A stretch of DNA of 64,000 bases from Hysterangium stoloniferum (taxonomy: Eukaryota; Basidiomycota; Agaricomycetes; Hysterangiales; Hysterangiaceae), in assembly GCA_015178975.1 (NCBI GenBank), contig WHVD01000071.1, positions 372,001 through 436,000 of the forward strand, written 5' to 3'. Of this stretch, positions 1 to 64,000 are shown piece after piece. The translations under genes were made by a program, and so were the position numbers. Position 1 is the first letter of the stretch. Each line of letters begins with the position of its first letter. Under the pieces are notes generated by a model. That model saw only the letters and a list, made by a program, of their open reading frames with translations. It was not told where the DNA came from and made no database searches.

Positions 1-3000
1 ATAACTCACAGTAGTTTCAGGAACCACCCGAACTTTCTCCTTAGCTTCTACTGGATCTAATTCATCAGCACTTTTCTTCCCTTGCCTTTCTGCCTTGCAC
101 AATGTATGATTATTTAACCCCATTCCAACCCAAATGTATGCACAGAAATAATCTGGCTCGACTTCTTGGGACAGCACACATATTAAAAAATCGACCCATT
201 GACGATGAATTTTGTGTAGATAATTCCACTTGAGGTTTGAATGCCAACTTTCAATATAATTGTTAGTATCAATACCATAATGCACATGCTAGAAAGAAAA
301 TAATTAGCAAGATTGAATAAAAACAAAGAGGACAGACCTTGCACCAAGCATGACACCAATGTTCCCTATGTGGGATCCATTCATTTGCCATATATTTGAG
401 CCAAGCCTTCTGTTCTGTCCATGCCTCTTGGATCTCCATCCATTGTCCTTCAAATTCTTGGGGAGTTTTTGCTATCAGAAGAAATACTACATTTTGTCGG
501 ACATCATGTAGTATTTCTTCACAGTCTTCTTTATCACGGCCTTTTGTTCTAATAACAGTCTGCCAACTATTAGCAGTTTAAGTATAAATTGAACTTTAAT
601 AATACCTTTGTCTTTATATTTGTGCCCCAAGCCTCCCATAAGTGCCAATAACAATACAAAATACTTACAGGGGAGTCTGCAAATGCCAAATGAAGTGTCA
701 GTACTTCTGTATCTGAGCAATCAATCATGAATGTGTGTGGGGACTAGGCACATTTTCCCCTGAGCCATGTAAGGAATTGCAGTAAGGGATGACTGAAACA
801 CAATAAGATTAGTACTAGGGAACGACATGTGTATAGGGACTGACACATGTGTGGGGACCAATGCATGTGTGGGGAACAACATGTGTGTAGGGAATGATGC
901 ATGTGTGGGGAACAACGTGTGTGTGGGGAACAACACCTGTGTGGGGAACAACACCTGTGTGGGGAACAACACATGTGTGGGGAACAACACATGTGTGGGG
1001 AACAACACCTGTGTGGGGAACAATGTGTGTGTGGGGAACAATGCATACAAGGGGGATCCAACATGTGTGCAGGACACACAATGCATCGTGCCATGCATGT
1101 GTGGGGAACAACACATGCAAGGGGGATCCAACACATGCATGGGGAACAACGTGTATGAGTGGGATCCAACATGTGTGCAGGACACACAACAGGTCATGCC
1201 ATGCATGTGTGAGGAATGATGCATGTGAGGGGGATCCAATATGTATAAGGGGCACAACATGTATGAGGGGGAAAGGGCTCCCTGTGTACATCTATGCTAC
1301 TGCACACCCTGCACACCACATGTTCATGTCAAGGCCCTATCACTCTTGTCTGTTGGCACATCACCACATCTGTTCCTTTCTCTCAGCATGCACAATTGTG
1401 TCGGTCTCGTTCCCCAGCCCACATCCACATCAACACCCCCTCATTCACATCACTCTTGTCCACTGGCACACCCAGGTCTGTTCCTTTCTATCACCCCAAT
1501 TAGATGGCAATGATGACTGCCGTACATGCCCTGCAACATTGCGTCTATGTGCCACCACTGTGCAAGGGGGATCCAACATGTGCAAGGGGAACAACATGTG
1601 CAAGGAGGATCCAACATGTCTTGTGCATGGGGAACAATGTGTGTGAGGAGGGGAATCCAACATGTGCATGGGGCACACAATGTGTTGTGCAATGCACATA
1701 TGAGGGTAATCCAACAAGAGTGTAGGGCACACAACATGTGTCATGCATGTACGGTGTAACCAATGCGTGTGTGGGGCACACAACATGGTGCACTGCTCAT
1801 GCCAGTGTAAAAAAAAAATAGAAAAGATGCAACTTATGAGATTTGTAATTGGTGATCAACCATGCTAACAGAACACTTCTTCCAGTGACATGATCTTGGA
1901 CCAGTTGAGAAACATTTTCTCACCAGAGGGTCCCCTGCATGTGTTTTGTGTTCAATCAAGGCACACGGTGTCACCATATTTATTAAAGAGCTTTTAGATT
2001 GTTAGAAAAACATACATATGACAAAATGAAGAAAAGCACACTTTGTGTTGCCATGGAGAACAGAGCATGATAGAAAAACCATTGCATGCTTCTTCACCTG
2101 GCATTTTCTCAAAGTCGGCTGCCTATCCCTTCTCCTGGAGCTTTTGGCACCATAGATATATACTTTCTTTCTTGTTTGGAGATAAAAATGAATCCCGTCA
2201 TGCCTTTCTTTGAATGGCATTGTAAATATCTTGACTGCTCAACTTGATGGCAAACTGTAATCTGCTGCTTTTAAAATAGAACAAAGTGAATGAGCAAGAA
2301 AAGAAAATACCTCAGACAATTGTTCACTTGTCATACATAGCATTGCCTTCATGGAGTTCTCATCAAACTCTTCATCTACTCTTGCATCTAGCCACCTATG
2401 AACCACATCTGGATTTCGCGATTCCTTCATGTGTTGAATTGTTGAAGGATCTTGATTAAAATTGTAAAAATAAAGAGACACTAAGGAGGATATCTGAAAA
2501 CTATTAAGTATACCAAATTCTAATATACTCTAAAGGTCATTTAAACATCTGGGATGTGATTCAAACATAATTTGGTTTTTAAAACTTTCAAAAAGTTTTA
2601 AACTCTCTCATACATTACAAACTAATGAATCTTTCTGGACACAAGTAGACAATAAAAAAAATTAGTAGTTTGAAACACTAATACTTTTAAAAAATAGATA
2701 CCTTTAAATAGTCCATTCCATGCATATGTATATCATTGGCACCTCTAAATACATATGTATTACTTCGGAATAGATTTGTCAATCTAAACAGATTTCTACT
2801 TGATTCAACATATCCAGAATATATAGGGGGTTTTACTTAATAAAGACAGCTGTGGTATGAAAAATTTCCAATAATATTTTACATATTTTACATGGAAATA
2901 ACTTCATTACAACTTTTAAAAAACAAAGTACTAATAAAAGTATTAGTAGGCATCTGTAAAAGGAAGGAAATTATATACAATGGAATTTGTTAAATAACTA

Positions 3001-3620
3001 TGGGTTGTATAAGATGTAATATGGAGAACTATTTCTGATGGTTGTTTTTTGATGATATAATTGTTTCAGAATAGATATCACTATTTAAAGATGGAGTTTT
3101 GTAAAAATAAGACTTTTATTAGTAAATATTTGAGATTATAGTAATTATAAACACCCTCCTAAGCAAAAGACTAGTAAAGACTCTAAAAGACACACCATGT
3201 CCATTGTGTTTCCAGTGATGCTCAACAACTACCTTCTCACAGCCAATAACCTGATAAATATCAATCTTCACATTACAACCTACTTTAATGCTTTGGGAAG
3301 TTTTCCTTCTCCTTGATGGGCTAAGGTTTGGATCTTTTCGATTGCGTGGCTGGCCAGCATGGTCACATTTGTAATGAAGCTTCCATTCATATATGTGTTT
3401 TTGGTTGCTCTCTAAAGTAAGCTATCTCAGATATATACTTTCAGAATAAATAAAAAATACATAGTTGTCACTGGGAGCTCAGACTTGTACCGCCAATTAA
3501 CATAAATAGCTTGCTCTGAGTCTAACCAATATTTCCAATCATCAACTTCAAATTCTAACACACAAGGATGAATGGGATATTCTGAGGGATGAGAATATGC
3601 ACTATATTGAGCTTTAATAA
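1..3620 (-). pseudogene. MULE-type transposase, decayed, running off the left edge
   Basis: Read on the minus strand, blocks of a fungal Mutator-like transposase appear in the expected order. 3480-3600 holds the N-terminal part (FEVDDWKYWLDSEQAIYVNW). 3181-3410 is a FAR1-like zinc region with HYKCDHAGQPRNRKD and a closing EHHWKHNGHG. 2239-2481 has NPDVVHRWLDARVDE. 2000-2250 has DIYNAIQRKA, SIYLWCQKLQEKG and GFSIMLCSPWQHKV, broken by in-frame TGA and TAG. 1800-1990 has KYGDTVCLD and LLAWLITNYKS in two frames. 620-800 has FLTWLRGKCA, a stop, then FMIDCSDTEVLTLHLAFADS. 338-545 has GQWMEIQEAWTEQKAWLKYM. 1-288 has HYGIDTNNYIESWHSNLKW. A clean intron lies at 289-337 (GT-AG on the minus strand, CTAAT branch-like motif). 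Several stops and frame changes show it is dead. It would act in the nucleus as a DDE cut-and-paste transposase. The family call is strong; exon borders are partly guessed. Confidence 0.82.
827..1790. repeat. 18-bp minisatellite, degenerate at both sides
   Basis: The clearest array (about 880-1050) repeats an 18-bp unit, CAACACCTGTGTGGGGAA, with few changes. Outside it the same words (ATGTGTGGGGAACAAC, GGGGGATCCAACATGTG) recur in looser order to about 1790. Because 18 is a multiple of three and the unit lacks stops, frames on both strands read as six-residue repeats (for example VGNNTC or CGEQHL); these are not taken as genes. The array sits exactly between two MULE coding blocks, at 800 and 1800, where an intron or insertion is expected. 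Confidence 0.85.
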
Positions 3621-5184
3621 AGGATCAATCATGTAACATGAGAAATAGCATATTCGCTGTCAACTGTGAGAGGTGTGGGAAGCAGGACCAAAAGTGCCTC
3701 AAACAATGCTTACACATCCCAGCAACTTGATATTTGATCATCAATGGGATCAGATCAGGAGTCTGGTGATCCTTGTGGCGGCAATAACTGAAAATTGATC
3801 AGCTAAGCCTTCGTATGGGGGAAATAATGATATCCCCAACCCCTTCCCAATTTCTACATAATCCTGCCCTTCGGAGAATTCAATGAAAACCGGGATTTTC
3901 TATGCAAAAAAACCCTATACCAAGACAAGGTTTTTCTTAAAGTTTTGTCAAGGGGAAAACTTTCAAGAAATGTAGAATCTAACTGTGTTTGAAATCATCG
4001 AAAAAGTTATATATTTCAACAAAGGTTTTCTTGGTCACAAACACTATGGAAATGTGTTTGTGAAATCTTGACAGTTCTACCTGTATTTCCTTGAAGGTTT
4101 TTTAAGGTGAAACCCCTGAACCAATTTGTACAGATTCAGCACAACAATCATCCCCAGTTGTCACAAATGATTTGTGACCAATCGTGACTCATCATGTGTA
4201 CAGCTCCCATGACATTGTTTCACCCTTACACTGTTCTACCTCAGATATATAAATCATAGATCTAGCATGCTATTTACCAGTCCATTATACACCCATCATA
4301 AGAAACTGAGTTTATCGAAATTATCTGCACACATGTGCCAATACTGTCCCATTTGGTAAGAGAAGAATGTTGTTTCAGAAGAGGTGTCAGGTGACACAGT
4401 TGATAAGTTGTTTATGGCAAAAAACAAGTTTGGGGCATAGATTGGGAAAGCAGGGTGAAAGGTTGGACAAAGGTGACACATCATACATGTCAGTCTGTAG
4501 CCTCAACGCCACATCCAGAAAGAATTATACAATATTGTTTCACCCTGATGTCCATAGGTACAAAGAATCAATTTGCGACCTACTGTAACTTCTGATTGAT
4601 GTAAATGTATCAAGGAGTGTTCCATGTGGGACCTCTTGTGTGTGGCTGACGTGCTTTGGGTGACCCCAAGTGACCCTGAAATAATAGGATTATCATTGCT
4701 GGGCTGTTCCTCATGTAAACATTGAACTTCAGTGGGGATGTGTAAATTGTGGAAGTTGTTCAAGGGGGTGCAGTTTAACTGTTGTCAGCAGTGCAGCCAA
4801 GATCCATGAAGGATGGTGTTTACATATGGCTCCAGTGAAGAAAGAAGAAATAGATTTACATCCTTCATAGTCCTTGAAGTTGGCATCCCACATATTATAC
4901 CCACCACCTGAGATAATCACAGCAATTAAAACAGTTGATCAAGCACAGGCAAGCCTCATGGTAGGATAGGTGCCATGGTTGCCAGTCTCCTTCGTACAGG
5001 GGGGTGCATCATTCTTATAGTCCAATCAGTTCAAGTCTTTAAATCCATTGAATGCATATTATTGACCATAAGGGATAGTCGTTTTTAATTTATGAATGGT
5101 GTCAAGACCAAGGGGTAAATATGACAACCTGGTTCTGTTGTGACAATCCAAATTTTGATGATGGGTAAAGTAAATTGGAATAGT
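3621..5184. other. No recognisable gene
   Basis: AT-rich sequence upstream of the MULE relic. Short open frames exist (4296-4588 and 4503-4920 on either strand) but none shows a family motif or convincing splice structure. It may include the outer part and terminal repeat of the MULE; no inverted partner was identified by eye. Confidence 0.4.
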
Positions 5185-5276
5185 AAAAAGTTAAATGCTG
5201 TTGACATTTACCATGAGGGAAATACAATACAAAAAAGTTAAATGCTGTGGAAATTTACCATGAGGGAAATACAATA
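5185..5276. repeat. 46-bp unit in two tandem copies
   Basis: Two adjacent copies of a unit starting AAAAAGTTAAATGCTGT and containing ACCATGAGGGAAATACAATA, differing at a few bases. No coding sense was seen. Confidence 0.7.
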
Positions 5277-5721
5277 TGAAAAAGAGATGAAATGATGTGA
5301 AGGTCTGATAGGATAACCTTTTCATCATTTTCTATTCCATAGTAGCTCAGCCTGGTTCTGAACGTTTAGTGATAATAATTGTAGAAAGAGATTAATAAAA
5401 GTGGAAGAGGATGCAATGCCGCAACAGATATCCCAGACCTGTATAACAGATATAATGTCTCAGTTGATGTGAAGAGAGAATCGACTAGAATTGACTGATG
5501 TACCTGTCTACCAAAGTGTTAATGTGCTATCAGCAAATACTAAGCATGAAGAAAATGTACCTCAGTTGATGCAAAGGGAGAATTGACTTATGTAAGTGTT
5601 AGATGTCAAAGAAAGCTAAGTATTTATGTCAAAGAAACACAATAGAAAGGAAAAGAAAACCAAGGTTGGTAAGACTGAAAAACATGTGACTCTCATGTGC
5701 AACTATGATGTGTGCAACACT
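5277..5721. other. No recognisable gene
   Basis: Low-complexity sequence with loosely repeated words (CAGTTGATG, AGAATTGACT). Nothing supportable as a gene. Confidence 0.4.
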
Positions 5722-5793
5722 GCTCTGAACCTTCTCTCTGGGGTGACCTTATAAACCCAATCTGATGTGGGAATGTTACATTAGGTGACATTA
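5722..5793. repeat. Left arm of an inverted repeat, split by element 1
   Basis: GGTGACCTTATAAACCCA, GATGTGGGAATGTTACATTA and GGTGACATTA occur here, and the arm resumes at 13883 after the retroelement (GGTGACAGCACCCACAT). The reverse complement of the whole arm is at 14640-14765. It resembles a terminal inverted repeat of a DNA transposon whose left end later received element 1. Confidence 0.65.
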
Positions 5794-6612
5794 TGTTACG
5801 ACTGGACAATCCTGCCAGACTCCAGGCACTAATCTGTACACCCCCACACGCTACAAGCACCAATTGTCTGTTTATAGGATTTCCTGCCTGGACTCCGTTA
5901 CATCAAGACTAGTTACATTCGACCTCATTAAGACACATATCAGTCGCCAGACTTCCCCCAGACTCCGTCTCTGTCTATGTCCGTCTTCATCCCATGCATC
6001 AGTCATCAGACCCCACTTAGAATCCCGTCACCGCTCTAATCGAGCCCCGTTCCCATTTTAGTCAAATGACCTGTCACGATTTAGGACTCCGCTCCCGCTC
6101 CGTTTCCCGTTATGGGTTATGCTTGTCACGATTCGGACTCCGCTCTGTTCCATTCCATTCCTAACACCAATTTGGTGTTGACTATTCCCGTTTTATGTTT
6201 TGTTAGTTTTGTTTCATTATTACTGGATTTGGTATGTCATTCACTCCATGGTCTATATAAACTGGCAGATGTTGTACATACAATCCAGTCAGAAAATTAG
6301 CTTAGATTCCCCCCAGTAATCTAATAACATTTTCTGCTCTAAAACCATACTTAATTCACACCGCTCGCACTAGTCGGAGCCCACAGGCTCCAGCATATCT
6401 ATCTCTCTCAACTATCTCGACCCACGACCCACGAACCCCCGACTTACGACCTACAACCCACGAACCCCACCCGGACTCCCCGGGACTCCCGTCCGTCCGT
6501 TTGAAATTGGACAACAGAATCTAGCGAGGGCGCAGCCTATAAGCTGAAGCCAAGTCCTACCGGATATCCTGTGGGTTTCTCCAGAAACCCGGCCTGTGTG
6601 TGTATCCTAACA
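5794..6612 (+). repeat. 5' LTR of element 1
   Basis: Starts TGTTACGACTGG and ends TGTGTATCCTAACA, 819 bp, with a matching partner at 13063-13882. A TATA box (CTATATAA, about 6253-6260) lies 33 nt before AGTCAGAAAAT at 6287, the probable transcript start. The downstream leader includes AAGCTGAAGCCAAGTCC (6541-6557), which recurs in every LTR family of this window. Confidence 0.95.
6254..6287 (+). promoter_or_regulatory. LTR promoter: TATA box and inferred start site
   Basis: TATATAA at 6254-6260 is followed 33 nt later by the 11-mer AGTCAGAAAAT, which exactly complements the priming site at 6615-6625. In Tf1-type self-priming the complementary segment is the extreme 5' end of the RNA, which places the start at 6287. 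The start is inferred, not measured. Confidence 0.7.
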
Positions 6613-6614
6613 GT

Positions 6615-6625
6615 ATTTTCTGACT
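6615..6625 (+). other. Self-priming primer-binding site of element 1
   Basis: ATTTTCTGACT begins 2 nt after the LTR and is the reverse complement of AGTCAGAAAAT (6287-6297) inside the LTR. No tRNA-like TGG-start site was seen. This is the arrangement known for Tf1, where the RNA 5' end folds back to prime reverse transcription. Confidence 0.8.
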
Positions 6626-6648
6626 AATACTCGCAGACTGTTGTCATT

Positions 6649-7944
6649 ATGCCACCAAGAAGAAGTACACGCGCACAGTCATCAATACCTGGACCGTTGA
6701 CTCTTCATTCCCCATTAACTCTGTATACCAGTCAGACACTTGTGAACCAGTCGGAACCCATGGAAGAAGCCCGTATTGAAGAAATCCCGGAAAACCTGGA
6801 CGAATCCGAGCACGAGGACAATTCCGTGGCCCCTGACAAGGGCAAAGGTGTCGAAATCCCTCTCGAAAATCCTCCGCCTGTTCAACGACCGCACTTGGGG
6901 GATCCTACTTCTGAATTTTTAGCAGGTACCATAGATAAATTCATGACGCACCTGCTCCAAGAATGAAAGAAAAAGGAACAAGAACCTCCACAGTCAAAAG
7001 TCAATTCTCCGGAACCCTTCACAGGTTCCAACCCAAACAAACTCTCTACTTTCCTCATGCAATGTCACTTCAACTTCCGTGATCGTGCCGCTGCATTCTC
7101 CACGGACTCCCGAAAAGTCAACTATGCACTGTCATATTTGTTGGGATCTGCATTGAAATGGTTCGAACTGGCTTTTAGTGGGATTTCCGAGGAAGAGCCG
7201 CTCTGGCTTGAAAATTGGGAGGCTTTTGTTGAGGAGCTTGAAACCAACTTTGGCCCATATGACCCGATAGGAGAAGCCGAGAATAGCCTCACAAATCTTC
7301 GTATGAAGGACACGCAGCGCATCACGGACTATATCGTCCAATTCAATAATCTTGCAGCTCGTTGTCAGTGGGGCGATCCCGCTCTCCACCACCAGTTCTA
7401 CGCCGGTCTGCCATCCCGCCTTAAAGACGAAGTCTCGAAAGGAGAAGATGGCAAGCCAAAAACCCTGTCCCGTATGCCCCTCAAAGCTCAAAACACGGAT
7501 GCACATTATTGGGAATGTCACGTGGAAGTTGCCCACGAGACGTCCGTGGACAAAGTAAACAAGTCCAAGGACAATAAAAACAATAACAATAATTCGTCAA
7601 CCAGCAACCAGAACTCCACGCAATCCGACAAGAAGAACGATAAGAAGTCTTCAAACAACAACAACAATAAGGACAATAAGGACAACAACAAGGGTCAACA
7701 GTCCGGCAAACAAGCCGGAAAACCCGACCTCTCAGGCAAATTCAGACCCGATGGCAAATTGACTCCACAAGAAAGACAATGTCGTATGGACAACAACCTC
7801 TGTCTCTTGTGTGGGAAACCTGGTCATTGAGTCCCAGAATGTCCGCTGGCAAAAGCAAACTCTTCAAAGGGTCGATCAGCCAAAGCTGCCTCCACAGAAA
7901 CCCCGTCGAATGACAAACCGGCTGCCGATTCGAAAAAAGAGTAA
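6649..7944 (+). pseudogene. gag: gag of element 1, with in-frame TGA codons
   Basis: One frame of 431 codons runs from ATG 6649 to TAA 7942-7944 and is interrupted by TGA at 6964 and 7828. It shows a retrotransposon capsid-type core (PEPFTGSNPNKLSTFLMQC through KWFELAFSG and LTNLRMKDTQRITDYIVQFN), then an Asn/Lys-rich linker. A CCHC zinc knuckle (CLLCGKPGH, stop, VPEC) follows, whose missing residue is consistent with CGA to TGA. Gag packages the element RNA in particles. Near its end the bases GAAAAAA precede the terminal TAA by one codon and the protease frame is -1 relative to gag, suggesting programmed frameshifting in the ancestor. Confidence 0.88.
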
Positions 7945-7952
7945 GCAACCCC

Positions 7953-10900
7953 ATGGACTCCGCACGCGTTAGGGGTTGCATTGCCTGTCCGCACATTCAA
8001 GAGTTCACTCACCTCAACACATCCGCTCTTTCACATTCTGATTCATTTCTCGTTAAACTTATGTCTAATATGATTCTGAAATTCATTTTTTCAGCTCTTA
8101 TAGATTCCGGCTCGACTCATTGTTTTTTAGATACAAAATTCACACAAAAAATTTCTTTGTCAACTTATTCGATAAATCCCGTCGGTCTCCACCTCTTCAA
8201 TGGCACAAGTAATTCGGTTGTTACCCAAGCTTGTGATTTACCCATCAATTTCCTTTGTGGAACATCTCAATCGGTCACTGTCTATGTGACCCAGTTAGAC
8301 TCAAGTTGCTCGGTGGTCCTAGGACATAACTGGCTTACCCGCTACAATCTGTTGATTGACTGGATAGCTAACATTATAACATTCTGGACTCCCGCGGCGA
8401 CCGAGGAAACTGCGCCTGTCTCGGCCTCCATGGCACCCATGGCCTTCTGGCACCTGCAGTCTCGAGGACTCCTGTGATCCCTACGGCACCACTGGCTTCC
8501 CTGGAACCCACAGCACCTCCATCCATTTCTCTGATTAATGCTGCAGCTTTTATTAGGGCTTCAAAAATGGATGGGTCCCAGGCGTTCACTATCAACTTAA
8601 AAATTGATGAAGCAACTGGACGTTTTTCAACCCCGGTATCTGAATCTGAGCAAGCCACTGACCTAGAAGGCGTCCCAGAGAAATATCATGACTTCACGGA
8701 TGTTTTTAGCAAGTGGAAAGCTGACCGGCTTCCGCCTCACAGAGAATACGACTTAAAAATCGATCTTGAAGATGGCGCCCAGCCACCCCTAGGACATATT
8801 TACCTGCTTTCGTCCATGGAATTATCTGAAATCTGTGATTTCCTGGATGAACATTTGTCCATAGGTTTTATTCAACCCTCAAAGTCTCCTTTTGGAGCAC
8901 CTGTTCTGTTTGTCAGAAAGAAAGATGGATCCCTTCGACTATGTGTTGATTTTAGAGGACTCAATGCTGTCACCAAAAAGGACAAATATCCACTCCCACT
9001 CATATCTGACCTGCTTGATGTTCCGCGGAATGCCCAGATTTACACCAAAATAGATCTCAAGCATGCCTATCATTTGGTCCGGATTGCTGCAGGCGACGAA
9101 TGGAAAACCACTTTTAGAACCTGTTATGGGGCCTTCGAGTGGTTGGTCATCCCCTTTGGACTCACCAATGCTCTATGTGTTTTTCAGCGTTTTATCAACG
9201 ACATTTTCTCCGATATGCTCGATGTATGCGTCATTGTTTACTTGGACAACATTCTTATCTACTCCGAGAATCCCGTGGAACACGACAAACAAGTCCATGA
9301 AGTTCTCCGGAGGCTCAGACAACATGGTTTATTCGTGAATGGTAAAAAATGTACTTTTGACACGGACTCCATGGAATACCTAGGTTTCATGATGGGACCC
9401 GATGGACTCTGCATGGATGAAACTAAAGTACAAGTCATCAAAGATTGGCCCGAACCCTGAAAAGTTAAAGATATCCAATCCTTCCTCGGCTTTGCCAATT
9501 CTTACCGATGTTTTATCCGTGGATATTCCGACATCACGGTACCCCTTACCTGTCTTATGTGTAAGGGTACTCCGTGGAATTTTAATGATAAGTGTCAAAA
9601 AGCTTTCAATCTTTTAAAAAATTCTTTTTCTACAGCTCCTATTCTGTCGCATTGGAAACCGGACTTCCCGCTCATTGTTGAAATGGACACCTCCGACTAT
9701 GCACTTGGAGCCATTTTGTCTATCCAGGACTCTGACAGAGAAGTTCACCCCGTGGCTTTTCTGTCCCAGACTTTTACCGGAGCAGAGCTCAACTACAATG
9801 TTTATGATAAAGAACTTCTGGCAATCTTTTCAGCTTTCAAAGCGTGGTGACACTATTTGGAAGGTTCAGGAGCTCCTATTGACATTGTAACAGATCACAA
9901 AAACCTGGAATACTTTTCTACCACAAAACTTTTAACCCACCGGCAGGCCTGCTGGTCTGAATATCTCTCTGCCTTCAACATGATTATCCGCTTTCGACCT
10001 GGCCGTCTCAGCGGCAAACCCGACGCTTTAACTAGACGATGGGACATCTACCCTAAAGAGGGAAGCAACAACTATGCAATGGTAAATCCGCACAACCTGA
10101 AACCTATTTTCACGAATCAACAGCTTACCGCATCGGTCTGCACAACTTTCCTCGTCAATCCCATTGTCCATGGAATTATCATTATGGATATCGAGAAGTT
10201 ACATCAAGATATTCTATCAGCAATTCCGCTAGACCCAGTTACTAAAGCTCATCTGGACAATCCCGTGGACCCCGATCAACCTCGGTGGTCTCTTGAACAA
10301 CATGGTTTCATTAGACTTGATGATTGTATCTATGTACCGGACTCCGGCAGCCTCCACCTCAGGATCCTTCAATACAAACATGATCATCCACTCTCAGGAC
10401 ATTTTGGGTACAACAAAACTCTATCATTAATAATAAGAGAATATACTTGGCCCGGACTCCGTGGATTTGTTAAGCACTATTGTAAATCTTGCACTACTTG
10501 TCCCCACTCGAAATCTCAGCGACACAAGCCATACGGCCTTTTGAAACAACTCCCGGTACCGGAACACCCGTGGAATTCTATCTCTATGGATTTCATTGAA
10601 CACCTACCGGATTCCGAAGGCTTTTCTGCTATTCTAGTCGTTGTTGACAGATTCTCAAAACAAGGTATATTCATCCCTACTTATGATACAATTACGTCCG
10701 TGCAGTTAGTGGAACCTTTCATTATCCACATATTTTCCAAGCATGGAGTTCCGTCCCACGTGACTTCCGATAGAGGATCAGAGTTCGTGTCTCACTTCTT
10801 TAGATCCCTCGAAAAATCCTTGGACATGACACTACATTTCACATCCGGACATCATCCCGAAAGGTGACGGACAAACTGAACACGTCAACCAGACATTGGA

Positions 10901-11669
10901 ACAATACCTCTGTGTATATTGCAACTACCAACAGGACAATTGGAAGACCTTGTTACCACTTGCAGAGTTTGCTTACAACAATGCACCTTCAGCCACTACT
11001 GGCATTTCCCTGTTCTTTGCAAATAAAGGATATAATCCAAATATTACAGTACATTGAGAATGAAATCTCGCCTCTGCTCGCACTCAAGAGTTCACCACAG
11101 ACCTCCATGAGCTCCACGAGGAACTCCGGACTGCAATATTGTCCGCCCAAGAGCAATACCAACATTCAGCGGACAAACACCGGATCCCACCACCAAACTT
11201 CAAGATTGGCGACCGTGTTTATGTCAAAGCTCAATTCTTCCAGACTACCCGTCCATCAAAGAAGCTTGCTGAAAAATATTGAGGTCCGTTTGAAATTATC
11301 GCACAAGTAGGTTCAGTCTCTTGGACTCTACGGCTTCTGGATAGCATGCACGCGGTACACCCGGTATTTCATGTTTCTATGCTAGAACCTTGTACTGCTA
11401 ACACTATCCCGGATTGCATGCAATCTCCACCTCCTCCTGTCATCATTGACAGAGAATCCGAGTTTGAAATCTCACAGATTTTAGATTCAAAAATTGACAA
11501 GCATTGACGCACTTGTAAACTGCTTTACTTGGTCAAGTGGGCAGGTTACGAGGGCACCAATGAAGAGACCTCATGGATTTTGGCCATGGAACTCGGTAAT
11601 GCCATGGAAATTGTTACTGACTTTCATACAGCTTACCCGCTCAAACCTGGACCATTATCTTCTCTCTAA
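7953..11669 (+). pseudogene. pol: pol of element 1: protease, RT, RNase H, integrase, chromodomain
   Basis: The aspartic protease (ALIDSGSTHCFLD, then VVLGHNWLTRYNLLIDW) is in one frame to 8477. RT, RNase H and integrase lie in another frame, 8474-10867. RT has FGAPVLFVRKKDGSLRLCVD and an active site reading YLDN instead of YLDD. RNase H has EMDTSDYALGAIL. Integrase has the HHCC region (HPLSGHFGYNKTL, CKSCTTC) and a core with MDFIEHLP and TSDRGSEF. An extra A near 10860 shifts the frame. The remainder (DGQTEHVNQTLEQYL onward) ends in a chromodomain, YLVKWAGYEGTNEETSW, stop TAA 11667-11669. In-frame stops (9458, 9848 and several after 11050) are all TGA, several where family members have Arg. 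Reverse transcription and targeted integration would be its roles; it cannot work as is. Confidence 0.93.
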
Positions 11670-11866
11670 CTGCACTCCATGGACCCCGTGTTACGTTTGG
11701 ACTCATTTTCATTATTCCCTGTCGCCCTATGTCTCTCTTTGCTTTTACAGGTTCTGACATGTCTAGTCAAGTCTTTAAGCGGACTCTCCGTGGACTTTGG
11801 CTTTGACTCTCTTTTTTTATGTATTTTCACACTTGCTTTTATGTTCAAATTATCAAGTTCTATTCT

Positions 11867-12852
11867 TTATTCATCTATTTCTATGGGGCTGTGTTTTTTT
11901 CCCGCCGCCTCAGCAACCTCCTCAGGAAGCTCCACGACCTCCACGTCGACCCCGTCCTCATCCGACCCGGCATCCCCGGAACTCCCAACTTGCGGCTCCT
12001 CATATACATAGCTGCCATACTCCACCAGGAACTTCCAAAATTCCTCGCAGAGTCCGCACAGTTCCTTCACCACCACTATGTGGACCTTGTTGCTCTTCCA
12101 GAGCAACTCATTTTGGGCCTCGATCCCCTCGGTGATCCGTCCAAGGACTTCGGACAACCTGTCCAACCTGTCCAACCCGCTTACATATTGTGCCCCAGAC
12201 CCCGTGGCCTGCTCGTGAACAAGCGAGCACCTCGCCTTGAGGTGCGCGCATTGATAGCACCCCGGACCCTGGCCGGACTTTCGGTTGCATTCAGTGTTCC
12301 GGTGGTTACAACTGGAACACCGTGGCTCGTTCCACGTCGGAAGATGGACTGGTGCCACCTTCCTTGCCTTCTGTTGATATGGTCAGTTTCCACGGTTATC
12401 CCACGGCCATGAGGCTTACCTTTTGGGGGCTCTCTGGCTCCCCCTCGGACTCCGATTCCACCTCTGTCGCCTTGCGCTGAAAAATACAAGTCAGCAAATT
12501 TCGACAAGTTGAATATTGGGACTTACTTTCCTGCAACAATTGCGGCCCTGTCCACGGCCAACTGGGCTTTCTCCGCAGCCACCCGGGCATTCTCTGCGGC
12601 CACCCATGCAGCCTCCTCCACTTCACACTCCCTCTCCTTTGCGGCCTCTTCCTCCACAGCCAATGCTGCCTGGTACTCTTTGTCCAGGGCGTCCTCAGCC
12701 TCCCTCACCTCCCTCTCTGCTTCTTCACGAAGTCGGCGCTGCTCTTCTCGCCGTGCCAACAATTGGGCTGCACTCCAAGGCACCCGATACAGAGAGTCCG
12801 TGGAGGACCCCGCGGTTGGCATTGCTCTTCTAGGCATTGGTTTTGGTCCCAT
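11867..12852 (-). CDS. Opposite-strand accessory gene of element 1: coiled coil plus Zn2Cys6-like cluster
   Basis: Three exons are proposed. Exon 1, complement(12527..12852), starts MGPKPMPRRAMP and encodes an Arg/Glu/Ala-rich coiled coil (RREEQRRLREEAEREVREAE). Exon 2, complement(12420..12476), is RKATEVESESEGEPESPQK. Exon 3, complement(11867..12370), carries CSSCNHRNTEC, nine residues, then CYQCAHLKARC, i.e. two C-x2-C-x6-C half sites as in fungal Zn2Cys6 clusters. A leucine-rich coil and an acidic tail ending HSPIEIDE follow. Intron 2 is in phase. Intron 1 has a good donor (GTAAGT) and acceptor (TTTTTCAG) but leaves exon 1 one or two nt out of phase with exon 2, so either a one-base indel or another donor is involved. 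The gene converges on pol and has its own upstream TATA. Function unknown; nuclear DNA or RNA binding is a guess. Confidence 0.68.
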
Positions 12853-12960
12853 ATTTTCGAAGATGGGGGTAATAAAGAAGAAGAAATTTCTATTTTTTCA
12901 AATTTATATATAGGCTCGTCGCGTTTGAACCTTACCTTCCAGATCACATGACTCTTTGAC
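12853..12960 (-). promoter_or_regulatory. Promoter/leader of the opposite-strand gene
   Basis: On the minus strand CCTATATATAAATTTG (about 12899-12914) lies roughly 55 nt before ATG 12852, separated by a pyrimidine-rich leader with TTTCTTCTTCTTT. The same order and words occur upstream of the matching ATG in the relic at 48136-48245, so the block is conserved between diverged elements. Confidence 0.65.
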
Positions 12961-13049
12961 ACATACGTGTAACTGACATGACGTTTGACACATGCGTGTA
13001 GCCGACAAGAACCTTATCTAGGTCTAGAGCCTCTTTGGGACTTCGGCTT

Positions 13050-13062
13050 AAAGGGAGGATAC
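13050..13062 (+). other. Polypurine tract of element 1
   Basis: AAAGGGAGGATAC abuts the 3' LTR. The identical tract abuts the 3' LTR of element 2 (minus strand, just right of 21475), and a near match (GAAGGAAGGGTAC) precedes the LTR at 48315. It would prime plus-strand DNA synthesis. Confidence 0.8.
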
Positions 13063-13882
13063 TGTTACAACCGGACAATCCCACCGGACTCCGGGCACTA
13101 ACCCGTACACCCCCACGCGCTACAAGCACCAATCGTCTGTTTATAGGATTTCCCACCCGGACTCCATGACTTCAAGACTAGTTAGGTTCGACCTCATTAA
13201 GACACATATCAGTCGCCGGACTTCCCCCGGACTCCGTCTCTGTCTATGTCCATCTTTATCCCACGCACCAGTCACCGGACCCCGCTCAGAATCCAGTCAC
13301 CGCTCTAATCGAGCCCCATTCCCGTTTTAGTCAAATGACCTGTCACGATTTAGGACTCTGCTCCCACTCCGTTTCCTGTTATGGGTTATGCTTTGTCACG
13401 ATTCGGACTCCACTCCATTCCGTTCTGTTCCTAACACCAATTTGGTGTTTACTATTCCCATTTTATGTTTTGTTAGTTTCGTTTTGTTATTACTGGATTT
13501 GGTATGTCATTCACTCCATGGTCTATATAAACTGGTAGATGTTGTACATACAATCCAGTCAGAAAATTAGCTTAGATTCCCCCCAGTAATCTAATAACAT
13601 TTTCCACTCTAAAACCTTACTTAATTCACACTGCTCGCACTAGTCGGAGCCCATGGGCTCCGGCGCATCTATCTCTCTCAACTATCTCGACCCACGACCC
13701 ACGAACCCCTGACTTACGACCTACAACCCACGAACCCCGCCCAGACTCCCCGGGACTCCCGTCCATCTGTTTGAAATTGGACAACACAATCTAGTGAGGG
13801 TGCAGCCTATAAGCTGAAGCCAAGTCCTACGGGATATCCCGGGGGTTTCTCCGGAAACCCGGCCTGTGTGTGTATCCTAACA
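13063..13882 (+). repeat. 3' LTR of element 1
   Basis: Starts TGTTACAACCGG, ends TATCCTAACA, 820 bp, followed by the duplicated CATTA. It carries the same TATA box, 5'-end 11-mer and AAGCTGAAGCCAAGTCC (13811-13827) as the 5' LTR. Confidence 0.95.
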
Positions 13883-13935
13883 CATTAGGTGACAGCACCC
13901 ACATGCTTTGTAATACATATTTGCATCAGTTGTGT

Positions 13936-14639
13936 CACATGTGTTTCATCACAGCATCAAATAAAGTTCATTTTCATCCAATATTCACATCATTATGATA
14001 GTAGAAGCAGTGAAACTAGCTATCAAGCGACTCCTCACTGAAAAAGTATACATTGCAAACCCTCATTGTTTCCAGTTGTTAGGTGACACTTGGAAGGAAT
14101 GGTTGAAACTACAATCTTGAAAGACTATTTGGCATCTTAAAAAACATTATGTTCCCAGTATGTTTCCTTGTCTGCTAAAATTGACAAACTACATTATCTA
14201 ATATGAACATATTCAGAAAAACACATCACATGGTGAAGTAAATATTTGTGAAAAGACACTTATGAGTGTGACCATGCCAATTCATACCATTGTCAGGCCG
14301 ACAATGATGCAAGTCCTAGCAAATGATGCCAACACAATACAAGTATTAAATGTGATTGCCATGCAAAGGTACATATATATCACAACTTGTAGATGCGACA
14401 GGGGTGCAGGTTGAATATCATTGGATGCATAATGGTCATGGTCCGTATTTTTAGTGCATTGATAATGTTTTCTTATAATTGAAGCATTGAATGATATGAA
14501 AGCTTCGAGGCTCTAGCTTATCTGAGAAAGGATATTTTATTAGACAAGCTTGGCTAAACAACAACTATGTAGAATATACAATTTTTTTATTAATATACAA
14601 TTTTTTTATTAATATAATAAAAGCTTGATAATTGTGACA
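13936..14639. other. AT-rich interior between inverted-repeat arms; no gene
   Basis: No coding frame with motifs. A short tandem repeat (ACAATTTTTTTATTAATAT, two copies, about 14579-14618) is present. This may be the body of a small non-autonomous DNA transposon bounded by the arms at 5722-5793 plus 13883-13935 and 14640-14765. Confidence 0.5.
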
Positions 14640-14765
14640 AATGCGACAAACGACACGAATATGTATTACAAACCATGTATGTGGGTGCTGTCGCCTAATG
14701 TCGCCTAATGTAACATTCCCACATCGGAGTGGGTTTATAAGGTCACCCTTCTCTCCGTTCTCACA
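14640..14765. repeat. Right arm of the inverted repeat
   Basis: Reverse complement of the arm split by element 1: GGGTTTATAAGGTCACC, TAATGTAACATTCCCACAT and GGGTGCTGTCGCCTAATG are shared with only scattered changes. Confidence 0.65.
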
Positions 14766-15250
14766 ATATTTTACCTTACAGCACCATCTTATATCCACCT
14801 ATGAAAGATTCCAACCAGTCTGATTCTGACGCACACCATTCCACATTGGGATCTCCTAGCGAATGGCGAAGAAATAATCGATTTGACTCTGAAGCTGATA
14901 GCTGGATCTTCCGAGTCTGTATGTACCACATTGTGCAGCTTGATACCATCTCCATTGTCATTTCTCTCCTTTTGCATTGTGACACAATGCGCAGCTCGAC
15001 CAATCACCAATCCACGAGATACCGGCTTGAGCATTTATATTTCACTCGGTGTTCCTTCCTTTGCGTGGTCACCACACCTTGCACTCGTGTGTCGGTAGGG
15101 TTCTAATTAGATCCCCACATCAGTGTTGGGGTAACATGGTTAGCCTGACAAAGGTCTTGCACAATCAATCGGACACATTTCTTATTCGTTCCTCTTGGAT
15201 AATGCCGAGACATCTCAACCAACCCATGAGGAACTCAATAGCATCGCTTT
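14766..15250 (+). pseudogene. Fragment of repeated unit W (C-terminal part)
   Basis: A frame from 14801 reads SDSDAHHSTLGSPSEWRRNN followed by RFDSEADSWIF. The same tail, with changes, occurs on the minus strand at 34447-34700 and 32150-32270 and on the plus strand at 62790-62880. The DNA downstream (15000-15250) also matches the other copies in reverse orientation. I do not recognise the protein. Only a tail is present and no start can be assigned. Confidence 0.45.
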
Positions 15251-15254
15251 AATT

Positions 15255-15589
15255 TCACTCACTTCTCAACAACAATGCGCTGCTGATTAACCAGCTGAAT
15301 GTTTTTCTTCGCTCATGGATTCCTTTTCACTATTGTCTTAAATTCGCATATGAAATTACCACACCAATCTAGTTCTGACTCAAATGAGTCCATATTGGCC
15401 GCAGTTGTCACATGGGGAAAACCTAATTGCCATTGTGCTGAAGCCAATAATATCTGGAGCTTCTGACCCGGAATTCGGGTACAACGCAACTCACGATCTC
15501 AATACCGTCCCAATTCTTGCTTGTCTCCTTACACATCCAGACGTCAAGACACAATGCACAGCGCATCAACAACCGGGTCACCATTAAGT
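15255..15589 (+). pseudogene. Second, more diverged W fragment
   Basis: LLINQLNVFLRSW resembles the LSDHINQLNVVSSFIGSIVR block of the W copies at 34740-34830 and 62680-62750. The downstream frame (SDSNESILAAVVTW, then PGIRVQRNSRSQYRPN) follows the tail of W in order. It contains a stop, and no function is known. Confidence 0.35.
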
Positions 15590-16822
15590 GTTGGAAATGA
15601 GGGGAGCCATTCACACTCTGCAGCGATGATGAAACAGGATATGGACAGAATGGTTCAATGGTCAAATAAGCTTTGGCAGATTCAAGGCTAGAAGAACTTG
15701 GAAAGCTATCCCAGGGAGAATACTGGAAGCAACTTCCTTTTGTCGTCAAGCACTTTATGATGCATGCATTTGCTACAAGTGGATTCACCCTATGGACCCG
15801 GTGCACCTTTTGCAGCTACTGATTGAAGTGAAGAAGTGCCAGAGTTTGACTATTTTAATTTATTTCAGGAATTTTGAACTTGCCAAGCTACAGTATAAGC
15901 ATCTCACCCTGGACCTCAAGACAAATGATGATTACAGATATACCCATTTCGAGGTCTCTGTACTAGATAGGAAGAACTGGGCTCACCATCAAACCAGAGT
16001 TGAAATCATACAAGGTTAGTTCTCTCTCTTTTTTTGGCTTTAATTTTGAAATGAATATATCAATAGGGCATGAATACCAGATATACGAACAGCCAGAGAA
16101 TCTGAACATCAACATGTATTTCCATTTTCTTCAGTGGCTCAAATTTTCCGAACAATTCATTTACCACCATCCACTAGAAGTGGACGACTACATTTTTCCC
16201 ACGATAGGCTCCAACGGAATCACCCAGATCGAGATCTCCATTTCCCATGATACCATTCAAAAATAGCTCGATGAGTTTGTTGGGGCATGCGAGATTAATC
16301 TGGGTCAAGGCTGGCTGATGACACACTGTTTTCGCTGAGGTGGAGCACAGTATCATTTTATGTATGCACACTTTGGGAAGTGATGGAGTCTGGCATCATT
16401 CTGGTGGGGAGGATGGGCTGAAGGAGAATATGTACATACTCTTAATGGTTTTGTGGCACGGATATCTAACTAAATCCTAACTAAACTAACCCCTCCCCCT
16501 AAAAACCCAATAATCACAGTGGGACATGCTGATTCAGTACCTGCTGGATGAACTCTATCACTACGAAGAATCTCATGGTGATGCCCTCTGGCCGATCTCT
16601 CACAAAGCTGGCAGGTTGTTTCTCAGTGAACACATCGAGATGCAGCCACCTTTGAAACTTGAGCTATGTGAAATGATGGTGGTGCAGATGAAGGCACTTG
16701 AGGAAAGGATCCTCACCTCTTTAACTGCTGCTGCTGTTGGTAACACCGCCGTCTTTGCTGCTTTGGGTGACAGAAACACTGATGACCCAGGAGGGGTGGA
16801 CTATGCTGGCCCATGCTCCTGA
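15590..16822 (+). pseudogene. Fungal tyrosine-recombinase family, C-terminal catalytic part
   Basis: In-order blocks joined by plausible introns: MMKQDMDRMVQWSNKLW; SRLEELGKLSQGEYWKQLPF to ATSGFTLWTR (about 15680-15800); NFELAKLQYKHLTLDLKTND to LDRKNWAHHQTR (15867-16012). After an intron come YQIYEQPENLNINMYFHFLQ and EVDDYIFPTIGSNG, then THCFR, stop, GGAQYHFMYAHFGK and WWGGWAEGEYVHTLN. After another intron come LIQYLLDELYHYEESHGDA and a coiled tail to 16822. The H..R box (THCFRRGGAQYRFMF in relatives) and the following tryptophan-rich block are typical of the integrase-like proteins common in mushroom genomes. TAG at 16264-16266, TGA within THCFR-GGA and a frame change mark it as dead. It would cut and rejoin DNA through a catalytic tyrosine. 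Confidence 0.72.
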
Positions 16823-17344
16823 CCATCCCAAATGACACTGAGGGAGATGGATGAGATCGATACAGATATGAATGCAGGCCCTGCTGTGCTCACCTTGCCG
16901 GAAAACCGCAAGCTGTATATCCCATCAATTACATGGAAAGGCCCAGCTGCATCTACGCTGGAAGCAGGTAATCTGCAATACCTTACTACTTTCTTTCACC
17001 TTCCGCTGAAGGCTCACACAGCATCTAATAATAATTTAGACAACTGTCACCCTATAATATAGTATTTCGGGGATTATTGAGTATCAGAGTTGAAGGCAAC
17101 ACAACTTTTCTGATATTTGAGAAGTCATTGCCATGGATAATATCAATGCAGTCCAGAGTGATACATACCCACTGCTACTTTCAAGTTGGCACTGTCAACC
17201 TCAAACATTTTGCAGCCAATGTGGGCTGCCTGTTTAATTTTATTAAAAATTTCAACGAGGAGAAACCCAGGGCAAATGATAATCTTGTCTGGTTACTGGT
17301 AAGCAACGTGAGTTCTTCCTTCACCTTGTCATATCAATCGGCTT
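16823..17344. other. No recognised gene
   Basis: Plus-strand frames (16832-17062, with AVLTLPENRKLYIPSITWKG; and 17077-17346) look protein-like but match nothing I know. They may be a further C-terminal part of the recombinase or a neighbouring fragment. Confidence 0.3.
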
Positions 17345-18556
17345 GAATTTGTGCAACGTCTGAGCTAGACACAGAGTGAGGTAAGACCAAAGTTCTCATT
17401 GTAGAATTCATTGAGGTACATAAAGGTCTAACTTGGAATTATTGGGATTATGGTGCGTCAATCAGAGTTGTTATTACGAAATTGCATGTATAATCCCAGT
17501 CAGGTAATACTTACTTACCGCTAGCCTTATTATTACCTGTCTGACTGAGTGGAATATTTCTCCCCAAGGTTACACCTCGAGGCATGGATATGATTATTTG
17601 ATGCTACGATGATGAGGTAGGTCAATAATTGTGACCCACCCGCAGTTTGAACTATTGTAGGCGGAGTCCTTCCGATATTTACAGAGTCCTCATGCCCCAC
17701 TCTGCTTACACACACCCTATGCCTGTCATCTCACCTGCCCCTTCGTTGATGCCCACTCCACTTTGACCTTTACAAAGGTGGCTGTAATGGTCCCACTCCT
17801 ATGCCACATGATGGTCAGTCATTGAAAATCTCAGTTTGTCGCCCCAATCAATGCTTCATTCTCTGATTTTTCGCGATTGTTAATCAGGGAAATAATGAAG
17901 TCTGTAGGTTCATACGAACTTCTTAGCTGATCGATGGCTATTTTAATCACCAGATGGGTATAGGATATGGTACTTGCCAAGGTAATGCAACATAATGTAA
18001 TGGATATGGGATTAATTATCAATCAGTTCAGCAGCATAGCAACAAAAATATTTCATCAGATTACCGTTGGGATCACTCTCGACTCCAATGAAACTTAAGT
18101 ATCCTGGGGAAAGACCGAAAATGACAGCAACTCCCTTGAAGACAGTGGCAATGGTCGCACCTCGTCTCGGATTGGCTTAAACATTCCTGACCACATCAGG
18201 AAAGCGGGAAGATCAGTAAGTATGTCATCTATATTGTCTAGAGCCATCTAGGAGAGCTAGCTAGCTCAGCTAGACTCGGTTAAACACACTACTTTCGTGA
18301 AATCCCTAGTTACTAGTCAGCATAAAGCTTACTATAGATCTAGGAAGTGTAGGGAGGCTAGGGAGTCTACATAATAGGTGTAGTACATACTGTGAAATTG
18401 TCTCAAACTTTGCGGGTTTATTCAATATTTATTCACCCTCCAAAGTAATTGAAAAAAGGAAAATAATAATATCCTCCAGTTAGTTTGTTCCAAGCATGTT
18501 GGCGTTACGTGATTTGAGATCATGTCAAGTGATGGCGCAAGGCGTTCGCCAGGTCC
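17345..18556 (-). pseudogene. Repeated gene-like unit X, copy 1
   Basis: Minus-strand reading gives DLPAFLMWSGMFKPIRDE, then FKGVAVIFGLSPGYLSF and GVESDPNGNLMKYFCCYAAE. ISITLCCITLASTISYTHLV and SYEPTDFIISLINN follow. A region ending GRNIP/GEKYSTQSD follows downstream. The unit is duplicated in direct orientation at 28720-29860 and in part at 62950-63450. Hydrophobic stretches suggest a membrane or structural protein, but I do not recognise the family. Frame changes near 18150 suggest decay or unrecognised introns. Confidence 0.4.
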
Positions 18557-18774
18557 CACCCGCAGCGTGATCGTAGGCGGAGTTCATCTGGTACCTACAA
18601 GCAGCCGCATCCCCATATGACACGAGTTCTTCGCCGTCATCCACAACGATATAGTTGAACTTCTGCGCCCCCCTGTTACTCACACGGGAGACGTCGACGG
18701 CGGCTTGGACGTAGGACGCCCCCATCGCTAAGATGAGCTTTGGGAATGTCCCAAATTCTTTCTGGTTTTTCAGT
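18557..18774 (-). pseudogene. X-related fragment
   Basis: A frame through 18525-18782 reads LILAMGASYVQAAVDVSRVS and FNYIVVDDGEELVSYGDAAA, and near its end NSAYDHAAGG. Relatives of that ending (DELRLRSRCGW in another frame) occur at 63180-63230. Unrecognised family; it abuts the recombinase fragment. Confidence 0.35.
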
Positions 18775-19514
18775 TTATTCACGTGAGATCGATGGAGAGA
18801 CGGCAGGAAAGCATGTCATACCTTTGGGAATAAGAAATCTGGTGAACCAATACAGAGGAAGGCTTTGGCATTTGATGGCATCAATTGTGCATTCAACTTC
18901 TTGAGAATTGGCTGGATTGCCACAACCAGTTTCTTTCTCGTGATCCCATCCCCAGGGGCCAGACCACCTTCCATTAGGGTCCCTAATTATATGTACCATA
19001 CAACATCAGTGATAATACACAGAAGACACTAGTAATTTTTATTTACATACACAGTTTCCCACACCTGTTTGAATGCTGCATGTATCTGCCATGCTGTTGT
19101 CACTTTAGTCTTCTGGGTGAAGCACTTGTATGTGATAAACAACCCAAGAACCCAAGGTGAAGCCTGAGTTGGTATGTTGTTGAATGCACCTTCTAGCTCT
19201 CCCAGCATCCAGTCAAAACTGTCAAGTTCATCCACCTCTAAAGGAATTGTGGGGGATTGCTCTGTTTCCACCAGCTCCTTCAACCATGTTCTTGCCTCAC
19301 GGAGCCGTTGGTTGTATTTGATGTTTGTACTTTTCGCAAATCTGTGCTTTTTTCTCGAGACGTCTTTGGCCATTTTCAACTCGGCAATGGTCAGTCTTGC
19401 TGGCTTTGGCTTTGGCTTTTGTTTTATGATAATAGAATGGCCACCACATTTCTTCATTGGGGACATCCCTTGGATGAATGTTGAGAAAACAGAGGCAAAC
19501 CTTACCCTTGTCAC
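18775..19514 (-). pseudogene. Fungal tyrosine-recombinase family, N-terminal part
   Basis: Exon 1 (complement of about 19067-19514) encodes a basic start (KKCGGHSIIIKQKPKPKPAR), then FAKSTNIKYNQRLREARTWL and WVLGLFITYKCFTQKTK, ending in VWETV. A GTATGT...TTAG intron joins in phase to DPNGRWSGPWGWDHEKETG, CGNPANSQEVECTIDAIKC. The order 'crossing-repeat-like helices, KCF, IHAAF, NGRW, GNPANS' is that of the core-binding half of the integrase-like family whose catalytic half is at 15590-16822, but on the other strand. The family name rests on my memory of similar mushroom proteins. Confidence 0.58.
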
Positions 19515-19988
19515 TCAACAAACTCATCTCTGAGACAATGGAAGAAGGGGCTTTTCAAAGTGATATACATATATATTATAGTCTAAGATACATACATCCA
19601 ATCTATATTAATTACACAATGCTGTATCTTCAAGCAAAATTGTGTGGAAAGCAGGAGTAGTGGCCACAGCTGTTAATGCTTCAGCAGTAGATTGAGGTGA
19701 CAGGGGAAACAGGAGTGGCTGGTTGGGTTAATACACTAGGTATACGACATGGTGCGAGGCAAGATGAGAGGATCAATGATGTGTGCAGGTTTGGCAAGGA
19801 TTTTGAAGATGGGTCTCACACAGACATGAAAAGGTGGGAAGGGAGGGGGACACAGTAGTGTGATAAATGTTCATGGTGGGTGCTGGAGGTGTGCAAAGAT
19901 CCTGTGATATGGTGAAGACTTGCATCTAAACAGTGTCTTTTCTGCCGGGCTCACCCACATGTCCACCGCCACATCCTTGATCACGACA
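19515..19988. other. No recognised gene
   Basis: Nothing with motifs. Short plus-strand frames here are the shadow of the recombinase exon or run into the minisatellite. Confidence 0.35.
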
Positions 19989-20270
19989 GAGATGGGCAAT
20001 ACGAGTACCATTGACAGGCAGGACATTGCGGTCTCTTGTTGGAGGGTGGAGATGGGTGATATGAGTACTGTTGACACAGGCAGGAATGCGGGACATCGGT
20101 GGAGAATGGGCGGCAATATGAGTACCGTTGACACAGGGAGAGTGAGTGAGAGTGAGAGAGAGTGAGAGAGAGTGAGAGAGAGTGAGAGAGAGAGAGGAGA
20201 GATGGGGTGGGGCCGGTGCGGTAGGGCATGTCCACCACCCTGTCCTCAATCACGACGTGGTCTCTTGTTG
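19989..20270. repeat. 60-bp minisatellite and GA-rich array
   Basis: Two full 60-bp units (19989-20048, 20049-20108) and part of a third share GAGATGGG, ATATGAGTAC and TGTTGACA. The unit is open as 20 residues (..MSTVDTG..). From about 20140 to 20200 the sequence becomes a GAGAGT/GAGAGA array. Similar words continue at 27701-27800, so element 2 was inserted inside the array. Confidence 0.75.
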
Positions 20271-20275
20271 GAGAG

Positions 20276-21475
20276 TGTCACGAATCGATTATTCTCCGAT
20301 AAAGTTGAATAATATTCTATTAACCGAACTCGAAAGCCTTGTTTGACAAAGTATATATTCGCCCTGTCAATGAAGTAAGAGGCTATTACCAGTCGCGAGA
20401 ACTCATGGAAGTATTTGTCGAAGAAGTTACGACAAAGTAGATTACTAATATCACTAATATTGTTACGACTGTGTCGCAACCCTTCGCACACCAACGGTCC
20501 CCGATGGTATATCATAGTTATACGTCTTCAACAAGACAAGATCTCGGAAGCCGTCGGTCCTCCGACGCTGACGTATGCTCTCCGGTCAATCAAACCCGAC
20601 TACGCCTTTCTGTCTGGTTATGTTTTGATACGTCCCTTTCATTATGTTGACCCGTTTCCACTCTATGTTTCACACATGTCTATCTATATTTGTAGTCCTC
20701 GAACTATTTCCTTTTATCATAATTTCCATTGTTGGTTATCATCGGCCTCTGAACTAATCATAAACTTCCCATTCCTAGTCAAGCTTAATGCTAATACCGT
20801 TTTCCGCCCTTCTCCCCATTAGTATTTTCTAGATGCCTGTTACTTGTATATGAACCCGCTGTAGTTGTAGTTACTAGGCAATCAGAATATCGACTTAGAT
20901 ACCCCTCTAATTTCCGACTCCATTATCTATTCACAACCACCACATTCCGACTCCCTCCGATTTACGATTCAACCTACATTTACGACCACAACCTCTAATC
21001 TCCGACACTCTCAGTCTCCGACTGTCTCAGTCTCCGACTCTCCAACCCAACCCTCGACTTATCCTTCGGTTTCCGATCGGTAGTTTACCGAGAGGTTTAC
21101 TCGACAGGACTAGTTTCTGCCTGCCTGAAATTTAAGGACACCCGACGGTAACTTGCGAGGGCGCAGCACATAAGCTGAAGCCAAGTCCTTCCGTTCGGTC
21201 CCCATCGGTCTGCCGACATCTGTCAGTTTCTGCTCTTAACAAATATACAGATATTTCGACTGACTTCCCTCGCTCCTTTCGTAGCCCTTTTATGCTTTTC
21301 GTGGTATCATTATAACTATGTTATGAACTAATTATGAAATCATATATGACGTCGAAAGAGATTCGATGGTGTCAATTAATATTCAGTTTGTCGAGTTGAA
21401 TTCGATAGGTCGAAGAGTTGTCGAAAGTTACCTTTGAATGTTTGTGACAATATGTGACATGTGACGGTTGTGACA
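20276..21475 (-). repeat. 3' LTR of element 2, split by a nested solo LTR
   Basis: Matches 27272-27700 except for a 786-bp insert at 20461-21246 (solo LTR plus duplicated AATAT) and a ~15-bp deletion near 21350. Confidence 0.92.
20461..21241 (+). mobile_element. Nested solo LTR
   Basis: 781 bp, starts TGTTACGACTG, ends GCTCTTAACA, flanked by AATAT at 20456-20460 and 21242-21246. It contains AAGCTGAAGCCAAGTCC (about 21172-21188) and GCGAGGGCGCAGC, like the element 1 LTR, but is otherwise diverged. It is younger than element 2 and its internal part was lost by LTR-LTR recombination. Confidence 0.92.
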
Positions 21476-21555
21476 GTATCCTCCCTTTGTGACCGAGCCC
21501 ACGAGGTCGGAGTTTGAAAATTTTTTTCATCGTCTATTTTCGTGTTTTTCAAGCA

Positions 21556-22392
21556 ATGTCTGATATAGAAGTCGATCAATTCAAATCAGGATCTGATTTT
21601 TTGGGTTTTGAGGATAGAGATGTGGTTGTTAATGTGGTTGGTAAGTCGTTTCTGGGATTTCTTTAAAATTAGTTCATTAGTTATTTTTTTAGAAGAAATT
21701 CCCAAAAAATGGATTGAAGATTGCAAAGAACCGTACAATAAGGCGACTCGTAAAGGAATTGGCATGCAATGGGAATTTGAGGCAAAATCAGACAATTCGT
21801 AATTTTTCGATTTTGTCGAATTCTTGTCGAATTTTGCTAATTCATTTTTTCTAGTTGCACAATGTGTTTTAATATGAATTTCATGTGCAAGAAAAGTAAC
21901 ACGTCGTCGAATTGCGATCAGTGCAATCGATTGCATCGGGCTTGTTACTGGACCGTAAATAGGCCAGCCGGAAAACCGCGTCGTAATCGAAAAAAGAGTC
22001 GTAACATGATCGAAGAATCGGAGGACGAAAATGAAAATGGTAGTCCAGAAATTCGAAAGCTTGGGCAAAGGAAAAATAGTCATCACAAGGTCATGTCAAG
22101 AATGTCGAATTTTTCGAGACGGTCGAGAAGGTCAGAACATTGGTTGGATAAAGACTTAGAAAAAGAAGTAAAATCGATTGGCGAAAGGATGTCGAAATTA
22201 GAAGAGACCATGGAAGATTTAATTGGTGAGGTGAAAGCGTTCAGAAAGGATTTTTCGGTTTTGTCAAAGAGACTGGTCGAAAGTGGCGATTTTAGTAAAG
22301 AGACTGACATTAGTGTGAATAGTGGAAGATTTAGGAGAGCGTGGTTTGATAAGATGGAGGAATTGAGAGAGGAAGGAATTGAAGATTTGTAG
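21556..22392 (+). CDS. Opposite-strand accessory gene of element 2: Zn2Cys6-like cluster plus coiled coil, intact
   Basis: Three exons: 21556-21640, 21693-21798 and 21855-22392. Both introns are GT-AG (GTAAGT...TTTTAG; GTAATT...TTCTAG) and phases fit, giving 242 codons with no stop. Exon 1 starts MSDIEVDQFKSGSDF; exon 2 has IPKKWIEDCKEPYNKATRKG. The junction to exon 3 creates SCTMCFNMNFMC, eight residues, CDQCNRLHRAC, i.e. two C-x2-C-x6-C half sites. A basic/acidic linker (RRNRKKSRNMIEESEDENEN) and a coiled coil (LEKEVKSIGERMSKLEETME) follow. The position (between pol end and 3' LTR, converging on pol), exon number and placement of the cysteine cluster at the start of exon 3 match the gene in element 1. 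Sequence identity between the two is low. Role unknown; a regulator or nucleic-acid-binding helper of the element is inferred only from the fold and location. Confidence 0.8.
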
Positions 22393-22506
22393 TTACTTTT
22401 AAATTTTGATATAATTGATGTTTTTGTGTTTTGATATGTTTTTTTCGATTTTGTTGAATAGATGTCAAAATAAGGGTTGAAAGATAGTTGAATGAGATTT
22501 TTAATG

Positions 22507-25500
22507 TCATGGAAGATTTGGATATTTTTGATGAAATTCTTCGATAAGGTCGAAAGCATGTTCGAGATCTTGAGAGCCTAACCACGAAGTTTCTTCGTCT
22601 GTTCCTTCATAACCTAACCAAGCAACTAAATATCGTAACGAATCTTTATATCTTTTATCAAATTTTGAATCCAAAATTTCTCGAATTTCATATTTGGGTT
22701 CTTCTTCAACATAAATGGGTGGAGGAGGAGGTTGGTTTCGATTTGGGAAAGTATTGGGATAAAATGGTTCTAACATTGAGATGTGAAAGATGGGATGAAT
22801 TCCTTTGAGATGATTGGGGAGTTTTAATGTATATGAATGAGATCCTGGTCGAGCAATGATTTCGAATGGGCCTAATAATTTGTCTGATAGTTTTTTTGAT
22901 GGTTGGGTCGTTCGAATGAAGTCGGATTGTACGAAGACTTGAGAATGGATCGGAAAGTCGAAAGACTCTTTTCGATGTATGTCAAAATATTTTTGATAAC
23001 GTATTTGCACTTTCTGGATATTTGATTTGAGATGTTTATGTAGAGCTTCGAGATCTGTCGTATAATCGCGAGCTAGATCTTTTTCAGGGTGAATTTCTAA
23101 CAATGGATGATAACCTTTATTAGCAAAAAATGGCCTTTCACCAGTTGTTTTGGAAGGTGCATTGTTGTAAGCGAATTCGGCTAAAGGAAGTAATTCGGCT
23201 CAATTGTCTTGTTGATAATTGGAATATATTCATAAATATTGTTCGAGGGTTTGATTGACTTGTTCGGTTTGTCCATCACCTTCAGGATGATAACCAGAAG
23301 TGAAATGTAATTTCATGTCGAGTGCTGTTCCGAGAGATCGAAAGAAATGCGACATGAATTCGGATCCTCGATCAGAAGTTACATGACTGGGGACTCCATG
23401 TTTTGAAAAGACATGTAATACGAAAAGTCGAGCGAGTTCGGGAGCATTGATCGTAGTATAAGTTGGAATGAATATTGCTTGTTTCGAAAGTCAATCGACG
23501 ATCACAAGTATTGAGTCGTAACCATTCGAGGTCGGTAATTGTTTGATAAAGTCCATCAAAATCGAATGCCATGGTCGAAGAGGGATCGGAAGTTGCTTAA
23601 GTAATCCAACGGGTCGATGTCGTGGAGTTTTCGATTTTGTACATGTTACGCATGATCGAATAAAACTTTGAATATCTTGTCGGAGTCGTGGCCAAAAGAA
23701 ATCTCGATATATTGTTCAATATGTTTTCGTTTGACCGAAATGGCCTGCAGTAATATGATCGTGTCGTGATTGAAGAACTCGAAGTCGGAGAGTTTGATAA
23801 TCAGGAACGCAAATTCTGTTTCGGAAACATAAAAAGTCTTGTTCGTTCTTTTGCCAATCTTCTTCGGTACCGTCGGAAATCTGTTGAATCTTGTTGAGAG
23901 TAAATTGATCTTCTTTTTGAGCTTTGAATATATCTTTCAATAGTTGATCCGTATCCATAATAAGAGTAGCTTTTCTCGCTATTGGAAGATAATATGTTGC
24001 ACGTAAAGAAGCTTGAATTTGCTCATTCGTAAATACCGGTCGAAGATTAGTTGGATTCTTTTTCGAGTAGTCGGGTTCATTCGGATAAACATTATTTCTT
24101 CTGGAAAGAACATCTGTTCTCAAATTTAGTTTTCCTGGTCGAAATCGAATAACCAAATTAAAGGTCGATAAATATTCTGCCCATCAAGCTTGTCATCAAG
24201 ACAAAATTCGAGTTGTCACAAAATATTCGAGATTCTTGTGATCCGTTAAAACTTCAATTGGTTCTTTTGTTCCTTCGAAATAATGTCGCCAAATTTTGAA
24301 AGATTCGAATATTGCCAATAATTCTTTATTGTAAGTGTCGTAGTTAATTTCGGAGGTCAAAAGAGTTCTTGAATGATAAGCAACTGGATGAATCTCGTTA
24401 TTGGAAGTCTGCATAGAAAATATTGAAGCTATAGCATGATCAGAAGCGTCAGTTTCGAGTATAGGTTTATAGTCTGGATTCCAATGAATTAAAATTGGAG
24501 CTGTAGTAAATTCTTTTTTCAAATAGTTAAATGCATGTCGACATTTTTCGTTGAAATGCCATTGAACCTTTTTTCGAGTAAGTCGAGTCAACGGTAAAAC
24601 GATTTCAGAATAACTTGGAATAAATCTTCGATAGAAATTCACGAATCCTAAAAATGATTGAATGTCGTGGACTTTTTGTGGTTCGGGCCAGTCTTGAATA
24701 ACTTTGATTTTTTCTTCGTCCATATATACGCCTTGAGGAGAAATAACATATCCTAGAAACTCGATGCTGGTTTTGTGAAATTTGCATTTTTCGGGTTTTG
24801 GAAATAATCGATTTTGTCGAAGCCGTCAAAGAACTTCTCGTACTTGTCGTAAATATTCTTCGAGATTATCGGAAAATATTAGTATGTCGTCGAGATAGAT
24901 GATTACCCAAATATCAAGTAAATCTGAAAATATTTCATTCATTAATTGTTGAAAGGTTGCCAGAGCGTTGCACAGTCCAAAAGGCATAACCAAATATTCA
25001 AAAGATCCATATTGAGTCCGAAAGGCTGTTTTCCACTCATCTCCTGGAGCAATCCTAACTAAATTATAAGCGCCTCGGAGATCAATTTTCGTAAAATATT
25101 TCGCCCTTCGAAGTCGATCCAAAAGATCAGGAATTAAAGGAAGTAGATATCGATTTTTCTGTGTAATTTTATTTAGTCCTCGATAGTCGACGCAAAGTCG
25201 TAGATTTCCGTCTTTCTTCTTAACGAACAAAATCGGTGCGCCGGCGGGAGATTGCAACGATCAAATAAACTTCTTCAAAAGATTCTCTTGGAGATATTCT
25301 CGTAGCACTTGAAGTTCTGTCTCGGATAACGAATAGATCGGACCCATAGGTGGAATAGTTCCTTCTTCTAATGGGATAGCATGATCATAACTTCGGTGTT
25401 GAGGTAAAGCTTCAGCTTCTTTTTTGTCGAAAAATCCGAGAAGTCGCAATATTCGGTTGGAACGTTCGGTATGTCGAATGAAGTCGAAGTCGTAGTTTTT

Positions 25501-25985
25501 GCACCAGAGGCCTTACAAGTCTTGAAAGATTCATCGCGAATGAAGACTACAAAGGTTTGAGAGTCTTTTGCTTTTGCAGCTCATAAGAAAGTCTTCTGAT
25601 TGACTATGTTGATATTCGGATTAACAGTCTTGGATTTCGATTCTTCACAGATTTTCTCAGATGTTGATGAATGACTCACCGAGGTCGAAACATGCTTCTC
25701 TTCCGATAACGTTTCGATTGACGGTTGAATCGGATTCGGATTTGTCGAAGGTGTTGAAGTAGGTTCGAACGATATACGGCCAGATCGCCAGTCAATCGCA
25801 GGATTGTATTGCTTCAGCCAGTTGAGTCCTAATACCACTTGACAAGACGAGTCGAGATTGGTTAGAAAGAATTGTAATTCCTGAATTTGCCTGGATGGAA
25901 AATAAACTTGTAGCTCGTAATATTACACAGGAATCTTTTTCGGCGTGATCGAGTCTTCTTCGATATTCTTCACACACCTGAAGAG
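22507..25985 (-). pseudogene. pol: pol of element 2: protease remnant, RT, RNase H, integrase, chromodomain
   Basis: The protease keeps only its C-terminal half (SSCQVVLGLNWLKQYNPAID); the DSG-containing half is deleted. RT has [20 protein letters not shown] and an intact YLDD. RNase H has ETDASDHAIASI. Integrase has HHCC residues near 23700 and the core with TSDRGSEFMSHFF and GDGQTEQVNQTLEQYL. A chromodomain (YLVAWLGYEGTDEETSW) closes the protein, stop 22507-22509. From about 25450 down the frame is single but broken by numerous TGA codons at places where Arg (CGA) or Trp is expected (for instance VD-LSKQ and YQQDN-AELL). A one-base change near 25440 separates protease and RT frames. Dead copy. 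Confidence 0.93.
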
Positions 25986-25994
25986 TATCCCTTT

Positions 25995-27247
25995 TCAATT
26001 TTCCGATTTAACATTCGATGCTTGATTCGACTGGTCAGATTGAGTTGTCGAATCTTGGACTTCAACGATTCGTCCTTTTGCAATTTGACGAGTTTTTCTT
26101 TTCAGACAATCCCTCGCCGAATGACCTTTCTCTCCACATAATATACATAACCCTTCCTTAAATCTTCTGTCTCGTTCAGCAGGAAGTAATCGTCCATCGG
26201 GTCCTAAAATTGTCAAAGATGGTTTCGCTTGAGTCGAAGGCCTAAATGTTCTTGAAGTTGAAGTTGTCGGTTTAGAAGTCGAAGGTGTTTGTGATGTCGA
26301 AGGATATGTCGTAGGCGTCGTCGATTGTCTTCTTTCAAATCTTCGCGGAGTCGAACTTGATTCTGTTTCACGTTGTTGTTCATTCTCTCGCATCCAATAG
26401 TAAGAATCAAGTCGCAGGGCTGCCGTTCGCAGGTCAGCAAAACATTCGGGCTGAACTTGAAGCTTCACTATTTCGTCCTTAATTCGATTCGGAAGTCCCT
26501 TATAGAATCGTCGTCGTAAAGCGAATTCATCATATCAAGTTTGAGCAGCGAGACTCGTAAATTGAATTGAATACTTCGCAACGTGATGATGAGCTTTCAT
26601 TCGAAGATTATTGAGTTTTTCTTCGGCTTCTCCTTCTGCATCGATTTCTCCAAACTGAGCATATAATTCATCTAGAAAATCAAGATAATCCACAAGGAAA
26701 GATGGTGGAGGAATTGGGGGATTTAATAGAAAAGGTTGCCACCACTCTTGAGCCATTTTCCGGAAATACGAAGTTACCATTGTAATTTTCGATTGATCGG
26801 ATTCCAACGATTTTGGTCGAGATCGAAAGACCATTTCGCATTGAGCGATAAAATTCTTCAACATCGAAGGTTCTTCTCCAGTAAACTCTTTGGGCTTATT
26901 CACTGTGATTTCGTGCTCCTTCGAAGTTATCTGGTCCTTCAATACTTTTCCGAGTGCATCTCCGAAATGTCAAAACATTGTTTCATCCTCAGACGTAACA
27001 GGTTCAGGTCATGGAGATTCAGGCAAAGTGTTAAAGGGAATTCAGATTCTTGAATTGGCAAGATCAGTTCTTCTCGAACTTCTTCGGGTTCTCGGATTGA
27101 AGACATCGCAGTTCTTCTAGTTTTGGTTAAAGGAGAAACTGGAATTCACGATGGCCGAATAACTCTTGGTGAAGGAGTGGGAGCCATGGATTGAAGTGCT
27201 GTGGAACTTGATGCTTTGGTAGTCTCGGATCGCGTCCTGGGCTTCAT
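25995..27247 (-). pseudogene. gag: gag of element 2
   Basis: Capsid-type core (KPKEFTGEEPSMLKNFIAQC, EWWQPFLL, LNNLRMKAHHHVAKYSIQF), a Ser/Thr-rich linker and an intact CCHC knuckle (CILCGEKGHSARDC), ending SNQASNVKSEN. One TGA interrupts it near 26535. A frame change near 26945 separates it from the likely start ATG at 27245-27247 (MKPRTRSETTKASSSTALQS). Confidence 0.88.
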
Positions 27248-27258
27248 CAACAGTTGAT

Positions 27259-27269
27259 AGTCGAAATAT
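27259..27269 (-). other. Self-priming primer-binding site of element 2
   Basis: On the minus strand ATATTTCGACT starts 2 nt after the 5' LTR and is the exact complement of AGTCGAAATAT (27461-27471, minus strand). The latter lies about 30 nt downstream of a TATA-like CATAAAAG (27497-27504). Spacing and 11-nt length equal those of element 1. Confidence 0.8.
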
Positions 27270-27271
27270 AC

Positions 27272-27700
27272 TGTCACGAATCGATTATTCTTCGATAAAG
27301 TTGAATAATATTCTATTAACCGAACTCAAAAGTCTCATTTGACAAAGTATATATTCGCCCTGTCGATGGAGTAAGAGGCTATTACCAGTTGCGAGAACTC
27401 ACGGAAGTATTTGTCGAAGAAGTTACGACAAAGTAGATTACTAATATCACTAATATACAGATATTTCGACTGACTTCCCTTGCTCCTTTCGTAGCCCTTT
27501 TATGCTTTTCGTGGTATCATTATGACTATGTTATGAACTAATTATGAAATCATATATGACGTCTAAATGAGACATGTCGAAAGAGATTCGATGGTGTCGA
27601 TTAATGTTCGGTTTGTCGAGTTGAATTCAATAGGTCGAAGAGTTGTCGAAAGTTACCTTTGAATGTTTGTGACAATATGTAACATGTGATGGTTGTGACA
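27272..27700 (-). repeat. 5' LTR of element 2
   Basis: 429 bp, partner of the left LTR; followed on the right by the duplicated GAGAG. Confidence 0.94.
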
Positions 27701-28719
27701 GAGAGTGGAGATGGATGAGACAAGTCGGGAGGGAGGGAGAAAAAGAGAGATGGGATGGGGGCTGGTGTGGTAGGGCATGTCGACCACCGCGTCCTCGATC
27801 ATGGACATGGTGGTCGTTTAAAGTGGTACAAATCAAGTCGAGGGAACAATCGATGTCCTTTACAGAGAAGTCATGGTCCTCTGTTTGACACTGCGTACTA
27901 CATGGAGAATGAAGATGTCTCGGGTGGTGGTTGGTTGTGGGTGGGCTTGAACCATTACATAAGCAATGGTTATGATCTGAACCGCTGGACTGAGGGAGGG
28001 GCGGGTGACGATGAAATCCATACTAGATTAATTTTTTGCATAGAATAGAATATATATATATATATATTGTTATAATTAGAAATCTTTTGAAGCCTCCAAT
28101 TCATTGAAAAACTATTTGGATGTGTGCTGTGTAAATCTCACTAAGTGCTCACTTACCCCCTATCTTCCCTGCTCTTACCACTGTAAATCTAGCCAAGCTG
28201 AAAACATGTAGCTATATAAAAATTGAGGAAATATGCCGTGGTCTCCTGGAAGTGACTCGTGTAATTTATATTGGTAATTTTGTGTGTGGGCAGCCTATAC
28301 ATCTCATAAATGCTATAACAAAACTCATCGCCCCCCTGGTTTATAAGGCAAAAAAAATGCAGCAGATATCCCCTCGTAAATGGTCTGCAGTAAAATAAAT
28401 GATAGAATTCATAAATTCATGGAAGACAGACAAATAATCGTGAGAGTCTTCCTACAACAAAGTTACAAAGTACCCTATGTACCTCACTTGAAAAAAAAAA
28501 TTTTTTTTTTCTTGGTGGTTGCGGAATCGAATAATATTAATATATATATACATATTTAAATATAAATCGCCCTGCAACTTTCTTTATTGGTGGTGCTAAC
28601 CTTCCCCCATATGATGGCAGGATCGCAGAGCCTGGTCCCAAGGCGTCGCTACCGTGTGGTGGTTGTGCCGGCGCAATACCACAATTTACATGCCGCTTAA
28701 GGCGTAAATCTGGTCAGGT
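27701..28719. other. Low-complexity flank; no clear gene
   Basis: 27701-27800 continues the GA-rich minisatellite. 27755-28048 has an open frame without motifs. (AT)n at about 28053-28074 and an A/T-run palindrome at about 28490-28515 are simple repeats. Confidence 0.4.
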
Positions 28720-29860
28720 ACAGTGACTTACCGCTAGCCTATTACCGGTAGACTGAGTGGAATATTTATCCCCAAGGTCATGCTCTCGATGCATGGATCT
28801 GATTATTTGATACTACGATAACAAGGTAGGTCAATAATTGTGACCCACCCATACTTTGAACTATTGTAGGCGGAGTCCTTCCAATATGAACAGAGCCCTC
28901 ATGCCCAGATGCGCTTACACGCGCCCTTTGTCTGTCATCTCATTTTCCCCTTCATTGCTGCCCACTCCACTTTGAGCTTCACGAAGGTCACCGTAATGGT
29001 CCCACTCCTATCCCACATGATGCATGATGGCCATTTATGGCAAGTCTCAGCGTGGACCCCCAATCAATCCTTGATTTTCTCATTTTTCACGATTGTTAAT
29101 CAAGGAAATAATGACGTCTGTAGGTTCATACGAACTTCTTAGCTGATCAATGGCTACTGTCATCACCAAATGGGTACACTATACAGTGCTTGCAAAGGTA
29201 ACGCATGATAATGTAATGAATCAGGGGTTAATCATCAGTGAAGCAGCATAGCAATAAAAATATTTCATCAGATGACCGTTGGGATCACTCTCAACTCCAA
29301 TGAAACTTAAGTATCCTGGGGGAAGACCGAAAATGGCAGCAACTCCCTTGAAGACAGTGGGAATGGTCACACCTCGTCTCGGATTGGTTTAAACATTCCT
29401 GACCACATCAGGAAAGTGGCAAGATCAGTAAGTATGCCGTCTATATTGTCTGGAGCCATCTAGGAGAGCTAGCTCGGCTAGACACACTACTTTCGCGAGA
29501 TCCCTAGTTACTAGTCGGTATAAAACTTAATATAGATCAAGGAAGTGTAGGGAGGCTAGGGAGTCTACATAATAGGTGTAGAAATTCACAAATCCCTGAT
29601 GCATCTCATCTCTGTTAGGCTCAAAAATTGTCCAGGAATAATTGTTGCCTCTGAGATGTACATATGTAATCCTACAATATATATAGCTATTAGTCAAAAA
29701 CCAAGAATCTCAAAAGCATTCTGAGGTATCATCAATGCTGTTTTTGTAATGGACTCAGCACTGAAGAAGTGCTCTCAAATTGCCTCAAACTTTGCAGAGT
29801 ATGTCATTGTTACGTGATTTGAGATCGTGTCGAGTAATGGAGCAAGATGTTCACCAGGTC
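28720..29860 (-). pseudogene. Repeated gene-like unit X, copy 2
   Basis: Direct-orientation duplicate of 17530-18556. Minus-strand blocks DLATFLMWSGMFKPIRDE, TIPTVFKGVAAIFGLPPGYL and GVESDPNGHLMKYFYCYAAS are clear. The two coding blocks are one frame apart at about 29365, at the same place as in copy 1, so an intron or shared lesion lies there. Unknown family. Confidence 0.42.
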
Positions 29861-30369
29861 AAACACCCTCTTTCCAACCCTGATATGAAGTTCGAAGAAG
29901 ATGCTACTGCGACACAAGTGAGATCATCTACTTCGAAGTGCACACATGACAGCTAGGAGTATTTTGGTGAATTGTCACAGCATGATATAGCAGCTGTCGA
30001 GTTCTTGAGGTTATATTTCAACGTAATATAGCTTCTCTGTACATTCTCAGCAGGAGGAATTTCCAGCTAGAATGCTGGGACTGTGCTTGCAGAGGATATA
30101 CTGCATACCATTCCCTTCATGTTTAAATGTGCCCATTGACCCTCATTTAATATTCCAGCCCCCAGGATACTTTCACAGCATCATCCTAATTTATCACACC
30201 AATTTTGTAGTCTCCGTGACATTCCCATATACCCATGGCAGATAATGGTACGTCTGTGCAATGACTCTCTAGAGTTCATAAATGCTATAATTATACAGTC
30301 AATCAGGCTGTCATTTGAGTAATCATGTTGAAATGGATAATAATAATACGTATAAATACAGAGATGCCA
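29861..30369. other. No recognised gene
   Basis: No motif-bearing frame; unique sequence between X copy 2 and the W duplication. Confidence 0.35.
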
Positions 30370-32650
30370 TCTTCACCAGTCCTCATCGGCTGCTCTTGAC
30401 CTCATCCACACTATCAATATTGTTTCCACAAGACATTGAGTTTAAAGAAGTATTTATCGCGTAAATGAGGACTGGATTCCTCATGTACCCTTTCCATATC
30501 AAGCAACTTACATCTTCTGGGAGACCTGAGCAAAGAAACGAAGATCACTAGAGTTGGCAAGTCGGTTGGAATATCCAAGAGGATTTCCGAGTGGACTTTC
30601 TCGATGTGGCTGAGGGTCGAACTTGAATATCCTTGGTGATGCAAAGTGGTCAGGGTCGTATTAGTAAACTGCACATTTAATTCTTCATGCTTGGGTACAC
30701 ATAGTAAAACGGTTAAGTCATATTCTTGTCTGTCTTGTAGACTCAAAATGAACGAATTCGAAATGTCAATTGGTGGAATTATCTCCTGTCAACTGACATG
30801 GGAAGAGTAGGGGAAATGTTTGGATAGCGAGTAAAATAAATTTTCCTCGCAGGTCGTGTGAGGTGAACAACTGAAATATTGAGACACAATATAAACTAGA
30901 TTTCCCGTGGAATGGCTCCTCCATGGGGCCGGTCGTCGTCGCTATTTTTTAGGTCTTATTTGATTGGAACCACGAGCTACCTTTCTCTCATCCAATATGA
31001 AAGGTGATGACTGATGAGAAGTGCAGGTATTTTGATCATCGTGTTGTCCAATGGCTTGCCCCAGGTTCCTGTTCTCGCAAGGAAAAAACACATGAATAAA
31101 GGTGGAACGGCCTCCTTTGACAACACATCTTAGTGGTATGCGAGTAAAATTTTTATTGCTAGTAAATCTGATATGACTCCAGCTGCAGTCAGTGCTCGCA
31201 ATATATTCAACACCAGTCTAGAGAACCTCACAGCGATCATTACAAGTGACTATATTGGCCTTTAAATCGAGAATTATGTAGTTTCATTCAACTCTCAAAT
31301 CCACATTCTGTTTAAAATTTTTGTCTTTTATAAATTGGATGACAGTCTAGATACTTCTGGTGTCCACAAGTGTGTTCAACGGATGTAGGGCATAAACACG
31401 AGGAATCTGCTCAGCTTGCGGCAAGGGTGAAAAGTGAATGTATGCGCTCTTATACGTCGTGACTCATGGAAGCTTTTCTTTTCAAGTATTAAATGAAGGA
31501 CAATTAGCTTAATGAATTCACCCAACAGTGCCTCACAGTGTGAAGGACGTCAGTTCTAAGATGATGGATCCTGTCAATTCAACACTGTAGTGAATGGGAC
31601 ATGAGCATGAACGAGACATGCATCTACATGGAGACGGGGGAGGCTTTTTCAGACCTTATATAATATCTTATTTAAATGATATGTTGTTGATTCGGAGGTT
31701 AGATGACTAGTCACCTCAAATGTATTTAACACATGTATGGGGACAACAGCAGAACTCTCAGCGATGATATAAAGTGACTATATGCGTTCTTACATTGGCT
31801 CAAATCATACATCTTTATAAGATCTGCAACCCTAGCTGCAAGGGGGGTTGAATAAAAGGCGACACAATTGGGGTCCTCTTGATTTGGTTGAGATGTGTCG
31901 CATTATCGAAGAGAAATGAGTAGGAAGTGCATCCAATCGATGGTTCAGTACCTAATTAGACCCTACCGCCCCACGAGTGGAAGGTGTCGCGACGACACAA
32001 AGGAAGGAACGCACGGCGAAATCCAAACACTGAATGTGGGCACGGATGTATTCTTCATTGGTAGAGCCGCGCATTATGTCACAATGTGGAAGGAGTAAAA
32101 TGAGAATGGCGATGGGATCAAGGCTGCGCATCGTGGTACACGCGGATTCGGGGTCCGAAGATCCACCTATCAGCTTCAGAGTCAACGCGATTATGTGCTC
32201 CCCACACCAGAGGAGATACCAATTTGGAATCATGTGCGTCAGAATCAGGCTGTAGGAAAGTGTCGTAGGCGGATGTAAGACGGTGCTGGAAAGTCAAATA
32301 TTGTGAACGTACCGCACGATGGGCCCAATGAACGAAGAAACCATATTCAGCTGGTTGATGTGATCGGAGAGAAGCGTGCTGTCGTTGAAGAATGTGTTCA
32401 AGTAGTTAATACTCTGACACAGGGAATTTGATGTCCACCAATCAATATGACGTGACAATGACGCTATATCCATATTTGTGTGATCCAATAAAACCTTCAC
32501 TACAGCTCCGGCAATATCTCGAAACCATGCATCTTGGTGGATGCAACACACGGGAAGCCGTATAGGAATGTCATAATGGAGAGATAGTTGCCGGTGACTC
32601 TGTCTGTTATGGTTTTGGTGGGCTGGCTGGATGAAATGATGTCATGTCGC
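30370..32650 (-). repeat. Tandem duplication, unit 1 (gene-like unit W)
   Basis: About 2.4 kb, directly repeated at 32740-35045. On the minus strand it holds EYDLTVLLCVPKHEELNVQF, SSTLSHIEKVHSEILLDIPT and SLLRSPRRCKLL (30414-30746). Near its right end it reads SDHINQLNMVSSFIGPIVRY (32294-32551) and a tail (MIPNWYLLWCGEHIIALTLK, 32100-32233). Unrecognised family with several frame breaks in this copy. Confidence 0.55.
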
Positions 32651-32739
32651 GACGCACGGTTGTAACCAGAATTCAATGTAACCTCTTTGAGTAATCATCT
32701 TGACATGCTTAATAATATGCATGAATCCAGCGATGACAT

Positions 32740-35045
32740 ATTCACCGGTCCTCATCGGCTGCTCTTGACCTCATCCATACTATCAATATTGTTTCCACAA
32801 GACATTGGATTTAAATAATTATTTATCGCGCAAATGAGGACTGGATTCCTCGTGTACCCTTGCCATATCAAGCGACTTACATCTTCTGGGAGACCTGAGC
32901 AAAGAAACGAAGATCACTAGATTGGCAAGTCTGTTGGAAAATCCAAGAGGATTTCCGAGCGGACTTTCTCGATGTGGCGGAGGGTCGAACTTGAATATCC
33001 TTGGTGATGCGAAGTGGTCAGGGTCGTATTAGTAAACCGCGCATTTAATTCTTCATGCTTGGGTACACATAGTAAAACGATTAAGTCGTATTATTGTCTG
33101 TCTTGTTCAGACTCGAAATGAAATAATCCGAAATGACAATTGGTGGAATGATCTCCAGTCAACTTAAATGGGAGGAGTAGAGGAAATGTCTGGATAGCGA
33201 GTAAAATAAATTGTCCTCGCGTGTCGTGTGAGGGGAACGACTGAAATATTGAGACACAATATAAATGAGATTTCCCGTGGATTGGCTCCTCCATGGGGCG
33301 GGTCGTCGTGGCTATTGTTCAGGTCTTATTTGATGGGAACCATGGGCTACCTTTCTCTCATCCAATGTGAAAGGTCATGACTGATGAGAAGTGCTGGTAT
33401 TTTGATCATCGTGTTGTCCAATGGCTTGGCCCGGGTTCCTGTTCTCACAAGGAAACAACACAAGAATAAAGGTGGCACGGCCTCCTTTAACAACCCGTCC
33501 TAGTGGTATGCGATTGAAATCTTTATCACTAGTAAATCTGATATGACTGCAGCTACGGTCAGTGCTCGCAATATATTCAACACTAGTCTAGAGAACCTCG
33601 CAGCGATCATTACATCTACGCCTTTAAATCGAGTCAAATTATGTAGCTTCATTCAACACTCAAATCCATGGTCTGTTTTAAATGTTTCTCTTTTATAAAT
33701 AGGATGACAGTCTAGACACTGGTGGTGTCCGCAAGTGTATTCAACGGATGTATGGCATAAATGCGAGGAACCTGCTAAGCTCGCAGCGAGGGTGAAAAGT
33801 GACTGTATGCGCTCTTATATGTCGCGACCCATGGCAGCTTTCCTTTCAAGTATTCAATGAAGTAGAATTAGCTGAAGGAATTCACCCAACAGTTGCACAG
33901 TGTGAAGGACGTCGGTTCTAAGATCATGGATCCTGTCGATTAAACACTGGCGTGAAGGGAACATGAGCGTGAACGAGACATGCATCGAAATGGAGACCGG
34001 GGAGGCTGAGACCTTCTATAATATCTTATTTAAATCACATGTCGTTCATTCGGAGGTTAGTCCAAGCATGACTAGTCCGCTCAAATGTATTTAACACATG
34101 GATGGGGACAACAACAGAACTCCCAGAGATGATCCAAAGTGACTATATGCGTTCTTACATCGGCTCAAATCATATATCTTTATTACATCTGCAACCCCGG
34201 CTGCAAAGTAGGTTGGATACAGGGCGACACAATTAGGCTCCTCCTGGGTTGGTTGAGATGTGTCGCATGATCGAAGAGAAATGAGTAGGAAGTGCATCGA
34301 ATCGATGGTGCAGTACCTTCGTCAGAGCAGCTGTGCTTTCCCAACACTCATATCGGGGTCTAGTTAGAACCCACGGACACACGAGTGGAAGGTGTCGCGA
34401 CGACACAAAGGAAGGAACGCACGGTGGAATCCAATGATCAAGGGGGTCACTGATGTATTCGTGATTGGTCCAGCCGCGCATTATGCCGCAATGTGAAAGG
34501 AGTAAAATGAGAATGGCGATGGGATCGAGGCTGCGCACCGTGGTACACGCGGATTCGGGGTCCGAAGATCCACCTATCAGCTTCAGAGTCAACGCGATTA
34601 TGTGCTCCCCACACCAGAGGAGATACCAATTTGGAATCATGTGCGTCAGAATCAGGCTGTAGGAAAGTGTCGTAGTCGAATGTAAGACGGTGCTGGAAAG
34701 TCAAATATTGTGAACGTACCGCACGATGGACCCAATGAACGATGAAACCACATTCAACTGGTTTATGTGATCGGAGAGAAGTATGCTGTCGTCGAAGAAA
34801 GTTTTCAAGCAGTAAATACTCCAATACAGGGAATTTGATGTCCTCCAATCAATATGACGTGTCAATGACGCTATATGCGTGTTTATGTCGTCCAGTATAA
34901 CCCTCAATACAGGTCCAGCAATATCTCGAAACCATGCATCTTGGTGGATGCAACACACGAGAAGCCGCATAGGATGGTCATAATGGAGAGATAGTTGCCG
35001 GTGACTCTGTCTGTTATGGTTTTGGTGGGCTGGATGGATGAAATG
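32740..35045 (-). repeat. Tandem duplication, unit 2 (gene-like unit W)
   Basis: Second copy of 30370-32650 in the same orientation, offset 2369-2407 bp. The same blocks appear: VLLCVPKHEELNARF near 33050, SDHINQLNVVSSFIGSIVRY at 34701-34850 and the tail at 34233-34640. More frames stay open here than in unit 1. Confidence 0.6.
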
Positions 35046-35432
35046 ATATCATGTCGCGACGCACGGTTGTAACCAGAATTCAATGTAACCTCTGATCGCT
35101 GTGAGCTCCTCTACAGATAGTTGGCGCACGTGGCAGACCGCCTTCACGATATACTCAAGGGACAAAAGGGGTGAGTCATGAAATACTTTTAGATAACCGC
35201 AAATGTGTATAATAAAGGTCGATGCAACCTCATCAAAATTAGTGTGCAGCGGCGACTTGACTAAAATGTTGTAAAGTGATGACGTCATCGCAGTTGACAC
35301 GTCTCTCTCTAACCAATGAACGCCGGGACACATTCCGAAGGCCGAAGCCAAAGATGTCATAACCTGGGTAGTGGTACATTTCTTCCTCCGCTGTGTACGC
35401 CGTGGAGGGATTGCGAAGTTCCGCAAAACCAT
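35046..35432 (-). CDS. Open W-associated exon, unknown protein
   Basis: A 127-codon frame reads TTTQVMTSLASAFGMCPGVH, SSLYNILVKSPLHTNFDEVA, STFIIHICGYLKVF and CHVRQLSVEELTAIRGYI. A related but broken version is on the plus strand at 62240-62600, followed by the same W block order. The frame ends at QPCVAT, shared by both. It is probably the upstream exon of W. No family recognised; start and splice sites not assigned. Confidence 0.45.
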
Positions 35433-35515
35433 TATCGCTCGTTTGCGAATTTGAGCCGGGTATGTGGGTCTACGGCCTCTGACATGAGTATTTCGAGCAT
35501 GACGCTTTGTTATCC

Positions 35516-35830
35516 CTACCTCACTACATCAACACTCTCTTGAACTAGTATTCCCATTCTTGGGGGCGTCAAATACGTTTGTAAAGACTTGTTTAAGGCC
35601 CCGTCTTCTCGATGCAATCGACTTGTGATTTCCTTGTATATTGACAGCTTTACCATCAGCGAAACTGTCTTGGCACTGTGAAGAACTTTCATCCCGACCC
35701 TCTCCATACCGACTCCACAGAAATACCCGGGGTTAATTTCAACACTTGAGGATGTCTCAAGATACCGTGATATCATTCCCCAGTCCCTGGCATGACTGGG
35801 ATATGGGCTGAGGTTGGGTTTCTTGTTGGG
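35516..35830 (-). pseudogene. W-associated fragment
   Basis: SRYLETSSSVEINPGYFCGV and VLHSAKTVSLMVKLSIYKEI on the minus strand. DNA matching it is at 61790-62060 on the plus strand, directly upstream of the next W copy, so it belongs to the same unit. Unknown function. Confidence 0.4.
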
Positions 35831-36039
35831 GGATATCTAAACAACAGTTGGTGGGTCACGGTAGCTCGTTTCTCCTTGACACTGAAATGTGCTGGATGTG
35901 ACACAGATCCTATGGAAATAGCATTACACTTTCCTCACCAACTCGTCGGGAACGTTCTAAGGACACTGGGTGAGAGCGGAAGAGGAAGAGAACGAGTTGA
36001 ATGAGAAGCCTGAGATGCGCCCACACTGAAAATAACCTA

Positions 36040-36394
36040 GCAAACATGGAATGAGATAAGTACAACCAAACTTCGTGTTAAGAATGGGATGGAGTGGAGT
36101 GAAGTCCAAATTGTGACAGGTCATTTGACCATAATGGGAACATGGCTCAGTTAGAGAGCTGTAAGGTTTTCCAAGTGGGGTCTGATGACTGGTGCATGGG
36201 ACAGGGTTAGAGATACAGGAGCAGAGTCTGGCAGGTATTCTGGTGACTGATACATGAAGTAACAAAGGTCAAGCGTGGACAGGTCTGATGTCTGGAGTCT
36301 GGCAGGTATTCCGGTAAACTGATAATTGGTGTGTGTAGGGTGCAGGTGTATATAAGTTAGTGCCTGGAGTCTGGCAGGATTTCTGGTCGTAACA
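36040..36394 (-). repeat. Truncated gypsy LTR
   Basis: Matches the outer third of the solo LTR at 36749-37572 (GGGTCTGATGACTGGTGCATGG, ATTGGTGTGTGTAGGGTGC words) and ends TTCTGGTCGTAACA at 36394. The other end is missing. Confidence 0.75.
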
Positions 36395-36748
36395 TTCGTC
36401 CTGGAAACCAAAATGATGTGACAGATTTACCATGTAAGTAAATCAAAGGCAGCTCGCATCCAAGTTGTTTCCCTTCAAGTTTATTGTAATCCCACATAGC
36501 ACATATCAGTGGCATAGACTAACCATAATCCATTGCTTTACAGAGGATTCTAGATAATCTACATACCTGAACCATCTACAATGGTCATAGATCTCCAAAA
36601 TTTCTAAAACTGTGCACAAAAACTTATATTGCCTTGAGCTCCCAACCTTGATGAAACACATTCATATAACCCAATTGAAAATTTGGAATAGTTGATCATA
36701 GCTATTTAGTAGTTTATCTGCCTGACCAGCTGGTTGGTGTTGGATAGT

Positions 36749-37572
36749 TGTTAGGGTATGTACACGGCAGGTTTCTGGAGAAACCCGCAGGATATCCAGT
36801 AGGACTTGGCTTCAGCTTATAGGCTGCACCTTCATAAGATCGTGTTTTCCAATTTCAGACAGGCAGAGGGGATTCCCAGGGAGTCCAGGCAGGGTTTGTG
36901 GGTCAAGGGGTCGTAGGCCGGAGGTCATAGGTTGAGAGGTCAGGAGTCGAGATAAATAAGAGAGATAGATGTGTCAGAGCCCATGGGCTCCGACTAGTGA
37001 GAGTGGTGTAATTCAAGGAGGAGTTTAGAGCAGAAAATGTATTAGATTACTGGGGGGAATCTAAGCTGATTTTCTGACTGGATTGTATGTACAACATCTG
37101 CCAGACTATATAGACTGTGGAATGAATAACATATCAAATCCAGTAATGATGAAACAAAACTAGCAAAACATAAAATGAGAATAGTAAACACCAAATTTGG
37201 TGTTAGGAATGGGACAGAATGGAGCGGAGTCCAAATCGTGACAAATCATAAACCATAATGGGAAATGGAGCAGGAGCGGAGTCTGAATTGTGACAGGTCA
37301 TTTGACTAAAATGGGAACGGGGCTCTGTTAGAGGGATGACGGGTTTTCCGAGTGGGGTCTGGTAACTGATGCGTGGGACGAGGTCAGACATAAACAGGGA
37401 TGGAGTCCAGTGGGTATTCCGGTGACTGATACATGATGTAAGAAAGTCGAATGTGGACAAGTCTGATGTACAGAGTCCAGTGGGAATTCTGGTAAACTGA
37501 CAATTGGTGCGTATAGGGCGCAGGTGTGTATAAGTTAGTGCCCAGAGTCCAGCAGGAATTCTGGTCATAACA
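36749..37572 (-). mobile_element. Solo gypsy LTR with target duplication
   Basis: 824 bp, TGTTAGGGTATG to TCATAACA, flanked by ATAGT at 36744-36748 and 37573-37577. It is related to the element 1 LTR: on the minus strand it keeps a TATA box, the 5'-end 11-mer AGTCAGAAAAT and AAGCTGAAGCCAAGTCC (complement at about 36801-36817). Confidence 0.92.
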
Positions 37573-37577
37573 ATAGT

Positions 37578-39749
37578 CACCTACATGGCCACCATCAACA
37601 AGATGGTTCAAAGGGGTCAGAGGAAGTTTGAGGTCTAGTGAGAGGTAAGATATGTTGTTAACACTGTGTTAATAATAACAAGTCTTCACATAAACTGAGA
37701 CTAGGATTGAATGTGCAATGACGAGTGTATGCACATACATATATACACATATACTATGGTGCCATAAGAACTAACTCCTTTGATTATATATCTCTCCTTT
37801 AATAATGCAATTAACTAGAAACTTCGAGTATCTAAATTTCTCCTTTTTAATCTCCTAAAGACTCCCCTAAATAATTCCAAAGTAAATAAAAGGACACAAA
37901 ATTCGCCATATACCTCAGTGAAAGTTATTCACTCACTGAGCCGCATATACAGACTCAATCCTTTCGCATCCTTGTCTCAAAACTTAATACACTGAACAGA
38001 ACAAGACGTAATAAAGAAAATAACTGTTTGAGACCGGGCCAACTGCGAAGATTTCATGTATGAGTAGAGATCCTCCATGGAGAGGATATGGTGTTTTCCC
38101 AGACCAGCCTAGATCCTGGCGTTGTCGAAGGGGATACGTTTCTTGTCAACCTTTGCATAGCCACGCTTGGAAAAGAGGATGCGGACAGATAGGGGTGTCA
38201 TACACTGGGGGTAATATATTAGTCACAGATAGCGGCTGGAGATCAGATCAGTTGAGCAAGAAGCATAAGCGAACGAACCACGTACCCACATATGTGACGT
38301 GTGGGGCTAAGATACCGTTGTTAATCCGGAGGGCATGTTTCGCAAATCTAAGCAATTAACTATGTACTCACCTCGCAATACGGACAACGAAATATATATT
38401 TGCTTTTGTGAGAGCGTAGGGAGCGCTAGAGGTCTCTGTAATGGCATGCTTCAGACGCATGTCCTCACTCCCTGTCTACCCCCTCACAAAGGCCCCCATC
38501 GGCCCGGACCTCCCGTTTTGACCATGTGCAACTGGGTGATAGACTCTTTAGCATACATTTTTATATATGAAATTATGACTAAAAGAGAGAGATAGAATCA
38601 AGTCTTGAAAGATGGGTAATTGAAAGGGCAACATAGACTCCGTAGGTGCTAGCCGTTCGTCGAACGGATCGTACGCATCATGTATAATATGTTGTGGTAG
38701 CGGGGTAGCATTTGCACCCTACAGACAGCGGTCGCAGCTACACCCTTCTTGATCAGTTCGTCATCCTGTTGTCGGCAATATGGTTGAAGATGTAGTGGTG
38801 GGATGAGCTTGTAATGAATATAGTATTTATCATACGAAGGACAATGAGTTAATACTGCTTGTGGGAGAAGAAAATATAGATGGGTACCATACCTCAGTCG
38901 ACACATGGTGAGAAGAGATTGAGGTATAGAGTGCCAACGTTGATTGTTCTTATACGAAGTTTAAGGGATAGAAACGAGAGGGTAGGCAATATCGGAAAAA
39001 TATGGGACATAGCAACTGAAATGGTTGCAAGGCATGATCGGTACCTCGTACCCTTGTGGGATAATGTAACTGCCTGAAAGGCTGCCGTCCATTGCAGCCT
39101 CGCTAAGTCTCAGTCCAAACGTTCATAGGACCCGAGTATATTCGTCGATGAACAGAGACGATAGTACACGATAGTGACGGTAGTTAAAAACGATAATGAA
39201 AAAACTACTATGCGCGTTTATCCTATTTATATAACGGAGTGGATACTAAATATTAAAGGTCCGTTGTGGTAAGCCTCACCAGGCTTACACTGCCTGAGTC
39301 GTTCTTGTGATCGGGAGCATGCCAATTATAACAGAGCTCGGTTTCAATATTCTTTCTCAACTCTTTGGGTTCGGGTCACAAAAGGTCACATCATCCGTGA
39401 TGCCGATCTTCCAACTTTGGACCAATCAATGTAGGAAGTACCTAAGTCGTGAAAAATTCCTCCTATGTCCTATATATCCTTTTCACTGGAAATACCTAAA
39501 ATATGCGAGCGTGTCGGGGACATTCACGGTCCCCATCCAATCCGGATGCAGTGTCACCACGTGTGTTACTTCCCATCATCGAGGCCACAGACAAGCTTGA
39601 AAAAGTGGTGGACATTAGCCTAACGGATCTCACCCAAAACAAAATTACACAAAAACCCTCTACACAATTATAACAAAACCAACCATCACACAATTCTGCA
39701 TCAGAGGCTCGAAGAATTTTCCACGTAGAAAGTGGTAGCTTATTGTCAA
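37578..39749. other. No recognised gene
   Basis: Unique sequence with short frames on both strands (for example 38060-38359 plus, 38649-38906 minus), none with a motif or believable exon structure. Confidence 0.35.
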
Positions 39750-40500
39750 TTTTTCAATGGAAGAGAAGTATTTTGGGGAATTTGCACAACACAGTGCCTC
39801 ACACGGTGTGACGACCCTCGGGTTTAAGATCATGAACCCTGTCTATGGAACACTGGCTGGAGGAAAGATGAGCCTGAACGCGACATGTATCGCAGTTGTG
39901 ACAGGGAGGCCTCGTTCAGACCTTGAATGATATCTTATTTAAAAAAAGTGTCGTTCATGATTCGGATGTTAGTCTAGGCACGGCTAGCGCGCCAAAATGC
40001 ATTAACACATGTATGAGGATAACGGCTGAGATCGCGGGGATAATGCAAAGTGGCTATGCGCGTTCTTTCGTCGGCTCAAATCATATAGATGTAATATCTC
40101 CAACCCCGGCTGAATAATGAGTTGAATAAAGGCCAACACTATTGGGCTCCTCCTGGTTTGGTTGACATGTGTCGGCATTATGGAAGAGAAATGATTAGAA
40201 CGTGTGTCCAAATGATGGTGTAAGACCTGTGTCAGGGAAACCATGTTCCTGTAACGCTGAGATGGAAGCCTAAATAGACCCTCCCTACACACGAGTAGAT
40301 GATGTGGTGACCACGCAAAGGAAAGAACATGCGGTGAAATGTAAACGCTGAAGCCCGTAAGTGATGGATCGGTCATTGCTCGCGCCGCGCATTATGTCAC
40401 AATATGGAAGGAGTGGAACGAGAATGGCGTTGGGATGGAGGCCGCACACTGTAGTAGACGCAGCTTCGAGCTCGGAAGATCCAGCTTGTTAACTTTTCAG
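39750..40500. pseudogene. Partial W copy
   Basis: Matches 31500-32270 and 33880-34640 in order (CACAGTGCCTCACA, GATATCTTATTTAAA, GTGTCGGCATTATGG/GAGAAATGA words). Minus frame 40002-40376 corresponds to the tail region. Truncated. Confidence 0.5.
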
Positions 40501-40819
40501 CGAAAATATGACCAGACATATAGAGGACGAGGGCAATGCTGTCTGAGTGATATTGTTGGTTATAAACGCATAGGGGGGTCTCATGCGTAACTACAGGATT
40601 ATATACTCAGAGCGGTAATGAATGTGGGCAATAATGACCCCTCACTATACGACTCCGACTGCTCGCTTTACCCGAAAATCTTACACAGCTATCAGACATT
40701 CCTTCTGTAGATCTCAAGGGGGCTGACTATCGACATAGAAGGAGCGCTGCGGGACCTCAATCGCACTGGCTTTTTAACGTTTACGGGTAAAATACATTTA
40801 ATTCAAACTTGCAGCGTTA

Positions 40820-41698
40820 TTAGGCCAGAACGCTGCCAACAATGTCCAAGTAACGGGTTATCTCCTCTCCCTGGGGTGTCTGCCTCGAATTAGCGAATTG
40901 AACCCGCTTGCACTTGAGAAAACCTTTAAGAAATGGTTGTCCAGTTTTATCCTGTGCTTCATCGTAATATCCGTTGAGTCCCAATATGCTAGCCGTGATA
41001 TTGTGTAGTTGACCAATTACAGACCGTGTCTTCCACGTTGCGATGACACGGAATTAGTTTGGACCATTCCTGTTATAAAACGTCGATGAAAATACCTATG
41101 TGTGCGCATGAAGAACGGACATGGTTTCATAAATAGTTGGATCTTTCGCCAGCGACCCGAAACTTTCAGCCAGCGGGGCCATGTTTCAAGCCTGCACACA
41201 TGCAGTGTATAAATACTATGATTGCCGCCGCAAACTCCTTGCTATCAGTAGTCCCTGAATCCTCATGTCTCATGAGCCTATCCTGAAAAATTTTCGACAG
41301 CCCATTTCTTGACCTATTTTCTGCTTGAACAAATAATTCCATCAACACCGGAGAGTCGATATAATGAGCTTGTTTTGGAGAGGTTGGTGATGACGTATGT
41401 GGTAAGGTGGCCAGGCTTACATCCAGGGTATTTAACTCATCTCAGAACAGCTGCTCGGTCCAGATGGTGCCATCACCCTTCTTCACTGGGAAGGCCCACT
41501 TCCGATCCGGCCATAAAATATGACAGGTATTCCGTGCGTTAAGACGAAGGCGGTGAACACGAGGGGGTATTTGTGGTTGCCACCTGGACCACCGTGAAGA
41601 GTTACCAAGGGACGTTGTTTGTACCACGTGTTGCAAGGTTTGCCTGCAGCTACGACATAAAACTCAGCCTCGCCCTCAGTGACTTTCGCGAGAAACAT
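40820..41698 (-). pseudogene. Proline iminopeptidase (alpha/beta hydrolase, S33), decayed
   Basis: Minus-strand blocks in the order of the family: FLAKVTEGEAEFYVVAAGKP, then RPLVTLHGGPGGNHKYPLVF with the HGGPG oxyanion motif, then GIPVIFYGRIGSG. KKGDGTIWTEQLF, SKEFAAAIIVFI and CRLETWP follow. The C-terminal half has SLAKDPTIYETMSVLHAHT, then SVIGQLHNITASILGLNGYY, DEAQDKTGQPF and TRYLDIVGSVLA, stop 40820-40822. Stops and several frame changes break it. It would release N-terminal proline from peptides in the cytosol. Its first ~24 codons lie inside the inverted repeat and reappear at 61663. Confidence 0.82.
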
Positions 41699-42110
41699 CG
41701 TGGGTGATATTTATACTCGCTATTGAGGTTCATTCACACTGCCACTTATAGCTTGCATTTATCCGGCGAGATTCCTTGCTTCCTGTTCTACATCAGAACG
41801 AGTATGTATGTGGATTTCAGTGAGAACAAAGCTTGAAGGCGTTTGTGACTACTTGCCACTTAACTTACGTACGAACAATTGTGCGTCACAATTTTGTATT
41901 TAATCAGGTGTCTCCTTATCAGACCGTGTCAAGTTGCATTGAATTATTCACAAATTACATATAGTACATTTTATGTTTCAAGCACGATAAGCTTGGTAGT
42001 CTGAGAGCAGTCGGCGGCAGAGCAAGTGGCAAGTAATCGGAACCAAACCCAAAAGAAACCGAACAAAAAATGATGCAATCAGAGAAAGTCAACAAAAAGA
42101 ATGAAAATAT

Positions 42111-43480
42111 TTGGTTTGGACAAGGGTGAAACGCGGCTTGGTTCAACTCGTTAACTTCAAGAACATGGCTGGATCTAAAGGTCTGTTTGTTAGTACTTAT
42201 GTGTCATCTAAACACGATGTCAGAATGCAGTCTCAAAATGTTTATCATGAACGGAAGCTTACCAGAGTTTCGGGAGGGCTGATAGCCATGTTACACTCTG
42301 AGACGGCCACAGAGGGGGAGTGCTGGCGATGGACAACCAAACCGTTAGTTGGGACCGCTGCAGATCGGATGAGCTCAGGACGAAAAAATCACTGTACGGG
42401 AGCGAGAGGAACTTACAGTTACATCGTTTCAGGGCCGCCATTCACCGGATGTCACGCATCCCAGCTGATACAGTCCGAGGTAGGCCGCTAACAGAGCTGT
42501 CGCGGGGGGGCGGGGTCGAAGCCAAGAAAACCCTACGAAATCGGAGTTAGTAACCCGATATTGACTTCCTGCAAAGAAATATATAGGTGTATAGAGGTGT
42601 TAGTGTCTAACTTACGCAATATATAGGATAATAAACAACTCACTGGGTGATAATTTTGAACATTGTCTCAGGTCCACCAGCCAATCTTGAGTCGGCTCAG
42701 TACTATGTCGAATTGGCAGAAGTGGGTGATGACGCAGCCGTGCCTCGGTTACGGTACTGAAACATTTGCGTTAGACGAGACCAAAACAAATGAGAATGCG
42801 GCGTACTTCAGCAGTCAGGAATTGCCAACCAGGCCTTGAGTGGATGCCCCGGTACCAAGCCGCTGAAAGACCAAGAAAGAGGGAAGATAACGTTAGAAAG
42901 GACTACGACGGTTTGAGAGATGGACGTACGTTTAATTATCCACCACGCAGAACCTCCTCAGTGACGTCTCAGGTGCTTTCACAGCAGGTATTCGGCCTAG
43001 GAAACTCCAAAGACACAGTACTCACAAACAGACACAGCTGAACGATAATGAATGGGTCGACATATCGAGAAAGGTGATAAAACAACGCACCCCGTTCTCA
43101 AAGATACGAGCCAGCACCAACCGAGTGACCCCACTAGCCCATTAACCAGAGAAATGGATGAAAAGAAAGAAGTAGAAATATCCAAAGAAAGAAGAAAAAG
43201 GAGGAGAACTGGAGAAGAAAGAATTATGTCTGCCCGCTGCCACTACTCCTCGTCCGCCGCTGCCCCTACTATTCGTCCGCCGTTGCCCCTCTTACCCCTG
43301 CTTTTGCTTCTGCCCCTGCTTAATCGGCTTTCTTCTCTTTCCGCCGTCGGTTACGTTGCGGTGGAGGCGCAGCCCGAGGCAATGGTTCCATCCGAGCAGC
43401 TAGAGGTCCGCCAAATGTCTTTGACGAACGTTGCAGTGGGTCGTTGGACATGCGGGACTGGTTTTCCAACCTGTTGCCAC
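42111..43480 (-). pseudogene. Arm A copy of unidentified multi-exon gene V
   Basis: Mirror of 59750-61117 in arm B. The best coding reading is on the minus strand (GSQYRVTNSDFVGFSWLRP near 42480-42575). An open plus frame of 126 codons (42111-42491) exists in both arms but lacks motifs and is doubted. Confidence 0.3.
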
Positions 43481-43481
43481 C

Positions 43482-45885
43482 TCAGTTCAGGCGTAAGTGC
43501 TGTCGCACCGAGGCATTAGCCACTTGCCTATATGGTAACAGGTAAGTATAATCGCCAATATTAATGACACGAAATCATACTTGTCTAACCGTGTTGGCGG
43601 TTCTCCTCTGTTATTAAAGGCCTTGTCTCGCCTCTCTTTTCTCTTTCTATCGTATTGGGGCTGAGGTGTTAACGACTTATGTTTGAAACGCTTTTTTCTG
43701 CTAAGAAATCAATGTTAGTTGGTGTCAGAAATATAGCCGACGGGATTCACCTGGAACCCGAAGACGTTCCCGCCCCGGAGGACGGATTGTGTGAGACATG
43801 CGAACTATCACCATATCCTTTATACCGGCGCTGGTTCTTAGGGTCGCGCATTGATGCAGGCGACCCGTCAGATTCGGCTTCGTCCCGGTAAGGACGCCTG
43901 GGATGTCCATCAGTCGGAGAGCTCGTGCTTGGTGTCACTTTAGGAGCTGCGACTGCTAGGGTGGTCGTCACTTTTGTGTTTAATTTGGTATTAAAATAAG
44001 TCACAATTAACGAAGTATTTCCTGATATTTGAAGTCAGGGAAGTCAGGAGGTGAAGACCTTGGCCTCGGCACAGGATCCGGGCTGCTCAGAAGCTCGTCC
44101 GGCAAGCACAGCGTGCCAAGTACCGTCGTGTGAGGGCAGTTCCTGAATTTAATGAGAGTTAAGGACGTATGAGAGAAAAGAGTGATGCAACGTACTGCGT
44201 ACTAGATGATGAGCCGCCCCAGATGCCCCTAGACGACGTGTCTGCATAAACTTCTATATTTGCACAAAATATCAATTTAGTCAATGACACATTAGAATTA
44301 AGGAGTAACTACCTTGTCCGTATCCATGATTATTTATCCCTTCACTGACCATCGCGGTGGGGGTAGCGCTAGCGTGCGGGGGGTCGAGTTGGCAAGACAC
44401 AGCATGGTGAGCGAATGGGACAACCGGGAGCAACGCTGTCACAGGCATATCTGCAATTATCGCGGATTTTGATGAGTTTTTATAGATCCGGGAAAAGGGA
44501 TGAAGTGTACGAACCAAATTCTGGAGACAAGTCTGTCTGCGTGCTCGTACTGGCGAACACTTTCTGATCAGTGGCTTCATCGTGGTGGTGGATAAGGGAA
44601 GATTCTGTGAAAAGTAGGACAGTTAAGTAATATATTATGAAAAGTAAAAATAAACCACACGAACCCGGTACCATATACTCCGATCCATCATCACCGGCAG
44701 TTTGTGACTTTGGGCGGATGGTGGTATTCGCCTTGGGAACGATGTGGGGATGGAACGTGCCAGCATTGGGTCCTGCTCAAATTAAGTCAGTTTATGATGA
44801 CATTAATTACACGCGTCGGACAAACCTTGCAAGTGCTGGGAATATGAGCCTGTGAACAGAGATCCATCCAGCATAAGGGGCCCATACTCAGTGTACGAAC
44901 CAAATGCTGGAGACAAGTCTGTCTGCGTGCTCGTACTGGCGAACACTTTCTGATCAGTGGCTTCATCGTCGTGGTGGAGGAGGGAAGATTCTGTGAATAG
45001 TACGACAGTTAAGTGATATATTATGAAAAGTAAAAATAAACCACACGAACCCGGTACCATATACTCCGATCCATCATCACCGCAGTTTGTGACTTGGGTA
45101 TTGGTCTTGGGACTGATGTGGGGATGGAGCGTCTCATCGTTAGGTCCTGTTTAAATTACGTCAAATAAATATACGATTACATTAATTAAACGATGTCGGA
45201 CAAACCTTGCAAAATGCTCTGCGCAAATGATCCTGTGAACAGGGATCCATCCAGCATGAGAGGGCCGTACTCTCCAAGGTCGACCCCCTTCCCTTTGTCT
45301 TCCCACGAGATACGTGGGGTATAGTCCGAATCTTCATCGGAGCCTTTGATGTGACCGTCATCCACATCGACAATTTCATGACCGGCAGTTTGTGACTTGG
45401 GGCGGATGGTGGTATTCGCCTTGGGAACGATGTGGGGATGGAACGTGCCAGTATTGGGTCCTGCTCAAATTAAGTCAGTATATGATGTCATTAATTACAC
45501 GCGTCGGACAAACCTTGCAAGTGCTGGGAATACGAGCCTGTGAACAATGACCCATCCAGCATAAGGGGCCCATACTCTCTTGGATCGACTCCCTTTCCCT
45601 TGTCTTCCCACGAGATACGAGGGGTAGAGTCGGAATCGGCGTGGGTGCCCTCGACGTCCCCGTCATCCACAGCAGACGAGTTATAGGCCGGGTTGTTGCC
45701 CTCGGCATTCCTGTCATCCACAGCGGGTGGGTGATCATCCGGGATGCCCTCGACATGACCCGCATCCACAGCGGGTGGGTGATCAGCCGGGTCAATGCCC
45801 TCGAAATTCCCGTCATCCACCGCCGGTGCGCGATCAGCCACGTGCGCGTTTTGAAAACGAGAGTATATGAAATAGACGATGGCGC
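43482..45885 (-). pseudogene. Truncated copy of the modular membrane-anchored gene (arm A)
   Basis: Begins mid-exon just after the membrane segment of the arm B gene and ends at TGA 43482-43484. Exon modules on the minus strand, in order: DGNFEGIDPADHPPAVDAGH...SYSQHLQ; GPNTGTFHPHIVPKANTT...SWEDKGKGVD...GSLFTGSF; GPNDETLHPHISPKTNT; ESSLLHHDDEATDQKVFAST fused directly to EYGPLMLDGSLFTGSYSQHLQ without the intervening intron. Then come a second GPNAGTFHPH module, a second ESSLIHHHDEATDQ module, the MPVTALLPVVPFAHHAVSC module and the C-terminal exons. This order differs from arm B, implying recombination between repeated exons. The 5' part and promoter are absent. Confidence 0.7.
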
Positions 45886-45886
45886 G

Positions 45887-45975
45887 TTAAGGGTCGGACT
45901 TGCAATATCTTCCATTGCTGCGTGTCCATTCAAAATTTGTATTAAGAAATTGAACACATAATGCCATGTCAGGTA
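45887..45975. repeat. Short X-derived fragment
   Basis: Matches 62961-63046 almost exactly in the same orientation (GGTCGGAC, TTCCATTGCTGCGTGTCC, TTGAACACATAATGCCATG words). It sits precisely at the inner end of arm A. Confidence 0.8.
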
Positions 45976-45977
45976 TT

Positions 45978-46150
45978 CTGAGACTTCCTGGATGAAGACT
46001 TGTCCATACGTTTTATCTGGCCATCTAACTCTCCTCTTGGAGCCCCTGTTCCTTTTGTCAGAAAAAAGAATGGATGCCTTACAGGGGCTCAAGAGGAGAC
46101 TTAGATGGCCAGATAAAACCTATGACAAGTGTTTATCCAGGAAGTCTCAG
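45978..46150. repeat. Fold-back of a gypsy RT fragment
   Basis: 45978-46048 and 46082-46150 are inverted copies (CTGAGACTTCCTGGAT, TTTTATCTGGCCATCTAA, CTCCTCTT, GAGCCCCTG) around a 33-nt loop. Each reads, from its own strand, as the RT stretch 'DFLD.HLS.GFI.PS.SPLGAPV'; the plus copy continues FVRKKNG. Confidence 0.75.
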
Positions 46151-47640
46151 ATTGTGGAATGTTCCATGGAAGACAGTAGGTAAATATGTCCAAGGAGTGG
46201 CTGGGCCCTGTCTAATTCATTTTAAGTCATACTGTCTACTTTTCACTTACTAAAAACATCTATGAAGTTATGATATTTCTCTGGGCTGCCTTCTAGGTCT
46301 GCAATGTGCTTGGATTCCAGAGTCGCAAAATGTCCAGTTGCTTCATCAACTTTTAAATGTGAATGCCTGGGATCCATCCAATTTCATAGCCCTAATAAAA
46401 GCTGCTAGATTAAGCAAGGAGGTGGAAGGGGTTACTGTGGGTTCTTGTTAAGTTCCTGAACAAAGCTCCACGGATAGTCCCGCGGAGGTTTCCGGTAACT
46501 ATTCCGAACACACACTTGCTTCCGGGAATAGTCCCACGGAGTCCCCGGGCAATAGGTCCCGGGAAAGTTCCGGGGATTATTAGTACAAGGAACGGTGATA
46601 TCAGAATAATTACCAGAACGTTTTGGTGATCGACTGAGATGGACTTGGCTTCAACTTATAGGCTGCGCCCTTGTACACTCATTCGGGTGTCCATATTTCG
46701 AGCTGACAGAATGCATACAGGAAGATATAGATTCCGGAGTTCCTGTGGGAGTTCCGGGAATCGAGTGTGCAGACAGACAAGAGGACTAGAGACTGTTCAA
46801 GGATCAAACTTGTTCGGGGGAAAACTAGTTCGAGATTGAAACTGGATTCTAAGTACATGAACATAGCAGACTTATATAGACTGTGAAATGTAATAATACC
46901 AAATCCGGTATTAATGAGAGGCAGAACTATTAAACATAAAATGAAACAAGTAAATACTAAACTGGGAATTAGGGACAGAACGGGAGCGGAGAACGAATCA
47001 TGACAGATCATTTAACCATAACTGGAGCGGGGCTCAGTTAGAGGGGTTCCGGAAGTCCAGTCGGATTCCGGTGACTTGGTGCACAAGATAGTGTCGGGTA
47101 TAGACAGGCTTGATGTGCAGGAGGTCCGGTGGAGTCCAGTGGGTTTTCCGATGACTGGTGTGTGAGACGCAGAGACAGATAACAGGAGCAGGGTTCTATG
47201 CTCTGTTAGAGGGGTTCCAGGAGTCCGGTAGGAGTCTGGTGACTGGTACATAAGACACAGAGTGTCGGGTGTACATAGGGTGGAGTCCGGAGTCCGGAGG
47301 AGTCCGAGGACTGGTGTATGAGACATAGCGGGTTAGGTGCAGACAGGTGGGGTGCGTACAGAGAGTCAGGCATAAACAAGTTGACATGTGGGCTCCCGTG
47401 GGAACTCCAGTTGTTACTATACAATATAGAGGGTCGGGAGCATGTAGGACGGGGTCTGGGGGCGCCAGCGGGTTTTCCGGTTCCTGACAGTTCTGGGGAA
47501 GCCAGGGGTGACATAGAGGCCACAGGTGCTGAAATGGGCAGAGATGATACAGTTATATTGGCTGCCACAGGGATCTGGAAAGTAATACTGCCTGATATCC
47601 AGTCAATCAATGGATTGTGTTGGCTGATTTGTTAGTATCA
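46151..47640 (-). pseudogene. pol: Gypsy pol relic (protease end to RT start) interrupted by a solo LTR
   Basis: Minus strand: MIDWISGSITFQIPVAANIT at 47540-47610 is the protease end. After the LTR comes STSLLNLAAFIRAMKLDGSQ (46370-46440), then ATLESKHIADLEGSPEKYH with shifts and stops. This parallels element 1 residues between protease and RT (SLINAAAFIRASKMDGSQ). Confidence 0.8.
46446..47489 (-). mobile_element. Solo gypsy LTR inserted in the pol relic
   Basis: 1044 bp, TGTTAAGTTCCT to TTCCTGACA, flanked by GTTCT at 46441-46445 and 47490-47494. On the minus strand it has a TATA box (CTATATAAG, about 46875) and a variant of the shared leader motif (AAGTTGAAGCCAAGTCC, complement at about 46641-46657). 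Confidence 0.9.
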
Positions 47641-48069
47641 CAGTAGAGGTGGTGGGTTAGTGTAAATAAAGCATATATTAGCCAAATAGTGTTTTAATCT
47701 ATAGCTAATCTTTTGACCTGTTTATAAATATTTTTACTGTTTGATAAATAGTATAAAATATATATAAACTAGCTAGAATTGAAGTTGAATCTAGTTTTGG
47801 AATCAATGAATTGTTATTCATATTTTAGTAATTCTTTTCACAGAAAAAGAATAGCTTGCAAAGCAGCTTTCAAAGACTTCTTTGCAAAGTAGGATGCATA
47901 TACATATTCAAGTAAACTCTTGACTTTGGGTGTTCTAACTCTATTCAGGATGCCACTGATTAATATCAAATACTTAAATTATTTTACCTTGCAGTAAATT
48001 CAGTATTTTCACATTTTGATACAGCATTGGACTCCTTTTCAGAAGATAGTATTAAAATAAGGCTAATAC
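47641..48069. other. AT-rich, no gene
   Basis: No motif-bearing frame. Separates the minus-strand gypsy relic from the plus-strand relic beginning at 48070. Confidence 0.4.
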
Positions 48070-48314
48070 ATCACAGGCCCCCATGGAAGTCCTAGCAGTG
48101 GTTGTGGGTTTGTGTGGTATGGGTTTTGGTCCCATTACTTGGATGATGATGGGGGTATGAAAGAAGAAGAAATTTGATTATTTTCAATTTTTATATAGGC
48201 TCTTTGCATTTGAACCTTACCTTCCAGATTACCTGACATCTTGACACTGTGTAACCAGTGAACCTTGACAAGTTCTAGGGCCTCTTTAGGACTTTGGCCT
48301 TGAAGGAAGGGTAC
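48070..48314 (-). pseudogene. Remnant of an opposite-strand accessory gene with its promoter
   Basis: On the minus strand ATG 48135-48133 begins MGPKPIPHKPTTTA, aligning with MGPKPMPRRAMPTAG of element 1. Upstream (48136-48245) the pyrimidine-rich leader TTTCTTCTTCTTT and TATA word CCTATATAAAAA are conserved. A purine tract (GAAGGAAGGGTAC) and an LTR follow at 48315, so this is the 3' end of a third gypsy element whose pol is gone. Confidence 0.7.
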
Positions 48315-48731
48315 TGTTAGGACTGGGAAATCTGCTGGGACCCAGAACTCATCCTATAGTTATCCAACTCTCTATATCATACAAATTAGCCACCAGACTC
48401 TGCCCAGAATCCTGGACCCCTTGTTCCAAATCTGTCCTGGCCTATGTATCTGACATCTGGTTCAGTCTGCCCCTTGTTCTGAATCCGTTTGATGTCTGGT
48501 TTATTGTCTTATTGTATGCCTGTTATGTCTTTTTGTATCTCTGGATATGTAGTACAATAATCTACTAGTCTACATATATAGTCTAGCTACTACATGTACT
48601 TACAATCTGATCAGAAAATCAACTTAGCTTTGACTTAGTATCTGCCCTCAGTGTATTCTCAGAACCCATGGGTTTCCCATCTGGTCCTGTCTGAAGTTGG
48701 ACAATACAATCTTACAAGGGTGAAGCATATA
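48315..48731 (+). repeat. Left part of a gypsy LTR split by a Tc1 element
   Basis: Starts TGTTAGGACTGG right after the purine tract. The leader part (CTTACAAGGGTGAAGCATA) is interrupted at a TA. The LTR resumes at about 49676. Confidence 0.8.
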
Positions 48732-49675
48732 CAGTGACCCAAAAAAGCATCCGAATGTTTGGTGAAATTGGAAAAATGGGTTTGCAGCTCCAGAAATAAA
48801 ATAGATAGAATTCTGAATAAATCAGAGGTAAGAGGTATACATCTGACCTACATGATGACAGAGCATGACATCATAGCTTTCCTTATCAGGGAAATAGGAA
48901 ATGAACAATGGACATGGTGCATCTGGACATTTTTTTGCTCTGTCAACTGATACATGAAACTCAACTAAGGTTCATATAACTGTAGGAATTTCTGGTTAGG
49001 TTCAACAATGTCATGTGACCACATGTTTAAATAACACATTTACATGAACCTTTGCCTCAATTCACCCCCCCACCATATGATGAAGAAGCACTCTACTGAA
49101 ACAAGGCTTTCTGTCATTTCTCTTCTCCAGGAGGGTCACTCCTGCAGAACAATTGCTTCTAAACTTCATATTGGGCACTCTACAGTATCAGAAATTCACT
49201 CCCAACTCCCTGGTCCACTTCCAACACCTTCCAGAGGTTGTCGTCCCAAACTCTCCCCCAGGGATCATCACCACCTGGCTCATTCTATCACCTCTGGACA
49301 GGTTGATAATGCCTCCCAAGCCAAGTCCCACCTCTCCCTCAATGTCTGCACACAGACAATTAGAAATGCTTTGAAGAAAGAGAATTTGAAGGCTGTGGTG
49401 AAGGCCAAAAGACCTCTTCTTGCCTGTCGACACATCAAGGCTCAATATGAGTTTGCTATCAAGTACCAGCATTGGACTGAGGATGACTGGTTTAGGGTTA
49501 TCTTCTCAGATGAGACCAAAATCAATCATTTGGCCTCTGATGGGAGGTTGTGGGTATGGAAAAGACCAGGTTCTGCACTCACTCAGCAGCATATCAATGG
49601 AACTATCAAATTTGAAGGGGGGGGTATAATGATTTGGGGATGTATGACAGCACATGGTGTGGGGTACATGTGCAA
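48732..49675 (+). mobile_element. Tc1/mariner element, 3' part deleted
   Basis: The left terminal repeat begins CAGTGACCCAAAAAAGCATC after a TA dinucleotide, as usual for Tc1 elements. The transposase follows and breaks off mid-domain at the junction with the LTR remainder. No right terminal repeat exists. Confidence 0.85.
49077..49675 (+). pseudogene. Tc1-type transposase, C-terminally truncated
   Basis: Open frame (from 49044 or ATG 49077). It has an N-terminal helix-turn-helix (TRLSVISLLQEGHSCRTIAS, then GHSTVSEIHSQLPG), GCRPKLSPRDHHHLAHSI, LNVCTQTIRNALKKENLK and the start of the DDE domain, VIFSDETKINHLASDGRLWV, with the first catalytic Asp. It stops after MIWGCMTAHGVGYMCKM, so the second Asp and the Glu are lost. 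It would excise and insert at TA sites; this copy cannot. Confidence 0.9.
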
Positions 49676-49749
49676 GATGAAGCCAAGTCCTTTCCTGGAA
49701 CTTCTGTAGGTTTCCCCTAGAGACCCACCTGTGAGCCCCACACTTAACA
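49676..49749 (+). repeat. Right end of the split LTR
   Basis: GATGAAGCCAAGTCCT, then CCCCTAGAGACCC and the end CACACTTAACA at 49749. It joins the Tc1 coding region directly. Confidence 0.8.
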
Positions 49750-51640
49750 ATCTGCCCCTCCACTACAAATATTTTCATGCCTCTTACATAAATATCACTA
49801 TAACTAGACCTTTTTTTATTTCAGAACATAAGTTATTAGGGAATCAAATCACAAGGTCAATTCTCTGACTCAAATCCATTTTTCCCTGATCTTCAAGCAA
49901 CTATACAGTGCATCTTGACTGTGACTGACACTACAATTTGCATCTTCTCTTCTCTTTCTTTACATAATCTACATTGTACTTGATCACCCAATACATACTC
50001 TACTATACTTTGAGAGTCAGTATTGTTTATACATAGAGTGATAATTAACATGAGTCTTTATATAAAGGGACTATGTATGTGATTGTGGGATAATAGTTTT
50101 TTAGCTGCCATTGATACAGCAGCTGGGTCTTGCAAAGTAAAATGCAGATTTTTACATTTCTGTCAATAATCAATGGTATCAAAGGCAATGACAGCCTTAT
50201 GTTCTATTATTGCTGTATAAAATTGACAAAGGTATGATTGGGATAATCCTTCAAATGAAATTCCCAAGCATCTCTATGAAGTGGTGCCATATTACAGTGG
50301 GAATCAGAAATAATAGGGAAGCCAGAAATGAAGAGTCCAATGACAATGCAGAACTGGAGATGCCAGCAGGAACTGGTGAGGGGCAGGAGAGGGTGTCATT
50401 CTCACCAAGCCATCTTAGGCAGATCTCTTAGTAGGATAAGAAGCAGCATCATGCTTGGTGCTGTCCCCAAGTCCAGCATTTGTGCACTTGATATAAAATG
50501 GCCTGAGTGCATTTCCACAAACTAAAATGACCACAAGATATTTTATTATTATCAGAGTTAAGGTGATTGGAATTAAGATTGGATGGCCTGAGACAGGGAT
50601 GATTCATGAGATATTGTGCTTAAAGATAGGAGTCAATAACACACCACTGGAAGTAGTCCCCATGAGTCATCTCTGAGAGCCATTTCATATGAAAGGCAAA
50701 GTGGTAATTCAGCGGTGCATATTAATCATACTCTTGATGAGCATTGAAGGAAAAGGTAAATGATAATACCCAAGATAAATGTTGTGGTGGCAAAAATATT
50801 ACCACTTGCTAGAAAATGTGCATGGAGGATGCTAACATAGTGAGAAAGAGACCAATAGAAGGAGTCAAAAGTTAGAAATTCATTCAATGTGGACTTAGGC
50901 TATTTAGCTGGGATCCATGTACATATGCAGCTTTGGATATTGATTCTGATCAGGAATTCCAGACAATTGCCAGCACCATCAATTTTTCGACTTTGAGGAA
51001 ACATGTAAGCAAATGTGATGCACCAGATCCATTAAACCTGGCAGGGGGTGGCACAAATGACCCTGGGAGTTGCTACATATCCAGAGCAGAATATTCCATC
51101 CCAAAGTTGGGGCAGTGAATGTGAAGGGCTGCTGAGGTGGCATGTCCTGAAATGTAGAAGCTAGTTGAGGCTGCACATGGGTTTTCAAGCAGGGTGGGTG
51201 GCTGTGGTGGTTGAAAGTGATAATTCTGTTCAGGTGACACATAAGCCAATTGTTTTTGATGGAAAACAGTAATATGAGAGGCCATAGCTTCATATTGAGC
51301 TGTTGGCTTAAACAGAATATTAAAAAGGTTGGATGCAGTGAGTGTGAGCATGACATTATTGTCTGGATGTGGATTTGGGGAGGGGGAGAATGACATCAGC
51401 AGGGGATGAGATCAATGCCTCATTTGTGAAATTTGGGTGTGTGAAATGCATTGAGATATGATGGACATGAGCAAAAGATGTTGTATGACTAAGTAACTAT
51501 ACAGTAGTTATTTATCTATTTACAAACTTTATTAACATGAGACTGCAAGATTATTAGTTAAATATATCAAATATCAACACACACTCTTAATCAAAGCTTT
51601 TGAAAAAGAGTCCTTAAGTGTAAATCACCATAGCTGTACA
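49750..51640. other. No secure gene
   Basis: Frames of 60-125 codons occur: 50979-51396 minus in two frames, Pro/Gln-rich; 50560-50740 plus, with IKIGWPETGMIHEILCLK. None carries a recognised motif. They may be old transposon remains. Confidence 0.35.
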
Positions 51641-51689
51641 TACACCCATTCCACATTCCACAGTATTGCTAACATTGATGACATCACTA

Positions 51690-52060
51690 CAAGTGGCAAT
51701 GTTGGTATAGGTGGAATTCTCAGGGCTCAGACAGTCGAATTGGTATTGACCATGTCCCTCACAATTAAAACATGAAACATTTGGTTGGCATTTAGTTGTA
51801 TAGCCACATGGAGTAGAAAATGCCTCAGCATTGTAGTTCTTGCTAGGAATAAATACAATGTGAGGGCCTAACTGATGAGATTATTCATTGAGTAAACAAC
51901 TAATACAACATAGTCAAGTGTGAGTTGTTCCAGTGGGACTGCATCTAAGCTGACGACAAACTTGTCATATGCCTCATTATACCATTGGCCATTGGTAAGT
52001 ACCAAAATTGTTTCTTCATCTTCATGAGTTTTCAGCAAGTGACAGATGGTATTATCAATG
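51690..52060 (-). pseudogene. gag: Ty1/copia gag relic
   Basis: Minus strand: DEETILVLTNGQWYNEAYDK, FVVSLDAVPLEQLTLDYVV resembles the end of a copia Gag (UBN2-type) domain. In another frame TKCQPNVSCFNCEGHGQYQF, DCLSPENST is a zinc knuckle in which the expected His is Gln. Stops and shifts are present and no pol was seen nearby. Confidence 0.62.
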
Positions 52061-52369
52061 TCAGTGGTTGGAGGGGTAGTTGCATGGCTGAGATGCTGTG
52101 CAGCATGCTTTACTGAGGCAATTCAATGTGGCATACTTTGCAACTTGTCTTTGTTTATGGTAATGAAATGGAAACAAGAACAAGTGGAGATGCAAATCTA
52201 CGGACAACATGGACCTGACACAAGTTTTCCCAAGAGATGACAGGGTCATTTTTATGGAGGTGAGGGATTTGTTCGGGTCCAACGCTGAGAGTGAGTTCTG
52301 ATTGTGCAAGTTGTCGTTTTTGGATAAATGCGCAGACCAGTTTCGAAGGGTAGGCCACCAACAGTGTCT

Positions 52370-53970
52370 TCGCGGCAGGCCGGGTCGAAGCCAGGCAAGC
52401 CCTTCGACATCGGAGTTAGTAGCCCAGTATTGACTTCCTGCAAAGAAATGTACAGAGGTGTTAGTCTCTAACTTATGCAATATATAGGATACTAGACAAC
52501 TCATTGAGTGCTAATTTTGAACATTCCCGAAGGTCCACCATCCAATCTTGAGTCGGCTCAGTACTATGTCAAATTGCCGGGGGTGGGTGCTGACGCAGTC
52601 GTGCCTCGGTTACGGGACTGAAGAAATTGCGTTAGACGAGACCAAAACAAATGAATGCTACGTACTTCAGCAGTCAGGAATTGCAAGCAAGGCCTTGCGT
52701 GGATTCCCCGTTTCACCAAGCCGCTGAAAGACGAAGAAAGAGGGAAGATAACATTAGAAAGGACTACGACCGTTTAAGAGATGGTCGTGCGTTTAATTAT
52801 CCACCACGCAGCACCTCCTCAGTGACGTCCCACGTGCTTTCACAGTAGGTATTCGGCCTAGGAAACTCCGAAGACACAGCTGAACGATATTGAATGGGTC
52901 AGCATAACGAGAAAGGTGATAAACAACGCACCCCGTTCTCAAAGATACGAGCCAGAACCAACCGAGTGACTCCACTAGCCCATGAACCAGAGAAATGGAT
53001 AAAACGAAAGAAGTAGAATATCAAAAGAAAGAACAAGGAGGAGAAGGAGAACTGGTAAAAAAAGAAGTATTTCTGGCCTCTGACACTACTACTCGTCCGC
53101 CGCTGCCCTTACCATTCGTCCAAGGCTTCCTCCCCTCTTGCCCTCTATTTCTGCCGTCGGTTACTTTGTGGTGGATGTGCAGCCGGAGGCAATGGTTTCA
53201 TCCGAGTAGCTAGAGGTCCGCCAAGTGCCTTTGCCGAACGTTGCGGTGGGTATTTGGACGTGCGGGGCTGGTTTTCCAACCTGTTACCACTCAAGTTCAG
53301 GCGTAAGTGCTGTCTCACTGAGGCAGTCGGCGCCCGCCTAGATGATTAAAGGTGAGTGTCATCGCCAAAATTAAAGAAACGAAATATTACGTGTCTGACG
53401 ATTCTCCTCTGTCATTGAAGGCCTTGTCTCGCCTCGCCTTCCTCTTTCTCTTATAATGGGGTTGAGGTTTTGACGAGTTATGTGTGAAATGCTTTGTCCT
53501 GTTAAGAAGTCAATGTTAGTTGGTGTAAGAAATATAGCCGATGGGACTCACCCGCAAGCCGAAGATGTTCCCGCCCCGGAGGACGGATTGTTTGAGACAT
53601 GCTAACCATCACTATGTCCTTTATACCGACGCCGACTCTTCGGGTTGTGCATTGATGCAGGCGACCCGTCAGATTCGGCGTCGTCCTGTTAGTTGGTGTC
53701 AGAAATATGGCCGACAGGATTCACCTGCAACCCGAAGACGTTCCCGCCCCGGAGAACGGATTGTTTGAAACATGCTAACCATCACTATGTCCTTTATACC
53801 GATGCTGACTCTTCGGGGTGTGCATTGATGCAGGCGACCCGTCAGATTCGGGTCGTCCCGGTAAAGACGCCTGGGATGGCCATCTGTCAGAGACTTTGTG
53901 CTTGGTGACACTTTAGGAGCTGCCGTCGCTAGGGTGATCGTCAGTTTTGCCAAAAATAATTGATAAAATT
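52370..53970. repeat. Third, diverged partial copy of the arm (same orientation as arm A)
   Basis: Parallels 42490-43990 (GCAGGCCGGGTCGAAGCCA; GTGCTTTCACAG.AGGTATTCGGCC; GACGTTCCCGCCCCGGAG words) with many substitutions. It contains an internal ~177-bp tandem duplication at about 53515-53690 and 53695-53850. The last exons of the modular gene are readable on the minus strand (TLATAAPKVSPSTKSLTDGH). At one place it keeps an open frame (RLNLSGNRLENQPRTSKYPP) where both main arms have TGA. Confidence 0.75.
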
Positions 53971-56441
53971 TTGCTTACCAATGCACCGCCGGTACGTGTA
54001 GAGATCATTTCGGATTCGACAAAAAGCGGAGCTCAACTCCTCACACATCATTTGAGTATAACATGCTCTGTATTATTGACTGAAGACTAATACGCTATCT
54101 ACTAATACGCTATCTAGAGCCGCAGACAGAGCTCTCAGGTAAAACAGCCAGCCCAATGTTGTTGTGATCTTGCGGCTTACGTGTCTCGACCAAGTCACGC
54201 GCGAAATTTCACAAGGGGGATATATTTTGTACGGCACGTGATCTCTTGTCATTAATATGGTTTATAGAGTTGGGTTCTCTTCGCCAATCATAAGCTTACA
54301 AGTGAAATTCGCGAATCATGTGTCCTGCTGATTGTCGAAACTTCGTCACAAGGTATTATCCGGATTGGTTACATCTGTGGAGTGTTTAGATGCAACAGAT
54401 GTGCAAAGAGCCTCATGATAGATAATTCAGGGAAAATTCGGGGGTAACTCACAACCGGAAACGCCATGCCCAGCCGATGGTAGGAACTGGACTTTGGCAT
54501 ACATAGCACGATGCCCCGATGGGCGGGGCGCATCTTTAATTTCGTTGCAACTGCTGGCGGAAGCCAAACAAAGGCTGTACAGTCACGAGCTCACTTGGGT
54601 GAAATCGGGAAGATAAGGAGGTGGGGCTTCGATCCCGGCGGGGCGCCCAATGTTGCCGAAATTCAGCTGCAAGGCAAACGACGCTGAAAGAGACAGTTTG
54701 TTGAGGAAATTGTGGTCGCACAACGTACAAGAGTGTCGCTTGAAGTCTTACATCCTAATGTCGACTTGTTCCTGGGAAGGTGGAATAGCTCTCTTTTGCG
54801 TTTTCTACGAGTTTGCATGAGTTTTCCTTATGTTTGGGTTAAAAACCAAGTCAGGCTACGCGGGCGCAACCCATCAAAAATCGACGGTTATTCAAATAGG
54901 TGGCATTTTCGCCGGTTTTGACTTGTACAATGGAAACAATAGATAAGTCGAAGTTTGACGTGAATGGATGCCATCGCTTCGCCCAAACTGGGCGGCTAGG
55001 TCAGACATGGGCTTTTAACATTCCTTGACAAGAAATCCATATCGATCGCGCGAGATAAGTCACGAGTCAACATCCATTTCAGAGTCGCTTAAAATTGAAC
55101 GGTACAAACGTAGGTAACGTTCTTACAGAAACAGCGCCCGTCGCTACTCGCCTACTTTACCCTTTCGCATTATCGTACACACTTGCTTATCTCGTCTCGA
55201 TATCGATGTATAACGCTGGTATAACCTCCCAAGGCTGTGTATTTGAGCACCTTGTTATGAAGAATCCGCGCAATTAATATGCAAAGCCCATATACCCAAC
55301 AAATCCGCGGATGAATTGACGCTACCCAATCATCGCGCGCATATTTGACTAGGAATATAAATTTTTAACGTATCAGTTAATCTATCTCCTACCGAAGGGC
55401 TTCACCATGCTAGCAATCCCCCTGCCATCTTTAGCCCCACCTGATGTCGTGTCACAGGTTTAATGTTATACCAAGTCAATGCACTACCGATGCCATAGAC
55501 CCTACGACTACCCCAGTCAAGAAGGAGGGTAGGTAGTCAACGAATTTCCACTCGGCCTCCATAGATATAAACACCAATACATGTTTCTCGTCATTATACA
55601 GTCTCCACACTTGAGCCATGTATTTCGGCTGTTTCAGCCCTCCTGGCGATCCTCCACCATTTGATGGGTACTCCAAGCCTCGTGTGATTGTGACCAGTGT
55701 GACCACTCGTAGTGGAGAAAGAAGCCAAGCTAAAAATAGAGTCGATGTCTCCGTATTAAATCCACAATTCAAAAAGCAGGGGCAAATAAAGAATTTGATC
55801 CCCGAGACGTCCGAAAATCCGCTCAAATCCTATACACGAGTCACGTAGCACAGCCCACGGCCTCCCATGACCGACATGAACATTAGCGACTTGCTTATCA
55901 TGGGTCCCAAAGGCACCCATGTCAGATTAAGCGCCATCAAGAAGCATCCTTCCACCGCTTAAAACAGGCGATCCCGATCACACATCGATGCTTCATTTCT
56001 CAACCGTCTGGTCTTAAAACAATAAAGATAAATACTCTTATTTTTGTCCATAAATAATTCAGAATTATCGTCATTCCGCTGATGTCAAAAGGAAAAAAAA
56101 ATAGTTCACCAATTTGTACTTTGTCCATACTCAGTGGGGTGATCCCTGATTTAACCCATGTATACCCAAACTATCACCAAACCTATCATGTCAGAAGGTG
56201 ATTCACTGACTGACACATTGATTCGTACAAGTACTTCATTACAAGCTTATTGAACCATTGTAGTTTGTGCATTGACATTAACCCAACCCATACTTTTTTT
56301 TTTAATACATAATCAACGGAATTTTATAGCTTGATCTATCTTAAGAAAACGCGTCAGGCTGTGCGGGACACTTGACAATCATTATTCATTGCCTTAATAA
56401 ATATTTATACAAACTGCCCAGCATTTCTTGATCTTCCAAGT
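53971..56441. other. Unassigned region before the modular gene
   Basis: Open frames at 55476-55826 (minus; YMAQVWRLYNDEKHVLVFIS, then a hydrophobic TGVVVGSMASVV) and 55618-55848 (plus) look partly protein-like. No motif decides between strands. Could hold 5' exons or the promoter of the gene starting at 56442. Confidence 0.3.
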
Positions 56442-59400
56442 GTGGATGCATGGTTCCTAATGCTATCAATTGATATTTTTGGCGCTCTAATATTGCCCAT
56501 TGGTATAGCCTTGTTCCTTACCACCCCACCACCGAATCCCAAAATCATAACTTTCACAACAACGATGAAGCCACTCAGCTTCACCAAAACTATTGTGGTC
56601 CGGAGTGGAATCACTCTGACGGCCGTGATAATCCTAGCAATGTTCCTGTGTTTGTACGTGTATCTGCCCTTCTTTCTCCCATTCCACCATACTCATATTA
56701 CTGCCACAGCACCAATGTCAACACCGCCTTGCAAAGAATATTATCAGTAATCCTTCACCACTGCGTCTCGGATACGCAGTTCAAGGTGTTGGATATACTG
56801 ACGGATATATCCATATTACTTGGCTACCAGCTCCCGCGTTTCAACCAAGGTTTCAGGCCCGTCGCGGCTGCCGTCACAGGATTCAAGCTATTGGCAAACA
56901 TCGAGTTAAACCTAGAGCAGGCTGCAAGGTTGTTTGGTTTGCTTCCAGTGAGTGACATGAAACACTCCTTATATTCGGTTTGCTACAACGATGTGTGAGT
57001 GGCGGTGGCTATTATTTGTTGCCTGTGATGTTGTCACTTACCGGTTACGTTCCCGTTAGATTGCATCCATTCTCAAAAGGCACCCTTGCCACGGTGTTGA
57101 TAAGCAAGGCATTCAAAGGCGAACCTAGCAGCGTCGCGAACCTGCCACACGCCCTGCGTGTACACGTCGAGGAGACGATCTGTCGTGAGCTCAAGCAACG
57201 GTCAGTGTTATATGCAGCGATCAATAGTGAGATACTTGACAATGATTTTCATAGACATGCTGCGGTGATCGGCGATGCGTGTATTGCCTTGATATACATC
57301 GCTTTCGTATTCACGCTGTTCTGCGCCATCGTCTATTTCATATACTCTCGTTTTCAAAACGCGCACGTGGCTGATCGCGCACCGGCGGTGGATGACGGGA
57401 ATTTCGAGGGCATTGACCCGGCTGATCACCCACCCGCTGTGGATGCGGGTCATGTCGGGGGCATCCCGGATGATCACCCACCCGCTGTGGATGACAGGAA
57501 TGCCGAGGGCAACGACCCGGCCTATAACTCGTCTGCTGTGGATGACGGGGACGTCGAGGGCACCCACGCCGATTCCGACTCTACCCCTCGTATCTCGTGG
57601 GAAGACAAGGGAAAGGGAGTCGATCCAAGAGAGTATGGGCCCCTTATGCTGGATGGGTCATTGTTCACAGGCTCGTATTCCCAGCACTTGCAAGGTTTGT
57701 CCGACGCGTGTAATTAATGACATCATATACTGACTTAATTTGAGCAGGACCCAATACTGGCACGTTCCATCCCCACATCGTTCCCAAGGCGAATACCACC
57801 ATCCGCCCCAAGTCACAAACTGCCGGTCATGAAATTGTCGATGTGGATGACGGTCAAATCAAAGGCTCCGATGAAGATTCGGACTATACCCCACGTATCT
57901 CGTGGGAAGACAAAGGGAAGGGGGTCGACCTTGGAGAGTATGGCCCTCTCATGCTGGATGGATCCCTGTTCACAGGATCATTTGCCCAGAGCATTTGCAA
58001 GGTTTGTCCGACATCATTTAATTAATGTAATCGTATATTTATTTGACTTAATTTAAACAGGACCTAACGATGAGACACTCCATCCCCACATCAGTCCCAA
58101 GACCAATACCCAAGTCACAAACTGCCGGTGATGATGGATCGGAGTATATGGTACCGGGTGCGTGTGGTTTATTTTTACTTTTCATAATATATTACTTAAC
58201 TGTCCTACTATTCACAGAATCCTCCCTTATCCACCACCATGATGAAGCTACTGATCAGAAAGTGTTCGCCAGTGAGAGCACGCAGACAGACTTGTCTCCA
58301 GCATTTGGTTCGTACACTTCATCCCTTTGCCCGGATCTTTAAAAACTCATCAAAATCCGCGATAATTGCAGATATGCCTGTGACAGCGTTGCTCCCGGTT
58401 GTCCCATTCGTTCACCATGCTGTGTCTTGCCAACTCGACCCCTCGCACGCTAGCGCTACCCCCACCGCGATGGTCAGTGAAGGGATCAATAATCATGGAT
58501 ACGGACAAGGTAGTTACTCCTTAATTCCTGATGGATTGGAGTATATGGTACCGGGTTCGTGTGGTTTATTTTTACTTTTCATAATATATTACCTAACTGT
58601 CCTACTATTCACAGAATCTTCCCTTCTCTACCACGACGATGAAGCCACTGATCAGAAAGTGTTCGCCAGTACGAGCACGCAGACAGACTTGTCTCCAGAA
58701 TTTGGTTCGTACACTTCATCCCTTTGCCCGGATTTATAAAAACTCATCAAAATCCGCGATAATTGCAGATATGCCTGTGACAGCGTTGCTCCCGGTTGTC
58801 CCATTCGTCCACCATGCTGTGTCTTGCCCACTCGACCCCCCGCACGCTAGCGCTACCCCCACCGCGATGGTCAGTGAAGGGATCAATAATAATGGAAACG
58901 GACAAGGTAGTTACTCCTTAATTCTAATGTGTCATTGACTAAATTGGTATTTTGTGCAAATATAGAAGTTTATGCAGACACGTCGTCTAGGGGCATCTGG
59001 GGCGGCTCATCATCTAGTACGCAGTACGTTGCACCATTCTTTTCTCTCATACGTCCTTAACTCTCATTAAATGCAGGAGCTGTCCTCATACGACGGTACT
59101 TGGCACGGTGTGCTTGCCGGACGAGCTTCTGAGCAGCCCGGATCCTGTGCCGAGGCCAAGGTCTTCACCTCCTGACTTCCCTGACTTCCCTGACTTCAAA
59201 TATCAAGAAATACCTCGTTAGTTGTGACTTATTTTAATACCAAATTAAACACAAAAGTGACGACCACCCTAGCGGTCGCAGCTCCTAAAGTGACACCAAG
59301 CACAAGCTCTCCGACTGATGGACATCCCAGGCGTCCTGACCGGGACGAAGCCGAATCTGACGGGTCGCCTGCATCAATGCGCGACCCTAAGAACCAGCGC

Positions 59401-59746
59401 CGGTATAAAGGACATGGTGATAGTTCGCATGTCTCACACAATCCGTCCTCCGGGGCGGGAACGTCTTCGGGTTGCAGGTGAATCCTGTCGGCCATATTTC
59501 TGACACCAACTAACATTGATTTCTTAGCAGAAAAAAGCGTTTCAAACATAAATCGTTAACACCTCAGCCCCATTACGATACAAAGAGAAAAGAGAGGCGA
59601 GACAAGGCCTTTAATAACAGAGGAGAACCGCCAACACGGTTAGACAAGTATGATTTCGTGTCATTAATCTTGGCGATTATACTTACCTGTTACCATCTAG
59701 GCAAGTGGCTAATGCCTCGGTGCGACAGCACTTACGCCTGATCTGA
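56442..59746 (+). CDS. Modular, membrane-anchored acidic protein with repeated exons (arm B), unknown family
   Basis: Exon 1 56442-56653 (MDAWFLMLSIDIFGALILPI, hydrophobic) joins in phase to an exon at 56710 (NTALQRILSVILHHCVSDTQ). The next junction is unsure. A later exon to 57694 has a membrane segment (ACIALIYIAFVFTLFCAIVY) followed by acidic PAVDDG repeats and SWEDKGKGVD. From there all GT-AG junctions and phases fit: 57748-58001, 58061-58157, 58218-58307, 58372-58509, 58615-58704, 58769-58906, 58966-59023, 59077-59216, 59258-59477, 59528-59647, 59701-59746 (TGA). Two exon types (EYGPLMLDGSLFTGS; and the pair ESSL.HHDEATDQKVFAS / MPVTALLPVVPF) are duplicated. The protein appears to have up to three membrane segments and a long hydrophilic, Ser/Pro/Arg-rich C-terminus. 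Everything after the membrane segment is inside the inverted repeat. No homologue recognised; the function is unknown. Confidence 0.62.
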
Positions 59747-61731
59747 GGTGGTGACAGGTTGGAAAACGAGTCCCGCATGTCCAACGACCCACTGCAACGT
59801 TCGTCAAAGACACTTGGCGGACCTCTAGCTGCTCGGATGGAACCATTGCCTCGGGCTGCGCCTCCACCGCAACGTAACCGACGGCGGAAAGAGAAGAAAG
59901 CCGATTAAGCAGGGGCAGAAGCAAAAGCAGGGGTAAGAGGGGCAACGGCGGACGAATAGTAGGGGCAGCGGCGGACGAGGAGTAGTGGCAGCGGGCAGAC
60001 ATAATTCTTTCTTTTCCAGTTCTCCTCCTTTTTCTTCTTTCTTTGGATGTTTATATTTCTTTCTTTTCATCCATTTCTCTGGTTAATGGGCTAGTGGGGT
60101 CACTCGGTTGGTTCTGGCTCGTATCTTTGAGAACGGGGTGCGTTGTTTTATCACCTTTCTCGATATGTTGACCCATTCATTATCGTTCAGCTGTGTCTGT
60201 TTGTGAGTACTGTGTTTTTGGAGTTTCCTAGGCCGAATACCTGCTGTGAAAGCACCTGAGACGTCACTGAGGAGGTTCTGCGGGGTGGATAATTAAACGT
60301 ACGTCCATCTCTCAAACCGTCGTAGTCCTTTCTAACGTTATCTTCCCTCTTTCTTGGTCTTTCAGCGGCTTGGTACCGGGGCATCCACTCAAGGCCTGGT
60401 TGGCAATTCCTGACTGCTAAAGTACGCCGCATTCTCATTTGTTTTGGTCTCGTGTAACGCAAATGTTTCAGTACCGTAACCGAGGCACGGCTGCGTCAGC
60501 ACCCACTTCTGCCAATTCGACATAGTACTGAGCCGACTCAAGATTGGCAGGTGGACCTCAGACAATGTTCAAAATTATCACCCAGTGAGTTGTTTATTAT
60601 CCTATATATTGCGTAAGTTAGACACTAACACCTCTATACACCTATATATTTCTTTGCAGGAAGTCAATATCGGGTTGCTAACTCCGATTTCGTAGGGTTT
60701 TCTTGGCTTAGACCCCACCCTCCCGCGACAACTCTGTTAGCGGCCTACCTCGGACTGTATCAGCTGGGATGCGTGATATCCGGTGAATGGCGGCCCTGAA
60801 ACGATGTAACTGTAAGTTCCTCTCGCTCCCGTACAGTGATTTTTTCGTCCTGAGCTCATCCGATCTGCAGCGGTCCCAACTAACGGTTTGGTTGTCCATC
60901 GCCAGCACTCCCCCTCTGTGGCCGTCTCAGAGTGTAACATGGCTATCAGCCCTCCCGAAACTCTGGTAAGCTTCCGTTCATGATAAACATTTTGAGACTG
61001 CATTCTGACATCGTGTTTAGATGACACATAAGTACTAACAAACAGACCTTTAGATCCAGCCATGTTCTTGAAGTTAACGAGTTGAACCAAGCCGCGTTTC
61101 ACCCTTGTCCAAACCAAATATTTTCATTCTTTTTGTTGACTTTCTCTGATTGCATCATTTTTTGTTCGGTTTCTTTTGGGTTTGGTTCCGATTACTTGCC
61201 ACTTGCTCTGCCGCCGACTGCTCTCAGACTATCAAGCTTATCGTGCTCGAAACATAAAATGTACTATATGTAATTTGTGAATAATTCAATGCAACTTGAC
61301 ACGGTCTGATAATGAGACACCTGATTAAATACAAAATTGTGACGCACAATTGTTCGTACGTAAGTTAAGCGGCAAGTAGTCACAAACGCCTTCAAGCTTT
61401 TTTCTCACTGAAATCCACATACATACTCGTTCTGATGTAGAACGTAGTGATTATTTTTACGAAGATACGTTTGATGTCGCAAGGGTGCATGAAGAAACCA
61501 CATTGCTTGCCATTACCCTCACTAGACTATCATTGAGTCGGGTTTCTTCTTATTACAAATTTTGATACAATTAAACGGGAAGCACGGAATCTCGCCGGAT
61601 AAATGCACGCTATAAGTGGCAGTGTTAATGACCCTCAATAACGAGTATAAATATCACCCACGATGTCCCTCGCGAAAGTCACCGAGGGCGAGGATGAGTT
61701 TTATGTCGTAGCTGCAGGCAAACCTTGCAAG
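57323..61731. repeat. Inverted repeat, arm B (~4.4 kb)
   Basis: Reverse-complement partner of 41634-45885. Differs by an insertion of about 135 bp (about 61444-61578), an exon-module rearrangement and scattered substitutions. The inner edge is at GCGCC, 57323-57327. Confidence 0.9.
60366..60799 (+). CDS. Gene V fragment, unidentified (arm B)
   Basis: Three exon-like pieces with acceptor/donor signals: 60366-60421 (AAWYRGIHSRPGWQFLTAK), 60472-60584 (VTEARLRQHPLLPIRHSTEP, DWQVDLRQCSKLSP) and 60660-60799 (SQYRVANSDFVGFSWLRPHP to SGEWRP, TGA). The second junction fits in phase; the first does not without a one-base change. Copies are in arm A and in the third copy (52370-52620, minus). No start codon assigned and no known family. 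Confidence 0.33.
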
Positions 61732-61735
61732 ACAG
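61663..61735 (+). pseudogene. Proline iminopeptidase start fragment (arm B)
   Basis: MSLAKVTEGEDEFYVVAAGK matches the start of the minus-strand gene at 41698, then homology stops at PCKT, marking the outer edge of the inverted repeat. The sequence continues into a W-type unit. Confidence 0.75.
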
Positions 61736-62900
61736 TGAGAAGCTTCAAGAAGGATGGGGTACAACTGTCTGTAAACCATATAGATATTTGGGTTGACGCG
61801 TGGGTGACCCACCCACTGTTGTTAAGATATCCACCAACCAGATTTCCGACGTCGGCCTGTATCGCAGTCATGTCGAGGACTGGGGAATTATCTCACGGAG
61901 TCATGGGACATCTTCAAGTGTTGGAAAAGGCCCCGGATGTTCCTGTGGACTCTGTTTGGAAAGGATGAATGAAAATCTTCCATAGTGCAAAGAAAGCTTC
62001 GCTGATGGCCAAGCTGACAATATACAGGTAAATCATAAGTCGGTTATCTCAAGATGCTGCCTTGAGCAAGTTTCTACGCAGCCGTCTATCGCTACCAAGA
62101 CTTGAAAGAATACTCCAAGAGACTGTCGATTTAATGAAGTAAGGATAACTCAGCGTCAATTTTGAATACACTCGAAATTCCGACATCTTTGTAGACCCAC
62201 ATATCCACTTCAAATTGAACGAAGAGCCTCAATGGTGTTAAATGATTGGTTCCCGGTGCCTTTACTTTGTATACGGTGGCAAAGGTCACACTACTTGCGT
62301 TATGCTATCTTTGGCTTCGGCCTTCATATGGTGTTCCGGTGTCTATTGATTAGATAGAAATACGTCAACTGCGATTAAGCCATCACTTTACAACATTTTA
62401 GTCAAGTCACCGCTACACACTAATACTAATTTTGATGAGGTTGCATCAACATTTATAATACACATCGCACGTTATCTATCAGAATTTCGTCACTTCTTTG
62501 CTATGTTCGGCCTTGTATATATCGTGGAAGCGATCTGCCACGTGCGTCAGCTTTTTGTAGAGGAGCTCACGGCGATTGGAGGGTGCATTACAACCGTGCG
62601 TCGCGACATCACAACATTTCATTTAGCCCATAAAAATCATAACTGACTAAATCACCCACAACCGCCAGATGACAGCACGCTTCTCACCTATCACATCAAC
62701 CAGCTGAATGTGGTTTCTTCGCTCATTGGGCCCATCGTAAGGTACGTTCATAATATTTACCTGCTAGCACCCTCTTACATCCGCCTATGACACTTTCCTA
62801 CCAGCCCGATCCTGACGCAGACGCTTCCAAATTGGGATCTCCTAGCGTCTGGGGAAGGAATAATCGAGTCGACTCTAGCTGATGAATTGGGCGGAATGCC
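61736..62900 (+). pseudogene. Inverted W copy
   Basis: Plus-strand counterpart of minus 34440-35830: 61790-62060 matches the SRYLETSS fragment, 62240-62640 the RQLSVEEL...QPCVAT exon. 62690-62760 reads HINQLNVVSSLIGPIVR and 62790-62880 DPDADASKLGSPSVWGRNNR, VDSS. Stops and shifts in the first half; truncated at 62880. Confidence 0.5.
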
Positions 62901-62949
62901 TGAACAGGACAAAGAGTAAGGTAAGGCCGGGACTTCTCAGAGTCGATTT

Positions 62950-63450
62950 TATCGAGGTACGTAAGGGTCGGACGTGCATTATCTTCCATTGCTGCGTGTC
63001 CATTCAAAATTTGTATTAAGAAATTGAACACATAATGCCATGTCAGGTAATCCTTGCTTCCACTAGCCGTGTTATTATCTGTCTTGTTGAGGGGAATGTT
63101 TCGCCCCAGGCTCACAATAGTGATACGTGGATATGGCTCTTCAATGCGACGACAATGGAGATCCATGATTGTGACCCACCCGCAGCGTGATCGCAGGCGG
63201 AGTTCGTCTGGTACGTAGAGAATCACCATTCTGGTAATACTTACATGTCCCTGTTTTCTGCTTTCTTACCGGCCCCTTTGATACTGGCCACTCCACTGTT
63301 CCTTTTGGGCTTCACAAAGGTGGCCATGACAGTCCTCTTCTTTCCCACCCGATGGTCATCCATCGCAGCTCTGATTGTCATGCCTCAATCCATAGTTCTC
63401 GTTTTAAATTATTGTCATTCAGGGAATTAATGATGTACTGCGAGTTGATT
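62950..63450 (-). pseudogene. Repeated gene-like unit X, copy 3 (partial)
   Basis: Minus strand 62798-63229 reads DELRLRSRCGWVTIMDLHCR, SLGRNIPLNKTDNNTASGSK and DYLTWHYVFNFLIQILNGHA. Its neighbours correspond to 17380-17830 and 28740-29100. The stretch 62961-63046 is also found at 45887-45975. Family unknown. Confidence 0.42.
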
Positions 63451-63499
63451 CGAATTTCCCAGTGGATAATCGGCCACTGGCAACACCCAGTGGGCATCG

Positions 63500-64000
63500 C
63501 AGCGACAGTAAAAAAAGAATTATATGCGCTCTTACATTGGCTGAAACTATATAGCTGTGTAAATTTGCTAAATACAGCTCCAAAGTGAGTGATGAAAGGG
63601 CGACGGTATTGAACTGCCCCTGCTTTGGGTGAAATGTGTCGGCATTATCCAAGAGAAATGAATAAGAATTGTGTCCAATTGATGGTGCAAGACCTTTGTC
63701 ATGGCAACCATTTTCTCCAACAAGTATATGGAGTTCTAATTACACGCTATCGATACACCAGTGGAAGGTGTGACGACAACGCAGGGGAAGGAACGCGCGG
63801 TGAAATCAAGGCACATGAGCCAAGAACGGATGGAATGTTCGTTGATCGAGCTGCGCATAGCTTCATTGAACGAGAGAGACAAGAATGGCGATGGAGTAGA
63901 GCTTGTGCACTTTGGTACACGCGGATTCGGGGTCTGAAGGTCTATCGGCTTCAGAGTCAACTCCATTATTCCATCACCAGACGTCAGGAGAGCCCGACCT
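63500..64000. pseudogene. Partial W copy at the right edge
   Basis: Follows 31800-32200 in order and orientation (GCGCTCTTACATTGGCT, GTGTCGGCATTAT, GTGGAAGGTGT.ACGAC words; ACGCGGATTCGGGGTC at the end). Runs off the window. Confidence 0.5.

What the first reader, a model, noticed from the sequence alone, without database searches (positions are those of the whole stretch)
21556..22392. Two chromoviruses carry a spliced, opposite-strand Zn2Cys6-like/coiled-coil gene in the same place
Seen: in element 2 (21556-22392) and element 1 (complement 11867-12852) a three-exon gene converges on pol just inside the 3' LTR. In both, exon 3 starts with two C-x2-C-x6-C half sites (spacers of 8 and 9) and then a coiled coil. 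The two proteins are otherwise very different, and so are the host elements, so the layout is old. Known: Zn2Cys6 clusters are fungal DNA-binding modules; standard Ty3/gypsy elements do not carry such a gene. Inference: this may be an accessory system of the element (transcription control, targeting or counter-silencing).
Basis: partly seen in the sequence, partly recalled or inferred. Interest (0 to 1): 0.86.

Follow-up and report, generated by a model that had tools for sequence, protein, structure and literature searches.

The report
Backward zinc-cluster gene in fungal retrotransposons
Several very abundant jumping elements in a truffle-like fungus carry, on the strand opposite to their replication genes, a small intron-bearing gene for a probable DNA-binding protein that selection has preserved, and some of these elements are strewn with paired DNA sites of the kind such proteins bind.

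Summary
Both Ty3/gypsy elements in this window (Hysterangium stoloniferum) have two LTRs and 5-bp target duplications. Each carries a three-exon gene on the opposite strand between pol and the 3' LTR, with a C-x2-C-x6-C-x8/9-C-x2-C-x6-C motif found nowhere else in the window. The gene is selected: exon dN/dS is 0.15-0.51 in 30 copies per family, and 63 of 67 element-2-type pol ends carry it. Two further abundant families (FC, FD; reverse transcriptase 80-81% identical to element 1) carry homologues of the element 1 gene with the same intron phases; the element 2 gene is at best a distant relative. One other chromovirus type lacks it. The protein diverges much faster than pol. Function is inferred: the element 1 family and FD hold an excess of inverted CGG pairs at fixed spacing, in coding DNA too, with protein, codon use and dinucleotides held fixed; FC has CGG tandem arrays; element 2 shows little of this. 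Most likely it is a Zn2Cys6-type regulator binding its own element. Binding and expression are untested, and Pfam Zn_clus is not reached. Antisense genes at this site are known (Botrytis brtn, plant Grande, Retand): a new variant of a known kind.

The parts
21556..21640 (+). Element 2 antisense gene, exon 1
   Evidence: ATG, GTAAGT donor; recurs in copies; dN/dS 0.51
21693..21798 (+). Element 2 antisense gene, exon 2
   Evidence: dN/dS 0.24
21855..22392 (+). Element 2 antisense gene, exon 3: cysteine cluster, basic stretch, long helix, stop
   Evidence: 538 nt in 30 of 30 copies; dN/dS 0.146; helix predicted at pLDDT about 83-91 over most of residues 86-142 of the exon 3 protein
21856..21945 (+). 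Cluster C-x2-C-x6-C-x8-C-x2-C-x6-C
   Evidence: all six Cys in 28 of 30 copies
12527..12852 (-). Element 1 antisense gene, exon 1 (charged, coiled-coil-like); one base out of frame in this copy
   Evidence: dN/dS 0.365
12420..12476 (-). Element 1 antisense gene, exon 2
   Evidence: 57 nt in 29 of 30 copies; dN/dS 0.149
11867..12370 (-). Element 1 antisense gene, exon 3
   Evidence: dN/dS 0.216, 0.25 in four copies found through pol
12227..12319 (-). Cluster C-x2-C-x6-C-x9-C-x2-C-x6-C
   Evidence: all six Cys in 29 of 30 copies
5794..6612 (+). Element 1 5' LTR; target duplication CATTA at 5789-5793 and 13883-13887
13063..13882 (+). Element 1 3' LTR, 91.7% identical to the 5' LTR; three CGG-N3-CCG sites
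6649..11669 (+). Element 1 gag-pol region, interrupted by stops
   Evidence: gag, RT, RNase H and integrase domains; open pieces only
20276..21475 (-). Element 2 3' LTR; target duplication GAGAG at 20271-20275 and 27701-27705
27272..27700 (-). Element 2 5' LTR, lacking about 0.77 kb that the 3' LTR has
22507..27247 (-). Element 2 gag-pol region, interrupted by stops; ends in SH3_Tf2-1 and chromodomain

Best explanation
It is an accessory gene of the elements. SHOWN by sequence and statistics: a three-exon gene antisense to gag-pol, starting 80-210 bp from the 3' LTR and converging on pol; under purifying selection; carried by four high-copy chromovirus families, three of them with homologous genes and the same intron phases; encoding a cysteine cluster with Zn2Cys6 spacing. 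INFERRED: it is transcribed from an antisense promoter in or beside the 3' LTR; its introns persist because they lie backwards in the genomic RNA and so are not spliced out of it; the protein folds a binuclear zinc cluster, dimerises through its helices, enters the nucleus and binds CGG-containing sites in its own family's DNA; binding raises transcription of the element or keeps silencing off it. Fast divergence of the protein beside a slow pol fits each family recognising its own DNA.
For: Selection, ubiquity, homology of the element 1 family, FC and FD genes, near-invariant cysteines, single-copy gene-deleted copies. Inverted CGG pairs at fixed spacing in the element 1 family and FD, also under shuffles that keep protein, codon counts and dinucleotides: N5 12 vs 2.9, N3 10 vs 3.4 (element 1 family), N3 11 vs 2.4 (FD), 0 of 500 each; CGG-N3-CCG on the LTR side of 4 of 5 element 1 family copies and CGG-N4-CGG arrays in 3 of 4 FC copies; the top trimer pair of an open scan is an inverted CGG pair in both the element 1 family and FD.
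Against: Pfam Zn_clus not reached. FC and the tested part of F2 show no inverted CGG excess in coding DNA; three F2 LTR sides show none. In the open scan, pairs of no evident meaning reach z 6.2 (F2), 5.7 (FC) and 5.3 (F3) against 5.9 and 6.5. Some element 1 family and FD sites look shared by descent, so they are not independent. No RNA, binding, zinc or structure evidence; single-sequence models are poor.
Confidence: 0.55

Rival explanations
1. The protein acts on the element's DNA or RNA at another step: nuclear entry of the pre-integration complex, or choice of insertion site, not transcription or silencing.
For: Nuclear localisation of Grande GENE23 and the suggestion of such roles are reported in PMC7264820. 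The gene is present at nearly all element-2-type pol ends.
Against: Integrase here already has a chromodomain, a known targeting module (recalled; domain found). CGG pairs dispersed through coding DNA are not expected.
Confidence: 0.2
2. Self-limiting regulator in the manner of HTLV-1 HBZ: an antisense, 3'-LTR-driven, DNA-binding coiled-coil protein that damps sense transcription and limits copy number.
For: Same position, orientation and splicing; HBZ starts in the 3' LTR and antagonises viral transactivation (search listing with start of abstracts).
Against: Copy numbers are very high (first-look candidates 188, 1296 and 976). A cost-only repressor would be lost by deletion, yet the two deletion copies found are each single.
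Confidence: 0.12
3. Counter-defence protein that binds host silencing or defence proteins through its helices; the cysteine cluster is structural and DNA is not the target.
For: Fast divergence outside the cluster, with no pair of families above 5% in hhalign beyond it; Pfam Zn_clus not reached.
Against: Does not explain the spaced inverted CGG pairs in the element 1 family and FD.
Confidence: 0.1
4. Only the antisense RNA matters, or the frame is incidental.
For: Antisense RNAs without coding capacity are known for some retroelements (PMC7264820).
Against: Low dN/dS in one frame of each exon; exon lengths kept while introns vary; near-invariant cysteines.
Confidence: 0.03

Closest known systems
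brtn, antisense gene of Boty-like gypsy elements of Botrytis cinerea (Zhao et al. 2011; title in reference lists only; citing passages in PMC7264820, PMC8365987, PMC4227169)
   Same: Fungal chromodomain-bearing gypsy element with an extra antisense gene; the review places it between pol and the 3' LTR
   Different: Sequence, domains and splicing of brtn could not be compared here; Botrytis is an ascomycete
[quoted passage not shown]
   Same: Position, orientation, presence in most copies, suspected nuclear or DNA-binding role
   Different: Retand is a non-chromovirus lineage with a TRP28 domain; no zinc cluster is mentioned in the passages seen, and introns gave no hit in the Retand paper
Fungal Zn2Cys6 (Gal4-type, PF00172) regulators
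   Same: Cysteine spacing followed by a helical region; inverted or direct CGG pairs as target grammar (grammar recalled)
   Different: Pfam Zn_clus not reached (best 8.8 bits against a cut-off of 21, FC protein); short proteins
VANC anti-silencing proteins of Arabidopsis VANDAL transposons (PMC5735166, passages)
   Same: Element-encoded, fast evolving; family-specific short motifs, often tandem, inside the element
   Different: VANDALs are DNA transposons (recalled); VANC21 sites are in non-coding regions, here the CGG pairs are also in coding DNA; no demethylation data here
HTLV-1 HBZ
   Same: Antisense regulator made from a transcript starting in the 3' LTR, nuclear, dimerising helix (listing, passage)
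   Different: HBZ is a bZIP protein; no sequence relation was tested

Membership tests
Antisense accessory genes of LTR elements (aORF-3R) | Frame antisense to gag-pol, between pol and the 3' LTR | tested here: met
Antisense accessory genes of LTR elements (aORF-3R) | Present in most copies of the family and conserved like other element proteins | tested here: met
   63 of 67 pol ends; dN/dS
Antisense accessory genes of LTR elements (aORF-3R) | Transcribed antisense | not testable with these tools
   No RNA data
Fungal Zn2Cys6 proteins (PF00172) | Six cysteines at C-x2-C-x6-C-x(5-12)-C-x2-C-x(6-8)-C (pattern recalled) | tested here: met
   Spacers 8, 9, 10 and 10 in the four families
Fungal Zn2Cys6 proteins (PF00172) | Reaches the curated Pfam score | tested here: not met
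   no match on the window's contig. Not filed as a member
Fungal Zn2Cys6 proteins (PF00172) | Binds zinc and CGG triplets | not testable with these tools
   CGG pairs are only indirect
VANC-type anti-silencing systems (works like) | Family-specific motifs accumulated inside the element | tested here: inconclusive
   Clear in the element 1 family and FD, arrays in FC, weak in F2
VANC-type anti-silencing systems (works like) | Protein removes DNA methylation from its own family | not testable with these tools
   CpG density is high in gene-bearing and low in gene-less chromoviruses, confounded with ancestry
HBZ-like antisense regulators (works like) | Antisense transcript starting in the 3' LTR | not testable with these tools
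   Gene starts 80 and 210 bp from the LTR
HBZ-like antisense regulators (works like) | bZIP domain | tested here: not met
   No bZIP family among Pfam matches
Chromoviruses (host elements) | Chromodomain at the end of pol | tested here: met
   Element 2; a copy of the element 1 family

The most novel reading that the evidence does not exclude
A self-marking, self-recognising system in LTR retrotransposons: each chromovirus family encodes backwards a fast-evolving zinc-cluster protein that binds spaced CGG pairs laid down throughout its own DNA, coding sequence included, and so keeps silencing and CpG methylation off its own family. It would be a fungal, retrotransposon counterpart of VANC in which the coding sequence itself has been shaped into a binding array.
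Probability: 0.22. Interest if true: 0.92.

Novelty: new variant of a known kind. Interest (0 to 1): 0.74.

Why it matters
The reviews seen here call the function of antisense genes in LTR elements unknown (PMC7264820, PMC11963269). This case gives a cheap, concrete test: a small protein with a recognisable cysteine motif, four families with diverged proteins, and candidate target sites inside the elements that differ by family. If binding is shown, it would tie antisense accessory genes to sequence-specific self-recognition and could help explain the high copy number of these elements. Codon choice in pol shaped by a DNA-binding site would be unusual in itself. The backward placement also shows how an element that copies itself through RNA can keep spliceosomal introns.

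Tried and rejected
Chance frame: rejected. Gene inserted in single copies only: rejected. Canonical Zn_clus by profile: not met. Solved structures with part of the FD exon 3: nothing meaningful, best E 0.49. Protein search in 5.8 billion sequences: element 2 protein none at E 0.01 among 158 candidates; element 1 family only two H. stoloniferum proteins. The tool needs shared 5-residue words, so distant fungal relatives may be missed; FC and FD were not searched there (cap reached). Viral contigs: no relative of the element 1 RT segment or of the element 1 family antisense protein. Single-sequence AlphaFold: mean pLDDT 66 and 45, too poor, no fold search run. Simple k-mer enrichment as motif evidence: rejected as indecisive, since under the strict shuffle F3 gives similar z (4.7 against 4.3-5.8 for the best k-mers of the others). 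One search did not turn minus-strand loci; redone. The rows 'FC LTRside' and 'FC L074' used the wrong end of the locus; redone. The script ended in an error after the third FD copy.

Papers, what was seen: PMC7264820 parts 1 and 2 of 3; PMC11963269, PMC8365987, PMC4227169, PMC5735166, PMC7550596 matching passages; PMC10398659 and the HBZ papers search listing with start of abstract; Zhao et al. 2011 only its title in reference lists. Searches for a report of this gene in Agaricomycete elements; none seen among the rows listed, in a library that lacks most subscription journals.

Full report
WHERE. The window is G000:C524:372001-436000 of a 111-Mb, 554-contig assembly. Two proteins found by search come from Hysterangium stoloniferum, one on a contig of 1,976,920 bases, the length of contig C334 here, so the genome is taken to be that species, an Agaricomycete of subclass Phallomycetidae. 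A paper names it among ectomycorrhizal Phallomycetidae (passages).

THE TWO ELEMENTS. Element 1 lies at 5794-13882 on +, LTRs 91.7% identical, target duplication CATTA. Element 2 lies at 20276-27700 on -, target duplication GAGAG; its 5' LTR lacks about 0.77 kb that the 3' LTR has. Both have AAAGGGAGGATAC at the 3' LTR edge, a likely polypurine tract. Pfam finds gag, RT, RNase H and integrase in element 1 pieces and RNase H, SH3_Tf2-1 and Chromo in element 2 pieces; the element 2 zinc knuckle is below its cut-off. A copy of the element 1 family has a chromodomain. Both gag-pol regions are interrupted by stops.

THE GENE. Element 2: exons 21556-21640, 21693-21798, 21855-22392, 242 aa, intron phases 1 and 2. 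Element 1: exons 12852-12527, 12476-12420, 12370-11867 on -, phases 0 and 0 in copies with an open frame; the window copy is one base out in exon 1. The six-cysteine motif is at these two places only in the window, and in none of 30 shuffles. In 30 copies per family: element 2 family exon 3 is 538 nt in 30 of 30, exon 1 85 nt in 28, exon 2 106 nt in 26; element 1 family exon 2 is 57 nt in 29, exon 3 504 or 503 nt in 30; introns and intergenic DNA vary more. The intron 2 donor of the element 2 family is GT changed to AT in at least 7 of 30 copies, probably CpG decay.

SELECTION. Pairwise Nei-Gojobori, 30 copies each: element 2 family exon 3 0.146, exon 2 0.24, exon 1 0.51; element 1 family exon 3 0.216, exon 2 0.149, exon 1 0.365; the other sense frames of exon 3 0.85-1.28. 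One antisense frame, sharing third positions with the gene, shows 0.22 and 0.31, higher than the gene in each family, and no copy keeps it open. These copies were the 30 best by protein similarity, which favours low values. Four element 1 family copies found through pol give 0.25 at pS 0.39; four FD copies found through pol give 0.44 (exon 3) and 0.23 (exon 1), with little divergence. Left out there because exon 3 was cut, deleted or broken: L065, L067, L075, L078, and L085. Exon 3 has no internal stop in 14 of 30 element 2 family copies and 7 of 30 element 1 family copies; the latter number is too low because some copies end one codon earlier. Internal stops sit at arginine sites in 22 of 23 cases (element 2 family) and 12 of 22 (element 1 family, where 8 are at the shifted end), as CGA-to-TGA decay would give. 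All six cysteines survive in 28 of 30 and 29 of 30 copies.

UBIQUITY. 63 of 67 pol ends of the element 2 type have exon 3 on the other strand, mostly 117-122 bp away. Of 33 pol frames of 1000 aa or more among the 150 scored SH3 hits, 27 have a listed exon 3 at 478-491 bp, 24 of these without stop. Of the six others: two carry it with exon 3 open (C36, C75), one has it in broken frames at a contig edge (C32), one has lost the cluster by deletion (C2), one lies at a contig end (C10, not testable) and one is the F3 type without it (C441). First-look candidates: 188 (element 2 family), 1296 (element 1 family), 976 (FC), of which 150 each were scored.

FOUR FAMILIES. FC was met through pol, FD through pol similarity to element 2. 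RT identity to element 1: FC 80%, FD 81%, element 2 60%, F3 46%. FC and FD genes have three exons with phase 0/0 introns, a similar exon 2 (RKA...SPK) and clusters with spacer 10. The FC exon 1 start is uncertain, and one of four FD copies did not match the donor pattern used. hhalign on the cluster region: element 1 family-FC 97.3%, FC-FD 96.7%, element 1 family-FD 94.3%; element 2 family with the element 1 family 29.8% (36% full length), with FC and FD below 7%. Beyond the cluster no pair exceeds 5%. So the element 1 family, FC and FD genes share descent; the element 2 gene may be a far relative or a replacement. F3 (pol frame 1298 aa, LTR ends 96.9% identical over 708 bp) and two fragments with 93% similar pol ends (L062, L063, called F4 in scripts) show no six-cysteine motif downstream of pol.

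DELETIONS. Two copies with long pol frames have lost the cluster and all or part of exon 2 (L075, element 1 family; L085, FD). A search with each junction finds it whole only in that copy: 1 of 40 scored matches each, from 484 and 269 candidates. They have not multiplied, as expected if the gene matters; they may also simply be young.

CANDIDATE TARGETS. Inverted CGG pairs peak at set spacings: element 1 family young copies (L090 and L054, 7.0 kb, about 0.9 kb of pol counted in both) N3 23 and N5 23 against a mean of 5.9 per spacing; window copy 11 and 10 against 2.6; FD N3 17 and N2 10 against 2.9; host 41.8 kb N3 6 and N5 4 against 4.7; F3 N3 0. In coding DNA, against shuffles that keep protein, codon counts and dinucleotides: element 1 family (L090) N5 12 against 2.9 and N3 10 against 3.4; FD (L088) N3 11 against 2.4; 0 of 500 each. 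FC (3,294 nt), F2 (1,392 nt only) and F3 show nothing comparable, over 3 arrangements and 16 spacings. In an open scan of all trimer pairs with gaps 0-14 the top pair is CGG-N5-CCG in the element 1 family (z 5.9) and CGG-N3-CCG in FD (z 6.5); unrelated pairs reach 6.2 (F2), 5.7 (FC) and 5.3 (F3), so the identity of the pair counts, not z alone. LTR side: CGG-N3-CCG 3-6 per copy in 4 of 5 element 1 family copies (not L034); CGG-N4-CGG arrays in 3 of 4 FC copies (not L069); none in 3 F2 copies or in the F3 LTR; the window F2 LTR has 3 CGG-N3-CCG against 0.16. The FC array in L071 is a 7-bp TCCGACT unit, 22.7 copies. F2 is rich in TCGA, 23-36 per kb on both strands against 4-6 in host DNA, but its dinucleotides account for this. 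CpG per kb: FD 69.5, element 1 family young 67.7, F2 52.2, FC 52.1, host 36.7, F4 19.1, F3 11.2; the decayed window element 1 has CpG o/e 0.79, like host 0.78. Gene-bearing and gene-less types are different clades, so CpG content and gene are confounded.

MECHANISM. Shown: gene, selection, ubiquity, homology of three families, spaced CGG pairs in two. Inferred: antisense promoter at the 3' LTR, zinc, dimer, nuclear DNA binding, effect on transcription or silencing. VANC proteins of Arabidopsis work through family-specific motifs (passages) and are the closest working analogue; HBZ is the closest layout analogue (listing). Neither is claimed as family.

NOVELTY. Antisense genes at this site are known in plants and in Botrytis Boty, with function unknown. 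I saw no report of a spliced, zinc-cluster-like one, or of spaced CGG sites in such elements. Hence a new variant of a known kind.

Noticed in passing
27272-27700 against 20276-21475: The two LTRs of element 2 differ by about 0.77 kb; LTRs are alike at insertion, so one changed later.
   Followed up: partly
17576-18555 and 28785-29860: A direct duplication of host DNA at about 11.2 kb spacing, 81-94% identical in pieces, on either side of element 2.
   Followed up: no
L071:2855-3022 and other FC copies: A 7/21-bp TCCGACT array on the LTR side of FC copies, of very different length between copies.
   Followed up: partly
P0002 and P0003 (H. stoloniferum proteins): Two annotated hypothetical proteins contain pieces of the element 1 family antisense protein; P0002 keeps only the second half of the cluster, P0003 lacks it. 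They may be mispredicted or decayed copies.
   Followed up: no
Genome-wide: Many element 1 family copies lie within a few kb of contig starts, by assembly breaks at repeats or a chromosome-end preference.
   Followed up: no
L080 and L061 against L088, L089, L082: Chromovirus types of one genome differ about sixfold in CpG density and in preferred CpG context (TCGA, CCGA or CCGC).
   Followed up: partly
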